From Dyella sp. BiH032 (GTDB lineage: Bacteria > Pseudomonadota > Gammaproteobacteria > Xanthomonadales > Rhodanobacteraceae), in assembly GCF_031954525.1 (NCBI RefSeq), contig NZ_CP134867.1, positions 1,178,001 to 1,242,000 on the forward strand: a stretch of DNA of 64,000 bases, written 5' to 3'. The stretch's first letter is position 1; each line of letters opens with the position of its first letter. Both the position numbers and the translations under genes were made by a program. Below, piece by piece: positions 1-64,000 of the stretch. Under the pieces are notes generated by a model that was given only the letters and a program-made list of their open reading frames with translations, was not told the DNA's origin and did not search any database.

Positions 1-717
1 TCGCTCGCCGCGCGCCTCCTGGTGGCCGCCGACGGCGCCGGTTCGCCGCTGCGCAAGCTTGCGGGGATCGAAACGCGCGGACGCGATTACGCACAACGCG
101 CTGTCGTCGCCCATGTGCGGACCGAGCGGCCGCACCAGGGCACGGCATGGCAGCGCTTTCTCCCGGACGGTCCATTGGCCTTGCTGCCCCTGGCCGACGG
201 ACGCAGCTCCATCGTCTGGTCGCTGCCCGAAGAGGAAGCGCGGCGAGTGCTGGCGCTTGACGACGATGCCTTCATGGCCGAGCTTGGCGTGGCCAGCGAT
301 TTCCATCTCGGGCGCATCGTGGGCACCACGCCGCGCGCGGCATTCCCCTTGAAATTGCAGCTGGCGACGACCTACCAGGCGGAACGCTTCGTGCTGCTGG
401 GCGACGCGGCGCATGCGGTGCATCCGCTGGCCGGGCAGGGCGTGAATCTTGGCCTGCGGGACGTGGCGGAATTGCGCGACACCCTGGTCGCCGCGCGCGA
501 CGCCGGACGCGATATCGCCGCGCCCCACGTGCTGCGCCGCTATGCCCGCAACCGGCGCAGCGCCGATACGCTCGACGCGCTGGGCTTCGACGCCCTGGCG
601 CGCATCTACGCTTGGCGTTCGCCGCCGCTGGTGGCCGCGCGCGGCCTGGGCGTGCGGCTGATCGACCGGCTCTCGCCGTTGAAGCGCCGCCTGGCGGGAC
701 ACGCTGCGGGCCTTTGA
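1..717 (+). CDS. UbiH/UbiF/VisC-type FAD-dependent hydroxylase, C-terminal part (5' truncated by window)
   Basis: The reading frame is open from base 1, so only the C-terminal part of about 238 residues is present. It opens with an ARLLVAADGAGSPLR segment, the mid-protein DG motif of class A flavoprotein monooxygenases. It later carries VLLGDAAHAVHPLAGQGVN, the second FAD-contact motif (GD...HP..GQG) of the ubiquinone-biosynthesis hydroxylases. This family hydroxylates the aromatic ring of ubiquinone precursors. Which ring position it acts on (UbiH, UbiF or UbiI type) cannot be decided from this fragment. A GTG at 22 is internal and is not the true start. Confidence 0.85.
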   Translation, partial: SLAARLLVAADGAGSPLRKLAGIETRGRDYAQRAVVAHVRTERPHQGTAWQRFLPDGPLALLPLADGRSSIVWSLPEEEARRVLALDDDAFMAELGVASDFHLGRIVGTTPRAAFPLKLQLATTYQAERFVLLGDAAHAVHPLAGQGVNLGLRDVAELRDTLVAARDAGRDIAAPHVLRRYARNRRSADTLDALGFDALARIYAWRSPPLVAARGLGVRLIDRLSPLKRRLAGHAAGL

Positions 718-786
718 TCGTTCGCGTACCGAATCATCGTTTCCGCTGTATCGCCGTCCGTTCCCTCACGAACCCAAAGGTGGATC

Positions 787-1575
787 ATGCGCATCGCACG
801 ACTCGGTTGTTTCTTGCTGCTGTCCGGTATGGCCTTCGCCGCGCAGGCGAAGATGGTGCACAAGCCCGTGGAGTGGACGCTCGACGGCACCAAATACCAC
901 AGTGTGCTCGTCTACGACGATGCGGTCGCCGCCAAGCGGCCCGGCCTGCTGATGGTGCCTAACTGGTACGGGGTGAACGACACTGCCCTGAAGAAGGCCG
1001 AGGGCATCGCCGGCAAGGACTATGTGATTCTGGTCACTGACATGTACGGCGAAAAGATCCGCCCCTCCGGCGACGAACAGGCGCTGGCCGCGGTGAAGCC
1101 GCTGTACGCCGACCGCGCGCAGATGCGCAAGCGCGTTACTTACGCCCTCGACCAGTTCAAGGCCCAGGCCAAGGACGCGCCCATCGACCTGAGCAAGCTG
1201 GCCGCGATCGGTTTCTGCTTCGGCGGCTCCGCCGTGCTGGATCTGGCCCGCGCCGGCGCCGACGTGGCCGCGGTCGTGTCCTTCCACGGCGCCCTTCAGA
1301 CCGACAAGCCGGAACTCGCCAAGCAGATCAAGGCCCGCGTCCTGGTCTTCAACGGCGCCGACGACAAAGGCACCATGCCCGACGCGGACAAGTTCATGGA
1401 CGAAATGCGCGGCAGCAAAGCGGACTGGCAATTCGTGGTGCTGGGCAATGCGGTGCATTGCTTCACGGAGACGGACCAGCACAAGGAAGGCTGTGCCTAT
1501 GACGAGCGCGCGGCGAAGCGCAGCTATCGCATGATGAGCGATTGGCTGCATGGGGCATTCACGAACACGCCTTGA
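787..1575 (+). CDS. Exported dienelactone hydrolase family protein
   Basis: The 262-residue protein begins with a signal peptide (MRIARLGCFLLLSGMAFAAQA), so it is probably periplasmic. The body is an alpha/beta-hydrolase of the dienelactone hydrolase family. The nucleophile elbow is GFCFGG with a cysteine nucleophile, an acidic residue lies in the NGADD segment, and the histidine is in NAVHCF, giving a Cys-Asp-His triad. AAAGGTGG upstream of the ATG serves as ribosome-binding site. Family members hydrolyse dienelactones or other small esters; the natural substrate here is unknown. It lies 69 bases after the hydroxylase stop and may be co-transcribed. Confidence 0.85.
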   Translation: MRIARLGCFLLLSGMAFAAQAKMVHKPVEWTLDGTKYHSVLVYDDAVAAKRPGLLMVPNWYGVNDTALKKAEGIAGKDYVILVTDMYGEKIRPSGDEQALAAVKPLYADRAQMRKRVTYALDQFKAQAKDAPIDLSKLAAIGFCFGGSAVLDLARAGADVAAVVSFHGALQTDKPELAKQIKARVLVFNGADDKGTMPDADKFMDEMRGSKADWQFVVLGNAVHCFTETDQHKEGCAYDERAAKRSYRMMSDWLHGAFTNTP

Positions 1576-1720
1576 TCGGTGCGAAGGAATCCTTCTCCGC
1601 TTAGGGCAGAAGGCGCCCGAGGGGATTTCCTTCGGTGATGCGGGTGGAGTCGCTGGATTGTTGTCGCGGCGCGGCGCGCCTCGGTGTGCTGCGAGATTCG
1701 ACGCTGCGCTCCGCCCGTCC

Positions 1721-1755
1721 CCTCACCCCAGCCCTCTCCCCGGAGGGGAGAGGGA
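1721..1755 (-). repeat. REP-like palindrome, copy 1
   Basis: Read on the minus strand this is CCCTCTCCCC-tcc-GGGGAGAGGG followed by a CTGGGGTGAGGGG tail. It lies just past the 3' end of ispB. The same palindrome-plus-tail occurs at 25995, 26097 (inverted), 38381 and 63448. Confidence 0.8.
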
Positions 1756-1763
1756 GCAACGCG

Positions 1764-2765
1764 TCAGTAGCTGCGTTGCACCGAGTAATCGGCCAGCGCG
1801 GCCAGTGCGTCCCGGTAAGTCGAGGACGGCAGCGTCTCCAGTGCTGCGCGCGCTGCCTTCGCATGCTGCACCGCCCGCTCTTGCGTACGATCCAGCGCGC
1901 CCGAATCGCGAATGGCCGCGATGATGCGCTCCAGCGAATCAAGCCCGCCATGCTCGATGGCATGGCGCAACGACTGCACCTGTTCCGGGTCGGCCTTCTG
2001 CATGGCGTAGATCAGGGGCAGGGTGGGCTTGCCCTCGGCCAGGTCGTCGCCGATGTTCTTGCCCAGGGTGTCCGCGTCGCTGACGTAGTCGAGCAGGTCG
2101 TCGGCGATCTGGAAGGCGTAGCCCAGTTCCAAGCCGTAGCGGCGCAGCGCGGCGATCTGCTCTTCCGGCAGGCCGCCCAGCACGCCGCCCAGTTCCGTGG
2201 CGGCGGCGAACAGCACCGCGGTCTTGCGTTCGATCACGGCCAGGTAGGCGGCCTCGTCCACGTCGGCATTGCCGATGTTGAGCAGCTGCAGTACCTCGCC
2301 CTCGGCGATGGTGTTGGTGGTGTCGGCCAGGATGCGCATCACGCGCATGTCGTCCAGTTCCACCATCAGCTGGAACGAGCGGGAATACAGGAAATCGCCC
2401 ACCAGCACGCTTGCGGCATTGCCCCACAGCGCATTGGCCGTCTTGCGGCCGCGGCGCAGGTCGGATTCGTCGACCACGTCGTCATGCAGCAAGGTGGAGG
2501 TGTGGATGAACTCGATCACCGCCGCCAGCTTGATGTGCTGGTCGCCGCCATAGCCCGCGGCGCCTGCGGCCAGGACATGTAGCATCGGGCGCAGGCGCTT
2601 GCCGCCGCCGGCAATGATGTGGTCTGCGATCTGGTTGATCAGCACGACATCGGACGACAGCCGGTGGCGGATCAACGCATCGACCCGCTGCATGTCGTCG
2701 GTGGCCAGCGCGCGCACGTCGGCGAACTCGGTCGGGCGGATGGCGGTGGCTGGCATCGTGGTCAT
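1764..2765 (-). CDS. ispB: Octaprenyl diphosphate synthase
   Basis: This trans-polyprenyl diphosphate synthase of 333 residues makes the side chain of ubiquinone by adding isopentenyl diphosphate to an allylic primer. It shows GGGKRLRP, the first Asp-rich motif in LLHDDVVDESDLRRG and the second in IADDLLDYVSD, all in the expected order. The length matches E. coli IspB (323 residues). I chose the ATG at 2765 (MTTMPAT...) because the frame extension upstream to 2855 has no family character; an ATG three codons later is also possible. The exact product chain length (C40 or other) is inferred from the family. The gene is divergent from the MFS exporter. Confidence 0.9.
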   Translation of the reverse strand: MTTMPATAIRPTEFADVRALATDDMQRVDALIRHRLSSDVVLINQIADHIIAGGGKRLRPMLHVLAAGAAGYGGDQHIKLAAVIEFIHTSTLLHDDVVDESDLRRGRKTANALWGNAASVLVGDFLYSRSFQLMVELDDMRVMRILADTTNTIAEGEVLQLLNIGNADVDEAAYLAVIERKTAVLFAAATELGGVLGGLPEEQIAALRRYGLELGYAFQIADDLLDYVSDADTLGKNIGDDLAEGKPTLPLIYAMQKADPEQVQSLRHAIEHGGLDSLERIIAAIRDSGALDRTQERAVQHAKAARAALETLPSSTYRDALAALADYSVQRSY

Positions 2766-2965
2766 GGTGGCGTCGCGGCTTCGTAGCGAACGATTATACG
2801 GGGAGGCCGCACGGTTGCGCCGCTGGCGCCCGTCACCCCGGATTTCCCTGCGCATTCCGGCGCATGCGGCGCGACGCGGAACCGCAGGGAGCGGGCCGGG
2901 TCGCCCCGTATAATCGCCAACGGCCGCCTGTCGGCGCCGCGACGTCTCCCTTCTGTGGTCTTCCG

Positions 2966-4165
2966 GTGAGCAAACTCTCCAGCCTCGAACTGCGCAGCGC
3001 GCTGACTCTGGCCTGCGTCATCAGCCTGCGCCTCTTCGGGCTCTTCCTGATCATGCCGGTGTTCTCCCTGTATGCGCAGCGCATGCCGGACGCCACGCCG
3101 CTGCTGATCGGGCTGGCCCTGGGCGTGTACGGCCTGGGCCAGGTGTTGTTGCAGATCCCGCTGGGCCTGTTGTCCGACCGCATCGGCCGCAAGCCGGCCA
3201 TCACCCTGGGTCTGCTGGTGTTCGCCGCGGGCGGCGCGGTCGCAGCCTGCTCGCATACGCTGCTCGGCATCGTCGCGGGGCGCGCCCTGCAAGGCATGGG
3301 CGCGGTAGCGGGTGCGGGCACCGCGCTGGCGGCTGATCTCACTGCGGACAGCAACCGCGGCAAGGTCATGGGCATCATCGGCGTATCCATCGGTGTGGCG
3401 TTCCTGCTCGCGCTGATCCTGGGGCCGCCGCTGGAGGCATGGCACGGCTTGCCGGGCCTGTTCGGTGCCACATCGATCCTGGCGCTGGCCTCCTTGGCAC
3501 TGCTCTGGCTGGCCGTGCCTACGCCGAAGGGACGGAAAGCGCCGGCGACCGCCTCCCTCGGGCACGTGCTGGCCATGCTGAAGGACGGACGCATGCTGGT
3601 CCTCAACGGTTCCGTCTTCTTCCTGCATGCCCTGCTGACCGCCAGCTTCGTGGGCCTGCCGCTGCTGCTGGCGGACAAGCTCCACCTGCCGGTGAACCGC
3701 CATTGGGAGCTGTATCTGCCGGTGATGGCGATCGCCGCATTCGTGATGGGGGCCTGCCTGCACCGCATGCGCGAGGTCGGGCAGAGCCTGCGCATCGTGG
3801 CGATATGCGTCGTGGCGATCGGCCTGTCCCTGCTGGGCTTCGCCCTGGCTGGCGACCACATCGCACTGCTGGGCGTGCTGGCGGCCGTGTTCTTCTCCGC
3901 CTTCAACCTGCTGGAAGCCGCCTTGCCGAGCCTGGTTTCCCGCCTGGCGCCGCTTGAATTGCGCGGCGCCGCGATGGGCGCCTACTCAACCAGCCAGTTC
4001 GTCGGTGCCTTCGTCGGCGGCGCGATGGGCGGGGTCGCCCTGGGCCGCCTCGGCACGGCCGGCGTGTTCGCCTGTGCCGCGGCGCTGACGGTGGCCTGGC
4101 TGCCGCTGGTGCTGGCCGGCGCGCGGCGGATCGCAGCCGGTGGCCAGGCCTCCGCCGCCGCTTAG
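2966..4165 (+). CDS. MFS transporter (drug:proton antiporter type, YajR-like)
   Basis: About 399 residues with twelve hydrophobic segments. The MFS signature between helices 2 and 3 is visible as GLLSDRIGRKPAI, and RALQGMGA follows in helix 4. The start is a GTG at 2966 (VSKLSSLELR...), directly before the first helix; the 34 codons upstream are arginine- and proline-rich and unlikely to be translated. Overall it resembles 12-helix exporters such as YajR, but without that family's C-terminal soluble domain. The substrate cannot be read from sequence. The next gene begins about 95 bases downstream on the same strand. Confidence 0.82.
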   Translation: MSKLSSLELRSALTLACVISLRLFGLFLIMPVFSLYAQRMPDATPLLIGLALGVYGLGQVLLQIPLGLLSDRIGRKPAITLGLLVFAAGGAVAACSHTLLGIVAGRALQGMGAVAGAGTALAADLTADSNRGKVMGIIGVSIGVAFLLALILGPPLEAWHGLPGLFGATSILALASLALLWLAVPTPKGRKAPATASLGHVLAMLKDGRMLVLNGSVFFLHALLTASFVGLPLLLADKLHLPVNRHWELYLPVMAIAAFVMGACLHRMREVGQSLRIVAICVVAIGLSLLGFALAGDHIALLGVLAAVFFSAFNLLEAALPSLVSRLAPLELRGAAMGAYSTSQFVGAFVGGAMGGVALGRLGTAGVFACAAALTVAWLPLVLAGARRIAAGGQASAAA

Positions 4166-4260
4166 TCCCCGACACCGCCGGGCGTTTGCAAACCGGCCGC
4201 CGCGCCCCAATCATCAGCGCATTCGATCCGGCGCGAGCCGCGCGCCCAGGGGTGCCGACG

Positions 4261-5250
4261 ATGGCCCATGAAATCATTGCCCTGCTGGCCGAATACGGCC
4301 TGGTCCTGGTCTTCTTCAACGTGCTGGTCGAGCAGGCCGGCGCGCCGGTGCCCGCCGTGCCGACCCTGGTGGTGGCCGGCGCCCTGGCCGCCAATGGCCA
4401 GCTGCCGTTGGCCGGGGTAGTGGGCCTCGGCCTCCTTGCCTGCCTCATCAGCGACCTGGCCTGGTACTGGGCCGGCCGCCGCTTCGGTTCCGGCGTGATG
4501 CGCACGATCTGCCGCATCTCGTTGTCGCCCGATTCCTGCGTGAAGCAATCGGAGCTGCGTTTCCAGCGCTGGCGCGGTCAGGTGCTGCTGATCGCCAAGT
4601 TCGTGCCCGGCCTTTCCACCGTGGCGCCACCCCTGGTCGGCGCGCTGGGGCTGCGTCCTGCTGCCTTCTTGCTGCTGGACGGCCTGGGTTCGCTGCTGTG
4701 GCTGGGTCTGGCCGTGGGGCTCGGCTACGCGCTGGCGCCCGAGATCGACAAGGTCCTGGCGGCTCTGGGCAATGCTGGCACCATCGCCCTGGAAGTGGTC
4801 GGCAGCCTGCTGGCGCTCTACATCCTGGCCAAGTGGTGGCAGCGCCACCGCCTGATCGCCGCGCTGCGCATGGCGCGCATTTCCGTGGAGGACCTCAAGC
4901 GGGCGATCGACGAAGGTGCCTCTCCCGTCCTGGTCGACGTGCGCTCACCGGCGGCCCGGCTGGTCGATACGCGGGTGATCCCCGGCGCCCTGCTGGCCGA
5001 CGTGGCCGGCATCGACCGCGCGGTGCACGACGTGCCCCTGGATGCCGAACTGGTCATCTACTGCAGCTGCCCGAACGAAGCCTCCGCCGCAGTCGCCGCG
5101 CGGAACCTGATGCAGCAGGGCTACCGCCGGGTCCGTCCGCTGCTGGGCGGCCTGGACGCCTGGGAAGCCGCGGGCTTCGCCATTCACCGGCTGCCCGCCG
5201 AAAGCCCGGACGCCGTCGAGGGCGATTTCCCTACGCAGCACGCCGCCTGA
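4261..5250 (+). CDS. DedA-family membrane protein fused to a rhodanese domain
   Basis: The 329-residue protein has an N-terminal DedA (SNARE-associated) domain in residues 1 to about 205. It includes the family's FVPGLSTVAPPLVGALG segment and several membrane helices. A C-terminal rhodanese domain follows in about residues 210-315, with VDVRSP and a catalytic-loop cysteine in the YCSCPNE segment. DedA proteins are linked to lipid scrambling and membrane homeostasis; rhodaneses carry persulfide sulfur. The start is the ATG at 4261, just before the first helix. The fusion is a known arrangement in proteobacteria, but its joint function is not established. Confidence 0.88.
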   Translation: MAHEIIALLAEYGLVLVFFNVLVEQAGAPVPAVPTLVVAGALAANGQLPLAGVVGLGLLACLISDLAWYWAGRRFGSGVMRTICRISLSPDSCVKQSELRFQRWRGQVLLIAKFVPGLSTVAPPLVGALGLRPAAFLLLDGLGSLLWLGLAVGLGYALAPEIDKVLAALGNAGTIALEVVGSLLALYILAKWWQRHRLIAALRMARISVEDLKRAIDEGASPVLVDVRSPAARLVDTRVIPGALLADVAGIDRAVHDVPLDAELVIYCSCPNEASAAVAARNLMQQGYRRVRPLLGGLDAWEAAGFAIHRLPAESPDAVEGDFPTQHAA

Positions 5251-5374
5251 GGCGGACGCGCGGCCGCGCATTGGTCGCTGCGCCTGAGACGCCCCAGCCG
5301 GTATGATGACCGGCCAATCAACCCCGGCCGTACCCACCCCTACTTACGGCCGGCCAACAGAGGAAACACATCCC

Positions 5375-5953
5375 ATGGCACGTGGCGTCAACAAAGTCAT
5401 CCTGGTCGGCAACCTCGGCGCGGACCCGGAGACTCGCTACACCGGCAACGGCACGGCAATCACCAGCCTACGCATCGCCACCTCCGAACAGTGGACCGAC
5501 AAGCAGAGCGGCGAGCGCCAGGAGCGCACCGAATGGCATCGCGTGAAGCTGTTCGGCAAGCTCGCCGAGATCGCCGGCGAATACCTCAAGAAGGGACGCC
5601 AGGTCTACATCGAAGGCTCGCTGCGCACCGACAAGTACACCGACAAGGACGGCGTCGAGCGCTTCAGCACCGACATCGTCGCGAACGAAATGCAGATGCT
5701 CGGCGGCGGTGGTGCTGAAGGAGGCGGCGGCGGTGGTGGCTTCCAGCGTTCGCAGGGCGGCGGTGGCGGCGGTCAGCGCCAGGGCGGCGGCGGTGGCGGC
5801 TACGGCAATCGTGGCGGTGGCGGCGGTGGCAACGATTTCGGCGGCGGTGGCGCCGGTGCCGGCGGCCGCGGCGGCAACGACTACGGCTCGCGCCAGTCCT
5901 CGCCCCCGCCGGTCGAGAACAACAGCTTTGACGATGACGATATTCCGTTCTAA
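5375..5953 (+). CDS. ssb: Single-stranded DNA-binding protein
   Basis: 192 residues. Residues 1 to about 110 form the OB fold ([44 protein letters not shown]). A very glycine-rich linker of roughly 65 residues follows. The protein ends in the acidic tail DDDDIPF, which docks partner repair and replication proteins. AGGAAACA upstream is the ribosome-binding site and decides the start at 5375 over an in-frame ATG at 5303. The linker is encoded by imperfect GGCGGT-type runs, which explains the low complexity of 5700-5890. A terminator follows directly. Confidence 0.96.
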
Positions 5954-5984
5954 ATCGTTGTTGCTTTCATGCCGTACAGCACGC

Positions 5985-6015
5985 AAAAAACCCCGAGTTT
6001 CTCGGGGTTTTTTTT
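5985..6015 (+). terminator. Rho-independent terminator after ssb
   Basis: Stem CCCCGAG-ttt-CTCGGGG at 5991-6007, preceded by an A run and followed by eight T's. It sits 30 bases after the ssb stop. The A run means it can also act on the minus strand, where the diguanylate cyclase gene ends nearby at 6091. Confidence 0.93.
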
Positions 6016-6090
6016 GGGCGGAAAGAACGAGCTCAGGTGGATTTTTGAGCCTTCCGGGCGTAAACCTGGCCCCGTTTTGGTTCATCGCCC

Positions 6091-7689
6091 TTAACTGCTC
6101 TCGCCCCCGATATCCTGCGATATCCATAACCGCGACTGGATTTCCAGAACGCCAGCGTCGAAGTCGGCGCTCTCAGCGCACCAGCCATCGCGGCCTGCCG
6201 CCTTCGCTTTATAGAGCGCTGAGTCTGCGGCCGCGAGCAAGCTCGTCGGGTGCTTTCCTGTGACGCGTGCGCTGCTCCCGACACCCACGCTGATGGTGAC
6301 ATGGCCAGATGCCGTCGCTGGGTGGGGCAGGGCAAGCGTCCTGATGGCCTCGCACAATCGTTCCGCGACGAGTTCCGCAGCCGTGGCATCTGTACCTGGC
6401 AGGATCGCTGCGAACTCGTCGCCGCCATAGCGCCCCAGCACATCGGTACTGCGCGGAAGCGTGGCGCGTAGCGCACCGGCAACCTCGATCAGGCAGGCAT
6501 CGCCAGCTTGATGGCCGGTGATGTCATTGAGCTGTTTGAAAAAGTCGACGTCTATCAGAAGGATCGACAGCGGCAAGCCCGTGCGGGTGCTGTGTCGCCA
6601 CTCCTGTTCCAACGCATGATCGAAAGCGCGCCTGTTCGGCACGCGGGTCAATGCATCGGTGTAGGACAGCTCTTTCAGTTGTTCTTGAGCGCATTCCAGG
6701 GCGGCTTGCGCCTGTTCGAAGTTGCGCAGATAGATCACGGACCGGGCCGCAAAGGTAGCGAAGGCGACAACAATGGCGGCTACGCCCAACGTGTGCTGCC
6801 GCGGCTGCACCGCAAGGCCGAGCGCCAATAACACCAGCGACGACACGACCGGGCTTCCGATATTGATGATGTCGGCGAACAGGCTGCTGCTTCGCACCGT
6901 CCGTGCCTCCGGCCGCTCATCAGGCAGCCGGTACAGCAGCCATACCTGCACGAGAAATTGCGGGTAACAGAGCAGGGCGTTGGTCCAGACCTGCTCGGGA
7001 TAGCGGAGAGTCATCTCATTATTGATGCCCATCACCACCGTGGTCATGACCAGGATGATGGCGAACAGCCGATAGAAGCGTTGCTCATCCAGATAGGCCG
7101 CCGCGTAATAATGCAACAGCAGGCACAGTGCGATGCTGGCGCCGGTGGCTCCAAGCAGCCGGACGACGAAAGCAGGAGTGGCCGCGTCGTCCGGCATCGG
7201 TGTGAACGGCATGGCGCGGAAGATCAGCGCATAGAGTGCGCAGATAATCAGGAAGGCCTGGATGGTATCCATCCAGAGGAAACTGCGGAAATAGCGGCGT
7301 CTGGCCGGAAGCGAGACCAGCAGGAAAAGCGGGATAAGTGGGGCGAGAGCGATCAGATACCACGCCGCGGTCACATAAAGCGGTGGCATGTGACGAAGAA
7401 GAAGGACGGACGTGCCTTGCACCACGTCGGCAAGGACATTCATTGCGGCGAAGGCCCCAGCCAACGCCCAATGCGCTTTTAGATGAACGGATCGCCGCAG
7501 TCTCAGTATGACGAAGGGGAGCCAGAGGAGCTGATCGAGCGCTGACGACCCCGCCCAGAGGATGACCGCGAGAGGGCCGTCATTTCTTGCTAGAAGGAGA
7601 AGTGCCGCCTCTATGCAAGCAAGAGCAACGAGCCCGGATATCACAGCCTTGGGCGGAATCCCTAACGGATGCTCCTGGTTCTGCGACAT
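6091..7689 (-). CDS. Membrane-bound diguanylate cyclase (GGDEF)
   Basis: 532 residues. The N-terminal 330 residues hold about eight to ten hydrophobic segments that form a membrane sensor module I do not recognise. A short coiled-coil linker (NFEQAQAALECAQEQLKEL) leads to a GGDEF domain that makes cyclic di-GMP from GTP. The active-site GGDEF (residues 422-426) is intact, and an RSTD inhibitory I-site lies five residues before it, so product inhibition is expected. GAGGGAC precedes the ATG. No EAL domain is present, so this is a synthase only. Confidence 0.92.
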   Translation of the reverse strand: MSQNQEHPLGIPPKAVISGLVALACIEAALLLLARNDGPLAVILWAGSSALDQLLWLPFVILRLRRSVHLKAHWALAGAFAAMNVLADVVQGTSVLLLRHMPPLYVTAAWYLIALAPLIPLFLLVSLPARRRYFRSFLWMDTIQAFLIICALYALIFRAMPFTPMPDDAATPAFVVRLLGATGASIALCLLLHYYAAAYLDEQRFYRLFAIILVMTTVVMGINNEMTLRYPEQVWTNALLCYPQFLVQVWLLYRLPDERPEARTVRSSSLFADIINIGSPVVSSLVLLALGLAVQPRQHTLGVAAIVVAFATFAARSVIYLRNFEQAQAALECAQEQLKELSYTDALTRVPNRRAFDHALEQEWRHSTRTGLPLSILLIDVDFFKQLNDITGHQAGDACLIEVAGALRATLPRSTDVLGRYGGDEFAAILPGTDATAAELVAERLCEAIRTLALPHPATASGHVTISVGVGSSARVTGKHPTSLLAAADSALYKAKAAGRDGWCAESADFDAGVLEIQSRLWISQDIGGESS

Positions 7690-8040
7690 GTCCCTCGCCT
7701 TGGCGCGGTATCGCTGATGGGGCCCCCCGGCCGCGTTTCATCATAGGAGCAGATGTTGCGGCCGTAAACGGTATCGCGGACGTGTTCGCTTAGCGGTCAT
7801 GCTTTGGCCTTTGCCTGAATCAGGCACCTCCGACCGACACTCGATATCCAGGGTCGGCCCACCGCTTCTCATCGGGAGCATTAGGTGTCGGACATGGATG
7901 AAGGCTGCTCATGAACGAGCGTTGGATAGCTAGAGCATCGCGACATCCACTCTGGACCGACAGCAAGCGCTGCCGTCGGGCGACCGGCTGAGCAGTCGGA
8001 CGCCCATGCCAACGTAAGGCACCTCATGCGCGCCAACCGT
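7690..8040. other. Intergenic region, no gene recognised
   Basis: About 350 bases between the diguanylate cyclase start and the end of the next minus-strand gene. I see no conserved coding frame, hairpin terminator or repeat. It must contain the promoter of the diguanylate cyclase gene, but I cannot point to clear -35/-10 boxes. Confidence 0.4.
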
Positions 8041-8886
8041 CTAGTGCGCACCACTACGAAACAAGCCATTCGCTTCGGCCGGCGACCACATCCGCTGGCC
8101 CATCGTGTCGTAACGCCCTTCATCGAGCGCTTCCGTCGCCATGGTGCTCAGGTGCGCCAGCGCGGCCTGCATCGGTCCGCAACCTAAGCTGATGCGTCGC
8201 ACACCCAACTGTTGAAGCGCTTGCGCGGCGGGTGCGCCCGGATAGCCGGCGTAGACATTGAGCGGTACCGGTAGCCATTGCACTAGCGTTGCGATCTCCT
8301 CGGCATCGGCCAGCCCAGGAAGGAAGATGCCATTGGCGCCGGCATCGATATAGGCCAGAGCGCGCTTTCGCGTTTCCTCCAGACGCGCTTCCGGCGACAG
8401 GTTGCTCAGGTAGGTATCGATGCGCGCGTTGATGAAGAACGGCAGATCATGATGCCGCGCGATCGCCCGCACACAGGCAATGCGCTCGCACAGCACGCTC
8501 GGCTTCGCCAGCGTCTGCGTGCCGGGCTCGGTACCGTCTTCGATATTGATACCCACCACGCCCAACTGGATCAGCGCACCGACAAGTTCGCCAGTAGCGT
8601 GTGCGTCTTGTCCATAGCCGCGCTCGATATCGACACTGACTGGCACAGTGACCACTCCGCCAATACGCCGGCAGGCTTCCAGCAGCTCCTGCACAGGCAA
8701 CTGCTCGCCATCGGGATAGCCAAGCGCCCAGGCCATGCCGGCGCTGGTGGTGGCGATCGCCTTGGCGCCCGCGCTTTCGATCACCCGTGCGCTGCCGGCA
8801 TCCCAGGCGTTGGGAAGCATCAATGGCGCCGGGCCGGCATGCAGTCGATGGAAAAGCTCGGCGCGCTCTCTCTGCTGGCGATTCAT
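8041..8886 (-). CDS. Isocitrate lyase / PEP mutase family protein
   Basis: 281 residues with the fold signature of the PEP mutase/isocitrate lyase superfamily. NAWDAGSAR comes near the N terminus, then SVDIERGYG, INIEDG, INARID and a late LGVRRISLG strand. These acidic residues bind Mg2+ and the carboxylate substrate. Members cleave or form C-C bonds in small 2-keto or hydroxy acids, for example oxaloacetate decarboxylase and methylisocitrate lyase. The longer signature loops of PrpB or AceA are absent, so the specific reaction is open. The ATG at 8886 (MNRQQRERAEL) fits family N termini better than a GTG at 8907. Confidence 0.85.
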   Translation of the reverse strand: MNRQQRERAELFHRLHAGPAPLMLPNAWDAGSARVIESAGAKAIATTSAGMAWALGYPDGEQLPVQELLEACRRIGGVVTVPVSVDIERGYGQDAHATGELVGALIQLGVVGINIEDGTEPGTQTLAKPSVLCERIACVRAIARHHDLPFFINARIDTYLSNLSPEARLEETRKRALAYIDAGANGIFLPGLADAEEIATLVQWLPVPLNVYAGYPGAPAAQALQQLGVRRISLGCGPMQAALAHLSTMATEALDEGRYDTMGQRMWSPAEANGLFRSGAH

Positions 8887-9027
8887 GATCCTGGCCTGTG
8901 TTTTCACCCCACGTCGGGCAGGTGAAGTAGGCCATGGAGCGGCCTGGCCGGGCTGTCAGAATCTTTAGCCATCGCCTTTGCCGGCTTTAGCCGCGCAGGC
9001 GCTGCCGGTTTTTCCTGGGCGCAACGC

Positions 9028-9489
9028 TCAACGGCAGCTGGTAGGCAGATACCTCAGCGGAATGCCGTTGATATTGCGGTTAGTGCAGACCCATTTGATC
9101 GAGCCTTCGGCAGAGATGGCCGAGAAACCCAACTGAAGCCCGTCGATCGCCTTGTTGGCCACTTGGCCACCGGTGCTGTCGAAGTGCACGAGGATGTTGC
9201 CGGGTCGGGTGATGGCATCCACGCGGCTGACATACTTTCCGGCATAGGCATTGGCCGGCAGTAGCCCGGCTTGGGCCTCCGTGGTCGGGAACTGGCCGGT
9301 GTTGTCGTAGTACTCGGTGACGGACAACTTCGGTCCTTCCGCCAGGGAAAAACCCTCCATCACCTGAGTTCGGATCAGGTAGTCCTGGTAAGCCGGAATC
9401 GCGATGGCGGCGAGAATCGCGATGATCGCAACCACGATCATCAACTCAATAAGCGTGAAACCCGCCTGCCGGCCGGTGCTGGAATGCAT
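9028..9489 (-). CDS. Type IV pilin (PilA/PilE-like major or minor pilin)
   Basis: 153 residues. A short positively charged leader ([10 protein letters not shown]) is followed by the prepilin peptidase site [21 protein letters not shown]. This includes Glu5 and the hydrophobic N-terminal helix that packs the filament. Two cysteines near the C terminus (WVCTNRN... and PTSCR) can close the D-loop disulfide typical of type IVa pilins. AGGGGG upstream on the minus strand is the ribosome-binding site and fixes the start. The gene stands alone, without other pil genes. Whether it is the main filament subunit or an accessory pilin cannot be told here. Confidence 0.92.
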
Positions 9490-9779
9490 TCTCGTATGCC
9501 CCCTGGCATGAAAGAACGGCGAAATGGGATGGGCTTGCCGTACGCCAGCCGCCAATGCCAGCGGGCCTACGGAACGGCGAGGAAGTTGCATCTGAGCATA
9601 TCGGCTGGAGCCGTTTCCACCTTGAGTGCGTTACAGGAGCGGAAAAGATGCCGTAGTCCTCACTTCCGCGTTGGAGGGCATTCGCCATGTCGGTCGTCGC
9701 TGCTGGTCATCACGTCAAAGTCGGCTAGATGGGAGCGACCTATTAGCGCAGATCATCCGACCCGGCGCGGATGTCGTGG

Positions 9780-10190
9780 TCAAGTTTTAGTAGACACCCG
9801 ACTAAGGGATATCACGCGGCGGCTTTTCTCGTAGTCGGCTGGAGATCGATAGCCGAGAGTGGAGTGCAGCCAGTGGGTATTGTAGAAGGCGACGATGTAG
9901 TGGGTGATGTCGGCGATGGCTTCGTTCGCGTTGGCGTAGCGGCGCTGCCGGACGTGCTCCATTTTCAGATTCAGGAAGAACCGCTCCATCACCGCGTTAT
10001 CCCAGCAGTTGCCCTTGCGGCTCATGCTGGCGACCAGTCCGCAGCGTGCCAGCATGTCGCGATGCGCCTGGCTGGCACACTGACTGCCGCGATCGGTGTG
10101 CATAATCAGTCCAGGCGGGGGCTGGCGCAGATGGTCTTGGTCTGAGCCGTAGCGACCATCGGCGCGGTCGTGCGGCGGATATCGGTGGCG
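9780..10190 (-). pseudogene. IS3-family transposase (OrfB) remnant 1
   Basis: From about 10127 down to 9780 the minus strand encodes the end of an IS3-family integrase-type transposase. HTDRGSQCAS, SMSRKGNCWDNAVMERFF (with the catalytic-region Glu), FYNTHWLHSTLGYRSPADYE are all typical. Upstream, to about 10190, the match continues only in another frame, so the gene is broken by a frameshift. The N-terminal half and OrfA are missing. A segment at about 9774-9800 (GGTCAAGTTTTAGTAGACAC) may be the terminal repeat. The element is dead and marks the left edge of the RHS island. Confidence 0.85.
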
Positions 10191-10360
10191 GTTCGCATGG
10201 CTTGCCTGCGGGCGGTAACAACCGGGTGAAAACTTGCGGTCCATCGAGTTTTCTTGCGACAAGCATACGAACCTGCTTACTCTTTTAAAGCGCAAAGGTC
10301 CTGGGGGGGCGGGGACCGGCGCCACGCGTTCGCCGGGACGCAGCCAAAAACGGGGGAATC

Positions 10361-13300
10361 ATGACGAGTCTTTGCGGGCGCGGAGTGCGCCGTGCGGTGC
10401 TGGCTGTTGTTCTGCTGCTTTCCTCTCCGGCCGTCTGGTCGCAAGCCGGTTCGGTCTCGCTGGAGGATGAATACAAGAAGCTGATCCGCGTCAATGAGGA
10501 CGTCCAGCCGCTGGGCGAAACACCCTTTGGCGAGCAGATCAACCTCTACGACGGCAGCATCTCCTTCACCCAGACCGACGTCAGCCAGAAAGGCAATGGC
10601 CTGCCGCTGCTGTTCACGCGCACCTTCCGCGCGGCCGATACCAGCAGTCCTTCGTCGAGGGCGATCGAATTCGCCAGCAACGCGTTCGTCGACTGGGACC
10701 TGTCGGTGCCGAAGATCGAAACGCTATCGGCGGAGGTAAAGTTCACCGACAGCCAGGGACATCAGGTCGACCTGTGGACGTTCATCGGCGAGAACGACCG
10801 ATGCACGCGGTTCAAGAGCGGCGGTACCATCTTCGTGCCGACCAAGCCAGGGCAGGAGCCGGTCGATTGGGAACCCAATGTCTGGTGGCACGGCTATCAG
10901 CTGGAGATTCCCGGTGAAGGGAGCCAGGACCTGCTGCTGCGCGATGCAGGCAACAACCACATCCCGCAAATGCAGCTCCCGGACGGCTCTCCGATGGTCT
11001 TTCCGGTCGTTACGAAAAAGCACTGGGCCATCGGTTGCCTGCCCGCCACGGACAACGGCCAGCCGGGCGAAGGTTTCCTGGCCGTCGCGCCAGACGGCAA
11101 CAAATACTACTTGACCTGGCTGATCTACAAGGACGCGCCGGCGATCGCCCATCCGGGCGGCGGTGCCCTGAAGCGTCGCGTGGCTTCCATGCTGGCGCGG
11201 CGCGTCGAGGACCGCTTCGGCAACTGGCTGCAGTACAGCTACGACGCGCAGGGGAATCTGACCACGATCGATGCCAGCGATGGCCGTCAGCTCACCATCG
11301 CCTATGAGGCCTGGCAGGATCCTTCTGGCTATTACCCGGTCGGCTACCGCGCGACGTCCGCCACGCTGCAGACCGCGGCAGGTGCCCGCCAATGGAGGTA
11401 TTTCTACAGTGCCGATACCAGCGCGCCGCGCCTGATCACGGTGCAGCAACCCGACGGCAGCGCGTGGTCGCTGGACATGGCCGGGATCGTAGGGCCACAA
11501 AGCGAGCTGGTCTCTTTCGACGGCTGTCTTATCGCGACCTGGCCTCAGAACGCCACGTCCAGTACGGCGACCTTGCGTCATCCGTCCGGATTGACCGGCA
11601 GGTTCACCCTTACCTCGACGATCCGCGGACGCTCCTACGTACCCAAGCGCTGCATTCTCGAGCGGGGTGTCTATTACATCGGCATTCCCTCGCTGTTCGT
11701 TTCGGCGTCGTTGACGCAGAAGGTCTTTTCCGGCGCCGGCATGCCCGACCGTACCTGGAACTATGCGTATTCTCCTTCCAACGAGAGCTGGGCCCAGGAT
11801 TGCGGCAGCTGCGGGGACTCGGTATGGACGGATGTCACCGATCCGGACGGACGGGGTACCCGCTACACCTTCAGCAATCGCTTCGATCGAACCGAGAGCC
11901 TGCTGAAACGGGTCGACTACTACGGCGGCGGCGTCGGCACGGATCTTCAGCGCTCAGAAATCAGCAGCTATGCGACTGCCGGCCCGTGGCCGGCGGTGCT
12001 GGGCGACAACCTGCAGTTCGGCATGAACTTCGATCAGTCCGGCACGCTGACGCCGGTGGGCGAGCGCACGCTGCAGCAGGACCAGGGCGATGCCTACACC
12101 TGGCGCGTCACCGGCTTCGACGGGTTCGCCCGGCCCATCCAGGTGCAGCGCTTCAGCAACGTGTCGGGCCAGGCCGCGGTGGAGGAAAAGACCTCCTTGC
12201 TCGACGACTACCCGCATTGGGTGCTCGGTCTGCCGCTGCAAGTGGACAACCTAACGACGGGCGAGACGGTCAGCCGGAACGAATACGATCTTGGCCGGGT
12301 CACGCTGAGCAGGCGCTGGCATTTCGGCCAGCTGGCCATGAGCTATGCCTTCAATGCGCAAGGCCAGCTGGCCTCCTTCACGGATGGCAACACCCACACG
12401 ACCACGCTGAGCGACTACAAGCGTGGCATTCCGCAGACCATCGGCTATCCCGATGGCACCAGTCAGCACCTGGCGGTGGATGATTTCGGACAAATCGCCA
12501 GCATTACGGACCAGGCCGGCAGCACCACGAGTTATGGTTACGACGCCGTGGGGCGCGTCACGTCCATCGTTTATCCAGCGGGCGATGAAGCCGCATGGCA
12601 TCCGAAGACTTTCGCCTACGATTTTGTGCTGACCACGGAGCGCGGCATCGGCGGCGGCCACTGGCGGCGCACGGTAAGCAAAGGGGATTCGCGCGTCGTT
12701 TCCTATTTCGATGTGATGTTGCGGCCCGTCCTGGTCGATACCTACATCGCCAGCGACGGTAATTCGCATATCAGCGCCCGCTCGGATTACGACTGGAAAG
12801 GTCAGAAGACCTTCGCCTCGTATCCGGTCGCCGGTCAGCCCGATCTCGGCGCGATCGGGAGTGGTGTCTTCACCGCCTACGATGCGCTGGGCCGTGTGAC
12901 CAGGATGCAGCAATCCGCAGAAACTGGGTCGCTGACGACGAGCACCGCGTACCTGCCTGGAGCGGGGCGGCAGGTCACCGATGCCAAGGGCTACGTGACC
13001 ACCACGCGCTACCAGGTCTTCGACCAGCCGAACTACGACGCGGTGGTCTCGGTCCAGGCACCGGAAGGCGTGAGTCAGTCCATCGTGCGCGATCTCTACG
13101 GTAACCCCACGGCGATACGGCAGTGGGGCTCGGCCAACGGTTATGTGGCCGACGTGACCAAACAGCTCTACTACGACACATATCACCGCCTTTGCCGTAC
13201 CTGGGAACCGGAAAGCGGAAGCGAAGTCACGGCGTACGATGCCGCCAACAACGTCGATTGGACCGCCTCGGGCCTTTCGATCACCGGCACGGCCTGCGGC

Positions 13301-15751
13301 CAGGAGCAGGTGGCGGAAGCCGCCAAGACGCGCCGGACCTACGACCCGATGAACCGGCTAGAGAAGCTGCTGCCGCCGACGGGAACACAGAGCACACTGT
13401 ATACCTACGATGCGCTCGGCAACGTCAAGCAGGCCGATTCGGGTATCACCAGCTGGGTTGGCGAGCGCAACAAGCTGGGGCAGCTGACCGCCGAGACGCT
13501 GAGCGTCATCGGTAACGGAAGCAATGTCATTCGATATGCCCACGACAGTTATGGGAACTTGCGTTCCATCGCCTATCCTGATGCCACGGTGGTCGATTAC
13601 GCGCCCGATCCCTTGGGGCGCCCCACGCAGGCGGGCAGTTACGCCACCGGCGTCAGTTATCACCCGGACGGCGAGATTGCCCATTTCGTCTATGGCAACG
13701 GCGCCGAGTATCTGGCGCAGAAGAACGCCCGGCAGCTCATCAGCAACTTCACCTATGCGAAAGGCGGGACGATCAATCTCAGCGAAGACTTCGCCTACGA
13801 CAACAACGGAAACATCAGCAGCATCACCGACCTCGCGGGCGGGCCGCGGAGCAAATCGTTCGGTTACGACGCACTCAATCGCCTGGCCAGCGCGCGGGCG
13901 GATAGACTGTGGGGCACGGAAACCTACCAGTACGACCCTCTAAACAACATTCGCAACCGAGGTGGTGCGGGGCAATCGCTAGATTATAACTACGACGCCA
14001 CCAATCGTCTGACGGGCATCACCCAGGCGGGCAACGCGGTGATGACGCTGGGGTACGACGCGCGCGGCAACGTCACCAGCAGGAATGGCAATACGCTGGT
14101 GTTCGACGAAAAGAACCAGCTGACCAGCATCCCGGGCTATGACACCTATGCCTACGATGCCGCCGGACGCCGCGTGCTGAAGGCTCCCGCCAACGGCAGC
14201 AACTCGACCTATTACTTCTATACCCAGGAAGGTCGCCTGCTGTATCAGTACGATGCGACGACGACCAAGACCACGGATTACATCTATCTCGGCAAGAAGC
14301 TGATCGCTCGCGCCGAGGGATCGACGTCCAGAATCCTCGGCCATGTCGATGGCGTGAGCGTCGACGCAAGCGGCAATAACGCCAGCATTACCGGATGGGC
14401 ATGCTCATCGGGCTTGGCGCAATCCATCGCGGTCCATCTGTACGTCGGTGGCCCCTATGGCACGGGCACGATGATCGGCGGGTACACGGCGAACGCGGCC
14501 AGTGAAGCGGCGGTGGCTACGGCTTGTGGCGTCTCGTCGGGCAGCTACCGGTTCGTCATTCCCCTGACCAGTGCCACGCGTTCGCAGTACGCAGGGCAGA
14601 AGATCTATATCCATGGCATTTCTCCCGTGGGTAACGACAACAGCCTGGTGGCCGACTCCGGGGTCTACAGTGTCCCGGCGCTGCCGACGGCGCCGGCCGC
14701 GCCGGCGAGCATCAGTGCCGACAAACTGGCCGATCTGAGTCGCATCAATGTGAGCTGGTCGAGCTCGTCGGGTACGACGAGTTACAAGCTGCAGAAGCAG
14801 TTCAATGGCGGGGCATGGGCAGATGCCTATAGCGGCGCAGCGACCGCGTATGCTATCGACAATCCGGCGGATGGCAGTTACGTCTTCCAGGCCCAGGCGT
14901 GCAATGCCGTCGGATGCAGCGCCTGGGCGGCATCGGGGGCGGTGACCATTGCGCATATTCCGCCGACCCCGGCGTGGATCACTGTGCCGGCGTCCAGCAA
15001 TGGCCCGGTAAGCGTGTCCTGGGCGTCGAGCGCTTATGCCACGTATTACGACCTCTATCAGTCCATCAATGGCGGCGGCTGGACGAGGGTATACAGCGGT
15101 CCTTCGACCAATGTCACCGTGAACGCCACGGTATCCGGCAGCTATACCTTCTTCGTCGCGGCCGGCAACACGAATGGCTGGTCCGGCAACCTTGCCGGCA
15201 GCAGCGCCGTGGCAGTAACGATTCCGCCAAGCGGTTCCCCCTCGATCAGCGTACCGGTAAGCAGCAACTCGGGTGCTTATACGGTCAGCTGGAGCGGCGT
15301 TGGCGGAGCTGCCAGCTATACGCTGGTGGAGCAGGCGAACGGTGGAGGATGGATGACCGTCCAGGCCAACGGGAACACGAGCTGGAGCACTTCCGGCAAG
15401 GGCAATGGCACGTACGGCTACATGGTGCAGGCCTGTAACGCGGGAGGCTGCGGCCCATGGAGCGGAGTGGGGTCGATCAGCGTGGCCCTGGTTCCACCCA
15501 TGCCGACCAATGTGCAAGCCATCGACAGCTTCCCCAGTCCCAAGTCCGAGCGCCTGACCATCAAGTGGAACGCTTCGCCCGGTGCGACGAGCTACCAGGT
15601 CATGCGGATCAACACGGGAGAAATTCTTCAGGCGGGTACGGCGACGTCGCTGGTAGTGGAGAACGGGGCCGTGGGGGAGATTCCGCTCTATGGCTATCAG
15701 GTACGGGCTTGTAATGCCGTGGGATGCTCAGAATGGGCGTATGCGTACTGA
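10361..15751 (+). CDS. Secreted YD-repeat (RHS-type) protein with C-terminal fibronectin-like domains
   Basis: 1796 residues with a signal peptide ending near VWSQA. Residues about 280-1320 carry at least fifteen YD-type repeats such as YDAVGRVTSI, YDALGNVKQ and YDARGNVTS, which in relatives wrap into a hollow shell. A GWAC-containing module spans about 1326-1440, then four fibronectin type III-like units repeat a VxACNAVGCSxW closing motif to the end. The usual RHS-associated core (DPxGxxR...GRFLSxDP) is absent; it is encoded by the next gene. GGGGGAA precedes the ATG. A role as a surface or secreted scaffold for a toxin is inferred from the family. Confidence 0.88.
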   Translation: MTSLCGRGVRRAVLAVVLLLSSPAVWSQAGSVSLEDEYKKLIRVNEDVQPLGETPFGEQINLYDGSISFTQTDVSQKGNGLPLLFTRTFRAADTSSPSSRAIEFASNAFVDWDLSVPKIETLSAEVKFTDSQGHQVDLWTFIGENDRCTRFKSGGTIFVPTKPGQEPVDWEPNVWWHGYQLEIPGEGSQDLLLRDAGNNHIPQMQLPDGSPMVFPVVTKKHWAIGCLPATDNGQPGEGFLAVAPDGNKYYLTWLIYKDAPAIAHPGGGALKRRVASMLARRVEDRFGNWLQYSYDAQGNLTTIDASDGRQLTIAYEAWQDPSGYYPVGYRATSATLQTAAGARQWRYFYSADTSAPRLITVQQPDGSAWSLDMAGIVGPQSELVSFDGCLIATWPQNATSSTATLRHPSGLTGRFTLTSTIRGRSYVPKRCILERGVYYIGIPSLFVSASLTQKVFSGAGMPDRTWNYAYSPSNESWAQDCGSCGDSVWTDVTDPDGRGTRYTFSNRFDRTESLLKRVDYYGGGVGTDLQRSEISSYATAGPWPAVLGDNLQFGMNFDQSGTLTPVGERTLQQDQGDAYTWRVTGFDGFARPIQVQRFSNVSGQAAVEEKTSLLDDYPHWVLGLPLQVDNLTTGETVSRNEYDLGRVTLSRRWHFGQLAMSYAFNAQGQLASFTDGNTHTTTLSDYKRGIPQTIGYPDGTSQHLAVDDFGQIASITDQAGSTTSYGYDAVGRVTSIVYPAGDEAAWHPKTFAYDFVLTTERGIGGGHWRRTVSKGDSRVVSYFDVMLRPVLVDTYIASDGNSHISARSDYDWKGQKTFASYPVAGQPDLGAIGSGVFTAYDALGRVTRMQQSAETGSLTTSTAYLPGAGRQVTDAKGYVTTTRYQVFDQPNYDAVVSVQAPEGVSQSIVRDLYGNPTAIRQWGSANGYVADVTKQLYYDTYHRLCRTWEPESGSEVTAYDAANNVDWTASGLSITGTACGQEQVAEAAKTRRTYDPMNRLEKLLPPTGTQSTLYTYDALGNVKQADSGITSWVGERNKLGQLTAETLSVIGNGSNVIRYAHDSYGNLRSIAYPDATVVDYAPDPLGRPTQAGSYATGVSYHPDGEIAHFVYGNGAEYLAQKNARQLISNFTYAKGGTINLSEDFAYDNNGNISSITDLAGGPRSKSFGYDALNRLASARADRLWGTETYQYDPLNNIRNRGGAGQSLDYNYDATNRLTGITQAGNAVMTLGYDARGNVTSRNGNTLVFDEKNQLTSIPGYDTYAYDAAGRRVLKAPANGSNSTYYFYTQEGRLLYQYDATTTKTTDYIYLGKKLIARAEGSTSRILGHVDGVSVDASGNNASITGWACSSGLAQSIAVHLYVGGPYGTGTMIGGYTANAASEAAVATACGVSSGSYRFVIPLTSATRSQYAGQKIYIHGISPVGNDNSLVADSGVYSVPALPTAPAAPASISADKLADLSRINVSWSSSSGTTSYKLQKQFNGGAWADAYSGAATAYAIDNPADGSYVFQAQACNAVGCSAWAASGAVTIAHIPPTPAWITVPASSNGPVSVSWASSAYATYYDLYQSINGGGWTRVYSGPSTNVTVNATVSGSYTFFVAAGNTNGWSGNLAGSSAVAVTIPPSGSPSISVPVSSNSGAYTVSWSGVGGAASYTLVEQANGGGWMTVQANGNTSWSTSGKGNGTYGYMVQACNAGGCGPWSGVGSISVALVPPMPTNVQAIDSFPSPKSERLTIKWNASPGATSYQVMRINTGEILQAGTATSLVVENGAVGEIPLYGYQVRACNAVGCSEWAYAY

Positions 15752-15763
15752 CCGGGAGCGAAC

Positions 15764-16660
15764 ATGAGCGGCAAAAGTGGATGGTTGGTTCTTTCGCTGC
15801 TTCTCTGGCATGGGATTTCTTCGGCAGGTACGGTGACCTATGTGTATGTGGATCATCAGGGTACTGTCCTGGCAGAGGCCGATGCTGGCGGAAACCTGGT
15901 CGCTCAGTTCGACTATCGTCCTTATGGGCGAGCTGTCGATGGCAGCTCGCAGCTTCCATCTGGGCCTGGTTACACCGGTCACGTCAATGACCGGGAAACC
16001 GGGCTGGTCTATATGCAGGCCAGGTATTACATGACGGATGGACAGTTCTTGAGCGTCGATCCCCTCGGAGTTGAGCCAGGAAACTTGTTCGGCTTCAGCC
16101 GCTATTCCTATGCGAGAGGCAATCCAGTCAATTACATCGATCCTGATGGAAGGCAGGCTAATCAAGCCATGAAGGGTCTCTATTTCTGGCAGCAAATGTC
16201 AGAGCTGAGCGGCCGGCTTGATAACGTCGCTGAAGCCGCTAACAAGAAGATGGAGAAGGTTGATATAAAGATAGACGTAGCAATTGCCCGAGGTCCTGGC
16301 GTCCGGATTCAGCAGAGTCTGCTTCATGGGGAAGGAAGCATTACCTACTTGCCCGTGGCATTCGGTCAGAACGTGAGTGTTGATCTTCAGCCAAGGAAGG
16401 GATTCGTCTTTGATTTTGCGAAAAATTCTTCGGCGAAGAGTACGGATTATTCATTCGGAGGAGGTCCGTCGTTCGAGTATGGCGAAGTGCTACACGCCGG
16501 TCTCGATATCGACTTCAATCCTGGCAAGGGCGGATCATTTACTGCGACTCCGAAGGCTGGCCTTGGATATGGCACGTTTCACTCCTACACTCCTGAAGTA
16601 AAGGTCTTGGAATGGAACTTGTCCGAGAGTTCGGATAATCGTCCTCAAGGAAGCCTGTGA
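15764..16660 (+). CDS. Secreted RHS-associated core protein with unknown C-terminal tip
   Basis: 298 residues with its own signal peptide (MSGKSGWLVLSLLLWHGISSAG). Residues 22 to about 130 are a compact RHS-associated core: VDHQGTVLAEAD, FDYRPYGRA, GYTGHVNDRETGLVYMQARYY, GQFLSVDPLG, YARGNPVNYIDPDG. This is the part the upstream giant lacks. After PDGRQ about 165 residues form a tip I do not recognise; it is glycine-rich with alternating hydrophobics toward the end. The start lies 12 bases after the previous stop behind GGGAG. The tip DNA is clearly lower in GC than its surroundings, as in exchangeable toxin tips. A toxin role is inference. Confidence 0.8.
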   Translation: MSGKSGWLVLSLLLWHGISSAGTVTYVYVDHQGTVLAEADAGGNLVAQFDYRPYGRAVDGSSQLPSGPGYTGHVNDRETGLVYMQARYYMTDGQFLSVDPLGVEPGNLFGFSRYSYARGNPVNYIDPDGRQANQAMKGLYFWQQMSELSGRLDNVAEAANKKMEKVDIKIDVAIARGPGVRIQQSLLHGEGSITYLPVAFGQNVSVDLQPRKGFVFDFAKNSSAKSTDYSFGGGPSFEYGEVLHAGLDIDFNPGKGGSFTATPKAGLGYGTFHSYTPEVKVLEWNLSESSDNRPQGSL

Positions 16661-16935
16661 TGGAAGCCAAATACTCCATAGCCATCGCGGCAGTGTATGC
16701 AACCATCTATGTTTTTGGTGCAAGAGCGCTGTATTCCAGGCTTGGCAGTGTGGATCCGGATCTTTTCTCGGGACTTCCCGCAAAGGATATGTTCTCGGTT
16801 TCCAGAATGATTTTTGACGAACGTCTTCCGAAAGAGGGTTATCCGGTCTGGTTCAAAGTGGCGATGCGGGGGCTGCGAATCATGCTTTATCTTTACCCGC
16901 TGGTTTTGATCTGGGCCTTTTTTGTTATCTCGTAG
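16660..16935 (+). CDS. Small two-helix membrane protein, candidate immunity partner of the RHS tip
   Basis: 91 residues, unrecognised. It has hydrophobic helices at about residues 5-24 and 70-91 around a polar segment with several charged residues. Its ATG overlaps the stop of the RHS-core gene by one base (TGATG), so translation is coupled. Small membrane proteins placed directly after polymorphic-toxin tips are often immunity proteins. Here that role rests only on position, coupling and low GC. A GTG one codon upstream is an alternative start. Confidence 0.6.
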   Translation: MEAKYSIAIAAVYATIYVFGARALYSRLGSVDPDLFSGLPAKDMFSVSRMIFDERLPKEGYPVWFKVAMRGLRIMLYLYPLVLIWAFFVIS

Positions 16936-16959
16936 TCAATGGCACAGTCCCCTTCTTGA

Positions 16960-17245
16960 CGGGGATATCTGGTGGGGCGTGCGGGGCCACGAAATCGAGA
17001 CCCAGGTGACCAAAGAATTGGGTGAGCCGACTCGCAAGAGCCACAAACTTCAGCGGCGAGGTGACTACGTGCATCCCTACAACCACAAACCTAGGTTGAT
17101 GTTTTTTGATTGGCTGGCCGCTTCATTGCTGGCGGGGCCGGCCTATGCCGAGTATCGGGCACCCAAGGACGAGGTAGTGCAACTTGGCACCATCGCCAGC
17201 AAGGTCGAGTCTGTGTCTTTTTACATAGTCTCGAGTTGCTTCTGA
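16960..17245 (+). pseudogene. Remnant of an accessory gene (unknown)
   Basis: An open frame encodes DGDIWWGVRGHEIETQVTKE, then a basic stretch, then a hydrophobic segment with a possible export site (WLAASLLAGPAYAEYRAP) at about 17110-17165. There is no good start codon or ribosome-binding site, and the frame stops just before the transposase remnant. I read it as the broken end of another cargo or immunity-type gene. A 48-residue protein starting at the ATG at 17098 is possible but unsupported. Confidence 0.35.
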
Positions 17246-17253
17246 TCAGGTGA

Positions 17254-17556
17254 TCATCGCGCGTGTCGAGGCCATAAGCTGCCCCGCCAAGCAGACACTT
17301 CAAAAGTAGAACTGCTGGTGGCTTGTTGACGGTACTCGGCGGGCGTGATGTCGCCGAGCGATTCGTGGGGGCGTTGCTCGTTGTAGTCGAGCATCCACCA
17401 GTAGGCCGCCTCACGGACATCTTCCAGTCGGGCAAACAGGTGCTGGTCGGGGATCTCCTCGCGGAAGGTACGGTTGAAACGTTCGATGTAGGCGTTCTGG
17501 TTGGGCTTTCCGGGCTGGATGCACTGAATGGCCACGCCGCTGGCCTTGGCCCACGC
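17254..17556 (-). pseudogene. IS3-family transposase (OrfB) remnant 2
   Basis: The minus strand encodes the last 100 or so residues of an IS3-family transposase: IQPGKPNQNAYIERFNRTFREE (catalytic Glu region), DYNEQRPHESLGDITPAEYRQQ. This differs in sequence from the remnant at 9780, so it comes from another IS group. The upstream part is lost: the match ends abruptly at the tandem repeat starting at 17552. The frame continues but reads only repeat-encoded sequence. It marks the right edge of the RHS island. Confidence 0.88.
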
Positions 17557-17607
17557 AAGCACGCAAGCACGCAAGCACGCAAGCACGCGAGTGCGCGAGT
17601 GCGCGCA
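17552..17607. repeat. Short tandem repeat, 8-bp unit
   Basis: Four perfect copies of CACGCAAG (17552-17583) are followed by three diverged units (CACGCGAG, TGCGCGAG, TGCGCGCA). The repeat starts exactly where the transposase homology stops. The unit count could vary by slippage. Confidence 0.9.
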
Positions 17608-18125
17608 CATGGCATGCGTGCACCTACAGACAACCAAAATCGATTTTGCTAGTGTCGATCCCGTTGCCCGCGTAGCGGTTCCAGACGTGTCTCGGGCAAC
17701 CATGGCAGCAGTGCCATGAGAGCGCGGGCCAAGGGTGCGCCAACACCCCTGACCCGCTGACCATCACCAACTATCAGAGAGTTGATCATGGCTACCCCAG
17801 ATCATACGGCACCCGCACGCCCGCCGATCCCCTCGGCGACACCCCCACCGCTCATCCGGGCCGTCTGCACCCCTCGCAGGCACGGTTGAAGAACCGCGGC
17901 CTAAGTGGTTTTCGCAAGGATTGTCCTTAGCCGTGCAACCCGGCGCGTCGCCTTGCGCGACGGCGGAACGCACTGACGCCGCAGCCCACTTCCTCAATCA
18001 GCCGCCCGGCGCCCAGGCATGGGCCGTCGGTGAACCCTCGAGTCCGTGTGATCGCGGCACGTCGTGCTGTCTGCGGCGTGCCGTTCTCGGAACGGGGAGC
18101 GGCATTTCATGACAAGGAGTTACCC
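17608..18125. other. Intergenic region with hairpin and possible short ORF
   Basis: About 500 bases with no recognised gene. It holds a perfect hairpin CATGGCA-gcag-TGCCATG at 17701-17718. A 33-codon ORF (ATG at 17788, stop 17889) lies behind a weak AGAG. The encoded peptide is proline-rich and matches nothing I know. The region may be a leader for the gene at 18126. Confidence 0.35.
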
Positions 18126-18428
18126 ATGAACGTCTTCGGCGAACCCTGGACCACCCGCCATACGCGTTACTTTTCCGATCCCGACGCCGGCCCGGACGCA
18201 TTGTTGAACGATGCCACCGAGTGGTTGCAGTACGCGCACAGCAGCCTGCTGGTGCTGACGGAGCTGGTGCAAGAACGCGGCAGCCCGGACGAGCAGCGAT
18301 TGACGACGATGCTGGAAGGAATCTGCGCCTTCATCGAGATGGGCACGCGCAGCGCCACCCAGGCGCATCTGCGGATGCAGTGGCAAGGGGTTCGGAGTGA
18401 GGTGGAGCGCTCGACGTCGGTGGCGTAG
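18126..18428 (+). CDS. Small helical protein of unknown function (DUF3077-like pattern)
   Basis: 100 residues, ribosome-binding site AAGGAG seven bases before the ATG. The central part (PDALLNDATEWLQYAHSSLL ... GICAFIEMGTRSATQAHL) is predicted helical. Its pattern of a DAL..A..LL..A helix followed by an IEMG helix resembles small DUF3077-type proteins. That match is from memory of the pattern and is weak. There is no signal peptide or membrane helix, so it is probably cytoplasmic. It stands alone beside the accessory island. Confidence 0.65.
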   Translation: MNVFGEPWTTRHTRYFSDPDAGPDALLNDATEWLQYAHSSLLVLTELVQERGSPDEQRLTTMLEGICAFIEMGTRSATQAHLRMQWQGVRSEVERSTSVA

Positions 18429-18541
18429 CGGGCGCCTCGTCATTTCAGCACCCCTGGCCTGGGCTCATCGCGAGGCGTGAGCTCAGGCAGGTGCCGCGAA
18501 GTGCGTGCAGAGAGGCATCAGACGTGTGGGTCGGCGCCGTT

Positions 18542-19048
18542 TCAACGCCACCACGCGACGACGCTATCGACGACCGACGCCAACGGTTCCGTCGCGCGAA
18601 CCGTCAGCACCCGTGGCTCGCCGGTCGGTGGCTCCAGGTCGCGAAACTGACTGTCGATCAACGTCGCCGGCATGAAATGCCCAGGGCGATGCGCCACACG
18701 CTCGGCGGCCTCGGCCGGCGTCAGAGCCAGGTAGACGAAGCCCACATCCGGTACGGCGGCGCGCAAGGTATCGCGATAACGGCGCTTGAGCGCGGAACAG
18801 GCGAGTACGGCGGTGTCGCCGGTGGCGATGGCTTTCGCCAGTTCCTCGCCCAGTCGCGCGAGCCAGCCGGCGCGGTCGGCGTCGTCCAGCGGGATGCCCG
18901 CGCTCATCTTGCGGATGTTGCTCTCGGGGTGGAACGCATCGCCTTCGATCATCCGCGCGCCGGTGTGCAAGCACAGCGCCGCGCCCACGGTGGACTTGCC
19001 GCAGCCGGCCACGCCCATCACCACCACCGCAGGCATCGTCTCCGGCAT
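18542..19048 (-). CDS. gntK: Gluconokinase
   Basis: 168 residues, the usual size for the GntK family. It has the P-loop GVAGCGKSTVG, followed by EGDAFHPESNIRKMSAGIPLDDADRAGWL, the family's substrate and Mg2+ region, and ACSALKRRYRD. It phosphorylates D-gluconate to 6-phosphogluconate, feeding the Entner-Doudoroff or pentose phosphate route. The start at 19048 lies 4 bases after the VOC gene stop; an ATG four codons later behind GGAG is possible. It forms a likely operon with the VOC and tetR genes upstream. Confidence 0.92.
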   Translation of the reverse strand: MPETMPAVVVMGVAGCGKSTVGAALCLHTGARMIEGDAFHPESNIRKMSAGIPLDDADRAGWLARLGEELAKAIATGDTAVLACSALKRRYRDTLRAAVPDVGFVYLALTPAEAAERVAHRPGHFMPATLIDSQFRDLEPPTGEPRVLTVRATEPLASVVDSVVAWWR

Positions 19049-19052
19049 GTCG

Positions 19053-19421
19053 TTACAGCGGCTCGCCCAGGTACAGGGTGTGACCCTGGTCGTCATGGAG
19101 GACGACTTCGCGCGTGCCCCAGGGCGTTTCGTGCACGTCCTCCACCAAGGTGACGCCGAGCGACTTCAGCCGGTCCGCGGCGGCGGCGACGCCTTCGGTC
19201 TGAAGATACAGATGTAGATGGCCGCCATGCTGGACGTATGCGATGGAGGGGTCTTTGTCGTCCACGCGCTTGAGATGCACGAGCTGGTCGCCCGCGCGCA
19301 GCCCGACGTAGAAATCCTCGTAGTTGAACTCGACCGCGAAGCCCAGCATACGCGTGTAGAAGTCGACGGAGGCGGTGATGTCGGTGGTGCGCAGCTGCGG
19401 GATGATGCCGGTGATCGTCAT
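19053..19421 (-). CDS. VOC-fold (glyoxalase/bleomycin-resistance-like) protein
   Basis: 122 residues with the paired beta-alpha-beta-beta-beta motif of the vicinal oxygen chelate fold: PQLRTTDITASVDFYTRMLG at the N terminus and WGTREVVLHDDQGHTLYLGE at the C terminus. Relatives bind metals or small hydrophobic compounds, and some confer drug resistance. The specific function is unknown. It sits between the pump regulator gene (28 bases upstream) and gluconokinase (4 bases downstream), all on the minus strand. Confidence 0.85.
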   Translation of the reverse strand: MTITGIIPQLRTTDITASVDFYTRMLGFAVEFNYEDFYVGLRAGDQLVHLKRVDDKDPSIAYVQHGGHLHLYLQTEGVAAAADRLKSLGVTLVEDVHETPWGTREVVLHDDQGHTLYLGEPL

Positions 19422-19449
19422 GAGGCCTCCGCTGCGGCAGCGCCGTACG

Positions 19450-20058
19450 CTATTTGAAGAACGTCGCGTTGAAGATCACGCCCAGCGTGTGCTGCGCGGC
19501 TTCATCCGTCAGCTCCTTGGGAGCGGTTTCGTTGAAGAACCGCATGCCGTCGATCAGCGCCATGGTGCCGTACGCCAGGTTCTTGGGCGGGGCGGGCGGC
19601 TCGATGCCGCGCAGCTTGAAGAACTGCTCGATGATGTGCGCGATGTCGTCGCGCTTCTCGGCGCAGTAGGCATTGAGGCGGACGCGGAACTTCGCGTCGC
19701 GCAGCGCCAGCAGGCGCGCTTCGGCCCACAGGATGAAGTTTTTCTCGTCGCGGTAGACCTGCACGTAGTACTGCGAGATCTGCTCCTGCATGTCCGCCAT
19801 GGACAGGGGCGCGTCCAGGATCTTCTGCAGGTCCTGGCGCACGCACTGGTGGTCCTGGCTGAGCAGGGCGATGAACAGGTCGGCCTTGCTCTTGAAGTTG
19901 GAATAGAACGCGCCGCGCGTATAGCCGGCCTGCGCGACGATGTCCTCGACGCTCGCTGCTGCGAAGCCCTTCTTGGCGATCACGTGCGCGGCCGCTTCCA
20001 GCAGACGCTGGTAGGTCTGGTCTCGGCTTTCTTCGCGGGTGAGTCGTTTGCGCGCCAT
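19450..20058 (-). CDS. TetR-family repressor, probable regulator of the divergent RND pump
   Basis: 202 residues. The N-terminal helix-turn-helix is clear (RLLEAAAHVIAKKGFAAASV, then AGYTRGAFYSNFKSKADLF). The C-terminal ligand domain is of AcrR/TtgR size. MARKRLTREESR is a typical start and places the ATG at 20058; the frame runs further upstream without TetR character. It is divergent from the RND operon, and a palindrome at 20097-20130 lies between the two starts. By analogy with AcrR it should repress the pump and itself until a drug binds. Confidence 0.9.
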   Translation of the reverse strand: MARKRLTREESRDQTYQRLLEAAAHVIAKKGFAAASVEDIVAQAGYTRGAFYSNFKSKADLFIALLSQDHQCVRQDLQKILDAPLSMADMQEQISQYYVQVYRDEKNFILWAEARLLALRDAKFRVRLNAYCAEKRDDIAHIIEQFFKLRGIEPPAPPKNLAYGTMALIDGMRFFNETAPKELTDEAAQHTLGVIFNATFFK

Positions 20059-20096
20059 GCAGGCATCGTACCACGTAGGCCGGAAGTCACCATTTG

Positions 20097-20130
20097 AATA
20101 CCTTGTTGTACTCAAATACAACACTGTATT
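20097..20130. promoter_or_regulatory. Palindromic operator between tetR and the RND operon
   Basis: Arms AATACCTTGTTGTA (20097-20110) and TACAACACTGTATT (20117-20130) are inverted repeats with 12 of 14 positions matching, separated by CTCAAA. The site is AT-rich in a GC-rich region and sits between the two divergent starts, where both promoters must be. This is what a TetR-type operator looks like; binding is inferred. Confidence 0.75.
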
Positions 20131-20207
20131 AGAGTTCGTTGCCGTATCAAGGCGACGGCCGCATTCCGGGCCGCCACATGGACTCCCCTCCCCACAGGAA
20201 TTGGCTC

Positions 20208-21335
20208 GTGACACATCGACATTTCCCGGCGCGCCGCGCGCGCCAGGCCGCCGCATGGTTGGCCGCCGCATCGGCTCTGGCGCTCGCCGGCTGCGGCCAC
20301 AAGGCGCCCGAAGCCGAAGCCGCGCGACCCGTCATCGCGCTGCCCGCCCCGGCAGCCGAAGGTACGCAGGCCCTGCGTTTCCCGGGCGAGATCCACGCCC
20401 GCTACGAGATGCCGCTGGCCTTCCGCGTTCCCGGCCAGCTCATCTCCCGTGAGGCGCGGCTGGGCGACATCGTGAAGAAGGGCCAGGAGCTGGCCCGCCT
20501 GGACGACGCCGACGCGGACAAGAACGAGGCTTCCGCCCGCGCCGCGCTGGAAGCGGCCGAGCACCGGCTCACGTACGCCACTCAGCAGCGCGACCGCGAC
20601 GAAGCCCAGGCCAAGGACAACCTGATCAGCCAGATGCAGCTGGAGCAGACGCGCGACGCCTATGCCTCCGCGCTGTCCGCGCACTCTCAGGCGAAGCAGC
20701 AGTACGAGCTGGCGCGCAACCAGCGCCGCTACAACACCCTCGTCGCCGATCGCGACGGCGCCATCACCAGCGAGCATGCCGAGGTCGGGCAGGTGCTGGC
20801 GGCGGGGCAGGCGGTATTCGGTTTTGCGTGGTCGGGCGAGCGCGACGTCTATGTCGACGTGCCCGAGGACCGGGTGGCCACAGTGAAGCCGGGGCAGGCG
20901 GCGAGCGTGTCCCTGCTGTCAGTCGGCGGCCAGCCGCTGGCCGCCCACGTGCGGGAGGTCGCCCCAGCCGCCGATCCGCAGACGCGTACCTACCGCGTGA
21001 AGCTCGGCCTGGATGCGCCCGACCCCCACGTGCGCCTGGGCATGACCGCGGACGTGGCGTTCGCCGGCGAAGCCGGCCCCGGCAAGGCCGTGCGTCTGCC
21101 GGCCACCGCGCTGTTCCACCAGGGCGAGAAGCCCGCGGTCTGGGTGGTGCGCGCTGCCGATTCCACCTTGGAACTGCGCCCCGTCACCGTCCTGCGCTAC
21201 GGCGAGCGCGACGTGTTCGTCGGCACCGGCCTGGAAGCGGGCGAGCGCGTGGTGATGCAAGGCGTCCACGCGGTGAGCGCCGGCGAGAAAGTCGCGCCGA
21301 TGGCGCCGCCGCACGCCGAGGACAGCCCGCTATGA
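20208..21335 (+). CDS. RND efflux periplasmic adaptor lipoprotein
   Basis: 375 residues. A lipobox ends the leader (LALAGC), so it is an acylated periplasmic protein. The body follows the membrane-fusion-protein plan: lipoyl halves around VPGQLISREARLGDIVKKGQ and SEHAEVGQVLAAGQ, a helical hairpin between them (about residues 95-155), then beta-barrel segments. It bridges the inner-membrane pump to the outer-membrane channel. ACAGGAA sits 8 bases before the GTG at 20208, which I chose; an ATG at 20178 is in frame. The stop overlaps the pump start (ATGA). Confidence 0.9.
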   Translation: MTHRHFPARRARQAAAWLAAASALALAGCGHKAPEAEAARPVIALPAPAAEGTQALRFPGEIHARYEMPLAFRVPGQLISREARLGDIVKKGQELARLDDADADKNEASARAALEAAEHRLTYATQQRDRDEAQAKDNLISQMQLEQTRDAYASALSAHSQAKQQYELARNQRRYNTLVADRDGAITSEHAEVGQVLAAGQAVFGFAWSGERDVYVDVPEDRVATVKPGQAASVSLLSVGGQPLAAHVREVAPAADPQTRTYRVKLGLDAPDPHVRLGMTADVAFAGEAGPGKAVRLPATALFHQGEKPAVWVVRAADSTLELRPVTVLRYGERDVFVGTGLEAGERVVMQGVHAVSAGEKVAPMAPPHAEDSPL

Positions 21336-24300
21336 CGCAGCCCGCGAATCCAGGAAGCGGCCACGACGAAGGCCGCTTCAATCTCTCGGCGTGGGCGCTG
21401 CGCCATCAGTCCTTCGTGTTCTTCCTGATGGGGATGATCGCGCTGTTCGGCATGCTGTCGTACAGCCGCCTGTCGCAGTCGGAAGACCCGCCCTTCACCT
21501 TCAAGGTGATGGTGATCCAGACCTACTGGCCCGGCGCCGATGCCAAGCAGGTGCAGGACCAGGTCACCGACCGCATCTCGCGCAAGCTGCAGGAAACGCC
21601 GTCGATCGACTTCCTGCGCAGCTACTCGCGCCCGGGCGAGTCGCTGATCTTCTTCAACATCAAGGATTCCGCGCCTGCCTCCAGCGTGCCCGACACCTGG
21701 TACCAGGTGCGCAAGAAGGTGGGCGACATCCGCGCCCAGTTGCCGCCCGGCGTGCAGGGGCCATTCTTCAACGACGAGTTCGGCGACGTCTACACCAATA
21801 TCTATGCGCTGGAAGGCGACGGGTTCACGCCGGCCCAGCTGCACGACTATGCTGACCAGCTGCGCGCCGAACTGCTGCGCGTGCCCGGCGTAGGCAAGGT
21901 GGATTTCCTCGGCGACCAGAACCAGCGCATCACCATCGAAGTTCCCAACGCGCGCCTGTCCAAGCTGGGCATCAGCCCGCAGCAGATCGCGCAGGCCATC
22001 AACGCGCAGAACGCCGTGGCCAACGCCGGCGTGATGAGCACGGGCGACGATCGCGTCTACGTGCGCCCCACCGGCCAGTTCAACGACGTGGCCGCGCTGG
22101 AGAACACCCTGCTGCGCGTGGGCGAGCGCAGCTTCCGCCTGGGCGACATCGCCACCATCAAGCGCGGCTACGACGATCCGCCCAGCCAGCAGATGCGCTT
22201 CATGTCGCAGCAGGTGCTGGGCGTCGGCATCACCATGCAGCCGGGCGGCGATGTGATCCACCTCGGCAAGGCGCTGGACCAGGCGACGAAGGACTTGCAG
22301 AAGCGCCTGCCCGCCGGCCTCAAGCTTGCCGAAGTCACCAGCATGCCGCATGCCGTCGCGCATTCGGTCGATGACTTCCTTGAATCTGTCGCCGAAGCGG
22401 TTGCCATCGTGCTGCTGGTCAGCCTGATCAGCCTGGGCCTGCGCACCGGCATGGTGGTGGTGATCTCCATCCCCTTCGTGCTCGCCGCCACCGCGTTGTG
22501 CATGGAACTGATGGGCATCGGCCTGCACAAGGTCTCGCTCGGCACCCTGGTGCTGGCGCTGGGCCTGCTGGTGGACGATGCGATCATCGCGGTCGAGATG
22601 ATGGCCGTGAAGCTGGAGCAGGGCTGGAGCCGCACGCGCGCCGCGGCCTTCGCCTATACCAGCACGGCGTTCCCCATGCTCACCGGCACGCTGGTCACGG
22701 TGTCCGGCTTCCTGCCGATCGCGCTGGCCAAGTCGGGCACGGGCGAATACACGCGCTCGATCTTCGAGGTCTCCGCTATCGCGCTGCTGGTGTCCTGGCT
22801 GGCGGCGGTGATCCTGATTCCCCTGCTCGGCTATCACCTCCTGCCGGAGCATCACGCGCGGACCCAGCCCGGCGACGAATGGTGGGCGCGTTTCCTGCCC
22901 GCGCGCTGGCGCGAGGCGCGGCGTGCCGGCGCCAAGCAACGCCCGGAACATGGCGGCGACATCGAGATCTACGACACGCCGTTCTATCAGCGTTTCCGCG
23001 GCATGCTCGATTACTGCCTGAAGCACCGCGCGCTGGTGCTGGTGGTGACGGTCGCGCTCTTCATCGTGTCCATGGCCGGCTTCGGTCTGGTGCCCAAGCA
23101 GTTCTTCCCCAGCTCCGACCGTCCCGAACTGCTGGTAGATCTGCGCCTGCCCGAGGGCGGTTCCTTCGATGCCACGCTGGCGCAGGTCAAGCGCATGGAG
23201 AACGTGCTGAAGGAGCGCAAGGAAGTCGCCAACTACGTCAGCTTCGTCGGCAGCGGCGCGCCGCGCTTCTACCTGCCGCTGGACCAGCAGCTGGCCCAGC
23301 CGAACTTTGCCCAGTTCGTGGTCACCGCCAAGGACGTGGAGAACCGCGAAGCCCTGGCGAAATACCTGGACGGCGTACTGGCGCGCGACTTCGCCGCCGT
23401 GCGCACCCGCGTGAGCCGGTTGGAGAACGGCCCGCCGGTCGGTTTCCCGGTGCAGTTCCGCGTCAGCGGCGACGACATCGCCACCGTGCGCGGCATCGCC
23501 GAGAAGCTGGCGGGCGTGATGCGCGCCGACCCGCGCACCCGTAACGTGCAGTTCGATTGGGACGAACCGGCGGAACGCTCCGTGCGCTTCGAGATCGACC
23601 AGGCCGCCGCGCGCCGCCTCGGCGTCACCTCGCAGGACGTGGCGGACTTCCTCGCCATGTCGCTGTCGGGTACCACGGTCACGCAGTACCGCGAGCGCGA
23701 CAAGCTGATCGCCGTGGACCTGCGGGCGCCGAAGAACGAGCGCGTGCATCCCGACCAGATCGAGCACCTCGCGCTGCCCACGCCGGGCGGCGCGGCGATA
23801 CCGCTCGCCCAGCTCGGCAAGGTGCACTACGGGTTGGAATACGGCGTGATCTGGGCGCGCGACCGGCAACCGTCGATCAACGTGCAGGCCGACACGCGCA
23901 ACGGCGCGCAGGGCCTGGACGTGACCAACGCCATCGACGCCAAGCTGGGCGAGTTGCGCAAGCAACTGCCGGTGGGCTATCGCATCGAGGTCGGCGGTTC
24001 GGTAGAGCAGAACGCCAAGGCCCAGGGTTCGATCAATGCGCAGATGCCGCTGATGATGATCGCCGTGCTCACCTTGCTGATGATCCAGCTGCAGAGCATC
24101 GGCCGCACCTTCATGGTGGTGCTGACCGCGCCGCTGGGCCTGATCGGCGTGATCGTGTCGCTGCTCGTGTTCCGCCAGCCGTTCGGCTTCGTGGCGATGC
24201 TCGGCACCATCGCCATGTTCGGCATCATCATGCGCAACTCGGTGATCCTGGTGGACCAGATCGAGCAGGACATCCGCGACGGCCACTCGCGCTGGGAGGC

Positions 24301-24529
24301 GATCGTCGGGGCCACCGTGCGGCGCTTCCGCCCGATCACGCTCACCGCCGCCGCGGCCGTGCTGGCGCTCATCCCGCTGCTGCGCAGCAACTTCTTCGGC
24401 CCGATGGCCACTGCGCTGATGGGCGGCATCACGGTTGCCACCATCCTCACCCTGTTCTATCTGCCGGCGCTGTACGCCGCCTGGTACCGCGTCAAGGCCG
24501 ACGAGGCACCGAAGGAGATCGCCCCATGA
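21332..24529 (+). CDS. RND efflux transporter permease
   Basis: 1065 residues with twelve membrane helices and two large periplasmic loops in the HAE-type RND arrangement. The proton-relay aspartates are in [14 protein letters not shown] (about D415/D416). The helix-10 position that is Lys in AcrB reads MRNSVILVDQ here. That suits the TriC/MexK-like branch better than AcrB. The pump exports hydrophobic compounds using the proton gradient; the substrate range is unknown. The start overlaps the adaptor stop, and its stop overlaps the outer-membrane factor start, so all three genes are coupled. Confidence 0.92.
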   Translation: MTQPANPGSGHDEGRFNLSAWALRHQSFVFFLMGMIALFGMLSYSRLSQSEDPPFTFKVMVIQTYWPGADAKQVQDQVTDRISRKLQETPSIDFLRSYSRPGESLIFFNIKDSAPASSVPDTWYQVRKKVGDIRAQLPPGVQGPFFNDEFGDVYTNIYALEGDGFTPAQLHDYADQLRAELLRVPGVGKVDFLGDQNQRITIEVPNARLSKLGISPQQIAQAINAQNAVANAGVMSTGDDRVYVRPTGQFNDVAALENTLLRVGERSFRLGDIATIKRGYDDPPSQQMRFMSQQVLGVGITMQPGGDVIHLGKALDQATKDLQKRLPAGLKLAEVTSMPHAVAHSVDDFLESVAEAVAIVLLVSLISLGLRTGMVVVISIPFVLAATALCMELMGIGLHKVSLGTLVLALGLLVDDAIIAVEMMAVKLEQGWSRTRAAAFAYTSTAFPMLTGTLVTVSGFLPIALAKSGTGEYTRSIFEVSAIALLVSWLAAVILIPLLGYHLLPEHHARTQPGDEWWARFLPARWREARRAGAKQRPEHGGDIEIYDTPFYQRFRGMLDYCLKHRALVLVVTVALFIVSMAGFGLVPKQFFPSSDRPELLVDLRLPEGGSFDATLAQVKRMENVLKERKEVANYVSFVGSGAPRFYLPLDQQLAQPNFAQFVVTAKDVENREALAKYLDGVLARDFAAVRTRVSRLENGPPVGFPVQFRVSGDDIATVRGIAEKLAGVMRADPRTRNVQFDWDEPAERSVRFEIDQAAARRLGVTSQDVADFLAMSLSGTTVTQYRERDKLIAVDLRAPKNERVHPDQIEHLALPTPGGAAIPLAQLGKVHYGLEYGVIWARDRQPSINVQADTRNGAQGLDVTNAIDAKLGELRKQLPVGYRIEVGGSVEQNAKAQGSINAQMPLMMIAVLTLLMIQLQSIGRTFMVVLTAPLGLIGVIVSLLVFRQPFGFVAMLGTIAMFGIIMRNSVILVDQIEQDIRDGHSRWEAIVGATVRRFRPITLTAAAAVLALIPLLRSNFFGPMATALMGGITVATILTLFYLPALYAAWYRVKADEAPKEIAP

Positions 24530-25977
24530 TGCGTTTTCATCCCGTCCGCGCCACGGCTCTGGCCATGGCGCTCGGCTTGGCCGGCTGTTCCTTCGCGCCG
24601 CCGGCGAAGCCGCCCCAGGCACCGGACCCCGCGCATTACACGGTGGCGCCGACGCCCTCGGCCAGCGCGGAAGCGCAGGGCGTGGCGCAGCGCTTCGCGC
24701 TGGGCGCGCGCGCCGTGCCGGAGTGGTGGAAGGCCTACGGTTCGGCGGACCTCGATGCGCTGGTCGACGAAGGGTTGCGCAACAGCCCTTCCTTGGACGC
24801 GGCGCGCCACACGCTCGAATCGGTGCGGCAGCAATACCGCGCGGTGGTCGGCGACACGCTGTGGCCGTCGCTCGACGCCGGCGGGCAGGTGAGCCGGCAG
24901 CGTGCGCTCGGCCTGCCCAACCTGGGCAAGCCGACCAACATCTACAACGTGTACGCCGGGCAGTTGCAGCTGAGCTACGACTTCGATCTGTTCGGCGTGT
25001 CGCGCAACGAAGTGAAGCAGGCCGCGGCGCAGGTGGACGCGCAGTCCTACCAGTTCGATGCGGCGCGGCGCGCGCTGGCGGCGAACATCGTCATCACGGC
25101 GGTGAATGCGTCGGCGCTGGCCGAACAGGTGCAGGCCACGGAGCGGTTGGCAGCGCTGGCGCGTGAGCAGGTCGAACTCACCGGCAAGGCCTACCGCCTC
25201 GGCGCCGCGGCGCATGAGGATGTGCTCGCGGCGCAACGCAGTGCCGCCTCCATCGAAAGCAGCCTGCCGGCACTGCGTGCCCAAGCGATACGTGAACGCC
25301 ATGCCCTAGCCGTGCTGCTGGGACGCACGCCGGACCGCGCGCCGGAAGCACTCCCGCTGGCGAGCTTCACCTTGCCCGCGGACGTGCCGGTGTCGCTGCC
25401 GTCCGAACTGCTGAAGCAGCGCCCGGACGTGCTGGCGGCGGAGGCGGCGGTGCGCGCGGCCTCGGCGCAAGTCGGCGTCGCCACGGGCAATCTGTTTCCG
25501 CACTTGTCGCTGTCGGCCTCGCTGGGCTCGGCGGCTTTCGATAAGGCCAAGCTGTTTACCGGCGCGGGCACCATCTGGGGCGCCACGGCGTCGCTGACGC
25601 AGCCGATCTTCCACGGCGGTGCCCTGTGGGCGCAGCGCAAGGCGGCGATCGCTTCCTACGAGGCGGCCAACGCGCAGTACCGGCAGACCGTGCTGGGTGC
25701 GTTCCAGAACGTGGCCGATACGCTGACCGCGCTCGACCAGGACGCGCTGGCGCTTCAGGCGGCGCAGAGCGGCGCGGCCTCCGCGAAGCAGTCGCACGAC
25801 GACACCAAGCGCCGCTACGCGCTCGGTGCCGCGCCGTACCCGCTCACCCTGGCGACCGAGCAGCGCTGGCAGAACGCGCGGGTGCAGGAGATCCAGGCCA
25901 CGGCGTCGCGCCTGATCGATACGGCGGCGTTGTATCAGGCGATGGGCGAGCCTGTCGTCGACGTCGCTGTGAGATAG
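24526..25977 (+). CDS. Outer-membrane efflux lipoprotein (NodT/OprM family)
   Basis: 483 residues with a lipobox (GLAGC) and two repeats of the outer-membrane-factor fold. Typical markers are WWKAYGSADLDALVDEGLRN near the start, SYDFDLFG in the first beta segment, LLKQRPDVLAAEAAVRAA in the middle and LTQPIFHGG in the second beta segment. It forms the trimeric exit duct for the adaptor-pump pair upstream. GGAG precedes the ATG, which overlaps the pump stop. Confidence 0.92.
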   Translation: MMRFHPVRATALAMALGLAGCSFAPPAKPPQAPDPAHYTVAPTPSASAEAQGVAQRFALGARAVPEWWKAYGSADLDALVDEGLRNSPSLDAARHTLESVRQQYRAVVGDTLWPSLDAGGQVSRQRALGLPNLGKPTNIYNVYAGQLQLSYDFDLFGVSRNEVKQAAAQVDAQSYQFDAARRALAANIVITAVNASALAEQVQATERLAALAREQVELTGKAYRLGAAAHEDVLAAQRSAASIESSLPALRAQAIRERHALAVLLGRTPDRAPEALPLASFTLPADVPVSLPSELLKQRPDVLAAEAAVRAASAQVGVATGNLFPHLSLSASLGSAAFDKAKLFTGAGTIWGATASLTQPIFHGGALWAQRKAAIASYEAANAQYRQTVLGAFQNVADTLTALDQDALALQAAQSGAASAKQSHDDTKRRYALGAAPYPLTLATEQRWQNARVQEIQATASRLIDTAALYQAMGEPVVDVAVR

Positions 25978-25994
25978 CTCGAAGCGCCACTTAC

Positions 25995-26032
25995 TCCCTC
26001 TCCCCTCCGGGGAGAGGGCTGGGGTGAGGGGC
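25995..26032 (+). repeat. REP-like palindrome, copy 2
   Basis: CCCTCTCCCC-tcc-GGGGAGAGGG followed by CTGGGGTGAGGGG, directly behind the outer-membrane factor gene. It could act as an mRNA-stabilising or terminating hairpin for the RND operon. Confidence 0.8.
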
Positions 26033-26096
26033 ACCTACGGAGCGGTGAAGCGGAAGTTCTAAAGCACGCCTTCACTCCGTAGTGCCTCTTTCTCGA

Positions 26097-26148
26097 GCAC
26101 CCGCCCCTCATCTGGCTACCGCCATCTTCTCCCCGCAGGGGAGAAGAG
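26097..26148 (-). repeat. REP-like palindrome, copy 3 (inverted)
   Basis: On the minus strand: CTTCTCCCC-tgc-GGGGAGAAG, then a diverged spacer and GATGAGGGGCGGG. It faces copy 2 about 65 bases away, making an inverted pair as in BIME-type repeats. Confidence 0.75.
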
Positions 26149-26333
26149 TTCACTCGTTGGGTTGCCTAGGTCCTGCAGTTCGTATCTATGCGCCGGCGAA
26201 CGCCAACAAGCGCACGGCGCCCATGGGTGTCCGCCGTCATCCACCCAGGCCACACCGCTCTTTACGCAATCTATATGCTCCGCCGCACCTCGCCATATCG
26301 CTTCTTTACGCCCCCGGCGCGCACGATGGCGGC

Positions 26334-26576
26334 ATGAAAACAGTCGTCCGCAAGCCACAGCCCCCTCCGCTCCAGCTCCGCCTCGCGGGCATGATCGCGA
26401 GTGGCCTGGTGTTTCTGTTCTCCGTCGCGCAACTGACGGCGAGGAGCGGCGATGACGCCGGCGCCTGGCGATTCGCTGCCGTCGCCTCGTTCTATGCCGC
26501 GTTCCGCCTCGCTTTGAGCAGCGGCGAAAGCGACAAGCATGCCGTCGCGTCCAGGCGCCGCCATACGCTTCGTTGA
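26334..26576 (+). CDS. Small membrane protein of unknown function
   Basis: 80 residues. A hydrophobic segment (LAGMIASGLVFLFSVAQLTA) is followed by a weaker one (FAAVASFYAAFRLALSS), between charged ends. I do not recognise it. The ribosome-binding site is weak (GGCGG close to the ATG). The open frame extends upstream but without protein character, so the ATG at 26334 is the likeliest start. It could be a spurious frame; the membrane pattern is the only support. Confidence 0.45.
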   Translation: MKTVVRKPQPPPLQLRLAGMIASGLVFLFSVAQLTARSGDDAGAWRFAAVASFYAAFRLALSSGESDKHAVASRRRHTLR

Positions 26577-26589
26577 TGCATCCGCGCGG

Positions 26590-26690
26590 TTCCGATGCCC
26601 CGAAGGCTTGCGGCTGGGGGCCCTGGGGCGGGTATGCGGGCAGCGCCCTCGCGCTCACGGCTCCGGCCGCAAACCTTCCGGGCATCGGAA
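26590..26690. repeat. Long imperfect inverted repeat beside the terminator
   Basis: A 25-base arm at 26590-26614 is the reverse complement of 26666-26690 at 23 of 25 positions, with a 51-base spacer. The arms begin TTCCGATGCCC and end GGGCATCGGAA. The right arm touches the terminator at 26694. It has no coding explanation. Confidence 0.8.
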
Positions 26691-26693
26691 AAA

Positions 26694-26722
26694 GAAACCC
26701 GCCTCGAGGCGGGTTTCTTCGT
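26694..26722. terminator. Bidirectional terminator between convergent genes
   Basis: Perfect stem GAAACCCGCCTC / GAGGCGGGTTTC at 26694-26717, with an A run before it and a T-rich end. It separates the plus-strand small membrane gene from the minus-strand mannoside operon and can serve both. Confidence 0.85.
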
Positions 26723-26740
26723 TTCCATGAGGGGTGAGGC

Positions 26741-27955
26741 TCAGGGCTTGCCTCCGGCGCGGATCAGCTCCATCACTTCGTAGCACGCGCCCATGGTGTG
26801 GTAATCCACCTTGCCGGCCGGGCTCTTCTCGTCGTCGTACTTGCGGTTGTCGCGGGTGAGGATGCGATACCACGCGCCGTACTTGTGATCGACGAAGTGC
26901 TCCCACGAGTAGGCCCAGAGCTTCTGGTACCACTCGTCGTACTTGGCCTCGCCCGTGCGGGCGTGCAGCAGCGCCGCCGCGGCGAGCGACTCGGCCTGCA
27001 CCCAGAAATACTTGTCGTCGTCGCACACCTTGCCGTCCGGCGCGAAGCCGTAGGCGATGCCGCCATATTCCTTGTCCCAGGCGCGGTCGAGCGCGGTGTC
27101 GAACAGGTGCTGCGCGGTGGGCACCAGCCACTTCTCTTCGCGGTTGCGCTCCAGCAGCAGCGGTTCGAGGATCAGCAACAGCTTGGCCCATTCGGTCTGG
27201 TGGCCGGGCTGGAAACCCCAGGGGCGGAACAGGTGCTTGGGGTTGTCCAGGTTGTACTTCCAGTCGATGTTCCAGTCGACGTCGTAGTGCTCCCACACCA
27301 GGCCCTCGGCCTTGGCGGCCTGGCGGCGCGTCATGTTGTCGGCGAGGGTGAGCGCGCGCTCGAGGTAGCGCGGCTCGTCGCTGGCCTGGTACGCGGCGAG
27401 CATCGCCTCGCACATGTGCATGTTGGCGTTCTGGCCGCGATAGTTGCTGAACTGCCAGTGCTCGTCCGCCTCGTCGCGGTAGAGGCCCGCGTCGGCGTCC
27501 CAGTAGCGCTGCTCCAGCAGCTCCCAGGTTTCGTCCATCCACGGACGCACTTCGTCGATACCGGCCTTGAGCGCGGTCGAATAAGCCAGCAGCACGAAGG
27601 CCACGCCATAGGCGTGGTAGGTGCGGTCTTCTGGCTTGCCGTCGCGGATGGTCCAGGCGTAACCGCCGGTGCTCGCATCGCGATGGACCTCGCGCAGGTA
27701 GCGCAGGCCGTGACGCGCGGCGTCGAGGTATTCGGCGCGTTTGTCCGTGAACTCGCGCGCGGCCATCGCGTAGGTGAAGACGAAACGCGTGCTGCTCACC
27801 AAGTGACGATGGCTGCGGTCATAGATCGTGCCGTCGTCCTTGTAGTAGTGGAAAAAGCCGCCGGCCGGGTCGATGGCATGCGGATGATAGAAGGCCATGG
27901 TGTGCGCGATGTGCTCGCGCAGGAAGGCTTCGCTGCGGAAATCGGGGGAAGTCAT
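26741..27955 (-). CDS. AGE-family epimerase/isomerase, probable D-mannose isomerase
   Basis: 404 residues, the size of an (alpha/alpha)6-barrel sugar isomerase of the N-acylglucosamine 2-epimerase family. The barrel signatures include RTYHAYGVAF, YRGQNANMHMCEA, PWGFQPGHQTEWAKL (first catalytic His) and KVDYHTMGACYE (second). In this context mannose-fructose isomerisation is the likeliest reaction: the upstream gene is a fructokinase and the locus encodes a GH92 mannosidase. Cellobiose 2-epimerase activity is the main alternative. The ATG at 27955 overlaps the kinase stop (ATGA). Confidence 0.82.
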   Translation of the reverse strand: MTSPDFRSEAFLREHIAHTMAFYHPHAIDPAGGFFHYYKDDGTIYDRSHRHLVSSTRFVFTYAMAAREFTDKRAEYLDAARHGLRYLREVHRDASTGGYAWTIRDGKPEDRTYHAYGVAFVLLAYSTALKAGIDEVRPWMDETWELLEQRYWDADAGLYRDEADEHWQFSNYRGQNANMHMCEAMLAAYQASDEPRYLERALTLADNMTRRQAAKAEGLVWEHYDVDWNIDWKYNLDNPKHLFRPWGFQPGHQTEWAKLLLILEPLLLERNREEKWLVPTAQHLFDTALDRAWDKEYGGIAYGFAPDGKVCDDDKYFWVQAESLAAAALLHARTGEAKYDEWYQKLWAYSWEHFVDHKYGAWYRILTRDNRKYDDEKSPAGKVDYHTMGACYEVMELIRAGGKP

Positions 27956-28932
27956 GCGTGGGTATCCATGAAGGCGAGTACTTCGGCTTCGTCCGGCATG
28001 GCGGCGAACGAGCCCAGGCGGGTGACGGTGAGCGCGCCGCAGGCAGCGGCGAAGCGCAGCATGGCGTGCAGGCGCGGCAATTCGGCGACGAGGTGGTCGA
28101 GCTGGTCGGGGCCCTTGTCCACCGTGGCGAGGCGATGCAGCAGGCCGCCGACGAAGGCATCGCCCGCAGCGGTGCTGTCCACGGTCGGCACGGCGTAGAC
28201 CGGCATCTCGCCCGAGGCATCGGGATGGAACCAGCGCAGCGTGCGCGAGCCATCGGTCACCACCAGCAGGCGCGCGCGGCCGGCCCACAGGCGTTCGAGC
28301 GTCGCTTCCTCGCCTTCGTCGCCGGCCAGCCATTCGAATTCTTCGGCGCTGAGCTTCACCACGTCCGCCAGGTGCAGCCCCGGCCACAGCTCATGGTGCG
28401 AGGCGCTCTGGCTGGGCCACAGCGCGGGGCGAAGGTTCAGATCGAAACTCACCCACGCGCCCGCCGCGTGCGCGCGGCGCATGCCTTCGCGCGTGGCTTC
28501 GGCCAGCGCCGGCTCGGTCATGCTGTTGGAGCAGACATGGAACACCGCCGCGGCGCGAAAGCTTTCGTCGCGGAAATGCTCGGGACGGAACAGCAGGTCG
28601 GCCGACGGCGGCCGGTAGAAGCTGAAGCTGCGTTCGCCGTGCGCGTCCAGGGCTACGAAGGCCAGGGCGGTGTTCGCTTCGCCGGTACGCGCGACGCCGG
28701 CGGTGTCCACGCCGGCGCGGTGCAGGCTATCCAACAGGAAGTCGCCGAACATGTCGCGGCCCAGCATGCCGGCGAAGGCCGCCGGTCCGCCCAGTCGGGC
28801 CACCGCGACGGCGACGTTCGCCGGCGCGCCGCCCGCGAACGGGATGAAGCTGCGGGGAAAGCCGTGGGCATCACGGCCTTCGGCGTGAAAATCGATCAGT
28901 GCTTCGCCGAAGCACAGAATGTTGCGTGCCAT
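27952..28932 (-). CDS. PfkB-family sugar kinase, probable fructokinase
   Basis: 326 residues. The N-terminal FGEALIDF and GGAPANVAVAVARLGG motif, and the C-terminal DSTAAGDAFVGGLL with the catalytic Asp, place it in the ribokinase/PfkB family. The order and length match bacterial fructokinases, which make fructose-6-phosphate. It follows the permease gene by 12 bases and overlaps the isomerase gene downstream, so it is the middle of one operon. Confidence 0.88.
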   Translation of the reverse strand: MARNILCFGEALIDFHAEGRDAHGFPRSFIPFAGGAPANVAVAVARLGGPAAFAGMLGRDMFGDFLLDSLHRAGVDTAGVARTGEANTALAFVALDAHGERSFSFYRPPSADLLFRPEHFRDESFRAAAVFHVCSNSMTEPALAEATREGMRRAHAAGAWVSFDLNLRPALWPSQSASHHELWPGLHLADVVKLSAEEFEWLAGDEGEEATLERLWAGRARLLVVTDGSRTLRWFHPDASGEMPVYAVPTVDSTAAGDAFVGGLLHRLATVDKGPDQLDHLVAELPRLHAMLRFAAACGALTVTRLGSFAAMPDEAEVLAFMDTHA

Positions 28933-28944
28933 CGAATGAGGGTC

Positions 28945-30273
28945 TCAGTGGTTGGCGGCGACTGGCGTCTCGCTCTTGATGCGAGAGCCGTAGAGGCCGT
29001 AGAAGACGATGTAGGCGTAGCACGCCAGCGGCAGGAAGAACGCGTGCTGCACGCCGATGCGGTCGGCGAACAGGCCCTGCACGTAAGGCACGATCGCGCC
29101 GCCGACGATGGCCATGATCAGCAGGCTGGACGCCTTGCCGGTCAGCGGCCCCATCCGCTCGATGCCGAGCGAGAAGATGGTCGGAAACATGATCGAATTG
29201 AACAGGCCGATCGCCACCACGCTGTACACGGCGACGTCGCCCTTGGTGGACATGGTGGTCACCACCAGCGCCATGTTGATGGCGGCGAAGATCGCCAGCA
29301 GCTTGCGCGGCTGCAGTTTGGCCAGCAGCGCCGAGCCGATGAAGCGGCCGACCATCGCGCCGCCCCAGTAATACGCCACGTAGTTGGCCGCGGCCTGCTC
29401 GGTCATGTTGCCGATGTCCGGGAGCGACAAGTAGTTGACCAGGAAGCTGCCGATCGCCACTTCGCCGCCGACGTAGAAGAAGATGCCCAGCACGCCGAAC
29501 AGCACGTGCGGGTGGCGCAGCGCGTCCATCAGGGTGTGGTGCTGCGGATCGGCCTGCTCGGTGTTTTCGGTCAGCGAGGGCAGGCGGAACAGATAGACGA
29601 AGATCGCCAACAGGAACAGCACCACGGCGAGGCCGAGGTACGGGCCCTGCACGGTCTGCGCTTCCTGCGCGCGATAGGCGAGCTGCTCGGCCGACGACAT
29701 CTTCGCGATCTGCTCGGCACTGAGCACCGTGGCAGAAAGAATCAACAGGCCGCCGAACTTCGGCGCCAGGAAGGTGCCCAGCGAATTGAGCGCCTGCGCC
29801 AGCGTAAGGCGGCTGGAGCTGGTCTTCTCCGGACCCAGCAGCGCGACATAAGCGTTGGCGGCCACCTGCAGCACGGTGATGCCCGTGGCCAGCACGAACA
29901 GTGCGCCGAGGAAGGCGGGATACGAATGCAGCCCCGCAGCCGGCCAGAAGCCGACGGCACCGACACCGGCAATGGCCAGGCCCGCGACGATGCCCTTCTT
30001 GTAGCCCAGGTGCGCAACCAGGCGGCCGGCGGGCAGCGACATCAGGAAATACGCGCCGAAGAAGGTGAACTGCACCAGCATCGCCTCGGCGTAGTTGAGC
30101 TGGAACACCGCCTTCAGGTGCGGGATCAGGATGTCGTTGAGGCAGGTGAGGAAGCCCCACATGAAGAAGATGGTGGTCAGCACCCCCATCGCCAGCGGGT
30201 AGTCGGTGTAGCGCTGCTTGGCGTCCCCGGGGAGCGCGGTCTTCGACGGGGCGGGCGGTGAGGCAAAGGCCAT
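28945..30273 (-). CDS. FucP/GluP-type sugar:proton symporter (MFS), probable mannose permease
   Basis: 442 residues with twelve hydrophobic helices. The family markers are FFMWGFLTCLNDILIPHLK in helix 1 (the Asn-Asp pair), QFTFFGAYFLMSLPAG, and LQVAANAYVALLGPE. Relatives import fucose, glucose/galactose or mannose with protons. The substrate is inferred from the neighbours as the sugar released by the GH92 enzyme. It begins 46 bases after the lacI stop and opens the metabolic part of the operon. Confidence 0.88.
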   Translation of the reverse strand: MAFASPPAPSKTALPGDAKQRYTDYPLAMGVLTTIFFMWGFLTCLNDILIPHLKAVFQLNYAEAMLVQFTFFGAYFLMSLPAGRLVAHLGYKKGIVAGLAIAGVGAVGFWPAAGLHSYPAFLGALFVLATGITVLQVAANAYVALLGPEKTSSSRLTLAQALNSLGTFLAPKFGGLLILSATVLSAEQIAKMSSAEQLAYRAQEAQTVQGPYLGLAVVLFLLAIFVYLFRLPSLTENTEQADPQHHTLMDALRHPHVLFGVLGIFFYVGGEVAIGSFLVNYLSLPDIGNMTEQAAANYVAYYWGGAMVGRFIGSALLAKLQPRKLLAIFAAINMALVVTTMSTKGDVAVYSVVAIGLFNSIMFPTIFSLGIERMGPLTGKASSLLIMAIVGGAIVPYVQGLFADRIGVQHAFFLPLACYAYIVFYGLYGSRIKSETPVAANH

Positions 30274-30319
30274 GTGGGAGGTTCCTCGGCTGGGAATCAG
30301 TCGGCTCGAAATCGGGCTA

Positions 30320-31372
30320 TCAAGTGGCGTGCGGTGCGCCGCTGCTTTCGCGGATCACCAGGGTGACCGGCGCCACGGTGGTGGTCGCCTCGCCTTGCGG
30401 CTTGCGCAGGCGTGCCAGCAGCAATTGCGCCGCCTGGCGGCCGCGCGCGCGCGGATCGGTGGCCAGCGTGGTCAGCGGCGGCGTGCTGAAGGCGGCTTCG
30501 GCGACGTCGTCGAAGCCGGTGAGCGCGAACTCGCGTCCCGGCTGGATGCCGCGCTGGTTCAGGCCCAGCATCAGGCCCAGCGCGACCGCGTCGTTGTAGC
30601 AGACGGCCGCGGTGGGCGTGGGCTTGGCGGCGAACAGCTCGCCGCAGGCGCGCGCGGCATCCATGCGGGTCGGCAGTGTCTCGACGCGCCAGCGCGGCGC
30701 GATCGGCAGGCCGGCGGCATTCATCGCGTCCACGTAGCCGGCATGGCGCTGGCGGCACGAGCTCGAATCGCCGTGCCCGCCGTAGAACGCGATGCGCTTG
30801 TGGCCTTGCGCAATCAGATGCTCGGTGGCGAGGCGCGCGCCGCGCTGGTTGTCCAGCATCAGCCGATCCCAGTGCGCGTATTCCGGCAGGTTGCCGCCGA
30901 GTTCGCGGTTGAACAGCAGCACCGGTGTCTGCGCACCGACCGCGGCGAGCACGCGCTCCGCGTCGCTGCCTTCGGCCGGCGACAGGATGATGCCGCCCGG
31001 GCCATGCTCGATCAGCGAACTGAGCACGGCCTGTTCGCGTTCCACCGATTCGCCGGTGCTGCCCAGCAGCGTGACGAAGCCGGCTTCGCCGAGCGTCTCG
31101 TCCACGCCCGCGGCGAATTCGGCGAAGAATGGGTTGCCCAGTTCGTTGAGCACCAGCGCGATGCTCGACGAAGTGCGGCGGCGCAGGTTCGCGGCGGCGC
31201 GGTTGTACACGTAACCCTGCTTGCGCAGCTCTTCTTCTACGCGCGCGCGGGTGTGTTTATTGACCAGAGGACTGCCGCGCAGCACGAGGGACACCGTGGC
31301 GCGCGACACGCCGCAACCGGCGGCGATGTCGTTCAAGGTGATCTTGCGTCGGATCGAAGTGGAACTTTCCAT
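30320..31372 (-). CDS. LacI-family transcriptional regulator of the mannoside locus
   Basis: 350 residues. The helix-turn-helix and hinge are textbook: ITLNDIAAGCGVSRATVSLVLRGSPLVNKHTRARV, then the hinge helix NRAAANLRR. A periplasmic-binding-protein-like effector domain follows to the end. I chose the ATG at 31372 (MESSTSIRRK); an ATG at 31387 would overlap the first operator. It heads the lacI–permease–kinase–isomerase operon, so it probably regulates itself and the divergent GH92 gene. The effector is likely a sugar of the pathway. Confidence 0.92.
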   Translation of the reverse strand: MESSTSIRRKITLNDIAAGCGVSRATVSLVLRGSPLVNKHTRARVEEELRKQGYVYNRAAANLRRRTSSSIALVLNELGNPFFAEFAAGVDETLGEAGFVTLLGSTGESVEREQAVLSSLIEHGPGGIILSPAEGSDAERVLAAVGAQTPVLLFNRELGGNLPEYAHWDRLMLDNQRGARLATEHLIAQGHKRIAFYGGHGDSSSCRQRHAGYVDAMNAAGLPIAPRWRVETLPTRMDAARACGELFAAKPTPTAAVCYNDAVALGLMLGLNQRGIQPGREFALTGFDDVAEAAFSTPPLTTLATDPRARGRQAAQLLLARLRKPQGEATTTVAPVTLVIRESSGAPHAT

Positions 31373-31386
31373 GGCACTCGAGGGCA

Positions 31387-31402
31387 TTAGAACGATCCAA
31401 AA
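31387..31402. promoter_or_regulatory. LacI-type operator 1 (lacI side)
   Basis: TTAGAACGATCCAAAA is a degenerate palindrome sharing GAACGATCCAAA with operator 2. It lies 15-30 bases upstream of the lacI start, well placed for repression of the minus-strand operon. Confidence 0.75.
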
Positions 31403-31477
31403 GTAGTCGATTCGCCAAGGATAGTGATCTCGCAGTGCAGCATGCATGGGCCAGCCGGGGGGTGTTAGCGTTCAGCG

Positions 31478-31493
31478 TTTGGAACGATCCAAA
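31478..31493. promoter_or_regulatory. LacI-type operator 2 (GH92 side)
   Basis: TTTGGAACGATCCAAA has perfect 6-base arms (TTTGGA/TCCAAA) around an ACGA centre, typical of LacI-family sites. It lies about 47 bases before the GH92 start. The centres of the two operators are 91 bases apart, allowing joint control or looping. Confidence 0.85.
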
Positions 31494-31539
31494 CCCAAAA
31501 CCCGGTTCCAGCCGCCGTATCACCGAGGGGAGATTGCCG

Positions 31540-33876
31540 ATGGTCAGGTTCCCGTCCCACCTTGCGCCAGCGACGCTGGCGGTGGCCCTTTTCCTGAGCG
31601 CGGGCATCGCCCACGCCGCCGTGGCCGGCCATGCCGGCGACGTGGATCCGCGCATCGGCACGGGCGGCGACGGCCATACCTTCCCCGGCGCCACGGTCCC
31701 GTTCGGCATGGTCCAGCTGTCCCCGGACACGGCCATGCCGGATTTCAAGCACGCCTATAAATGGGCGGCCGGCTACCAGTACGGGGACGGCAGCCTGCTC
31801 GGCTTCTCCCATACCCATTTCTCCGGCTCGGGCCATTCGGACCTGGGCGACGTGCTGGTCATGCCGATCGCCGGCGACGTGCGCCTGGAGCAGGGCGACC
31901 CGGCCAAGCCCGGTAGCGGCTACCGCTCGCGCTTCAGCCACGACACCGAAAAGGTCGAGGCGGGCTACTACGCGGTGACCCTGGCCGACTACGGCGTGCG
32001 CGCCGAACTGACCGCCGGCCGCCGCGTCGGCTGGCACCGCTACACCTTCCCGGCCGGCAAGCCGGCGCACCTGCTGCTGGACCTGCGCCCGAGCATCTAC
32101 GACTACCCGGGCAAGGTGCTGTGGTCGCAGCTGCGGGTGCACGAGGACGGCGCCGTCACCGGTTGCCGCACCACCCGCGGCTGGGCGCCGGGCCGCGAGC
32201 TGTGCTTCGCCATGCGCTTCTCGCAGCCGCTGGCCGCGCGCCGGCTGCTCAATCGCGAGACCGACGTGCCCTACAAGGGCTTCAAGGGCCCCGGCTACCA
32301 GGCCGAGGACCAGGACGCGCAGCAGGGCCGCGCGATCGTCGGCGTGTTCGACTTCGGCCAGCTCAAGCAGCCGCTCGAAGTGAAGGTCGCCATCTCGTCC
32401 GTCAGCGAGGCCAATGCGCTGGCCAATCTCGACACCGACGGCAAGGGCTGGGACTTCGACGCCCGCCGCGCCGAGGCCCGAGCGGCCTGGGACAAGATCT
32501 TGTCCGTGGTCGACGTCGACGCGCCCAAGATCGCGCGCACCAGCTTCTATACCTCGCTCTACCACGCCATGCTCTCGCCCACGCTGAGCATGGACGTCAA
32601 CGGCGACTACCGTGGCCCGGACAACGCGGTGCACCGCGCGCAGGGTTTCGAATTCCATTCCACCTGGTCGCTGTGGGACGTCTATCGCGCCCAGCAGCCG
32701 CTGATGGTTCTGCTGCAGCCGCAGCGCAGCGTGGACTTCGTGCGCTCGCTGATCGCCGCGCGCGAGGCCAGCCCGTTCGGCATCCTGCCGGTGTGGGCGT
32801 ACCAGGGCCTGGAGACGTGGTGCATGATCGGCTACCACGCCGTGCCGGTCATCGCCGACGCCTATGTGAAGGGCATCCGCGGCTTCGACGCCGACGCGGC
32901 GCTCAAAGCCATGGTGGCCAGCGCCACCTACGCGCCTTACGGCGACCTGGGCGACTACATGAAGCTCGGCTACGTCCCGATCGACAAGGAGCCCGAAGGC
33001 GCTTCCAAGACGCTGGAATACGCCTACGACGACTGGACCATCGCCCGCATGGCCAAGGCCATGGGGCGCGAGGACGTCGCCGCCACCTTCGGCAAGCGCG
33101 CCGGCAACTGGCGCAATGCCTACGACGCGAAGACCGGCTTCATGCGCGCCCGCAAGACCGACGGCAGCTTCCGCGAACCGTTCGATCCCTCCGCCGCCGG
33201 GTACGGCACCGACTACACCGAAGGCAATGCGTGGCAGTACTCCTGGTACGTGCCGCAGGACGTGGCCGGCCTCATCGCGGCCATGGGCGGCGACAAGGCC
33301 TTCGTGGACAAGCTCGACAGCGTGTTCGACGCCAAGGTCGATCCCAAGCAGTTCGCCCACGTGGAGGACATCACCGGACTCATCGGCTGGTATGCCCACG
33401 GCAATGAGCCGAGCCACCATCTGGCCTACCTCTACGACTACGCCGGCGCGCCGTGGCAGACGCAGAAGCGCCTGAAGCAGATCATGGACAGCCAGTACGC
33501 GCCGCGGCCGGACGGCCTGGCCGGCAACGACGACCTGGGCCAGATGTCGGCGTGGTACGTGTTCAGCGCGCTGGGCTTCTACCCGGTCGCGCCAGGCAGC
33601 GACGAGTACGCCATCGGCCGGCCGTTCGTGAAGAAGGCGGCCCTGCACCTGCAGGGCGGCAAGACCTTCACGGTCTCGGCCGAACCGTTCGACGACGCGC
33701 ACCCCTACGTGGGCGAGGTCACCCTCAACGGCAAGCCGCTGGACCGGGTGTTCCTCCACCACGGCGAAATCCTGGCCGGCGGCGAATTGCATTTCCGCAT
33801 GCAGGCCGAGCCGAACCGCGACTGGGGCACCGGCCGCGCGGCACGCCCGAGTTCGACCAGCGCCTACGGTCCCTGA
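31540..33876 (+). CDS. Secreted GH92 alpha-mannosidase
   Basis: 778 residues with a signal peptide (ALFLSAGIAHA). GH92 hallmarks are all present: DPRIGTGGDGHTFPGATVPFGMVQLSPD at the start, HFSGSGHSDLGD, FHSTWSLWDVYRAQQPL, HGNEPSHHLAYLYDY with the catalytic acid Glu, and GNDDLGQMSAWYVFSALGFYP with the base Asp residues. These Ca2+-dependent exo-enzymes remove alpha-linked mannose from N-glycans and mannans; the exact linkage is not readable. GGGGAG lies 8 bases before the ATG. It is divergent from the lacI operon and probably shares its operators. Confidence 0.94.
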   Translation: MVRFPSHLAPATLAVALFLSAGIAHAAVAGHAGDVDPRIGTGGDGHTFPGATVPFGMVQLSPDTAMPDFKHAYKWAAGYQYGDGSLLGFSHTHFSGSGHSDLGDVLVMPIAGDVRLEQGDPAKPGSGYRSRFSHDTEKVEAGYYAVTLADYGVRAELTAGRRVGWHRYTFPAGKPAHLLLDLRPSIYDYPGKVLWSQLRVHEDGAVTGCRTTRGWAPGRELCFAMRFSQPLAARRLLNRETDVPYKGFKGPGYQAEDQDAQQGRAIVGVFDFGQLKQPLEVKVAISSVSEANALANLDTDGKGWDFDARRAEARAAWDKILSVVDVDAPKIARTSFYTSLYHAMLSPTLSMDVNGDYRGPDNAVHRAQGFEFHSTWSLWDVYRAQQPLMVLLQPQRSVDFVRSLIAAREASPFGILPVWAYQGLETWCMIGYHAVPVIADAYVKGIRGFDADAALKAMVASATYAPYGDLGDYMKLGYVPIDKEPEGASKTLEYAYDDWTIARMAKAMGREDVAATFGKRAGNWRNAYDAKTGFMRARKTDGSFREPFDPSAAGYGTDYTEGNAWQYSWYVPQDVAGLIAAMGGDKAFVDKLDSVFDAKVDPKQFAHVEDITGLIGWYAHGNEPSHHLAYLYDYAGAPWQTQKRLKQIMDSQYAPRPDGLAGNDDLGQMSAWYVFSALGFYPVAPGSDEYAIGRPFVKKAALHLQGGKTFTVSAEPFDDAHPYVGEVTLNGKPLDRVFLHHGEILAGGELHFRMQAEPNRDWGTGRAARPSSTSAYGP

Positions 33877-33963
33877 GGAGGCGTTTTCACGGGTGAACTC
33901 TCTCGCCGGCGGCACCGGATTACGTGACGGCGCCGCTGGCGGGCATGGGACGATTCTGTAACC

Positions 33964-35814
33964 ATGCCGCGCATGCCACAGTCCCCGTGGAAACTGACGC
34001 CGGTCACCCGACCCCGGATGCGGGATCGCGTCGCCTTGCGCTGGCGCCTGGGTGGACTGCTGTTCGCGGTGCTGGTGATCGTGGCGCTGCCCTACATGGT
34101 GACCCGCAGCGGCTCGCGCGACGCGCTGGACGCCAACGCCCGGGTCACGCATTCCTCCGAGGTGAAATCTCTTACGTACCGCATCGCCTACGTCACCCGT
34201 GACGGCGAGGCGGCGCTTTACCGCCTGCTGGACGGCGACGACAACCCGCAGGTGCGGTTGCGCGCCAACCGCGCGGGCAAGGAGATCCCCGGCCTGCTCG
34301 CCCAGCTGCGCGAGATGACCCGCGACAACGCTGACCAGCAGGCGCGTATTGGCGCTCTCGGCAGCATGGTCAGCGGCCGCCTCGCGTTGCTGGACCAGGC
34401 GATGCTGCGTTATCGCCAGGGCGACGTGCGCGCCGCCAACGACGCGCTGCGCGACTCCGGCACGCTGTTCAAGATGGACGACCTGATCGACGGCATCGTG
34501 CAGAGCGAGGACGACACCTTGCTCGCGCGCCGGGGCCAGGCGCGGCAGGCTTCCAGCAACAGCAGTCTCGCGCTCACCATCACCGCCACCGCCCAGGTGC
34601 TGCTGCTGGCGATCGTGGTGATCGTGTCCGAGCGTCAGATCAGCCGCCGCCTCCAGGCCGAGGAGCGCGAAGGCCAGGCGGTACAGCGCTCGCAGCTAAT
34701 CGTGCAGGCCGTGCGCGAGCCGATCGCGCTGCTGGACAGCAAGCTGTGCACGTTGCTGGTGAACGCGGCCTTCGGCGAGCTCTACGGCATACCGCCGTCC
34801 AACCGGCATTCGCTGCCGCTGGTGGAGATCGGCGATGGCGCCTGGCGCGACAGCGCGCTGCAGCAGCGCCTCAACGACGTGCTGCTGCTGGACCGCGAAC
34901 TGTGGGACTACGAGTTGATCCAGCGCACCGTGGACGGCGTGGATCGCCACGTGGTGATCAATGCCCGCCGCCTGCAACAGGACGACGGCGGCGATCCGGT
35001 GCTGCTGCTGACCGTGAGCGACGTCACCGCGCGCGCCCTGGTCGAACAGCAAGTGAAGGAGCTGAACCGGCAGCTGGAAGGCAAGGTCGCGCAGGTCTCC
35101 GACGTCAACCGCGAGCTGGAGGCCTTCAGCTATTCGGTATCGCACGACCTGCGCGCGCCGCTGCGCCATATCGCCGGCTTCGCCAGCAAGCTCGAACAGC
35201 ACCTGGGCAACGAGGCGGACGACAAGTCGAAACACTACATCGGCGTGATCAGCGATGCCGCGCGCCGCATGGCCCAGCTGATCGACGACCTGCTGGTGTT
35301 CTCGCGCCTGGGTCGCGGCGCGCTGCGCCTGCAACCGGTGGACATGCAGTCGCTGGCCGAGGAGGCGCGCGTGCTCGCCGAGTCGGAGGTGCACAGCCGC
35401 CGCATCGTATGGTCGATCACGCCGCTGCCCATCGTCATCGGCGACGAGAACATGCTGCGCACCGTGTGGCAGAACCTGCTGGGCAATGCAGTGAAGTACA
35501 CCGGCAAGTGCGAGGTGGCGCAGATCAGCATCGACATGCGCCGCGGCGACAACGGCGACTACGAGTTCGTGGTCAGCGACAACGGCGCGGGCTTCGACAT
35601 GCAATACGCCGGCAAGCTGTTCGGCGTATTCCAGCGGCTGCATCGCGTATCCGAGTTTCCCGGCAACGGCATCGGCCTGGCCAATGTCCGGCGCATCGTG
35701 CAGCGGCACGGCGGCAAGGTCTGGGCCGAGGGCAGCCCGGGGGAGGGCGCGCGCTTCCATTTCACGCTGCCGGCCTCCGACCTGGCCGACGCCTTCGCGC
35801 AGGAGCGCCAATGA
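33964..35814 (+). CDS. Sensor histidine kinase (CHASE3-like, PAS, HisKA, HATPase)
   Basis: 616 residues. Two membrane helices (about 28-46 and 200-220) enclose a helical periplasmic domain of CHASE3 type. A PAS-like segment (about 235-360) follows, then the dimerisation helix with phospho-acceptor H394 in YSVSHDLRAPLRH, and the ATP-binding domain with NLLGNAVKYT, DNGAGFD and GNGIGLANV. The kinase core is of the phytochrome-like type that pairs with Rcp1 regulators, and such a regulator is encoded next with an ATGA overlap. No chromophore-binding GAF/PHY region is present. Confidence 0.9.
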   Translation: MPRMPQSPWKLTPVTRPRMRDRVALRWRLGGLLFAVLVIVALPYMVTRSGSRDALDANARVTHSSEVKSLTYRIAYVTRDGEAALYRLLDGDDNPQVRLRANRAGKEIPGLLAQLREMTRDNADQQARIGALGSMVSGRLALLDQAMLRYRQGDVRAANDALRDSGTLFKMDDLIDGIVQSEDDTLLARRGQARQASSNSSLALTITATAQVLLLAIVVIVSERQISRRLQAEEREGQAVQRSQLIVQAVREPIALLDSKLCTLLVNAAFGELYGIPPSNRHSLPLVEIGDGAWRDSALQQRLNDVLLLDRELWDYELIQRTVDGVDRHVVINARRLQQDDGGDPVLLLTVSDVTARALVEQQVKELNRQLEGKVAQVSDVNRELEAFSYSVSHDLRAPLRHIAGFASKLEQHLGNEADDKSKHYIGVISDAARRMAQLIDDLLVFSRLGRGALRLQPVDMQSLAEEARVLAESEVHSRRIVWSITPLPIVIGDENMLRTVWQNLLGNAVKYTGKCEVAQISIDMRRGDNGDYEFVVSDNGAGFDMQYAGKLFGVFQRLHRVSEFPGNGIGLANVRRIVQRHGGKVWAEGSPGEGARFHFTLPASDLADAFAQERQ

Positions 35815-36251
35815 ACCAGGGTTCGCTGCGCAGCATCCTGCTGGCCGAGGACAACCCGGCCGACGCCGAGCTGGCGCTCGACGCGCTGCACAGCGCCCAC
35901 CTGGCCAACCCCATCGTGCACGTCGAGGACGGCGTCGACTGCCTGGACTACCTGCATGGCCGCGGCGCCTGGGCTGGCCGGCCCCCGCAGGACCCGGCGG
36001 TGGTGCTGCTGGACATCAAGATGCCGCGCCTGGACGGGCTGGAAGTGCTGACGGCGATGCGTGCCGACGAGCGCCTGCGCCGGGTGCCGGTGGTGGTGCT
36101 GTCGACCTCGCGCGAGGAGCGCGACCTGGCCCGCAGCTGGGACCTGGGCGTGAACGCCTATGTCATCAAGCCGGTGGACGTGGACCAGTTCTTCGAGGCG
36201 GTGCGCACGCTCGGCCAGTTCTGGGCGGTGCTCAACCAGGCCCCGGACTGA
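35811..36251 (+). CDS. Single-domain response regulator (Rcp1-like)
   Basis: 146 residues, a receiver domain only. Acidic pocket LLAEDNPADAEL, phosphorylation site D68 in VVLLDIKMPRLDGLEV, Thr/Ser in VVLSTSREERD and Lys in YVIKPVD are all intact. The inserted loop VEDGVDCLDYLHGRGAWAG is typical of Rcp1-type regulators. The start overlaps the kinase stop, so the kinase upstream is the obvious phospho-donor. With no output domain it probably acts by protein contact. Confidence 0.93.
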   Translation: MNQGSLRSILLAEDNPADAELALDALHSAHLANPIVHVEDGVDCLDYLHGRGAWAGRPPQDPAVVLLDIKMPRLDGLEVLTAMRADERLRRVPVVVLSTSREERDLARSWDLGVNAYVIKPVDVDQFFEAVRTLGQFWAVLNQAPD

Positions 36252-36285
36252 GGCCGGCCGCGCGTGCCGTGAGATCATTGCCGCC

Positions 36286-37872
36286 ATGCCTGACAAGCCC
36301 AATACCCCGTTGCCGTTGCCGCTGCCGTTCCCGCAGATCCGCGTCTTGCAGATCGAGGACAGCCTGCCCGACGCCGAACTAGTCATTTCGGAACTGGAGG
36401 CGGATGCGATCGATTTCGCCGTGCGCCTGGTCGACGACGAAGCCAGCTACCTGCACGAGCTGGAAGACTTCAAGCCGCACATCATCCTGTCCGACCTGAG
36501 CATGCCCGGCTTCTCGGGCGAGCGCGCGCTGGAACTGCTGCGCGAGCGCGACCGCGATCTGCCGTTCATCTATGTCTCGGCCACGCTCGGCGAGGAAGCC
36601 GCCATCGCCGCGCTGCGCAACGGCGCCACCGACTACATCCTCAAGCAGAACCCGGCGCGCCTAGCCAGCGCGGTGCGCCGCGCGCTGCGCGAGCACGAGG
36701 CGCAGAAAGCGCAGCGGCGAGCCGAGGCGGAGCTGATCCGCGCGCAACGCTTCGAAAGCCTCGCCATGCTGGCCGGCGGCCTGAGCCACGACCTGCGCAA
36801 CCTGCTGCAGCCGCTGCTGCTGGCCGGCGAGAGCTTGCAGGACTACCAGGACGATCCGCGCCTCGCCCGGCTGGGCAAGCTGGTGCGCGACTGCGGGCGG
36901 CGCGGCCTGGACATGGTGCAGTCGATGCTCTCCTTCGCCCGCGGCGCACGCCGCGCCGAGCAGGTGCGGGTCGGCGCGCTGCTGGACGCGCTCAATCTGC
37001 TGCTGCAGGGAAGCGTGCCGCGCAACGTGAACCTGGCGATCGAGGTGGACGATCCGGAACTCAGCTTCTCCGGCAATCACACCGAATTGCAGCAATGCCT
37101 GCTCAACCTATGCCTCAACGCCATGCAGGCCATGCCAGGCGGCGGCGACCTGCGCATCGAGGCCAGCCAGCAGGCACTGGCGCGCGACTTCTTCCTGGAA
37201 AGCGAAACGCCGAACGAGTGTCGCCACCTGCGATTGAGCGTGATCGACACCGGCGAGGGCATGGACCAGGAAACCCTGGCCCATCTCTACGAGCCGTTCT
37301 ACACCACCAAGGAGGGCGGCACTGGCCTGGGCCTGCTGTCCTGCAAGCGCATCGTCGCCAGCCACGGGGGCGTGATGCGGGTGGAGAGTGCGCCGGGGCA
37401 GGGGACGAGCTTCCACATCTACCTCCCGCTGATCGTCCAGTTCGAAGAGGGCGTGGAAGGCGAGGACGACGAGCATCTGCTGGGCGACGCCGAACGCGTG
37501 CTGGTCGTGGTCGAAGAAGCCGCGCAATTGTCACTGCTGACCGACACGCTCGACGCCTGGGGTTACCAGGCCCACGCCAGCCAGAGCGGCACCGCCGCGC
37601 TGCAGTGGATCGAGGCGCACGGCGTGCCTGACCTGGTGGTGATGGATGCGGACATGAACCTGTTCACCGGCGTACGCACGCTGGCGGCCCTGATCGAGCA
37701 CGGCTACCGCCGCGCGGTGGTGCTGCTGGCGCGCCCCGATGCGCCGCCGGATCTGGAGGAGATGCCGGAGGTGGAGCATCTGTATCTGGTGGACAAGCCG
37801 GTGGCGACGTTCAAGTTGTTGAGGACGTTGCGGGAGGCGTTGGAGGTGGGGAGGTCGGAGCGGGAGGGGTGA
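36286..37872 (+). CDS. Soluble hybrid kinase with receiver domains at both ends (REC–HK–REC)
   Basis: 528 residues with no membrane segment. An N-terminal receiver (D70 in ILSDLSMPGFSG) is followed by a kinase core with H168 in LAGGLSHDLRNLLQP, then NLCLNAMQAMPGGG, DTGEGMD and GGTGLGL. A second receiver follows with D454 in VVMDADMN; its first acidic pair is replaced by VVVEEA, so it is diverged. It follows the single-domain regulator by 34 bases. The layout suggests a relay in which the first receiver gates the kinase. The start at 36286 (MPDKPNT) precedes the receiver directly. Confidence 0.88.
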   Translation: MPDKPNTPLPLPLPFPQIRVLQIEDSLPDAELVISELEADAIDFAVRLVDDEASYLHELEDFKPHIILSDLSMPGFSGERALELLRERDRDLPFIYVSATLGEEAAIAALRNGATDYILKQNPARLASAVRRALREHEAQKAQRRAEAELIRAQRFESLAMLAGGLSHDLRNLLQPLLLAGESLQDYQDDPRLARLGKLVRDCGRRGLDMVQSMLSFARGARRAEQVRVGALLDALNLLLQGSVPRNVNLAIEVDDPELSFSGNHTELQQCLLNLCLNAMQAMPGGGDLRIEASQQALARDFFLESETPNECRHLRLSVIDTGEGMDQETLAHLYEPFYTTKEGGTGLGLLSCKRIVASHGGVMRVESAPGQGTSFHIYLPLIVQFEEGVEGEDDEHLLGDAERVLVVVEEAAQLSLLTDTLDAWGYQAHASQSGTAALQWIEAHGVPDLVVMDADMNLFTGVRTLAALIEHGYRRAVVLLARPDAPPDLEEMPEVEHLYLVDKPVATFKLLRTLREALEVGRSEREG

Positions 37873-37921
37873 GGGTCGACGGTTTCGCTGGGTTTCGCTG
37901 CTGCGGGGCTTCATTCGCGGG

Positions 37922-38420
37922 GTAGGTTGGGGTGGGCTTGCGAACCCCAACGGGAGGCGCTGACGGTGGCCTCATCCCCACCTACTCGTCATTCCGGCGC
38001 AGGCCGGAATCCTGTAGTGACACAGCTCGGTTGTCGCCTTGTGGCCAGCCTTGTCTCGCCCCGTGCGGGGCGAGGGTTTCGCTCTCCTGCCGGAGAGCGA
38101 GTTACTTCTTCTTTGCTTGCCCAAAGAAGAAGTAACCAAGAAGAAAGGGCCCCCTGCGCGGCGCCCTCCGCAGCCTTCGCTGCTCCGGGTGCGTTGAGGG
38201 CTGGCCGGGCTTTTCGACAGGGCATCCTGCCCTGATCGAAAAGGCGGGGACATCCATGTCCCCGCCCCGCTTCGCGGGCCTGATCGTCCAGCCCTCACCG
38301 CCGCGAAGGGAACCCGGGAAGAGCAAAAGCTCGCTCGTTGAGCGTTGCGGTTGTTCTTTCTCGCCTCGGTACCGCACTTCTCCTTCTCCCCTCCGGGGAG
38401 AAGGCGGGATGAGGGGCGGG
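37922..38420. repeat. Composite palindromic intergenic element, copy A
   Basis: About 500 bases of chained hairpins: 37927-37950; ATTCCGGC-gcag-GCCGGAAT (37991-38010); CTCGCCCC/GGGGCGAG (38055-38074); CGCTCTCC-tgcc-GGAGAGCG (38080-38099); GTTACTTCTTCTTTG-cttgcc-CAAAGAAGAAGTAAC (38101-38136); GCAGC-cttc-GCTGC (38170-38183); a 32-base hairpin at 38211-38242; GGCGGGGACAT-cc-ATGTCCCCGCC (38243-38266). It ends in the REP-like palindrome. Small open frames inside are not conserved between copies. Copy B lies at 63053. Confidence 0.85.
38381..38420 (+). repeat. REP-like palindrome, copy 4
   Basis: CCTTCTCCCC-tcc-GGGGAGAAGG with the tail CGGGATGAGGGGCGGG. It closes the composite element copy A. Compared with copy 2, one T-A pair in each arm replaces a C-G pair, so the stem is kept. 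Confidence 0.85.
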
Positions 38421-38644
38421 TGCTCGCGACACCCTCACCAACGAAGCCACTCGCTCCTCACGGCTGACAGCTTTACGTAAGCGTCAACACTTATTCATAA
38501 CCCCGCGCACGCCGCGCCACACTGTGACCCGCGCATCACCGCGGCGTCACAAAGGCGCTCTAATCTGCGCAGCTTTCGTCGCCTGTTTTGGGCGGCTTTC
38601 TGGGGGGCGGGCCCGGTCCGCCAAGCAAGGGAAAAAGGAAAGAC

Positions 38645-41600
38645 ATGAACGTCCGTCCGCGCGCGCGGCTGTTGCCGCTCGTCATCGCTTCGCTGCTGGC
38701 CGTTCCGGCCTTCGCGCAGAACACCTCTTCCTCGTTGAGCGGCCGCGTGCTCGATGCCGGTGGACAGCCGGTGGCGGGGGCTCGCGTGCAGATCGTGCAC
38801 GTGCCATCGGGTACCACCCAGGCGGTGACGACCGATCCGGATGGCCGCTACAAGGCGCAGGGCCTGCGCGTCGGTGGGCCGTTCGACATCACCGTCAGCA
38901 AGGACGGGCAGGCGTCGGGCGAGAAGGATGGCGTCTACCTGCAGCTGGCGCAGGAGACTACGCTCGACCTGAGCCTCGGCGCGGCAGCAGCCAATGCCAC
39001 CAACCTGCAGGGCGTGCAAGTCAGCGCCAACAGTGACGCGGTGGCGATGGCGCAGATCTTCCAGCCGGACGCCAAGGGCATCAGCACCAACGTATCGCAG
39101 CGCGAACTGAAGGTGCTGCCGATTCCCAACCGCTCGATCCAGGACATCGCGCGGATGGACCCGATGATCACGGTCACCAACAAGAGCAAGGGCGAGATCT
39201 CCGCGCTCGGCCAGAACAGCCGCTACAACAACATCAGCATCGACGCGGTGCCGACCAACGACTCGTTCGGCCTGGAAGACAACGGCCTGCCGGCGCTCAA
39301 CCAGCCGGTGGCGCTGGACGCGATCGAGGAATACAACATCTCCACCGCCAACTACGACGTGGCGAACAAGCGCGCGGTGGGCGCGTCGATCAACATCGTC
39401 ACCAAGAGCGGCACCAATGACTTCCACGGCTCGGCCTACTACGCCTACCGCAACGCAGACGGCTGGGTGGGCAAGGACCGCGCCGGCAACCCGTTCACCG
39501 GCTTCAAGCGCCAGTGGACCGGCGGCGCGACCTTCGGCGGGCCGATCGTCAAGGACAAGTTGTTCTTCTTCGCCAACGTCGAGGAATCCAAGACGATTGC
39601 CGCCGCGCCGAACTTCGGTCCGGTCGGTTCGGGCAAGGGCAATATCGTGCCGATCGCGCAGTCGGACATCGACCGCATCACGCAGATCGCTTCGCAGCTC
39701 GGCATGAAGCCCGGCGTGGTCAACGCCGCCGGCGCCAACCAGGACGAGAAGCGCGGCCTGTTCAAGCTGGACTGGAACATCGCCGACGGCCACCGCCTGA
39801 GTTTCCGCTTCGACCGCGTGAAGAGCACGCAGCCGAACCTCAACGGTTACAGCACCTCGTCCACCACGCCGAGCCTCAGCCTTTCCAGCTACTGGTTCAC
39901 CAAGCACCGCGAGAACAAGCAGTACGTGCTCAACGCGTACGACGCGTGGACCGATACGTTCTCCACCGAGGCGGCGCTGTCGTATTCCACCTATGACGCG
40001 ACACCCGAGCCGTTCGCGCGGCAGCCGCAGGTGCGCGTGTTCACCAACGGCACGATCAGTGGCAGCACCATCACCGGCCCCAGCGTGTACCTGGGCGAGG
40101 AAGAGTTCCGCCACTACAACGTGCTGAACATCAAGAGCCTCAACGCCTTCTTCGCCGGCACCTGGGCGCTGGGCGACCATAGCGTGAAGGTGGGCTTCGA
40201 CGCCCAGCGCGACAAGTTCTACAACCTGTTCGGCCGCACCGAGTTCGGTGCCTACACGTTCCCCAGCATCGACGCGTTCGCGGCCGGCAACTGGTTCCAG
40301 TACACCGTGTTCCGTCCCACCAACGGCGACCTGCAGAGCATCGCCGCGCGCTGGGCGCTGAACCAGTGGGGCCTGTTCGCGCAGGACACCTGGCAGATCG
40401 GCAACCTGTCGCTGCAGTTCGGTTTCCGCTATGACCTGCCCAAGGTGAGTAGCGCGCCGCTGGCGAACCCGACGTTCAACGCCGCCTTCCCGGGCGTGCC
40501 GAACAATGCCACCTTCGACGGCAACGGCCTGTTCGAGCCCCGCGTATCGTTCAACTACAGCTTCGACGGCGAACAGGCCATGCAGCTGCGCGGCGGCGTG
40601 GGCCTGTCCGAAGGGGCGCCTCCGGGCGTGTGGCTGTCCAATCCGTACACCAATAACGGCGTGGTGCTCACCAGCTACTCGGCGTCCAATGGCGTGGGCT
40701 TCTCCGCCGATCCGAACAACCCGCTCATTCCGGCCGGTGCGCGCAAGGGCGGTTCGCCGGAAGTGGACGTGACCGATGCGCGCTTCCGCATGCCTTCGGT
40801 ATGGAAGGCCAGCCTGGGCTTCGACCGGCAGCTGCCCTGGTGGAACACGGTGTTCACCGCCGAGGTGGAGCATCTTTCCACCCGTGACGGCGTCTATTTC
40901 CAGGATATCAACCTTGGCCGCGCCAACGGCGCGCTGCCCGACGGCCGCCTGAGCTACTGGAACACCACGGATCCGAACGCCTTTCTCGTCACCGGCAAGA
41001 GCGCCACCGGGCAATCGCTGTGCGCGACGGCCGATCGCAGCTGCGCGGTGGCGCGCGCCAATCGCGATCAGCGTTTCGGCAACGTGATCTACCTGAGCAA
41101 TACGCGCAAGGGATCGGCGGATTACTTCACGCTCAAGCTCAGCCGCCCGTTCACCGCCGACTCCGACTGGTCCGGCTCCGTCGGCGTGGTGTTCGGCCGC
41201 TCCACCGACGTCAGCTCCGGCAACGAAAAAGTGGCGGCCAGCACTTGGGCCAATGACGCCGTGTATCAGCCGAACGCGGACAAGGCCAGCCACAGCAACT
41301 TCGAGATCGCGCGCCGCGTGATCGCCTCGCTGACCTGGCAGCACCGCTTCTTCGGCGACTACGCCACCAGCGTCAGCGCGTTCTACGACGGCCACACCGG
41401 CCAGCCGTACAGCTGGGTGTTCGGCAACGACGTCAGCGGCATCAAGCCGGCCGGCCTGTCCGCGCCGCCGGGTCTGATGTACATCCCGAACCCGGGCGAC
41501 GTGCAGTTCCAGAAGGGCACCTCGCAGAAGGCGATCGACCAGTTCTACGCCTTCATCCAGCGCGACGACTACCTGCGCGAACACCAGGGCAAGGTGGCCG

Positions 41601-41938
41601 GCCGCAACGGCGCGCGCTCGCCGTGGGTGAACGAGCTGGACCTGGCTTTCCGCCAGGAGATCCCCGGCCTGTTCAAGGGCAACAAGGGCGAACTGCGCCT
41701 GGATGTGTTCAACGTGATGAACATGATCAATAAGCGCTGGGGCCAGGTGCGCGACGTCGGTTACCCGTACATGCGCAGTCTCGCCAACTTCGCCGGCGTC
41801 GACCCGGCCACCGGCAAGTACGTATACGCCCTGCCCACCGACAAGAGCGGCAACTTCAACAGCGGCGGCTACGTGCTGGAAGACGACCGCGCCCAGTCGC
41901 GCTGGTCGGTGCAGGCGACGCTGCGCTATACGTTCTGA
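38645..41938 (+). CDS. TonB-dependent receptor, Oar-like, with N-terminal carboxypeptidase-regulatory domain
   Basis: 1097 residues. Signal peptide (VIASLLAVPAFAQ), then a CarboxypepD_reg-like beta sandwich (SGRVLDAGGQPVAGARV ... TDPDGRYKAQGL), a plug domain (about 115-260, with ALGQNSRYNNISIDAVPTND), and a long barrel ending in the outer-membrane signal RYTF. This matches Oar-type receptors that import large ligands with TonB energy. AAGGAAAG precedes the ATG. No sugar-specific neighbour is adjacent, so the ligand is unknown; the mannoside locus 5 kb away is a possible but unproven partner. Confidence 0.9.
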   Translation: MNVRPRARLLPLVIASLLAVPAFAQNTSSSLSGRVLDAGGQPVAGARVQIVHVPSGTTQAVTTDPDGRYKAQGLRVGGPFDITVSKDGQASGEKDGVYLQLAQETTLDLSLGAAAANATNLQGVQVSANSDAVAMAQIFQPDAKGISTNVSQRELKVLPIPNRSIQDIARMDPMITVTNKSKGEISALGQNSRYNNISIDAVPTNDSFGLEDNGLPALNQPVALDAIEEYNISTANYDVANKRAVGASINIVTKSGTNDFHGSAYYAYRNADGWVGKDRAGNPFTGFKRQWTGGATFGGPIVKDKLFFFANVEESKTIAAAPNFGPVGSGKGNIVPIAQSDIDRITQIASQLGMKPGVVNAAGANQDEKRGLFKLDWNIADGHRLSFRFDRVKSTQPNLNGYSTSSTTPSLSLSSYWFTKHRENKQYVLNAYDAWTDTFSTEAALSYSTYDATPEPFARQPQVRVFTNGTISGSTITGPSVYLGEEEFRHYNVLNIKSLNAFFAGTWALGDHSVKVGFDAQRDKFYNLFGRTEFGAYTFPSIDAFAAGNWFQYTVFRPTNGDLQSIAARWALNQWGLFAQDTWQIGNLSLQFGFRYDLPKVSSAPLANPTFNAAFPGVPNNATFDGNGLFEPRVSFNYSFDGEQAMQLRGGVGLSEGAPPGVWLSNPYTNNGVVLTSYSASNGVGFSADPNNPLIPAGARKGGSPEVDVTDARFRMPSVWKASLGFDRQLPWWNTVFTAEVEHLSTRDGVYFQDINLGRANGALPDGRLSYWNTTDPNAFLVTGKSATGQSLCATADRSCAVARANRDQRFGNVIYLSNTRKGSADYFTLKLSRPFTADSDWSGSVGVVFGRSTDVSSGNEKVAASTWANDAVYQPNADKASHSNFEIARRVIASLTWQHRFFGDYATSVSAFYDGHTGQPYSWVFGNDVSGIKPAGLSAPPGLMYIPNPGDVQFQKGTSQKAIDQFYAFIQRDDYLREHQGKVAGRNGARSPWVNELDLAFRQEIPGLFKGNKGELRLDVFNVMNMINKRWGQVRDVGYPYMRSLANFAGVDPATGKYVYALPTDKSGNFNSGGYVLEDDRAQSRWSVQATLRYTF

Positions 41939-41958
41939 CCGCATCGATGCCGCGGACC

Positions 41959-41984
41959 AAGGCGCCGGCCCTTGCCGGCGCCTT
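41959..41984 (+). terminator. Terminator-like hairpin after the TonB receptor
   Basis: AAGGCGCCGGC-cctt-GCCGGCGCCTT is a perfect 11-base stem 20 bases after the stop codon. There is no strong T run after it, so it may stabilise the mRNA end rather than terminate by itself. Confidence 0.6.
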
Positions 41985-42085
41985 GCTTGCCCTTGCGACG
42001 CCAGGTTCGAGTGGGCGGCTTGCCACGACCGCGGCGTCATGATGTCGTTGTCGCGCCGAAGCGGTCGGCATGGGGGAGCAGGGGC

Positions 42086-42625
42086 ATGGTCGCGAGATGG
42101 ATGCTGGGGCTGATCCTGGCCACGCTGGCGGTATCGCCCCAAGCGAAGGACGCCGGCTCTGCGTTTCAGTCGGCGCCATTGCCCACCATCGGCAACCGGG
42201 GTGAGGCCGGCGGCTTCAACGGCATGTTGATGGTGACGCCGGATGCCGATTGGAAAGAGAAGTGGAATACGCCGTCCAGCGTGACACCGCACTTCACGAC
42301 GACCAGGGAAGTTGCACGTGGCGGCAAGATCTTCGTGCTCATCTTCCTCGCCAACCCGGGCCTGGATGCCCAGGGCACGGCGAACGTCACCTGCGATCTT
42401 GAAGTGATACGGCCGGACGGGTCGCGCTCCTCCAACCAGGACGGCGTGGACTGCCTGAAGGCGAAACTGCCGGGCCCGGCAACCAATGTTTACCTGGCCG
42501 CGCCCGTGATCGTTTTCTCCGGCGATCCCGGCGACCCGGCCGGGGTGTGGACCGTGCGCGTGACCCTGCGGGACAACGTCAGGCAGGTGAACGTGCCGCT
42601 GGAGACCACCTTCGAGCTCAAATGA
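42086..42625 (+). CDS. Exported protein of unknown function
   Basis: 179 residues with a signal peptide (MLGLILATLAVSPQAKD). The mature part looks all-beta: VARGGKIFVLIFLANPGLD, ANVTCDLEVIRPDGS, VWTVRVTLRDNVRQVNVPLETTFELK, a pattern of an immunoglobulin-like sandwich. Two cysteines (CDLEV, DCLKAK) could form a disulfide. I recognise no family. The ATG at 42086 sits behind a G-rich GGGAGCAGGGG stretch. It follows the TonB receptor by about 150 bases and may serve in the periplasm. Confidence 0.7.
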   Translation: MVARWMLGLILATLAVSPQAKDAGSAFQSAPLPTIGNRGEAGGFNGMLMVTPDADWKEKWNTPSSVTPHFTTTREVARGGKIFVLIFLANPGLDAQGTANVTCDLEVIRPDGSRSSNQDGVDCLKAKLPGPATNVYLAAPVIVFSGDPGDPAGVWTVRVTLRDNVRQVNVPLETTFELK

Positions 42626-42879
42626 GGCTTGCCGCATCGGCCTGATCCGGTCGAGGCCGTGGCAGACCCATTAAGGGCGAAGATTTATGAAGGATTGCTT
42701 TGAATATAGTTAGGGCATTGGCTCTCGAGCTTTTGCATCAAGCGTGCAGCCATACCAATGGAAGGTGGTGTGAGTGCAGATGGACATGATTGTCCATAAG
42801 CACATAGGCCTGGGCCGGCAGCCGGCATGCCACAAGGATTCGTGAGCAACCCATGCATCAAGGACGAGCGAGAACGCAT

Positions 42880-43704
42880 ATGACGGCACGAAAGGGATTT
42901 TCCAAACGCTTGCGATGGATCGCAGTGGCAAGCGGCTTGTGGCTGGCCGGATGCGCCTCGCAGAACTGCAACATTCTTTCCACCAGTCATTCGTTCGGCT
43001 GCAAGGCGATGTATGTGGCGCTGGCGGTGCCGGCCTTGCCGGTCGCGCTGGCGTCCAACGCGATGGACAACCACCGCGACCGGAAGCGCAAGGAAGAGAC
43101 GTGGCGTCTTCTCCAGGCCAACGATCCGGCGACGGTGGCGCACTGCGCGCTGGGCTGCTATCTGCCGGAGAAGCTGGGCAAGGAGCAAGACTTCGCCGCC
43201 TTCGAGCGCAGCGTGGAACTGGTGATCGCGTGGTGGGGCGAACACCCGGAGCCCGCCCAGATGCCCGTACTGATGAAGGCCTACGCGTACAAGGGTGCGA
43301 AGCTGGCGGACACCGATCCGGTGCCGGCCGAGGTTTTCCTCCGCAAGGCGGCGGCGCTGGCGGCGGACCCGCGCATGACCAAGGCGCTGGACTCGTTCGA
43401 ATACAGCGCTTACGTCTACAACCAGGGGTATTACGACGACGTCGCCGAGAGCATCCAGGTCAGCCTCATCGTGCTGCGCTACCGCGGTATTCCCGGCCGC
43501 GCTCCGGCGCCGGAGGTGCTGAAGGACCGCTGCCAGGCGATCGCGGCGTGGCCGCCGGCCTGGATGACGAGCGGTGCGGATTACCACTTGGAGTTGATAT
43601 GTGGCTTGGCCTACTCGCGCGTGTTCGACAAGTGGTCGCCGACTGGAACGCCGGCGGTGGTGAAGGGCGTGCTGGACCCGGTCATGGCGGGAGCGGAACA
43701 CTGA
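42880..43704 (+). CDS. Lipoprotein of unknown function
   Basis: 274 residues. The leader ends in a lipobox (LWLAGC|ASQ). The N-terminal part has several cysteines (NCNI, FGCKAM, HCALGCYLPEK). From about residue 80 on it is helical, with repeats resembling TPR-type pairs (EQDFAAFERSVELVIAWW, AEVFLRKAAALAADP). I recognise no family. The start is uncertain: ATG at 42880 or at 42853, neither with a strong ribosome-binding site. It is preceded by about 250 bases without a gene. Confidence 0.7.
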   Translation: MTARKGFSKRLRWIAVASGLWLAGCASQNCNILSTSHSFGCKAMYVALAVPALPVALASNAMDNHRDRKRKEETWRLLQANDPATVAHCALGCYLPEKLGKEQDFAAFERSVELVIAWWGEHPEPAQMPVLMKAYAYKGAKLADTDPVPAEVFLRKAAALAADPRMTKALDSFEYSAYVYNQGYYDDVAESIQVSLIVLRYRGIPGRAPAPEVLKDRCQAIAAWPPAWMTSGADYHLELICGLAYSRVFDKWSPTGTPAVVKGVLDPVMAGAEH

Positions 43705-44331
43705 CCTTCGATAAGCAGGACGCAGGACGTTATCGTCCTGTAGGCGCTGTATGGCTCGGTGAGGGCGGAGACCTCACCTGGACTTAGCCAGAACGATTCC
43801 AAGTCCAAAGGCGTCGTGGGGCTAACACACACCTTCAAGCTGGCTGCGCGGCGTTTTCTCGATCCCCGCGGCACGCCAACTCTTGTCCAGTCCCTGTCGA
43901 AATCGGCCCCGCTCGTTCGTCGCCATGACGAAAGCCGGCCATCAGGCCGCCTGAGCTGACTGAGGAGGCGCGGACATGTCGCGACAACGCGTTTTGCCAT
44001 CCACCGCGCGGGTGGCGATCACGCCGTTCCATTGCCGGCGTTGGATGGCGCGCGGACGGTCTCAGCGCCTTTGCTCGCCGAGTCGTTCGCAAGAAATTGC
44101 AGGTCGCGTCCTATGTAACGGCGACGCCACATTGCTCAGGAAGGGGCACGCAGTTGCCCGGCCTCGACGGCACGCTAAGCCAGGGCCAGCGCCTGGCCAT
44201 CGTCCGTCCTTGGCCATTTCGCCCCCCTGTCTTCAGTCTCGTTGACTGTTCCTAAAGATTGGTTCAATAATGAGAATGATCGTTCACTCTTGTTCTGTCG
44301 CCTTCCCCAGCGGCAGCATCCGAGGTCTCGC
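43705..44331. other. Intergenic region, no gene supported
   Basis: About 630 bases. An open frame from 43976 has a good GAGGAGG but encodes an arginine-rich, non-conserved-looking product, so I do not call it. Near the right end the sequence becomes AT-rich, with an imperfect palindrome GAATGATCGTTC (44274-44285; 10 of 12 positions symmetric). It lies 47 bases before the RND adaptor start and could be the operator of the TetR protein encoded at the end of that operon. Confidence 0.4.
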
Positions 44332-45516
44332 ATGGTTTCCAAACGTATGTTCTTGCGCCGGCTGGCGGCCGGTGCGCTGGCCGTTTCGGCGTTGTTCCTG
44401 GCCGCCTGCAAGGGCCAGCACGGTGAGCAGCAGGCAGGCGGTGGGCCGGCCGAGGTCACGGTGGTCACGCTCAAGCCGCAGCCGGTGACTGTCACGCGCG
44501 AATTGCCCGGCCGCACCAGTGCCTTCCTCGTCGCCGAGGTACGGCCGCAGGTGAACGGCATCGTCAAGCAGCGCCTGTTCGAGGAAGGCGCGCTGGTGAA
44601 GGCGGGGCAACCGCTGTACCAGTTGGACGACGCGATGTATCGCGCGGAAAACAGCAACGCCAAGGCGACGCTGGCCAAGGCCAAGGCCTCGCTGTATTCG
44701 GCGCAGCTCAACGCTAAGCGCACCAGCGAGCTGGCGCGCATCGACGCGGTCAGCAAGCAGGACGACGAGGCGGCGACGGCCGCATGGCGTCAAGCGGAGG
44801 CCGACGTGGCGGCGGGGCAGGCGCAGGTGGAAAGCACCGGCGTGACGCTCGCCTTCGCGCGCATTGTGTCGCCGATCAGCGGGCGCATCGGCAAGTCCGC
44901 GGTGACGCCGGGCGCGCTGGTCACGGCCAATCAGGCCGAGCCGATGGCGCGCGTGCAGCAGCTCGATCCGATCTTCGTGGACGTCACCCAATCCAGCGGC
45001 GAGTTGCTGGCGCTGCGCAAGCAGATCGCCGCCGGCACGCTGAAGGAAGCCGACGGCACGCCGGTGAAGATCCTGTTGGAAGACGGCAGCACGTATGCGC
45101 ACCAGGGCAAGCTGCAGTTCGCCGATGTCAGCGTCGACCCCACGACCGGCAGCTTCGCGCTGCGCGTGATCGTGCCTAACCCCGAACACGTGCTGCTGCC
45201 CGGCATGTACGTGCGCGCGGTGCTCGACAAGGGCACTAGTCCGCAGGCGCTGCTGGTGCCGCAGGCGGGCATCTCGCGCGATCCCAAGGGCGGCGCCACC
45301 GCGATGGTGGTGGACAAGGACGGCAAGGCGGCGCTGCGCGAAGTGCAGGTGAGCCGAACGATCGGCGACAAGTGGCTGATCGAGAGCGGCCTGGCCGCCG
45401 GCGACAAGGTGATCGTGGAAGGCCTGCAGATGATCCAGCCCGGCATGCCGGTGCACGCCAGCGAGACCGGCGCGCCGGGCGCGGCGGCGGCAGGACATGC
45501 GGCTGCGGCCCACTGA
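44332..45516 (+). CDS. RND efflux periplasmic adaptor lipoprotein (AcrA/MexA-like)
   Basis: 394 residues with a lipobox (LFLAAC). It has the AcrA layout: VAEVRPQVNGIVKQRLFEEGALVKAGQPLYQLD (first lipoyl half), a helical hairpin (about 95-165), IVSPISGRIGKSAVTPGALV (second half), and barrel segments such as FADVSVDPTTGSFALRVIVPNP. GAGG precedes the ATG at 44332. It opens the second RND operon, with the pump gene 12 bases downstream. Confidence 0.93.
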   Translation: MVSKRMFLRRLAAGALAVSALFLAACKGQHGEQQAGGGPAEVTVVTLKPQPVTVTRELPGRTSAFLVAEVRPQVNGIVKQRLFEEGALVKAGQPLYQLDDAMYRAENSNAKATLAKAKASLYSAQLNAKRTSELARIDAVSKQDDEAATAAWRQAEADVAAGQAQVESTGVTLAFARIVSPISGRIGKSAVTPGALVTANQAEPMARVQQLDPIFVDVTQSSGELLALRKQIAAGTLKEADGTPVKILLEDGSTYAHQGKLQFADVSVDPTTGSFALRVIVPNPEHVLLPGMYVRAVLDKGTSPQALLVPQAGISRDPKGGATAMVVDKDGKAALREVQVSRTIGDKWLIESGLAAGDKVIVEGLQMIQPGMPVHASETGAPGAAAAGHAAAAH

Positions 45517-45528
45517 GGACATAGATCC

Positions 45529-48500
45529 ATGGCAAGGTTCTTCATCGATCGTCCCATCTTCGCGTGGGTGATCGCCATCATCGTGATGCTGGCCGGCGCG
45601 CTGTCCATGCTGCGCCTGCCGGTGTCGCAATACCCGGTGATCGCGCCGCCGCAGGTAACGATCAACGCCAGCTACCCCGGCGCTTCCGCGCAGGCGGCGG
45701 AAGACTCGGTGACGCAGATCATCGAGCAGAACATGAAAGGCCTGGATGGCCTGATCTACATGTCCGCCACCAGCGACTCGGATGGCCAGGTGCAGGTGAC
45801 GCTCACCTTCGAAAACGGCACCAACCCCGACATCGCCCAGGTGCAGGTGCAGAACAAGCTGCAGCTGGCCACGCCGCTGCTGCCGCAGATCGTGCAGCAG
45901 CAGGGCATCAACGTGGTCAAGTCCAACTCGGGCTTCCTGATGGTGGTGGGCTTCGTCTCCGAAGATGGCCGCCTGGATGGCGATGACATCTCCGACTTCG
46001 TCACCGCGCAACTGGTCGACCCGCTCAGCCGCGTGGCGGGCGTGGGCAATATCGAAGTGTTCGGTTCCAAGTACGCCATGCGCGTGTGGCTGGATCCGAA
46101 CAAGCTCGATACCTACAAGCTGACGCCAACCGAAGTGGTGGCGGCGCTGCGTGCGCAGAACCAGCAGGTGGCGGTCGGCCAGATCGGCGGCAACCCGGCG
46201 GTGAAGGGCCAGCAGATCAATGCCTCGGTGATCGCGCAGCAACGCCTGCAGACGCCGGAGCAGTTCCGCAACATCGTGATCCGCAGCAACACCGACGGTT
46301 CGGTGCTGACGCTGGGCGACGTGGCGCGCGTCGAGTTGGGCCTGCAGGACTACGGCTTCACCAGCAAGTACAACGGCAAGTCGGCCACCGGCATCGCCAT
46401 CTCGCTGACCTCCGGCGCGAACGCACTCGCCACGGCCGAGCGCGTCAAGGCGGCGCTCAAGCAGATGGAGCCGTCGTTTCCGCGCGGCGTGAAGTCGGTG
46501 ATCGCGTTCGACACCACGCCGTTCGTGAGGGTGTCGATCGAGGGCGTGATCAAGACGCTGCTCGAAGCGATCGTGCTGGTGTTCCTGGTGATGTACCTGT
46601 TCCTGCAGAATTTCCGCGCCACGCTGATCCCGACGATCGCGGTGCCGGTGGTGCTGCTTGGCACGTTCGGCGTACTCGGGGCGATGGGCTACTCGATCAA
46701 CATGCTGACCATGTTCGCCATGGTGCTGGCGATCGGCTTGCTGGTGGACGATGCCATCGTGGTGGTGGAGAACGTCGAACGCGTGATGAGCGAAGAGGGC
46801 TTGTCGCCGCTGGAAGCCACGCGCAAGTCGATGTCGCAGATCACCGGCGCACTGGTGGGCATTGCGCTGGTGCTGTCGGCGGTATTCGTGCCGATGGCGT
46901 TCCTGAGCGGTTCCACGGGCGTGATCTACCGGCAATTCTCGGTGACCATCGTATCGTCGATGGCCTTGTCGGTGATGGTGGCGATCGTGCTGACGCCGGC
47001 GTTGTGCGCCACCTTGCTCAAGCCGATCGCCAAGGGTCATCACGCCTCCGATCGCGGCTTCTTCGGCTGGTTCAATCGTCGCTTCGACCAGGGCACGCGC
47101 AAGTACCAGGGCATCGTGGGCGGGATCATCGCGCGCGGCCGACGCTTCCTGCTCGTGTTCCTGGCGATGAGCGCGGCGATGGTGGTGGTGTTCCTGCGCC
47201 TGCCGACCTCGTTCCTGCCGATGGAAGACCAGGGCTTCGTGTTCGCCATGGTGCAGGGGCCCGTGGGCGCGACCACGGAGCGCACCAGCCATGTGATGGA
47301 TCGCGTGGAGAAGCAGTTCCTGGACGATCCGGCGGTTGAGTCGCTGTTTTCCGTGCAGGGCTTCAGCTTCGCCGGCGGCGGCCAGAACGCGGCAATGGCC
47401 TTCGTGCAGCTGAAGGACTGGAGCGTGCGTCACGCCAGCGATCTCAGCCTGGACGCGGTCACCGGCCGCGCGATGGGCGCCTTCAGTCAGTACAAGGATG
47501 CGATGGTGTTCGCCTTTGCGCCGCCGGCGGTGCCGGAGCTGGGCAACTCGGCGGGCTTCGACTTCTACCTGAAGGACAACGCCGGCCTGGGCCACGAAGC
47601 GCTGGTCAAGGCGCGCAATCAGTTTCTGCAGGCGGCCGGTCAGAGCAAGCTGCTGGCCAATGTGCGTGCCAACGGCCAGGACGATACGCCTCAGTTCCGC
47701 ATCGACGTGGATTACAAGAAGGCCGCGGCACAGGGGCTTTCCATCGGCGAACTCAACGACACGCTGACCATGGCCTGGGGCGGACAGTACATCGACGACT
47801 TCATGGACCGCGGACGCGTGAAGCGCGTGTTCGTGCAGGCCGACGCGCCGTTCCGCATGGCGCCAGAAGACTTCGAGAAGTGGTCGGTGCGCAATGCGGC
47901 CGGTGCGATGGTGCCGTTCCGTGCCTTCGCGAGCACGCGCTGGGATTTCGGTTCGCCGCGCCTGGAGCGCTACAACGGGGTCTCCGCCATGCAGATCAAC
48001 GGCGAGGCGGCGCCGGGTGTGAGCTCGGGCGATGCCATGGCCGAGGTGGAGAAACTGGTGGCACAGCTGCCGGCCGGCATCGGCCTGGAATGGACCGGCC
48101 AGTCGTACCAGGAGCGCGAAGCCGGTGCCCAGGCGCCAATGCTCTACATATTGTCGGTGCTGGTGGTGTTCCTGTGCCTGGCGGCGCTGTACGAGAGCTG
48201 GTCGATTCCTACCGCCGTGCTGATGGTGGCGCCGTTGGGCATTCTCGGCACGGTGCTGGCGGCGTATTTCAGGGGACTGGATCGCGACGTGTATTTCCAG
48301 GTGGCGATGCTCACCACGGTGGGCTTGTCGAGCAAGAACGCGATCCTGATCGTGGAGTTCGCCAAGGAGAACATCGAGAAGGGCATGGCCGTGCTCGATG
48401 CCACCTTGCTGGCGGTGCGCATGCGCTTGCGCCCGATTCTGATGACGTCGCTGGCGTTCGGCCTGGGCGTGTTGCCGCTGGCGCTGGCCAGCGGCGCGGG

Positions 48501-48672
48501 TTCCGGCGCGCAGCGCGCGATCGGCACCGGCGTGCTGGGCGGCATGGTCGCCGGCACCGCGCTGGGACTGTTCTTCGTGCCGCTGTTCTTCGTGGTGGTG
48601 CGGCGTTGGTTCGGCAAGCGAAAGGCCGTGGGCGAGAGGATGCCGGCGGTGGGAGAGGCAACTCATGAGTAA
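45529..48672 (+). CDS. RND multidrug efflux permease (AcrB/MexB-like, HAE1)
   Basis: 1047 residues, almost the same length as AcrB (1049). It begins [17 protein letters not shown] as AcrB-type pumps do. The proton-relay residues are all in place: D407 and D408 in [18 protein letters not shown], and the helix-10 Lys (K936) in [14 protein letters not shown]. Two large periplasmic loops form the drug-binding porter domain. It should export a wide range of hydrophobic drugs, dyes and detergents. It is a different branch from the pump at 21332. Confidence 0.95.
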
Positions 48673-50065
48673 GGCCATCCTGACTGCCTGCGGTGCGGCG
48701 CTCGCGCTTGCCTTGGGCGGGTGCGTGAACATGGCGCCGAAACTTCCGGCGGCGCAGCCGGCGATTCCCGTGGCCTGGGCGCTGCCGGCAGACAGCGCCG
48801 GGCAGGGCAGCGCCGCGGAGATCGGCTGGCGCCAGTTCTATACGGATGCACGGCTGGTCCAGCTGATCGAGCTTGCATTGCAAAACAACCGTGACCTGCG
48901 CGTGGCGGTGCTCAACGTGGAGAAGGCGCGTTCGCTGTATCGCGTGCAGCGCGCCGATCGGCTGCCGTCGGTGGGCGTCACCGCACAGCAGCAGCGCGTC
49001 GGCGGCAGTGGCGGCGCCCAGCAGGTGGGGCCGGAGTACAGCGTGAACCTGGGCGTCACCGACTTCGAGCTGGATCTGTTCGGGCGCGTGCGTTCGCTCA
49101 GCACCGGTGCACTGGAGCGTTATCTCGCCCAGGGCGAAGCCGGTCGCAGCACGCAGCTGAGCCTGATCGCCGAGGTGGCGAACGCGTGGCTGACGCTGGC
49201 GGCGGACCAGGAGTCGCTCAAGGTGGCCAAGGCCACGCGGGAGAACCAGGAGGCATCGTTCAAGCTCACCCAGCAACGCCATGTGCTGGGCGGCGCCTCC
49301 AGCCTCGACGTGAGCCAGGCGCAGACCACGGTGGAAAGCGCGCGTGCCGACATGGCGCGCTATGCGGGGCAGGTAGCGCAGGACACCAACGCGCTGCGCC
49401 TGCTGATCGGCGGGCCGTTCGATGAGGCGCTGCTGCCCGCGGGGCTGGACGATCGCGTGACCATGCTCGGCGGCCTGCCGGCGGGCTTGCCGTCGGACGT
49501 GCTGCTGCGCCGGCCGGATATCCGCCAGGCGGAGCATCTCCTGCGCGCGGCCAATGCCGACATTGGTGCGGCGCGTGCGGCGTTCTTCCCGTCCATCCGC
49601 CTCACCGGCAGCATCGGTACGGCAAGCAATGAGCTGTCCGGCCTGTTCGACGGCGGTACGCGCGTGTGGAGCTTCACGCCTCAGATCAACCTGCCGATCT
49701 TCCAGGGCGGTCGTCTGCGCGCGCAGCTGGCCGGTGCCAAGACCGACCAGCAGATCGCACTGGCGCAGTACGAGAAGGCGATCCAGGCGGGCTTCCGCGA
49801 AGTGGCGGATGCGCTGGCGCTCACCGGCACCCTCGCCGAGCAGCGCCTGGCGCAGGAGTCGCTGGTGGGCGCGGCGGCACGCGCGGACGAGCTCTCCCGG
49901 GCGCGCTACAGGGCCGGCAAGGACAGCTACCTGGTGGCGCTGGACGCGCAGCGTGCGCTGTACGCCGCGCAGCAGCAGCTGATCGCCACGCGGCTGTCCG
50001 AGCAGACCAACCGGATTACTTTGTATAAAGTGCTCGGAGGTGGTTGGACCGAACGTAGCCCATGA
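48665..50065 (+). CDS. Outer-membrane efflux lipoprotein (OprM/NodT family)
   Basis: 466 residues, lipobox LALGGC. Markers of the fold: [46 protein letters not shown] in the first beta segment, [22 protein letters not shown], and [13 protein letters not shown] in the second. It completes the tripartite pump. The start overlaps the pump gene by eight bases and its stop overlaps the tetR start, so the operon is tightly coupled. Confidence 0.94.
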
Positions 50066-50685
50066 CCCGAGCAGAGAAACCCGACGAAGCAGCCCTCAGT
50101 CCGCGCGTGCGGGAGCAGCGCGAGCGCATCCTGGTCGCCGCGCAGCACTGCTTCGTCAAGTACGGTTTCCACGCCGCGAGCATGGCCAACATCGCCGAGG
50201 CGGCCGGCATGAGCGCCGGGCTGATCTATCGCTACTTTCCCAATAAGAACGCCATCGTGCTGGCCATCATCGAGCGCCAGAGCGAGATCGAGCTGGAGGA
50301 CATCCGCGCGCTCAGCGCTTCGATGGATCCGGTCGAGGCGCTGATGGAGTGCTTCGTGGAATGGAGCCGGCCGAGGCCGGACATGCGCATCATGAACGCC
50401 GCGCTGTTCCTGGAGACCAGCGCCTTGGCCACCCGCGACAAGCAGGTGGCCAAGGCGATCCACCATGCCGACGAGCTGGCCTGTACCGAGTTCGTGCAGT
50501 GGCTGGAGAAGCCCGCGGAGCAGGGCGGCATCGGGATGTCGTCCTCGATCAGCGAGCGCCGCTCGCTGGCGCTGATGCTGCTGATCGAGGGCCTGGCCGT
50601 GCGGGCCGCGCGCGATCCGAAGCTGGACGTGCAGCTCCTGCGCGAAGCGTTGGCGGAGATGGTGCCGCGCCTGATGGGCGAGTAG
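50062..50685 (+). CDS. TetR-family regulator at the end of the RND operon
   Basis: 207 residues. The helix-turn-helix is clear (ILVAAQHCFVKYGFHAASM, AGMSAGLIYRYFPNKNAIV). The C-terminal domain has no recognisable ligand class. The ATG overlaps the outer-membrane factor stop (ATGA). Being last in the operon, it would be made together with the pump and, if a repressor, would form a negative feedback loop. Most pump regulators of this family are divergently encoded, so this order is less common. Confidence 0.9.
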   Translation: MTRAEKPDEAALSPRVREQRERILVAAQHCFVKYGFHAASMANIAEAAGMSAGLIYRYFPNKNAIVLAIIERQSEIELEDIRALSASMDPVEALMECFVEWSRPRPDMRIMNAALFLETSALATRDKQVAKAIHHADELACTEFVQWLEKPAEQGGIGMSSSISERRSLALMLLIEGLAVRAARDPKLDVQLLREALAEMVPRLMGE

Positions 50686-50752
50686 GGCGAAGGTGCTTGC
50701 CGGCCCGGCCGGCGCGGCTCAAGCTTGGCCCTTTCCACCGAGGAGCCACGCC

Positions 50753-51769
50753 GTGGATTGGGTCGACCTGCGCAGCGATACCGTGACCAAGCCCACCCGC
50801 GCGATGCGCGAGGCCATGCTGCTGGCCGAGGTGGGCGACGATGTCTACGGGGAAGACCCCACGGTCAATGCCTTGCAGGCGAAGCTGGCGGCGGAACTTG
50901 GCTTCGAGGCAGGGCTGTTCGTGCCCACCGGAACGCAGTCGAACCTGCTCGCGCTGATGTCGCATTGCGAGCGCGGCGACGAATACCTGGTGGGCGCGGA
51001 TGCGCATACCTACAAGTTCGAGGGCGGCGGCGCGGCGGTGCTGGGTTCGATCCAGCCGCAGCCGATTCCGCACGATGTAGACGGCACCTTGCCGCTGGAG
51101 AAGCTGGCGGCGGCGATCAAGCCGATCGACCCGCATTTCGCGCGCACCAAGTTGCTGGCACTGGAAAACACCTGGCACGGACGTGCCCTGCCGCTCGATT
51201 ACCTGCACGCCGCGCAGAAGTTCGCACGCGAACGCGGGCTGGGTTTCCACCTGGATGGTGCGCGCCTGTTCAACGCCGCCGTTGCGAGCGGCGTGCACGC
51301 GCGCGAGATCGCCGGCCTGTTCGATACGGTGTCGGTCTGCCTGTCGAAGGGGCTGGGTGCGCCGGTCGGCTCGGTGCTACTCGGCCCGGGCGCATTGATC
51401 GAAAAAGCGCGGCGCTGGCGCAAGGTGGCCGGCGGCGGCTGGCGCCAGGCGGGAATGCTTGCGGCGGCAGGCATGCATGCGCTGGAGCATCACGTGGCGC
51501 GATTGGCCGACGACCATGCGCGCGCCGCGACGCTGGCGGCGAGGCTCGGCGATATCCGCGGCGTCAAGTTGCTGGGCCATCACACCAACATGGTGTTCGT
51601 CGACGTGCCGGCGGACCGGTTGCGCGAACTCGATGCGCACCTGCGCGAGCGGCAGGTGCGCATCAGCATCGGCTACCTGCCGACGCTGCGCCTGGTGACG
51701 CATCTGGACATCGATGACGAGGGCGTCGAGCGCACGGTGGACGCCATGCGCACCTTCTTCGCGCGCTGA
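50753..51769 (+). CDS. ltaE: Low-specificity L-threonine aldolase
   Basis: 338 residues, fold type I PLP enzyme that cleaves L-threonine or allo-threonine to glycine and acetaldehyde. It starts with the typical VDLRSDTVTKPTRAM; the PLP lysine is K199 in SVCLSKGLGAPVGS, and HLDGARLFNAA is the cofactor Asp region. A GTG at 50753 behind GAGGAG is the start; translation from 50693 would add 20 non-family residues. It stands 67 bases after tetR and is probably a separate unit. Confidence 0.93.
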   Translation: MDWVDLRSDTVTKPTRAMREAMLLAEVGDDVYGEDPTVNALQAKLAAELGFEAGLFVPTGTQSNLLALMSHCERGDEYLVGADAHTYKFEGGGAAVLGSIQPQPIPHDVDGTLPLEKLAAAIKPIDPHFARTKLLALENTWHGRALPLDYLHAAQKFARERGLGFHLDGARLFNAAVASGVHAREIAGLFDTVSVCLSKGLGAPVGSVLLGPGALIEKARRWRKVAGGGWRQAGMLAAAGMHALEHHVARLADDHARAATLAARLGDIRGVKLLGHHTNMVFVDVPADRLRELDAHLRERQVRISIGYLPTLRLVTHLDIDDEGVERTVDAMRTFFAR

Positions 51770-51820
51770 GGCTGGTCTGGCCGGGGCGAGCCGCAGGCGT
51801 CCCTGACCTGTGCGCGAGCG

Positions 51821-53074
51821 TCAGGCCACGGGCTTATCGAAGCGCTTGATGAAGTCGCGCACCTGCGGATACACGACTTCACGCCAGCGGCGGCCGCTGA
51901 AGATGCCGTAGTGGCCGGCGCCCTCGATCACCTTGTGCGCGCGGCGCTCATCCGGGATGCCGCTGCACAGTGTGTGCGCGGCCTCGGTCTGGCCCAGGCC
52001 GGAGATGTCGTCCAGTTCGCCTTCTACGGTGAGCAGGGCGCTCTGCGTGATGGCCGAGGGCGTGACGCGTTCGCCGTGCACGTCCCACAGGCCGCGCGGT
52101 AGCAGGGCCTGCTGGAATACGGTGTGGATGGTGTCGAGGTAGTACTCGGCCGGCATGTCCAGCACGGCGTTGTACTCGTCGTAGAACTTGCGGTGCGCTT
52201 CGGCGTCGTCGAGGTCGCCGCGCAGCAGGTTGAGGTAGAAGTCCCAGTGCGAGCTGAGGTGGCGGCCGGGGTTCATCGCCACGAAGCCGGCGTGCTGCAG
52301 GAAGCCCGGATACACCTCGCGGCCACGGCCGGGGTAGTTCGGCGGCACCGTGTGGATCACGTTGCCCTTGAACCAGCTCAGCGGCTGCGTGGTGGCGAGG
52401 TTGTTCACCCCGGTGGGATTGCTGCGCGGTTCGATCGGGCCGCCCATCATGGTGAGGCTGCGCGGCGTGGTCTCGCCGCGCGCCGCCATCAGCGACACCG
52501 CAGCCAGCACGGGCACGGTGGGCTGGCAGACCGAGACCACGTGCACGCGATGCGCGCCGATGTGGCGGATGAAGTCCTCGATGTATGTGACGTAGTCGTC
52601 CAGGTGGAACGCGCCCTCGCTCGCCGGCACCATGCGCGCGTCGACCCAGTCGGTGATGTACACCTTGTGGTCGCGCAGCAGCGTGCGGACGGTATCGCGC
52701 AACAGCGTGGCGTGGTGGCCCGACAGCGGCGCCACCACCAGTACGGAGGGTTCGTTCTTCAGGCGCTCGATGGTGTCCGGATCGTCGCTGAAGCGCTTGA
52801 AGCGTTTCAGTTCGCAGAACGGCTTGGCCAGTACCGTGCGTTCGACGATGGCGATCTCCTGCCCGTGCGACTCCACCTTGTGGATGTCGAAGGCGGGCTT
52901 CTCGTATTCCTTGCCCAGCCGGTGCATGAGCTCGTAGCCGGCGGCCAGGCGCTGCGCGCCGGGTACCTGGGCGAATGGGCTCGATGGATCGGTCAGCATC
53001 TTCGCGCTGGCATCGGCGTAGTGGCTGAGCGGACCGAGGATCGCGCGCTGCCATTCGTGAATCTGATAGAGCAT
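51821..53074 (-). CDS. phaZ: Intracellular polyhydroxyalkanoate depolymerase
   Basis: 417 residues, begins MLYQIHEWQRAILGPL as PhaZ-type proteins do. The nucleophile is Cys183 in VVSVCQPTVPVLAA, the same position and motif as in the Ralstonia PhaZa1 enzymes. The later Asp and His of the triad are suggested in GELDDISGLGQ and EGAGHYGIFSG. It degrades stored PHB inside the cell. No phaC or phasin gene is nearby in this window. The ATG at 53074 fits the family start; the frame extends to 53107. It is convergent with the threonine aldolase gene. Confidence 0.9.
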   Translation of the reverse strand: MLYQIHEWQRAILGPLSHYADASAKMLTDPSSPFAQVPGAQRLAAGYELMHRLGKEYEKPAFDIHKVESHGQEIAIVERTVLAKPFCELKRFKRFSDDPDTIERLKNEPSVLVVAPLSGHHATLLRDTVRTLLRDHKVYITDWVDARMVPASEGAFHLDDYVTYIEDFIRHIGAHRVHVVSVCQPTVPVLAAVSLMAARGETTPRSLTMMGGPIEPRSNPTGVNNLATTQPLSWFKGNVIHTVPPNYPGRGREVYPGFLQHAGFVAMNPGRHLSSHWDFYLNLLRGDLDDAEAHRKFYDEYNAVLDMPAEYYLDTIHTVFQQALLPRGLWDVHGERVTPSAITQSALLTVEGELDDISGLGQTEAAHTLCSGIPDERRAHKVIEGAGHYGIFSGRRWREVVYPQVRDFIKRFDKPVA

Positions 53075-53198
53075 GGCGGAGAAGCCGGGGGACGGAGAGG
53101 CGAGCATTCTACCCGCTCTCAGCCTTGCGTGCTGCGATGCCGCAGAAATGTTATGTCAGCGTAATCAGCTGCTTAACTCGACTGGTATGCGGCGCGAA

Positions 53199-53945
53199 TC
53201 AGATTTTTCGGCAGACCAGCAGAATCTCGTCCACGCCGGCGGTGTCGCCCAGGCCGTCACGCCATTGCAGCGGCTTCTGCAGGCGCACGGCGATCGGCAT
53301 GAAGACGCGGTTGTACCACCACATCGCACGCTCGCGCTGATGCGTGAGATACCACTGGCCCAGTTCCAGCAGGCGCGAGGATTTCGGCTGCATGCCATAG
53401 ACGGCGCTGCGCTCGATGCGGAAGCCGTGGCCGGCCAGTCGCATCGCGATGTCATCCGGCTCGTAGCGGCGGCAATGGCCGACGAAGTCGTCGAACGGTG
53501 TCCACGCGGCGGCGTGCAGCGGCACGGACAGCAGCAGCGTCGCGGCCGGCGCGGCGACGCGGGCCAATTCCGCCAGGGCGGCCTCGTCGTCGGCGACGTG
53601 CTCCAGGATGTCGAAGGCGCAGACCAGATCGAACTGCGCGTCCGCGCAGGGCAGGGCGCCGATCATGCCGTGCACCGCGTCGGCACCGTGCAGGCGCAGC
53701 TTGCGCAGGGCGGCGGCACTGAGGTCGACGAAACAGGTGTCCTGCAGCGGGAGGCGGGGGCGCAGGCCCGGCGCGATCTCCAGCCGGCGCGGCGAAGCGG
53801 CGGCGAGTTCGCGCACCAGCGGCCAGGTGTTGAAGCGTTCCGGCGGCACCAGCCGCGCTTCGGCCCATAACGGTTCGTAGAAGCCGCGGTTGGCGGCGAG
53901 CAGGTCGGCGTCGCTGCGCGGCGCGGGCGCGAAGTGGGTGTGCAT
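53199..53945 (-). CDS. Class I SAM-dependent methyltransferase
   Basis: 248 residues. The nucleotide-binding strand is RRLEIAPGLRPRLPL, followed by CFVDLSAAALRKL, and a FDLVCAFDILEHVADDEAALAELARV motif IV-like segment of the Methyltransf_11 group. The first glycine-rich loop is somewhat diverged (EIAPGLRP). The substrate is unknown. A C-terminal WYNRVFMPIAVRLQKPLQW segment is typical of a group of small hypothetical methyltransferases. It lies 59 bases downstream of the RDD gene stop on the same strand and may be its operon partner. Confidence 0.82.
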   Translation of the reverse strand: MHTHFAPAPRSDADLLAANRGFYEPLWAEARLVPPERFNTWPLVRELAAASPRRLEIAPGLRPRLPLQDTCFVDLSAAALRKLRLHGADAVHGMIGALPCADAQFDLVCAFDILEHVADDEAALAELARVAAPAATLLLSVPLHAAAWTPFDDFVGHCRRYEPDDIAMRLAGHGFRIERSAVYGMQPKSSRLLELGQWYLTHQRERAMWWYNRVFMPIAVRLQKPLQWRDGLGDTAGVDEILLVCRKI

Positions 53946-54004
53946 CGCCTAGTGTGGCGCCTGTCCGGCTGACATGCGTGTGAACCCTGGCGCGATTTCT
54001 TGCG

Positions 54005-54517
54005 TCAGGCGATGCGGCGCACTTCGGTACCGGCGAGCAGGTCGTGCAGCGCTCGCCGGCGCGGATTGCCCAGCGCCCAGGCAAACCAGATGGCCCATAG
54101 CAGCAAGGTGCCCCATACCGCGGCGGCCACGCCGAACAGCGGTGCCAACCCGAGCATCAGCAAGGGCGCGGCGCCGGCCAGCAGCCGGATGACGGCCTGC
54201 GGGAAACGCACCGGGCCGCCATCGAGGCGGACCAGGCGAAGCCGCCAGGGACGCATGCCCAGCGTCTGCCCGCCGCGCAGCCACGATGCGAGGAAGTAGG
54301 CCGACAGCACCAGTCCCTGCAGCGGCTGATACCACCACACCGTCTCGACGTGTCCCGCGGTGGTGATCAGCTGCCCGCCGGTGGCGCGCTGGCAGACGTA
54401 GCCGACGGTGGCGACGATGGCGATCACTGCCCACAGGTCGTAGAACAGCGCGAGCAGGCGACGCGGCAGCGTGGCGGGCATGGCATGGAAGGTGGCGGCT
54501 GAGGTGCTCGTGTTCAT
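54005..54517 (-). CDS. RDD-family membrane protein
   Basis: 170 residues with three to four membrane helices. The family name motif appears as PRRLLALFYDLWAVIA (Arg and Asp in helix 1), and GGQTLGMRPWRLRLVRLDGG is the usual second conserved stretch. The function of RDD proteins is mostly unknown; some are linked to Na+/H+ transport. The start is either ATG 54517 or 54481; neither has a strong ribosome-binding site. It is divergent from xerD with only 43 bases between. Confidence 0.85.
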   Translation of the reverse strand: MNTSTSAATFHAMPATLPRRLLALFYDLWAVIAIVATVGYVCQRATGGQLITTAGHVETVWWYQPLQGLVLSAYFLASWLRGGQTLGMRPWRLRLVRLDGGPVRFPQAVIRLLAGAAPLLMLGLAPLFGVAAAVWGTLLLWAIWFAWALGNPRRRALHDLLAGTEVRRIA

Positions 54518-54560
54518 TCGTCGGCTTGCGTCCGGCGCGCGCTGTGCCAGCATCTCGCGC

Positions 54561-55472
54561 ATGTCAGAGAAAGCCGCCAGTATCGCCGAAGCCGACCAGC
54601 GCAGCATCGCCGCCTTCCTGGAGCGCGTCTGGTCGGAAGATGGCCTGTCCGATCGCACCCTCGAGGCCTACCGCCGGGACCTGGAAGGCCTGGCGCGCTG
54701 GCTGGCCGCGCGCGGCCTGGGCCTGCACCAGGCGCGGCGGCAGCACCTTTCCGAGTACCACGGTACGCAGCCGGTGGCGGTGCGTTCGATGGCGCGCCGG
54801 CAATCCTCGTTCCGCCGTTTCTACGCATTCGTCGCGCGCAACGAACCGGGGTTCGAGGATCCGACCCTGCTGATCGAACGCCCGCGCATGCCGCGCAGCC
54901 TGCCCAAGGCGCTGGCCGAACGCGAGATCGAGGGCCTGCTGAATGCGCCGGACGTGGAAACCACCCTGGGCCTGCGCGACCGCGCGATGCTGGAGCTGAT
55001 GTACGCCTCGGGCCTGCGCGTGTCCGAGCTGGTGGAGTTGCCGCTGGCCGCGCTCAATCTGCGCCAGGGCGTGCTGCGCGTTACCGGCAAGGGTGGCAAG
55101 GACCGGCTCGTACCGGTGGGCGAGCTGGCGCTGGAGCGCATCGAGGCCTACCTCGCCGAGGCCCGTCCGGTGCTGGCCAAGGGGCGGCAGCCTGCCGCGC
55201 TGTTCCTCAGCAAGCGTGGCGAGGGCATGACGCGGCAGATGTTCTGGACACTGATCAAGCGCTATGCGCAGCGGGTGGGCATCGTGTCCAAGCGCATTTC
55301 GCCGCACGTGCTGCGGCATTCGTTCGCCACTCACCTGCTCAACCACGGCGCGGACCTGCGCGCGCTGCAGATGCTGCTGGGGCACAGCGCGCTGAGCACC
55401 ACGCAGATCTACACGCTGGTGGCGAAGGAAGGCCTGAAGCGGCTGCACGCACAGCACCACCCGCGCGGTTGA
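54561..55472 (+). CDS. xerD: Site-specific tyrosine recombinase XerD
   Basis: 303 residues with an N-terminal SAM-like core-binding domain and a C-terminal catalytic domain. All catalytic residues are visible: R153 (ASGLRVSEL), K177 (TGKGGKDR), H249 and R252 (HVLRHSFATHLL), H275 (LGHSALSTTQIYT) and Y284. The spacing equals that of E. coli XerD with a 5-residue shift. With XerC it resolves chromosome dimers at dif. The following gene is dsbC, an order also found in E. coli, which supports XerD rather than XerC or an integrase. Confidence 0.95.
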   Translation: MSEKAASIAEADQRSIAAFLERVWSEDGLSDRTLEAYRRDLEGLARWLAARGLGLHQARRQHLSEYHGTQPVAVRSMARRQSSFRRFYAFVARNEPGFEDPTLLIERPRMPRSLPKALAEREIEGLLNAPDVETTLGLRDRAMLELMYASGLRVSELVELPLAALNLRQGVLRVTGKGGKDRLVPVGELALERIEAYLAEARPVLAKGRQPAALFLSKRGEGMTRQMFWTLIKRYAQRVGIVSKRISPHVLRHSFATHLLNHGADLRALQMLLGHSALSTTQIYTLVAKEGLKRLHAQHHPRG

Positions 55473-55563
55473 GACGCGTCCGACGGAGCGGTTAAGCCGG
55501 CTGTGCGAGAATCCGGCTCCCCGACACCATTCCGTGCCCGAACGGAAGCAGAGAGGTTTCGTG

Positions 55564-56343
55564 ATGTTCAAGAAAGGATGGCTGGCCCTGAGCGCCAGCG
55601 TGGTGTGCGCCATGGCGTTCGCTCAGCCGGCCTTCGCCGCCGACGACGCGGCCAAGGGCGGTGCCGAGAACACAGTGCGCCAGGCGGTGCTCGGTCTGGC
55701 CAAGGTGCAGATCGACTCGATCCGGCCGGCGCCGATCCCGGGCTTCTACCAGGTGATCGCCTCGGGCCAGCTGGTCTACGTGAGCGCCGATGGCAAGTAC
55801 ATGCTCACCGGCAACCTGATTGATCTGGGCAGCAAGAAGGATCTTGGCGAATCCGTGTGGGCTGACTTCCGCAAGGCCGAGCTGGCCAAGCTGCCGGTGG
55901 CCGACCGCATCGTGTTCGCGCCGGCCAAGCCGCGCTACACGGTGAGCGTGTTCACCGACGTCAACTGCGGCTACTGCCGCGCGCTGCACCAGCACGTCGC
56001 GGACTTCAACAAGGCCGGTATCGCGCTGGAATACATCGCCTGGCCGCGCGAGGGCGTGACCTCCACCGGCGGCAACCCGACGCCGACCTACACCGAGATG
56101 GTCTCGGTCTGGTGCTCGGCCGACCGCAAGGCCGCCTTCACCGCCGCCAAGGAGGGCAAGCAGCCCAAGGGCGCCGCCTGCACCAATCCGGTGAAGGACG
56201 AGTTCGATCTGGGCGTGCGCCTGGGCGTGACCGGCACGCCGACCATCGTGGCCGAGGACGGCTCCGTGCTGGGCGGCTACATGACGCCGGACCAGTTGCT
56301 CAAGGCGCTGGACAAGCGCGGGATCAAGCCCTCCGGCGGCTGA
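55564..56343 (+). CDS. dsbC: Thiol:disulfide interchange protein DsbC
   Basis: 259 residues with a signal peptide (AMAFAQPAFA). The N-terminal dimerisation domain (about 30-95) is followed by a thioredoxin fold with active site C135-G-Y-C138 in FTDVNCGYCRALH and the cis-proline in VTGTPTIVAEDG. A second Cys pair (C184, C206) matches the structural disulfide. It isomerises wrong disulfides in the periplasm. The ATG at 55564 follows GAGAGG; a GTG directly before it is possible. Confidence 0.94.
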   Translation: MFKKGWLALSASVVCAMAFAQPAFAADDAAKGGAENTVRQAVLGLAKVQIDSIRPAPIPGFYQVIASGQLVYVSADGKYMLTGNLIDLGSKKDLGESVWADFRKAELAKLPVADRIVFAPAKPRYTVSVFTDVNCGYCRALHQHVADFNKAGIALEYIAWPREGVTSTGGNPTPTYTEMVSVWCSADRKAAFTAAKEGKQPKGAACTNPVKDEFDLGVRLGVTGTPTIVAEDGSVLGGYMTPDQLLKALDKRGIKPSGG

Positions 56344-56466
56344 TCGCCCGGCCGATCACCCGGGTGTAAAGAGCGGAGCGGGCGCGGGGCGACCCCGCCC
56401 CGCCCGATGTTGTCCTGCAGCATGGGGTAGAATGCGCGTTTCTCCGCATAAGCTCCCGTTCCCCGC

Positions 56467-59400
56467 ATGATCGCTCTCGACGGGCAGGCCGCCCTTTCGC
56501 CGTTCCGCCTCGAACGCCTCAATGCCCGCCTGGATGCCCTGCATCGCGGCGCGCGCGTGCAGGCTTCCTGGTTCGTCTACTTCATCGACGCCGATACCGC
56601 CCCGGAAGGCGAGCAGCGCCAGCGCCTGCTGGAAGTGCTGGAGGCCAAGGACAGCGCCACCGAGACCGTCTCCCTGTGGGTCGTGCCCCGCCTGGGCACC
56701 ATTTCGCCCTGGTCGAGCAAGGCCACGGACATCCTGCATGGCGCCGGCTTCCCGGTGCGCCGCGTCGAGCGCGGCGTCGCCTACCAGATCGCCGGCCTGC
56801 CGGAACCGGGCGCGCCCGAATACGACGCCATGATGGCCGTGCTGTGCGATGCCATGACGCAGTCGGTCCTGCATCGCCTCGATGACGCCAAGGGTCTGTT
56901 CCTGGCCGGCAAGCCGGGCGACCTGGTGCACATCGCGCTGGGCACCGACCCGCGCGCCGCGCTGGCAAAGGCCAATGCCGAGCTCGGCCTGGCGCTGGCG
57001 GAGGACGAGATCGACTACCTCGCCGAGCGCTACGCCGAACTCGGCCGCGACCCGACCGACGCCGAACTCTTCATGTTCGCGCAGGCCAACTCCGAGCACT
57101 GCCGCCACAAGGTGTTCAACGCCAGCTGGACGCTGGATGGCCAGCCGCAGGAGAAGAGCCTGTTCGGCATGATCAAGAACACCCACCAGCATGCGCCCGC
57201 GTACACGCTGTCCGCCTACAAGGACAACGCCGCGGTGATCGAAGGCAGCGAGGGCCAGCGCTTCTTCGCCGACGCCGACGGCGTATGGCGCAAGCGCGGC
57301 GAGCGCATCGAGTACGCGATCAAGGTGGAGACGCACAACCATCCGACCGCCATCGCGCCCTGGCCGGGCGCGGCCACGGGTGCGGGCGGCGAGATCCGCG
57401 ACGAAGGCGCTACCGGCCGCGGCGCCAAGCCGAAGGCCGGCCTTACCGGTTTCTCCGTTTCCGACCTGCGCATTCCCGGCCATCCGCAGCCGTGGGAAGT
57501 GGAGCGCCCGCTGCCGCCGCGCATGGCCAGCGCGTTCGAGATCATGCGCGACGGCCCGCTGGGTGCCGCCGCGTTCAACAACGAATTCGGCCGTCCGTGC
57601 CTGGGTGGCTATTTCCGTACGTACGAGCACGAGACTGGCGAAGCCGGCGTGCGCCGCGGCTACGACAAGCCGATCATGATCGCCGGCGGCCTGGCCAACA
57701 TCCGCGCCGGCGACGTGCAGAAGCGCGAACTGCAGCCCGGCCACAAGGTGATCGTGCTGGGCGGCCCGGCCATGCTGATCGGCCTGGGCGGCGGCGCCGC
57801 CTCGTCGGTGGCATCGGGCACGTCGAGCGCGGAGCTGGACTTCGCTTCCGTGCAGCGCGACAACGCCGAGATGGAACGCCGCTGCCAGCAGGTGATCGAC
57901 AGCTGCTGGGGCCTGGGCGAGCGCAATCCCATCGTCAGCGTGCATGACGTCGGCGCGGGCGGTCTCTCCAATGCGATCCCCGAGCTGCTCAACGACGCGG
58001 GCGTGGGCGGCACGATCGATCTCTCCAAGGTGCCGTGCGACGACCCGTCGCTGTCGCCGATGCAGGTGTGGAGCAACGAGTCGCAGGAGCGCTACGTGCT
58101 CGGCATCGCGCCGGAGAACCTCGCCGAGTTCGAAGCCTTCTGCGTGCGCGAGCGCTGCCCCTATGCCGTCGTGGGCGACGCCACCGAGGAGCGCCGCCTG
58201 GTGGTGCGCGATCCGCGCCGCGACCTCACCGTGATCGACCTGCCGATGGACGTGCTGTTCGGCAAGCCGCCGCGCATGCATCGTGACGCCAAGCGCGTGA
58301 AGCCGCGCATCGACCTGGTGCCGGATCTCTCCGGCATCAGCATGGACGAGGCGCTGCTGCGCGTGCTGCGCCTGCCCACCGTGGGCAGCAAGAGCTTCCT
58401 GATCACCATTGGCGACCGCACCGTCGGCGGCCTCAATCACCGCGACCCGATGGTCGGCCCCTGGCAGGTGCCGGTCGCCGACTGCGCCGTCACCATCGCC
58501 GACTTCGAAGGCTATGCGGGTGAAGCGATGGCGATGGCCGAGCGCGCTCCGGTGGCACTCCTCAACAGCGCCGACGCCGCGCGCCTGGCGGTGGGCGAAG
58601 CGATCACCAATCTGGCCGCCGCGCCGATCGCCTCGCTGGGCGAGGTGCGCCTGTCCGCCAACTGGATGGCGGCGGTGAACCACCCGGGCGAGGATGCTGC
58701 GCTGTTCGACGCGGTGAAGGCCGTCGGCATGGAACTGTGTCCCGCGCTGGACATCTCCATCCCGGTCGGCAAGGACTCGCTGTCCATGCAGACCGTGTGG
58801 AAAGACGGCGACCAGCCGCAGCGCACGATCGCGCCGGTGTCGCTGGTGATCACCGGCTTCGCCCGCGTGCACGACGTGCGCCGCACGCTGACGCCGCAGC
58901 TGCGCCTGGACCGCGGCGATTCCGACCTGTGGCTGCTCGACCTCGGCGACGGCCGCGACCGCCTCGGCGGTTCCGCGCTGACCCAGGTGTTCAACCGCGG
59001 CGGCGGCGTGCCGCCGGACCTGGATGACCCCAAGCGCCTGAAGGGTCTGTTCGACCTGGTGCAGGAAGCCAATGCGGCCGGCCTGCTGCTGGCGTACCAC
59101 GACCGCTCCGACGGCGGCGTCATCGTCACCCTGCTGGAAATGGCCTTCGCCGGTCACTGCGGCCTGGAAATCCAGCTCGAAGGCTGGGCGGAAGCCGCGC
59201 TACGCTCGCTGTTCAACGAGGAACTCGGTGCGGTGGTCCAGGTGGCGCAGGCCAACCGCGAAGCCTTCGAGGCTCTGCTGGTGAAGCACGACCTGGCCGG
59301 CATGAGCTACCGCATCGGCCATCCGAAGGAAAAGCTCGGCATCAAGCTGTTCCACGGCGGCGAAAAACAGTTCGCCTGGAAGTGGACCGAGCTGTTCGCG

Positions 59401-60327
59401 GCGTGGAACGAAACCAGCCACCACATGCAGCGCCTGCGCGACAACCCGCTCAGCGCAGATGCGGAGCGCGAATGGCGCCTGGACGACGCCGATCCGGGCA
59501 TCAGCCCCAAGCTCAGCTTCGACCCGGCCGAGGACGTGGCCGCGCCTTACATCGCGAAGGGCGCGCGCCCGCGCGTCGCGATCCTGCGCGAGCAGGGCGT
59601 CAACGGCCAGGTGGAAATGGCCGCCGCGTTCGATCGTGCCGGGTTCGAGGCGGTGGACGTCCATATGTCCGATCTCGCCAGTGGCCGCATCAAGCTGGCC
59701 GACTTCCGCGGCTTCGCCGCGTGCGGCGGCTTCTCCTACGGCGACGTGCTGGGAGCGGGCCGCGGCTGGGCCACCTCCATCATGTACAACGAGATGCTGC
59801 GTGCCGAGTTCACCGCATTCTTCGCGGACAGCACCCGGTTTGCGCTGGGCGTGTGCAATGGTTGCCAGATGCTGTCGCAGCTGAAGGACATCATCCCGGG
59901 CGCGCAGCATTGGCCGAAGTTCCTGCGCAACGCGTCCGAGCAGTACGAGGGCCGCGTGGCGATGCTGGAAGTGCTCGATTCGCCCAGCATCTTCTTCAAG
60001 GGCATGGCCGGCTCGCGCATTCCGGTGGCGGTGGCGCACGGCGAAGGCCGCGTGAGCTTCCCGCAGGTGTGCAGCCCGTCGAAAGCCGGCGGCGCCGTTC
60101 GTTTCGTCGACAACCGCGGCCGTCCGACCGAGCACTACCCGCTCAATCCCAACGGCTCGCCGGGCGGCCTGGCCGGCTTCACCGCGGCCGACGGTCGCGT
60201 GACGATCATGATGCCGCACCCCGAGCGCGTGTTCCGCACTGCGCAGATGAGCTGGCACCCGGATCACTGGGGCGAGGATTCGCCGTGGATGCGCATGTTC
60301 CGCAACGCCCGGGTCTGGTGCGGCTGA
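56467..60327 (+). CDS. purL: Phosphoribosylformylglycinamidine synthase
   Basis: 1286 residues, the large gammaproteobacterial form (E. coli 1295). It turns FGAR, glutamine and ATP into FGAM in purine synthesis. Domain order: N-terminal PurS-like part, linker with [18 protein letters not shown], the first synthetase half with [26 protein letters not shown], the second half, and a C-terminal glutamine amidotransferase with the nucleophile Cys at about 1130 ([10 protein letters not shown]) and MMPHPERVF. The ATG at 56467 gives a full-length protein. A TAGAAT at 56428 may be the -10 box. Confidence 0.96.
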
Positions 60328-60361
60328 CAGCCGATCGACCCTCGCCGGCCGGGCGCGCGGG

Positions 60362-61114
60362 GTGAGCCTGCCGTCCGGCCAGCGGTTCGTCCGTAGCCTG
60401 CTTTTCGCCGGCTGGACGGTGCTGCTGGCGCTGTGCCCCTGGTGGCTGGGGCTGGCGCTGCTGCTCGCGCTGGCGGCCGGAGCCCTTTACTACGCGCACC
60501 GTTCCGCCCATCGGCGCGACCTTTGCCGCCGTGGCCTGAAGTGGGGCTTGGCGGGCGTGCTGTTCGCCGCACAGCGTGCGTTGGGCGGCGACTTGCTGGC
60601 CTGGGGCGTCGCGTTGCTGGGCGCCCTGGTGGGTTACTCCCTGGTGGCTTTGCTCGAATCGTTCCTGCCACACCGTTCCCGTGCTACGCCGCCGCCCTCG
60701 CCGGAATGGCGCGACATCGCGATGGCTTCCATCGGCCCGCCCGCGCACATCATCGAACTGTCGCCGGTGGCCTGGGCGGATGCCGGCGCATCGCTGTGCG
60801 ATCCCCGCGGGCTGGTTATCGGTTACGACGCCGACTCGGAGGTGGAAGGGCGCTACCGCTTCGCCGACGGAAGCTCGCAGGAACGGCTGAGCGCACGCTG
60901 CGCGTTCAGCCCCCGCGGCCGATGGTTTGCGGCAAGCCTGCCCGGCGGTTCGGGCGACGTGCTTTTCGACCGCGATCGCGCTCGCATGCATCGCCTGCGT
61001 GGCTGGCATCTTTGCGGTTGGGACGAGAACGATGCGCCCTGGCTCGCACGCCATGCGGACGGCGTGCCCGCGCCGCTGCACGAAGCGCTGGGGCAGGCGA
61101 TGCCGGGTGGCTGA
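60362..61114 (+). CDS. Inner-membrane protein of unknown function
   Basis: 250 residues. The first 100 residues hold three or four hydrophobic segments (LLFAGWTVLLALCPWWLGLA, LGALVGYSLVALLESFL). The rest is a soluble domain with DPRGLVIGYDADSEVEGRYRF and RCAFSPRGRWFAASLPGGSG, which looks beta-rich. I recognise no family. The start is a GTG at 60362 directly before the first membrane helix. It is 34 bases downstream of purL and probably in its transcript. Confidence 0.75.
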   Translation: MSLPSGQRFVRSLLFAGWTVLLALCPWWLGLALLLALAAGALYYAHRSAHRRDLCRRGLKWGLAGVLFAAQRALGGDLLAWGVALLGALVGYSLVALLESFLPHRSRATPPPSPEWRDIAMASIGPPAHIIELSPVAWADAGASLCDPRGLVIGYDADSEVEGRYRFADGSSQERLSARCAFSPRGRWFAASLPGGSGDVLFDRDRARMHRLRGWHLCGWDENDAPWLARHADGVPAPLHEALGQAMPGG

Positions 61115-61185
61115 AGAACGGACGCAGGGCGTTCGTCACGCAGCGTCTATGCCGTTGGCGCGTCGCTCCTCCATACTTCCCGGCC

Positions 61186-62088
61186 ATGAACGCCGCTTTC
61201 CAAACCACACCCACAGTCAGCGTGATCGTCGTCGCCGCCGACAGCGGCCCGACGCTGCGCGAATGTGTACGCCGCGTGATGGCCTGCGAAGTGCCGCTGG
61301 AACTGATCCTGGTCGACAACGGTTCCGGCGACGGCGTGCCGCAGGCGATCGAGCGCGCGATGCAGCAGGAATGGCGGCTGCGCGTGATCTACAACCGCGC
61401 GAACCTGGGCTTCGGCCCCGCCGTGAACCGCGGCGCGGCGCAGGCGCGCGGGAACGTGCTGCTCATCCTCAATCCGGACTGCATGCTGGACGACGCCAGC
61501 CTCCGCCGCCTGCTGGAGTTGCTGCGGGCGCACCCGAAGGCGGGAATCATCGGTGCCGTGGTCTGCGACGATCACGGCGTGCCCGACGGGGCTTCCTACC
61601 GGCGCGACCCCTACCTCGGCCGCGCGCTGCGCAGCCTGCTGGGCAAGAACGATGGCGTGAACATCGGCGGCGACATGCCCGCCGAGCCGGTGCGCGCCGA
61701 GGCAGTGTCGGGCGCGCTGATGGCCATGCCGCGCGTTGTGTTCGAGAACCTCAGGGGTTTCGACGAAGCCTATTTCCTGCACTGCGAGGACCTGGATCTG
61801 TGTCGCCGCGCGCGCGACGCCGGCTATGAGGTCTGGCTGGCCGGCGACGTGCACGTGTTGCACGGCAAGGGCGGCTCCAGCCGGCATCGCCCGGTGTTCG
61901 TGAGCTGGCACAAGCACCGCGGCATGTGGCGCTGGTTCCGCAAGTTCGACCCGGCGGCACGCAATCCGGTGACCTCCAGCGTGGTCTGGCTGGGCCTGTG
62001 GGCGCACTTCGTGGCCAAGATTCCCGGCCAGTGGCTGCGTCTGCTGCGCCGTGGCCGGCCTGCGCTCGCGGCGACGGACGGCGAATGA
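61186..62088 (+). CDS. GT2-family glycosyltransferase
   Basis: 300 residues. GT-A fold: VSVIVVAADSGPTLRECV, LILVDNGSGDGVP, NRANLGFGPAVNRGAAQARG, LILNPDCMLDD (DxD-type), and FDEAYFLHCEDLDLCRRARDAGY, the acceptor-site ED motif. This is the WbbL/rhamnosyltransferase-like group, which adds a sugar to polysaccharide or lipid carriers. The acceptor is unknown. The ATG at 61186 opens the GT fold directly; the long frame upstream overlaps the membrane gene and is not protein-like. The next gene overlaps it by ATGA. Confidence 0.9.
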   Translation: MNAAFQTTPTVSVIVVAADSGPTLRECVRRVMACEVPLELILVDNGSGDGVPQAIERAMQQEWRLRVIYNRANLGFGPAVNRGAAQARGNVLLILNPDCMLDDASLRRLLELLRAHPKAGIIGAVVCDDHGVPDGASYRRDPYLGRALRSLLGKNDGVNIGGDMPAEPVRAEAVSGALMAMPRVVFENLRGFDEAYFLHCEDLDLCRRARDAGYEVWLAGDVHVLHGKGGSSRHRPVFVSWHKHRGMWRWFRKFDPAARNPVTSSVVWLGLWAHFVAKIPGQWLRLLRRGRPALAATDGE

Positions 62089-62987
62089 GCCCTCCGCAGG
62101 CGCGCGCCGCCACGCTGGCGACGCTGGGGTTGGTCGCGGTCACCACCATCTGGGGTTCCACCTTTTTCCTGATCAAGGACTTGGTGGGGCGCATGCCGGT
62201 GGCGGATTTCCTGTCGGTGCGCTTCCTGATCGCCGCGGCGTCGATGCTGGTGCTGTTCCATCGCGCATTGCGGCAGTTGTCCCGTCGCGAATGGACGCAA
62301 GGCATCGCGCTTGGCCTGGTCTACGGCGTGGCCCAACTGCTGCAGACGAGCGGGCTGGAACATACCTCCGCCAGCATCAGCGGCTTCGCCACCGGCATGT
62401 ACGTGGTGTTCACGCCGCTGCTGGGCACGGTGCTGCTGCGGCAGCGCCTGCCGTCGGCGACGTGGATCGCGGTGCTGCTGGCGGTAGGTGGCTTGGCGCT
62501 GCTGGCGCTGCGCGGTTTCAGTCTCGGCTATGGTGTGTGGATCACGCTGGCATCTGCGCTGCTCTATGCGCTGCACATCGTCGGCCTCGGTGCGTGGTCG
62601 CGGCCAGGACATGCCTTCGCTTTGTCGACCGTGCAGATGCTGATGATCGCCGTCGTGTGCCTGCTGGCGACGCTGCCGCACGGCCCCGCGCTGCCGCCGG
62701 ATGCCAAGGCGTGGGCCGCGATGGTGTATATGGCGCTGGCCGCGGGTGCCGGCGCGATGCTGGTGCAGACCTGGGCGCAGGCGCATATCAGCGCGGCGCG
62801 CGCAGCGATCGTGATGACGACGGAACCGGTGTTCGCGGCGGGGTTTGCGGTGGCGCTCGGTGGTGAGGCGCTGACGTGGCGGATGGTGGCGGGTGGGGTG
62901 TTGGTGTTGGCGGCGATGTATGTGGTGGAGTTGGCGCCGAGGCGGGGTGGCGGGATGCCAGCGGAGGCTGTGCATCACGAGGTGTAG
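62085..62987 (+). CDS. DMT-superfamily permease (EamA domains)
   Basis: 300 residues with ten hydrophobic helices in two EamA repeats. Repeat 1 starts with TTIWGSTFFLIKDLVGRMP and FLSVRFLIAA. Repeat 2 shows the matching AAIVMTTEPVFAAGFAVALGGE and GGVLVLAAMYVVEL. Such proteins export amino acids or metabolites. The start overlaps the glycosyltransferase stop (ATGA), so both are co-translated. The substrate is not readable. Confidence 0.9.
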   Translation: MSPPQARAATLATLGLVAVTTIWGSTFFLIKDLVGRMPVADFLSVRFLIAAASMLVLFHRALRQLSRREWTQGIALGLVYGVAQLLQTSGLEHTSASISGFATGMYVVFTPLLGTVLLRQRLPSATWIAVLLAVGGLALLALRGFSLGYGVWITLASALLYALHIVGLGAWSRPGHAFALSTVQMLMIAVVCLLATLPHGPALPPDAKAWAAMVYMALAAGAGAMLVQTWAQAHISAARAAIVMTTEPVFAAGFAVALGGEALTWRMVAGGVLVLAAMYVVELAPRRGGGMPAEAVHHEV

Positions 62988-63052
62988 GTTTTTTTGCTTG
63001 GGGAGTTTGTGCGTTTGGTTGCGCACGACGGGTGCCGTACGCGATGGGTACC

Positions 63053-63487
63053 GTAGGTTGGGGTGAGCTTGCGAGCCCCAACGGGCGCGAAGGGTCGCCT
63101 CGCATTTACCTACTCGTCATTCCGGCGCAGGCCGGGAAACGGTGCGAGGTGGTCGCCAGCCTTGTCTCGCCCGGAGGGCGAGGGTTTCGCTCTCCTGCCG
63201 GAGAGCGAGTTACTTCTTCTTGCTTGCCCAAGAAGAAGTAACCAAGAAGAAGGGCCCCCTGCGCGGCGCCCTCCGGTGGCCTTCGCCACCTCCGGGTACG
63301 TTGCGGGGACGTCCTGTCCCCGCCCGCCTGCGGCGGCCTGATCGTCCAGCCCTCACCGCCGCGAAGGGAACCCGGGAGATCAAGAGCCTTACGGAGCGTC
63401 GCTTCGCTCGCTCTTGTTTTTGTTTTGCTTGCCTGGGTATTCACTTCTCCTTCTCCCCTCCGGGGAGAAGGCGGGATGAGGGGCGGG
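63053..63487. repeat. Composite palindromic intergenic element, copy B
   Basis: About 435 bases, colinear with copy A at 37922. Hairpins: CTCGCCC-gga-GGGCGAG (63166-63182); CGCTCTCC/GGAGAGCG (63189-63208); GTTACTTCTTCTTG-cttgcc-CAAGAAGAAGTAAC (63209-63242); GGTGGC-cttc-GCCACC (63275-63290); GCGGGGAC-gtcct-GTCCCCGC (63303-63323). Long stretches between hairpins are nearly identical to copy A, for example GGGCCCCCTGCGCGGCGCCC. It ends in the REP-like palindrome at 63448. It lacks the hairpin found at 38211 in copy A. Confidence 0.85.
63448..63487 (+). repeat. REP-like palindrome, copy 5
   Basis: Identical core to copy 4: CCTTCTCCCC-tcc-GGGGAGAAGG and tail CGGGATGAGGGGCGGG. It lies between composite copy B and the end of the minus-strand DUF2127 gene. 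Confidence 0.85.
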
Positions 63488-63504
63488 GGCTGGCGACGCC
63501 GCTG

Positions 63505-64000
63505 CTATTCCGCCTGCTTCTTCGGCCGCGGCTGCAGCGCGATGCGCACCAGGTAAACCACGATCGCGATGTTCCCCAGCAGCACCACCAGCTTCAGCCA
63601 GGTGAAGTGGGCGATCGTTTCGTACAGCTCGACCGGGATCAGCGAACCCGTGGCGATGACGGTGAACCATTCCGCCCAGTGCTTGCGCAGCCACAAGCCG
63701 ATGCCCTCGGTAGCGAAGATTGCCGCGTAGCCGAGCGCCACGATGCCCACCGCGACGAACTTGCTCGGGCCTTGTTCCATCAGCAGGTTCACCAGCTGCC
63801 AGCGCAGGTGGTTGCTGTCGGTGAGGGACAGGTGTTCCAGCCAGTGCACGAAGTGCTCGAAGTTGGTCTGCTGGTTGAGCCGGAACGCTGCGATGGCGAT
63901 CAGGATCAGGCCCACCGTCTTGACCGCCTTGTAGATGGCGATCACGCGCAGGCCGACGCTGTGTTGCGCCTCGACCGCGGAGCTGGGCTCGGTCAGGTGG
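63505..64000 (-). CDS. DUF2127 membrane protein, 5' end cut by window
   Basis: The frame is open to the right edge, so at least 164 residues are present and the N terminus is missing. It reads AIYKAVKTVGLILIAIAAF, then a charged FEHFVHWLEHLSLTDSNH loop, GIVALGYAAIFATEGIGLWL and LVVLLGNIAIVVYLVRIAL. This is the DUF2127 pattern of four membrane helices with unknown function. A GTG at 63945 is internal: the residues before it (EAQHSVGLR) continue the family sequence. Confidence 0.8.
   Translation of the reverse strand, partial: HLTEPSSAVEAQHSVGLRVIAIYKAVKTVGLILIAIAAFRLNQQTNFEHFVHWLEHLSLTDSNHLRWQLVNLLMEQGPSKFVAVGIVALGYAAIFATEGIGLWLRKHWAEWFTVIATGSLIPVELYETIAHFTWLKLVVLLGNIAIVVYLVRIALQPRPKKQAE

What the first reader, a model, noticed from the sequence alone, without database searches (positions are those of the whole stretch)
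10361..16660. Two-part RHS system: giant YD-repeat scaffold and RHS core/tip encoded as separate secreted proteins
The 1796-residue YD-repeat protein ends in fibronectin-like domains and has no RHS-associated core. The core (GYTGHVN...QARYY...FLSVDP...YIDPDG) is in the next gene, 12 bases on, with its own ribosome-binding site and its own signal peptide. In known RHS toxins the core is part of the same chain and closes the shell around the tip. Here the pieces would have to be exported separately and meet outside the cytoplasm, or act independently. Both leaders look intact, so this is not a simple frameshift.
Basis: partly seen in the sequence, partly recalled or inferred. Interest (0 to 1): 0.82.

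Follow-up and report, generated by a model that had tools for sequence, protein, structure and literature searches.

The report
Two-part RHS toxin, separately exported
A giant hollow-shell protein and the small cap-plus-warhead that would close it, normally one protein, are encoded here as two separately exported proteins, and the same arrangement recurs in many related soil bacteria, often with more warhead genes than shell genes.

Summary
A 1796-aa YD-repeat protein without RHS core is followed after 12 bases by a 298-aa protein: signal peptide, RHS core, variable tip. It is not a frameshift: three of this genome's five RHS cores are in such short genes, and 47 split pairs were collected from relatives. 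In single-chain relatives the big and small proteins match adjacent stretches, and against solved Rhs/Tc shells the modelled big protein stops where the small core begins. So the two genes are one RHS toxin cut about 110 residues before the aspartyl cleavage site, with a signal peptide added at the cut. In 147 family genomes the parts co-occur (44 both, 7 short core only, 1 big only), but 70 of 127 short-core genes are not beside a big gene. Tips are polymorphic; the window's tip is followed by a small membrane protein, a likely immunity protein. Most likely both chains pass Sec separately and assemble outside the cytoplasm, possibly with several tips sharing one shell. Assembly, cleavage and delivery are inferred. 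New variant of a known kind; nearest precedent: Tc toxin B/C subunits, cut elsewhere.

The parts
10361..15751 (+). Big gene: signal peptide, YD shell, fibronectin-like tail; 1796 aa, no RHS core
   Evidence: conserved in relatives
10361..10447 (+). Putative Sec signal peptide of the big protein (about residues 1-29)
   Evidence: reading of the sequence; leaders of the same kind at the start of most of the 34 relatives printed
10448..14320 (+). N-terminal region and YD/RHS shell, ending near residue 1311-1320
   Evidence: model of residues 160-1340 aligned to solved Rhs/Tc/teneurin shells
14681..15748 (+). Fibronectin/Ig-like tail (about residues 1441-1796)
   Evidence: PF08329 above cut-off here; PF00041 above cut-off in the paralogue L014
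15754..15758 (+). Plausible ribosome-binding site GGGAG of the small gene
   Evidence: sequence
15764..16660 (+). Small gene: signal peptide, RHS core, variable tip; 298 aa
15764..15826 (+). Putative Sec signal peptide of the small protein (about residues 1-21)
   Evidence: sequence; same leader kind in homologues
15830..16150 (+). RHS-associated core, the closing part of the shell, with D99 (16058-16060) and D126 (16139-16141) of the aspartyl dyad
   Evidence: TIGR03696; PDB matches; both Asp in 120 of 120 homologues
16151..16657 (+). Variable tip, presumed toxin; predicted as long beta strands
   Evidence: no known family
16660..16935 (+). Small membrane protein (91 aa from ATG 16660, 92 aa from GTG 16657) overlapping the stop of the small gene: likely immunity protein
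   Evidence: related proteins follow five of six other tips of this type

Best explanation
One Rhs polymorphic toxin encoded as two separately exported chains. The big chain is the hollow YD shell plus a fibronectin-like tail. The small chain is the piece that closes the shell in single-chain relatives (the core with the aspartyl dyad) plus a polymorphic toxin tip. Each chain crosses the inner membrane with its own Sec signal peptide; the core then docks at the open end of the shell outside the cytoplasm. The particle is released or displayed (a type II secretin is in the genome) and the tip acts on neighbouring cells, with the small membrane protein as immunity. Shown here: anatomy, cut point, conservation of the split, co-occurrence, diversity of tips, a conserved gene beside the window's tip type. 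Inferred: docking, place of assembly, cleavage after DPDG, the outer-membrane step, the target.
For: Single-chain relatives: big aligns with residues 18-1342 and small with 1335-1458 of a 1632-aa protein (43%, 48% identity); with 1-1315 and 1294-1401 of a 1607-aa protein (42%, 60%). Solved chains: the small core profile begins at 5kis_B 579, 6l7i_G 553, 4igl_B 586, 6h6g 2047 and the model of the big shell ends at 576, 546, 573, 2038. Split and fused shells form one family (47 split, 21 fused of 78) with at least 4 switches between the states on the tree. Signal peptide rule met directly before the core in 57 of 64 linked and 41 of 50 unlinked short cores, 0 of 17 fused. Co-occurrence in 147 genomes 44/7/1/95. 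52 of 67 big genes have a short core within 6.5 kb downstream. Shell and core distances correlate in 45 split pairs, r 0.53. Conserved cysteines in the big chain. Small core alone is modelled with low confidence (pLDDT under 50 at 53-138).
Against: No physical evidence for a complex; no two-chain prediction could be run. 70 of 127 short cores are not next to a big gene and 3 of 51 genomes (6 of 56 with weaker rows) have a short core without a big N-domain. The residue after DPxG is R or K in 108 of 120 where the RhsA consensus has W/L/F, so cleavage is uncertain. How a tip would get inside a shell folded elsewhere is unclear; it may stay outside, as PMC8765631 says of teneurins. The low confidence of the lone core may come from a shallow alignment of 20 sequences. 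Correlation and co-occurrence are not corrected for kinship.
Confidence: 0.7

Rival explanations
1. The small proteins are free-standing secreted toxins. The core is a pro-domain or self-processing module, the big YD/FN3 protein an independent surface or secreted adhesin, and linkage reflects descent from a fused gene.
For: 70 of 127 short cores are not beside a big gene; unlinked copies keep signal peptides (41 of 50); some have a short ORF directly downstream that could be immunity.
Against: 44 of 45 genomes with a strong big gene have a short core and 66 of the 70 unlinked copies lie in genomes with a big N-domain; the core is the closing part of a shell; both halves are kept over much divergence.
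Confidence: 0.2
2. The short genes are mainly a silent reservoir, as in classical orphan Rhs tips, used by recombination into the main locus; only the copy beside the big gene matters.
For: Within-genome pairs share signal peptide, core and upstream FN3 tail but not tips (34 of 34); some extra copies carry only an FN3-tail remnant of the big gene (L047, L058, L127).
Against: Unlinked copies have start codon and signal peptide (41 of 50). Compatible with the main explanation for the linked copies.
Confidence: 0.08
3. Sequencing error, frameshift or stop artefact splitting one gene.
For: In the window both genes are in the same frame with one TGA between.
Against: 47 split pairs from many assemblies, same frame in 6 of 47; a signal peptide sits at the cut and fused relatives have none there; three loci in this genome.
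Confidence: 0.02

Closest known systems
Tc (ABC) toxin BC component, e.g. YenB with YenC1-3, TcdB2-TccC3
   Same: RHS shell built from two chains; polymorphic C-terminal cargo; second chains can come from distinct loci (PMC11067744, abstract and introduction)
   Different: There the second chain carries about 690 residues including much of the shell (chain lengths); here only the last 110 or so residues of shell. Here both chains have signal peptides. No SpvB domain in this genome; a search for the TcA-TcB binding domain found none but its control did not ring.
T6SS Rhs effectors (RhsA, Tse5, Tse15, Tre23, RhsP)
   Same: YD shell, closing core with aspartyl dyad, polymorphic tip; shell model aligns with their structures
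   Different: One chain; no PAAR family found in the big protein; export by signal peptide here; R/K instead of W/L/F after DPxG
Bacterial teneurin-like proteins and WapA-type exported Rhs proteins
   Same: Sec-exported YD-shell proteins with polymorphic C-termini (PMC13018210 passages; PMC12704120 listing)
   Different: Single chains as described there; the TLP order of domains (FN-plug, NHL, YD shell) was not tested here
Orphan Rhs-CT cassettes
   Same: Extra tips beside or away from the main gene, with shared upstream sequence and unrelated tips
   Different: Classical orphans are recalled as lacking an own start and export signal; here 41 of 50 unlinked copies have them

Membership tests
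Rhs polymorphic toxin | YD/RHS repeat shell | tested here: met
   PF05593 and TIGR01643; shell model
Rhs polymorphic toxin | RHS-associated core with two catalytic aspartates at its end | tested here: met
   On the small chain: TIGR03696; D99 and D126 in 120 of 120 homologues; activity not tested
Rhs polymorphic toxin | Variable C-terminal tip behind a conserved core | tested here: met
   34 of 34 within-genome pairs; several toxin families among tips
Rhs polymorphic toxin | Immunity gene next to the tip | tested here: inconclusive
   Related small membrane protein after five of six other tips of the window's type, judged on an alignment by eye; protection not tested
Rhs polymorphic toxin | Shell and core in one chain | tested here: not met
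   Two ORFs; so filed as a variant
T6SS Rhs effector | N-terminal PAAR domain or VgrG fusion | tested here: not met
   No such Pfam hit in the big protein at E 0.01
Tc toxin BC component | TcB with SpvB domain | tested here: not met
   No SpvB match in the genome; control rang in one genome
Tc toxin BC component | TcA pore subunit in the genome | tested here: inconclusive
   PF18276 gave no match, but nothing rang in the controls
Bacterial teneurin-like protein | FN-plug and NHL domains before the YD shell | not tested
   No family-specific test made; PF25023 TEN_YD-shell matches 60 of 120 short homologues but marks the shell only
Orphan Rhs-CT cassette | No own start or export signal (recalled definition) | tested here: not met
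   Met and hydrophobic leader in 41 of 50 unlinked copies, 5 not assessable

The most novel reading that the evidence does not exclude
A toxin armed in trans: one Sec-exported YD/FN3 shell is shared by several separately exported cap-plus-warhead proteins encoded beside it and elsewhere in the genome, and shell and cap assemble outside the cytoplasm. Unlike classical orphan tips, unlinked tips would be usable without recombination into the main gene. In 23 of 44 genomes with both parts there are more short cores than big genes (119 against 66 over the 44).
Probability: 0.4. Interest if true: 0.85.

Novelty: new variant of a known kind. Interest (0 to 1): 0.72.

Why it matters
Known Rhs effectors are explained by one chain that wraps its own toxin in a shell. 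A shell and a cap exported apart would have to find each other outside the cytoplasm, which would show that an RHS shell can be closed after export, and would let one delivery scaffold serve several warheads. It also gives a meaning to the many database proteins of about 300 aa named 'RHS repeat-associated core domain-containing protein'. Single-chain relatives with and without the fibronectin tail make the split directly testable.

Tried and rejected

Limits of the counts. The core table used was typed down to 138 bits (134 rows); 16 further listed rows (124-136 bits, 10 of them in frames of 600 aa or less) and the unlisted ones were left out. With the 10 added, 56 instead of 51 genomes have a short core and 6 instead of 3 lack a big N-domain of 280 bits or more (counted by hand). 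The 78 YD proteins are a collected set, not a random one. Its 7 'no core' cases include contigs that end soon after the gene (L161, L177) and a core frame extended upstream by chance (L103). At least 11 of the unpaired plus-strand short cores start within 5 kb of a contig start. Fisher and Mantel values ignore kinship. The signal-peptide test is a hydropathy-plus-Met rule; L049, L118 and L176 failed only its Met part. quotes entry numbering and sequence positions, so a shift of a few residues is possible. Part of the output was cut, so solo loci in the middle of that list were not all seen in print.

Full report
WHAT IS THERE. The window holds a 1796-aa ORF (10361-15751) and, 12 bases on, a 298-aa ORF (15764-16660). 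The large one has YD/RHS repeats and a fibronectin-like tail but no RHS-associated core; the small one has TIGR03696 at residues 51-129. Both begin with what reads as a Sec signal peptide. An ATG at 16660 overlaps the small gene's stop and opens a small membrane protein. Two fragments with integrase-core (rve) domains, IS3-like by my reading, flank the locus on the minus strand (9783-10325, 17257-17703). The window's genome shares its genus with G003, whose contig C8 has the same length, 1,544,385 bases, as NZ_FOZI01000001.1 of Dyella sp. OK004, so the genus is most likely Dyella.

IT IS NOT A ONE-OFF. The genome has five TIGR03696 matches; three are in short open frames (302, 332, 356 aa), two in long ones (1538, 1621 aa). 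The two other split loci are 1952 + 328 aa with overlapping ends, and 1937 + 355 aa. A search with the small protein, which by design looks only at proteins of 0.55-1.75 times its length, returned 1937 homologues at E 0.001; named ones among the 120 listed are mostly Rhodanobacter, Dyella and Frateuria. A scan of GTDB genomes gave 268 related places, of which 77 distinct loci were kept. With five own-genome loci these hold 95 ORFs that hit the subfamily core model, 92 of them of 600 aa or less. Short cores also occur in another family (f2) of the order; of 12 loci fetched, all but one of them seen to come from f2 genomes's list (G192 and the rest are f2 there), four show a core-less big gene with a short core directly behind it (L180, L184, L186 with two, L189).

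THE CUT POINT. In a 1632-aa single-chain Luteibacter relative (L111) the window's big protein aligns with residues 18-1342 (43% identity) and the small one with 1335-1458 (48%). In a 1607-aa relative (L122) they align with 1-1315 (42%) and 1294-1401 (60%). Other single-chain relatives carry the fibronectin-like tail between shell and core in one chain (L123 and L124, 2188 and 2184 aa). So three forms exist: shell-core-tip; shell-FN3-core-tip; and shell-FN3 plus signal peptide-core-tip. Among 78 collected YD proteins 47 are split, 21 fused, 3 have a short core over 1 kb away and 7 have none on the fetched stretch. On a tree of 75 shells (46 split and 21 fused rows counted, 8 in neither group) the label needs 5 changes, 4 of them forced by well-supported branches; the root is unknown, so gain and loss are not told apart.

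STRUCTURAL FIT. The small core profile matches about the last 110 residues of solved Rhs, Tc and teneurin shells, ending at the cleavage glycine (for example 5kis_B 579-688, 4igl_B 586-689, 6l7i_G 553-663, 6h6g 2047-2156). The model of big residues 160-1340 (mean pLDDT 82.7, pTM 0.75) aligns with the same chains up to 576, 573, 546 and 2038; Foldseek gives TM-scores up to 0.67 by query length, to TcdB2-TccC3. Together the two proteins make one shell with its closing region, with no overlap and little missing. In RhsA the C-terminal conserved region is 14 repeats that spiral inward and seal the cocoon, and aspartates 1324 and 1346 are needed for cleavage at PxxxxDPxG W/L/F (PMC8765631, passages). 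Here the matching aspartates, the proline and the glycine are present in 120 of 120 listed homologues, but the next residue is R or K in 108. Modelled alone, residues 53-138 of the small protein have pLDDT under 50, while much of the tip is modelled as long beta strands with higher confidence; the alignment had only 20 rows.

EXPORT. A Met and a hydrophobic stretch directly before the core are found in 57 of 64 short cores linked to a big gene or big-gene fragment (1 not assessable), in 41 of 50 unlinked ones (5 not assessable) and in 0 of 17 fused chains. The big chain has 17 cysteines, several of them nearly invariant in relatives, the small chain none, which fits a shell folded outside the cytoplasm. 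A type II secretin is in the genome (485 bits). None of this shows the route past the outer membrane.

DO THE PARTS GO TOGETHER? Over 147 genomes of the family, 51 have a short core of 138 bits or more and 45 a big N-domain of 480 bits or more; 44 have both, 7 only the short core, 1 only the big one, 95 neither (Fisher p 7e-29, kinship not removed). With the big cut-off at 280 bits the table is 48/3/16/80; fused relatives are among the 16. 52 of 67 big N-domains of 480 bits or more have a short core within 6.5 kb downstream. But only 57 of 127 short cores are so placed; 70 are not, 66 of them in genomes with a big N-domain of 280 bits or more elsewhere. In 23 of the 44 genomes there are more short cores than big genes, 119 against 66 over the 44. 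Core and shell distances correlate in 45 split pairs (Mantel r 0.53, 0 of 2000 permutations as high) and in 21 fused chains (r 0.75); common descent of the hosts is not removed.

TIPS AND IMMUNITY. In 34 of 34 within-genome pairs of short genes whose best local DNA match over signal peptide and core is 75% or more, the tips share nothing detectable, while the 500 nt upstream can be up to 99.5% identical. Among 120 homologues, tips match GH-E, HNH, Tox-REase-7, NucA/NucB, Ntox24 and peptidase families, each in one or two members; most tips match no family. Seven other small genes were looked at downstream. Six of them match the window's protein through the tip; five of those six (L044, L045, L050, L092, first gene of L046) are followed by a membrane protein of 92-103 aa that aligns with the one in the window by eye, and L086 by a different one; the second L046 gene is followed by another small membrane protein, not aligned. 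This fits toxin-immunity pairing; protection was not tested.

COMPARISON WITH WHAT IS KNOWN. A two-chain RHS shell with exchangeable second chains is known from Tc toxins: YenB takes C subunits from distinct loci (PMC11067744, abstract and introduction read). There the C chain holds about 690 residues of shell and protease; here only the closing 110 or so are on the second chain, and both chains have signal peptides. Bacterial teneurin-like proteins are described as Sec-exported with polymorphic C-termini (PMC13018210, passages). A survey of polymorphic toxins speaks of standalone toxin cassettes; the passages seen describe no separately exported core (PMC3482391). Five literature searches (listings, open-licence PubMed Central only) showed no paper on this arrangement; subscription papers are not covered.

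VERDICT. Real, recurrent across at least two families of the order and, as far as searched, undescribed: a two-gene variant of a known kind of toxin. That the parts meet outside the cytoplasm is the best-supported reading but physically untested. The bolder reading, one shell armed in trans by several warheads, is open.

Noticed in passing
9783-10325 (-) and 17257-17703 (-): Two fragments with integrase-core (rve) domains, IS3-like by my reading, flank the locus in the same orientation; the upstream one ends 36 bases before the big gene's ATG, so its promoter may lie in or beyond the fragment.
   Followed up: partly
L127:6440-9483, L047:8953-10918, L058:3680-5124: Extra cassettes made of only the fibronectin tail of a big gene followed by a short signal peptide-core-tip gene.
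   Followed up: partly
L130:2628-4145 (-), L178: A second form of the split: a core protein of about 500 aa in which a further region stands between an N-terminal leader and the core, which starts at residue 168; it looks like the region between shell and FN3 tail in the big protein.
   Followed up: no
[not shown]
   Followed up: partly
9028-9591 (-): ORF with a type IV pilin-like leader (GFTLIELM), just outside the upstream integrase-domain fragment.
   Followed up: no
short homologues, residue 130: DPxG is followed by Arg or Lys in 108 of 120 short proteins and in most of the 21 fused relatives printed, instead of the W/L/F of the RhsA consensus.
   Followed up: partly
L118 (Stenotrophomonas maltophilia SJTL3): A short signal peptide-core-tip gene with no big gene within 10 kb.
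   Followed up: no
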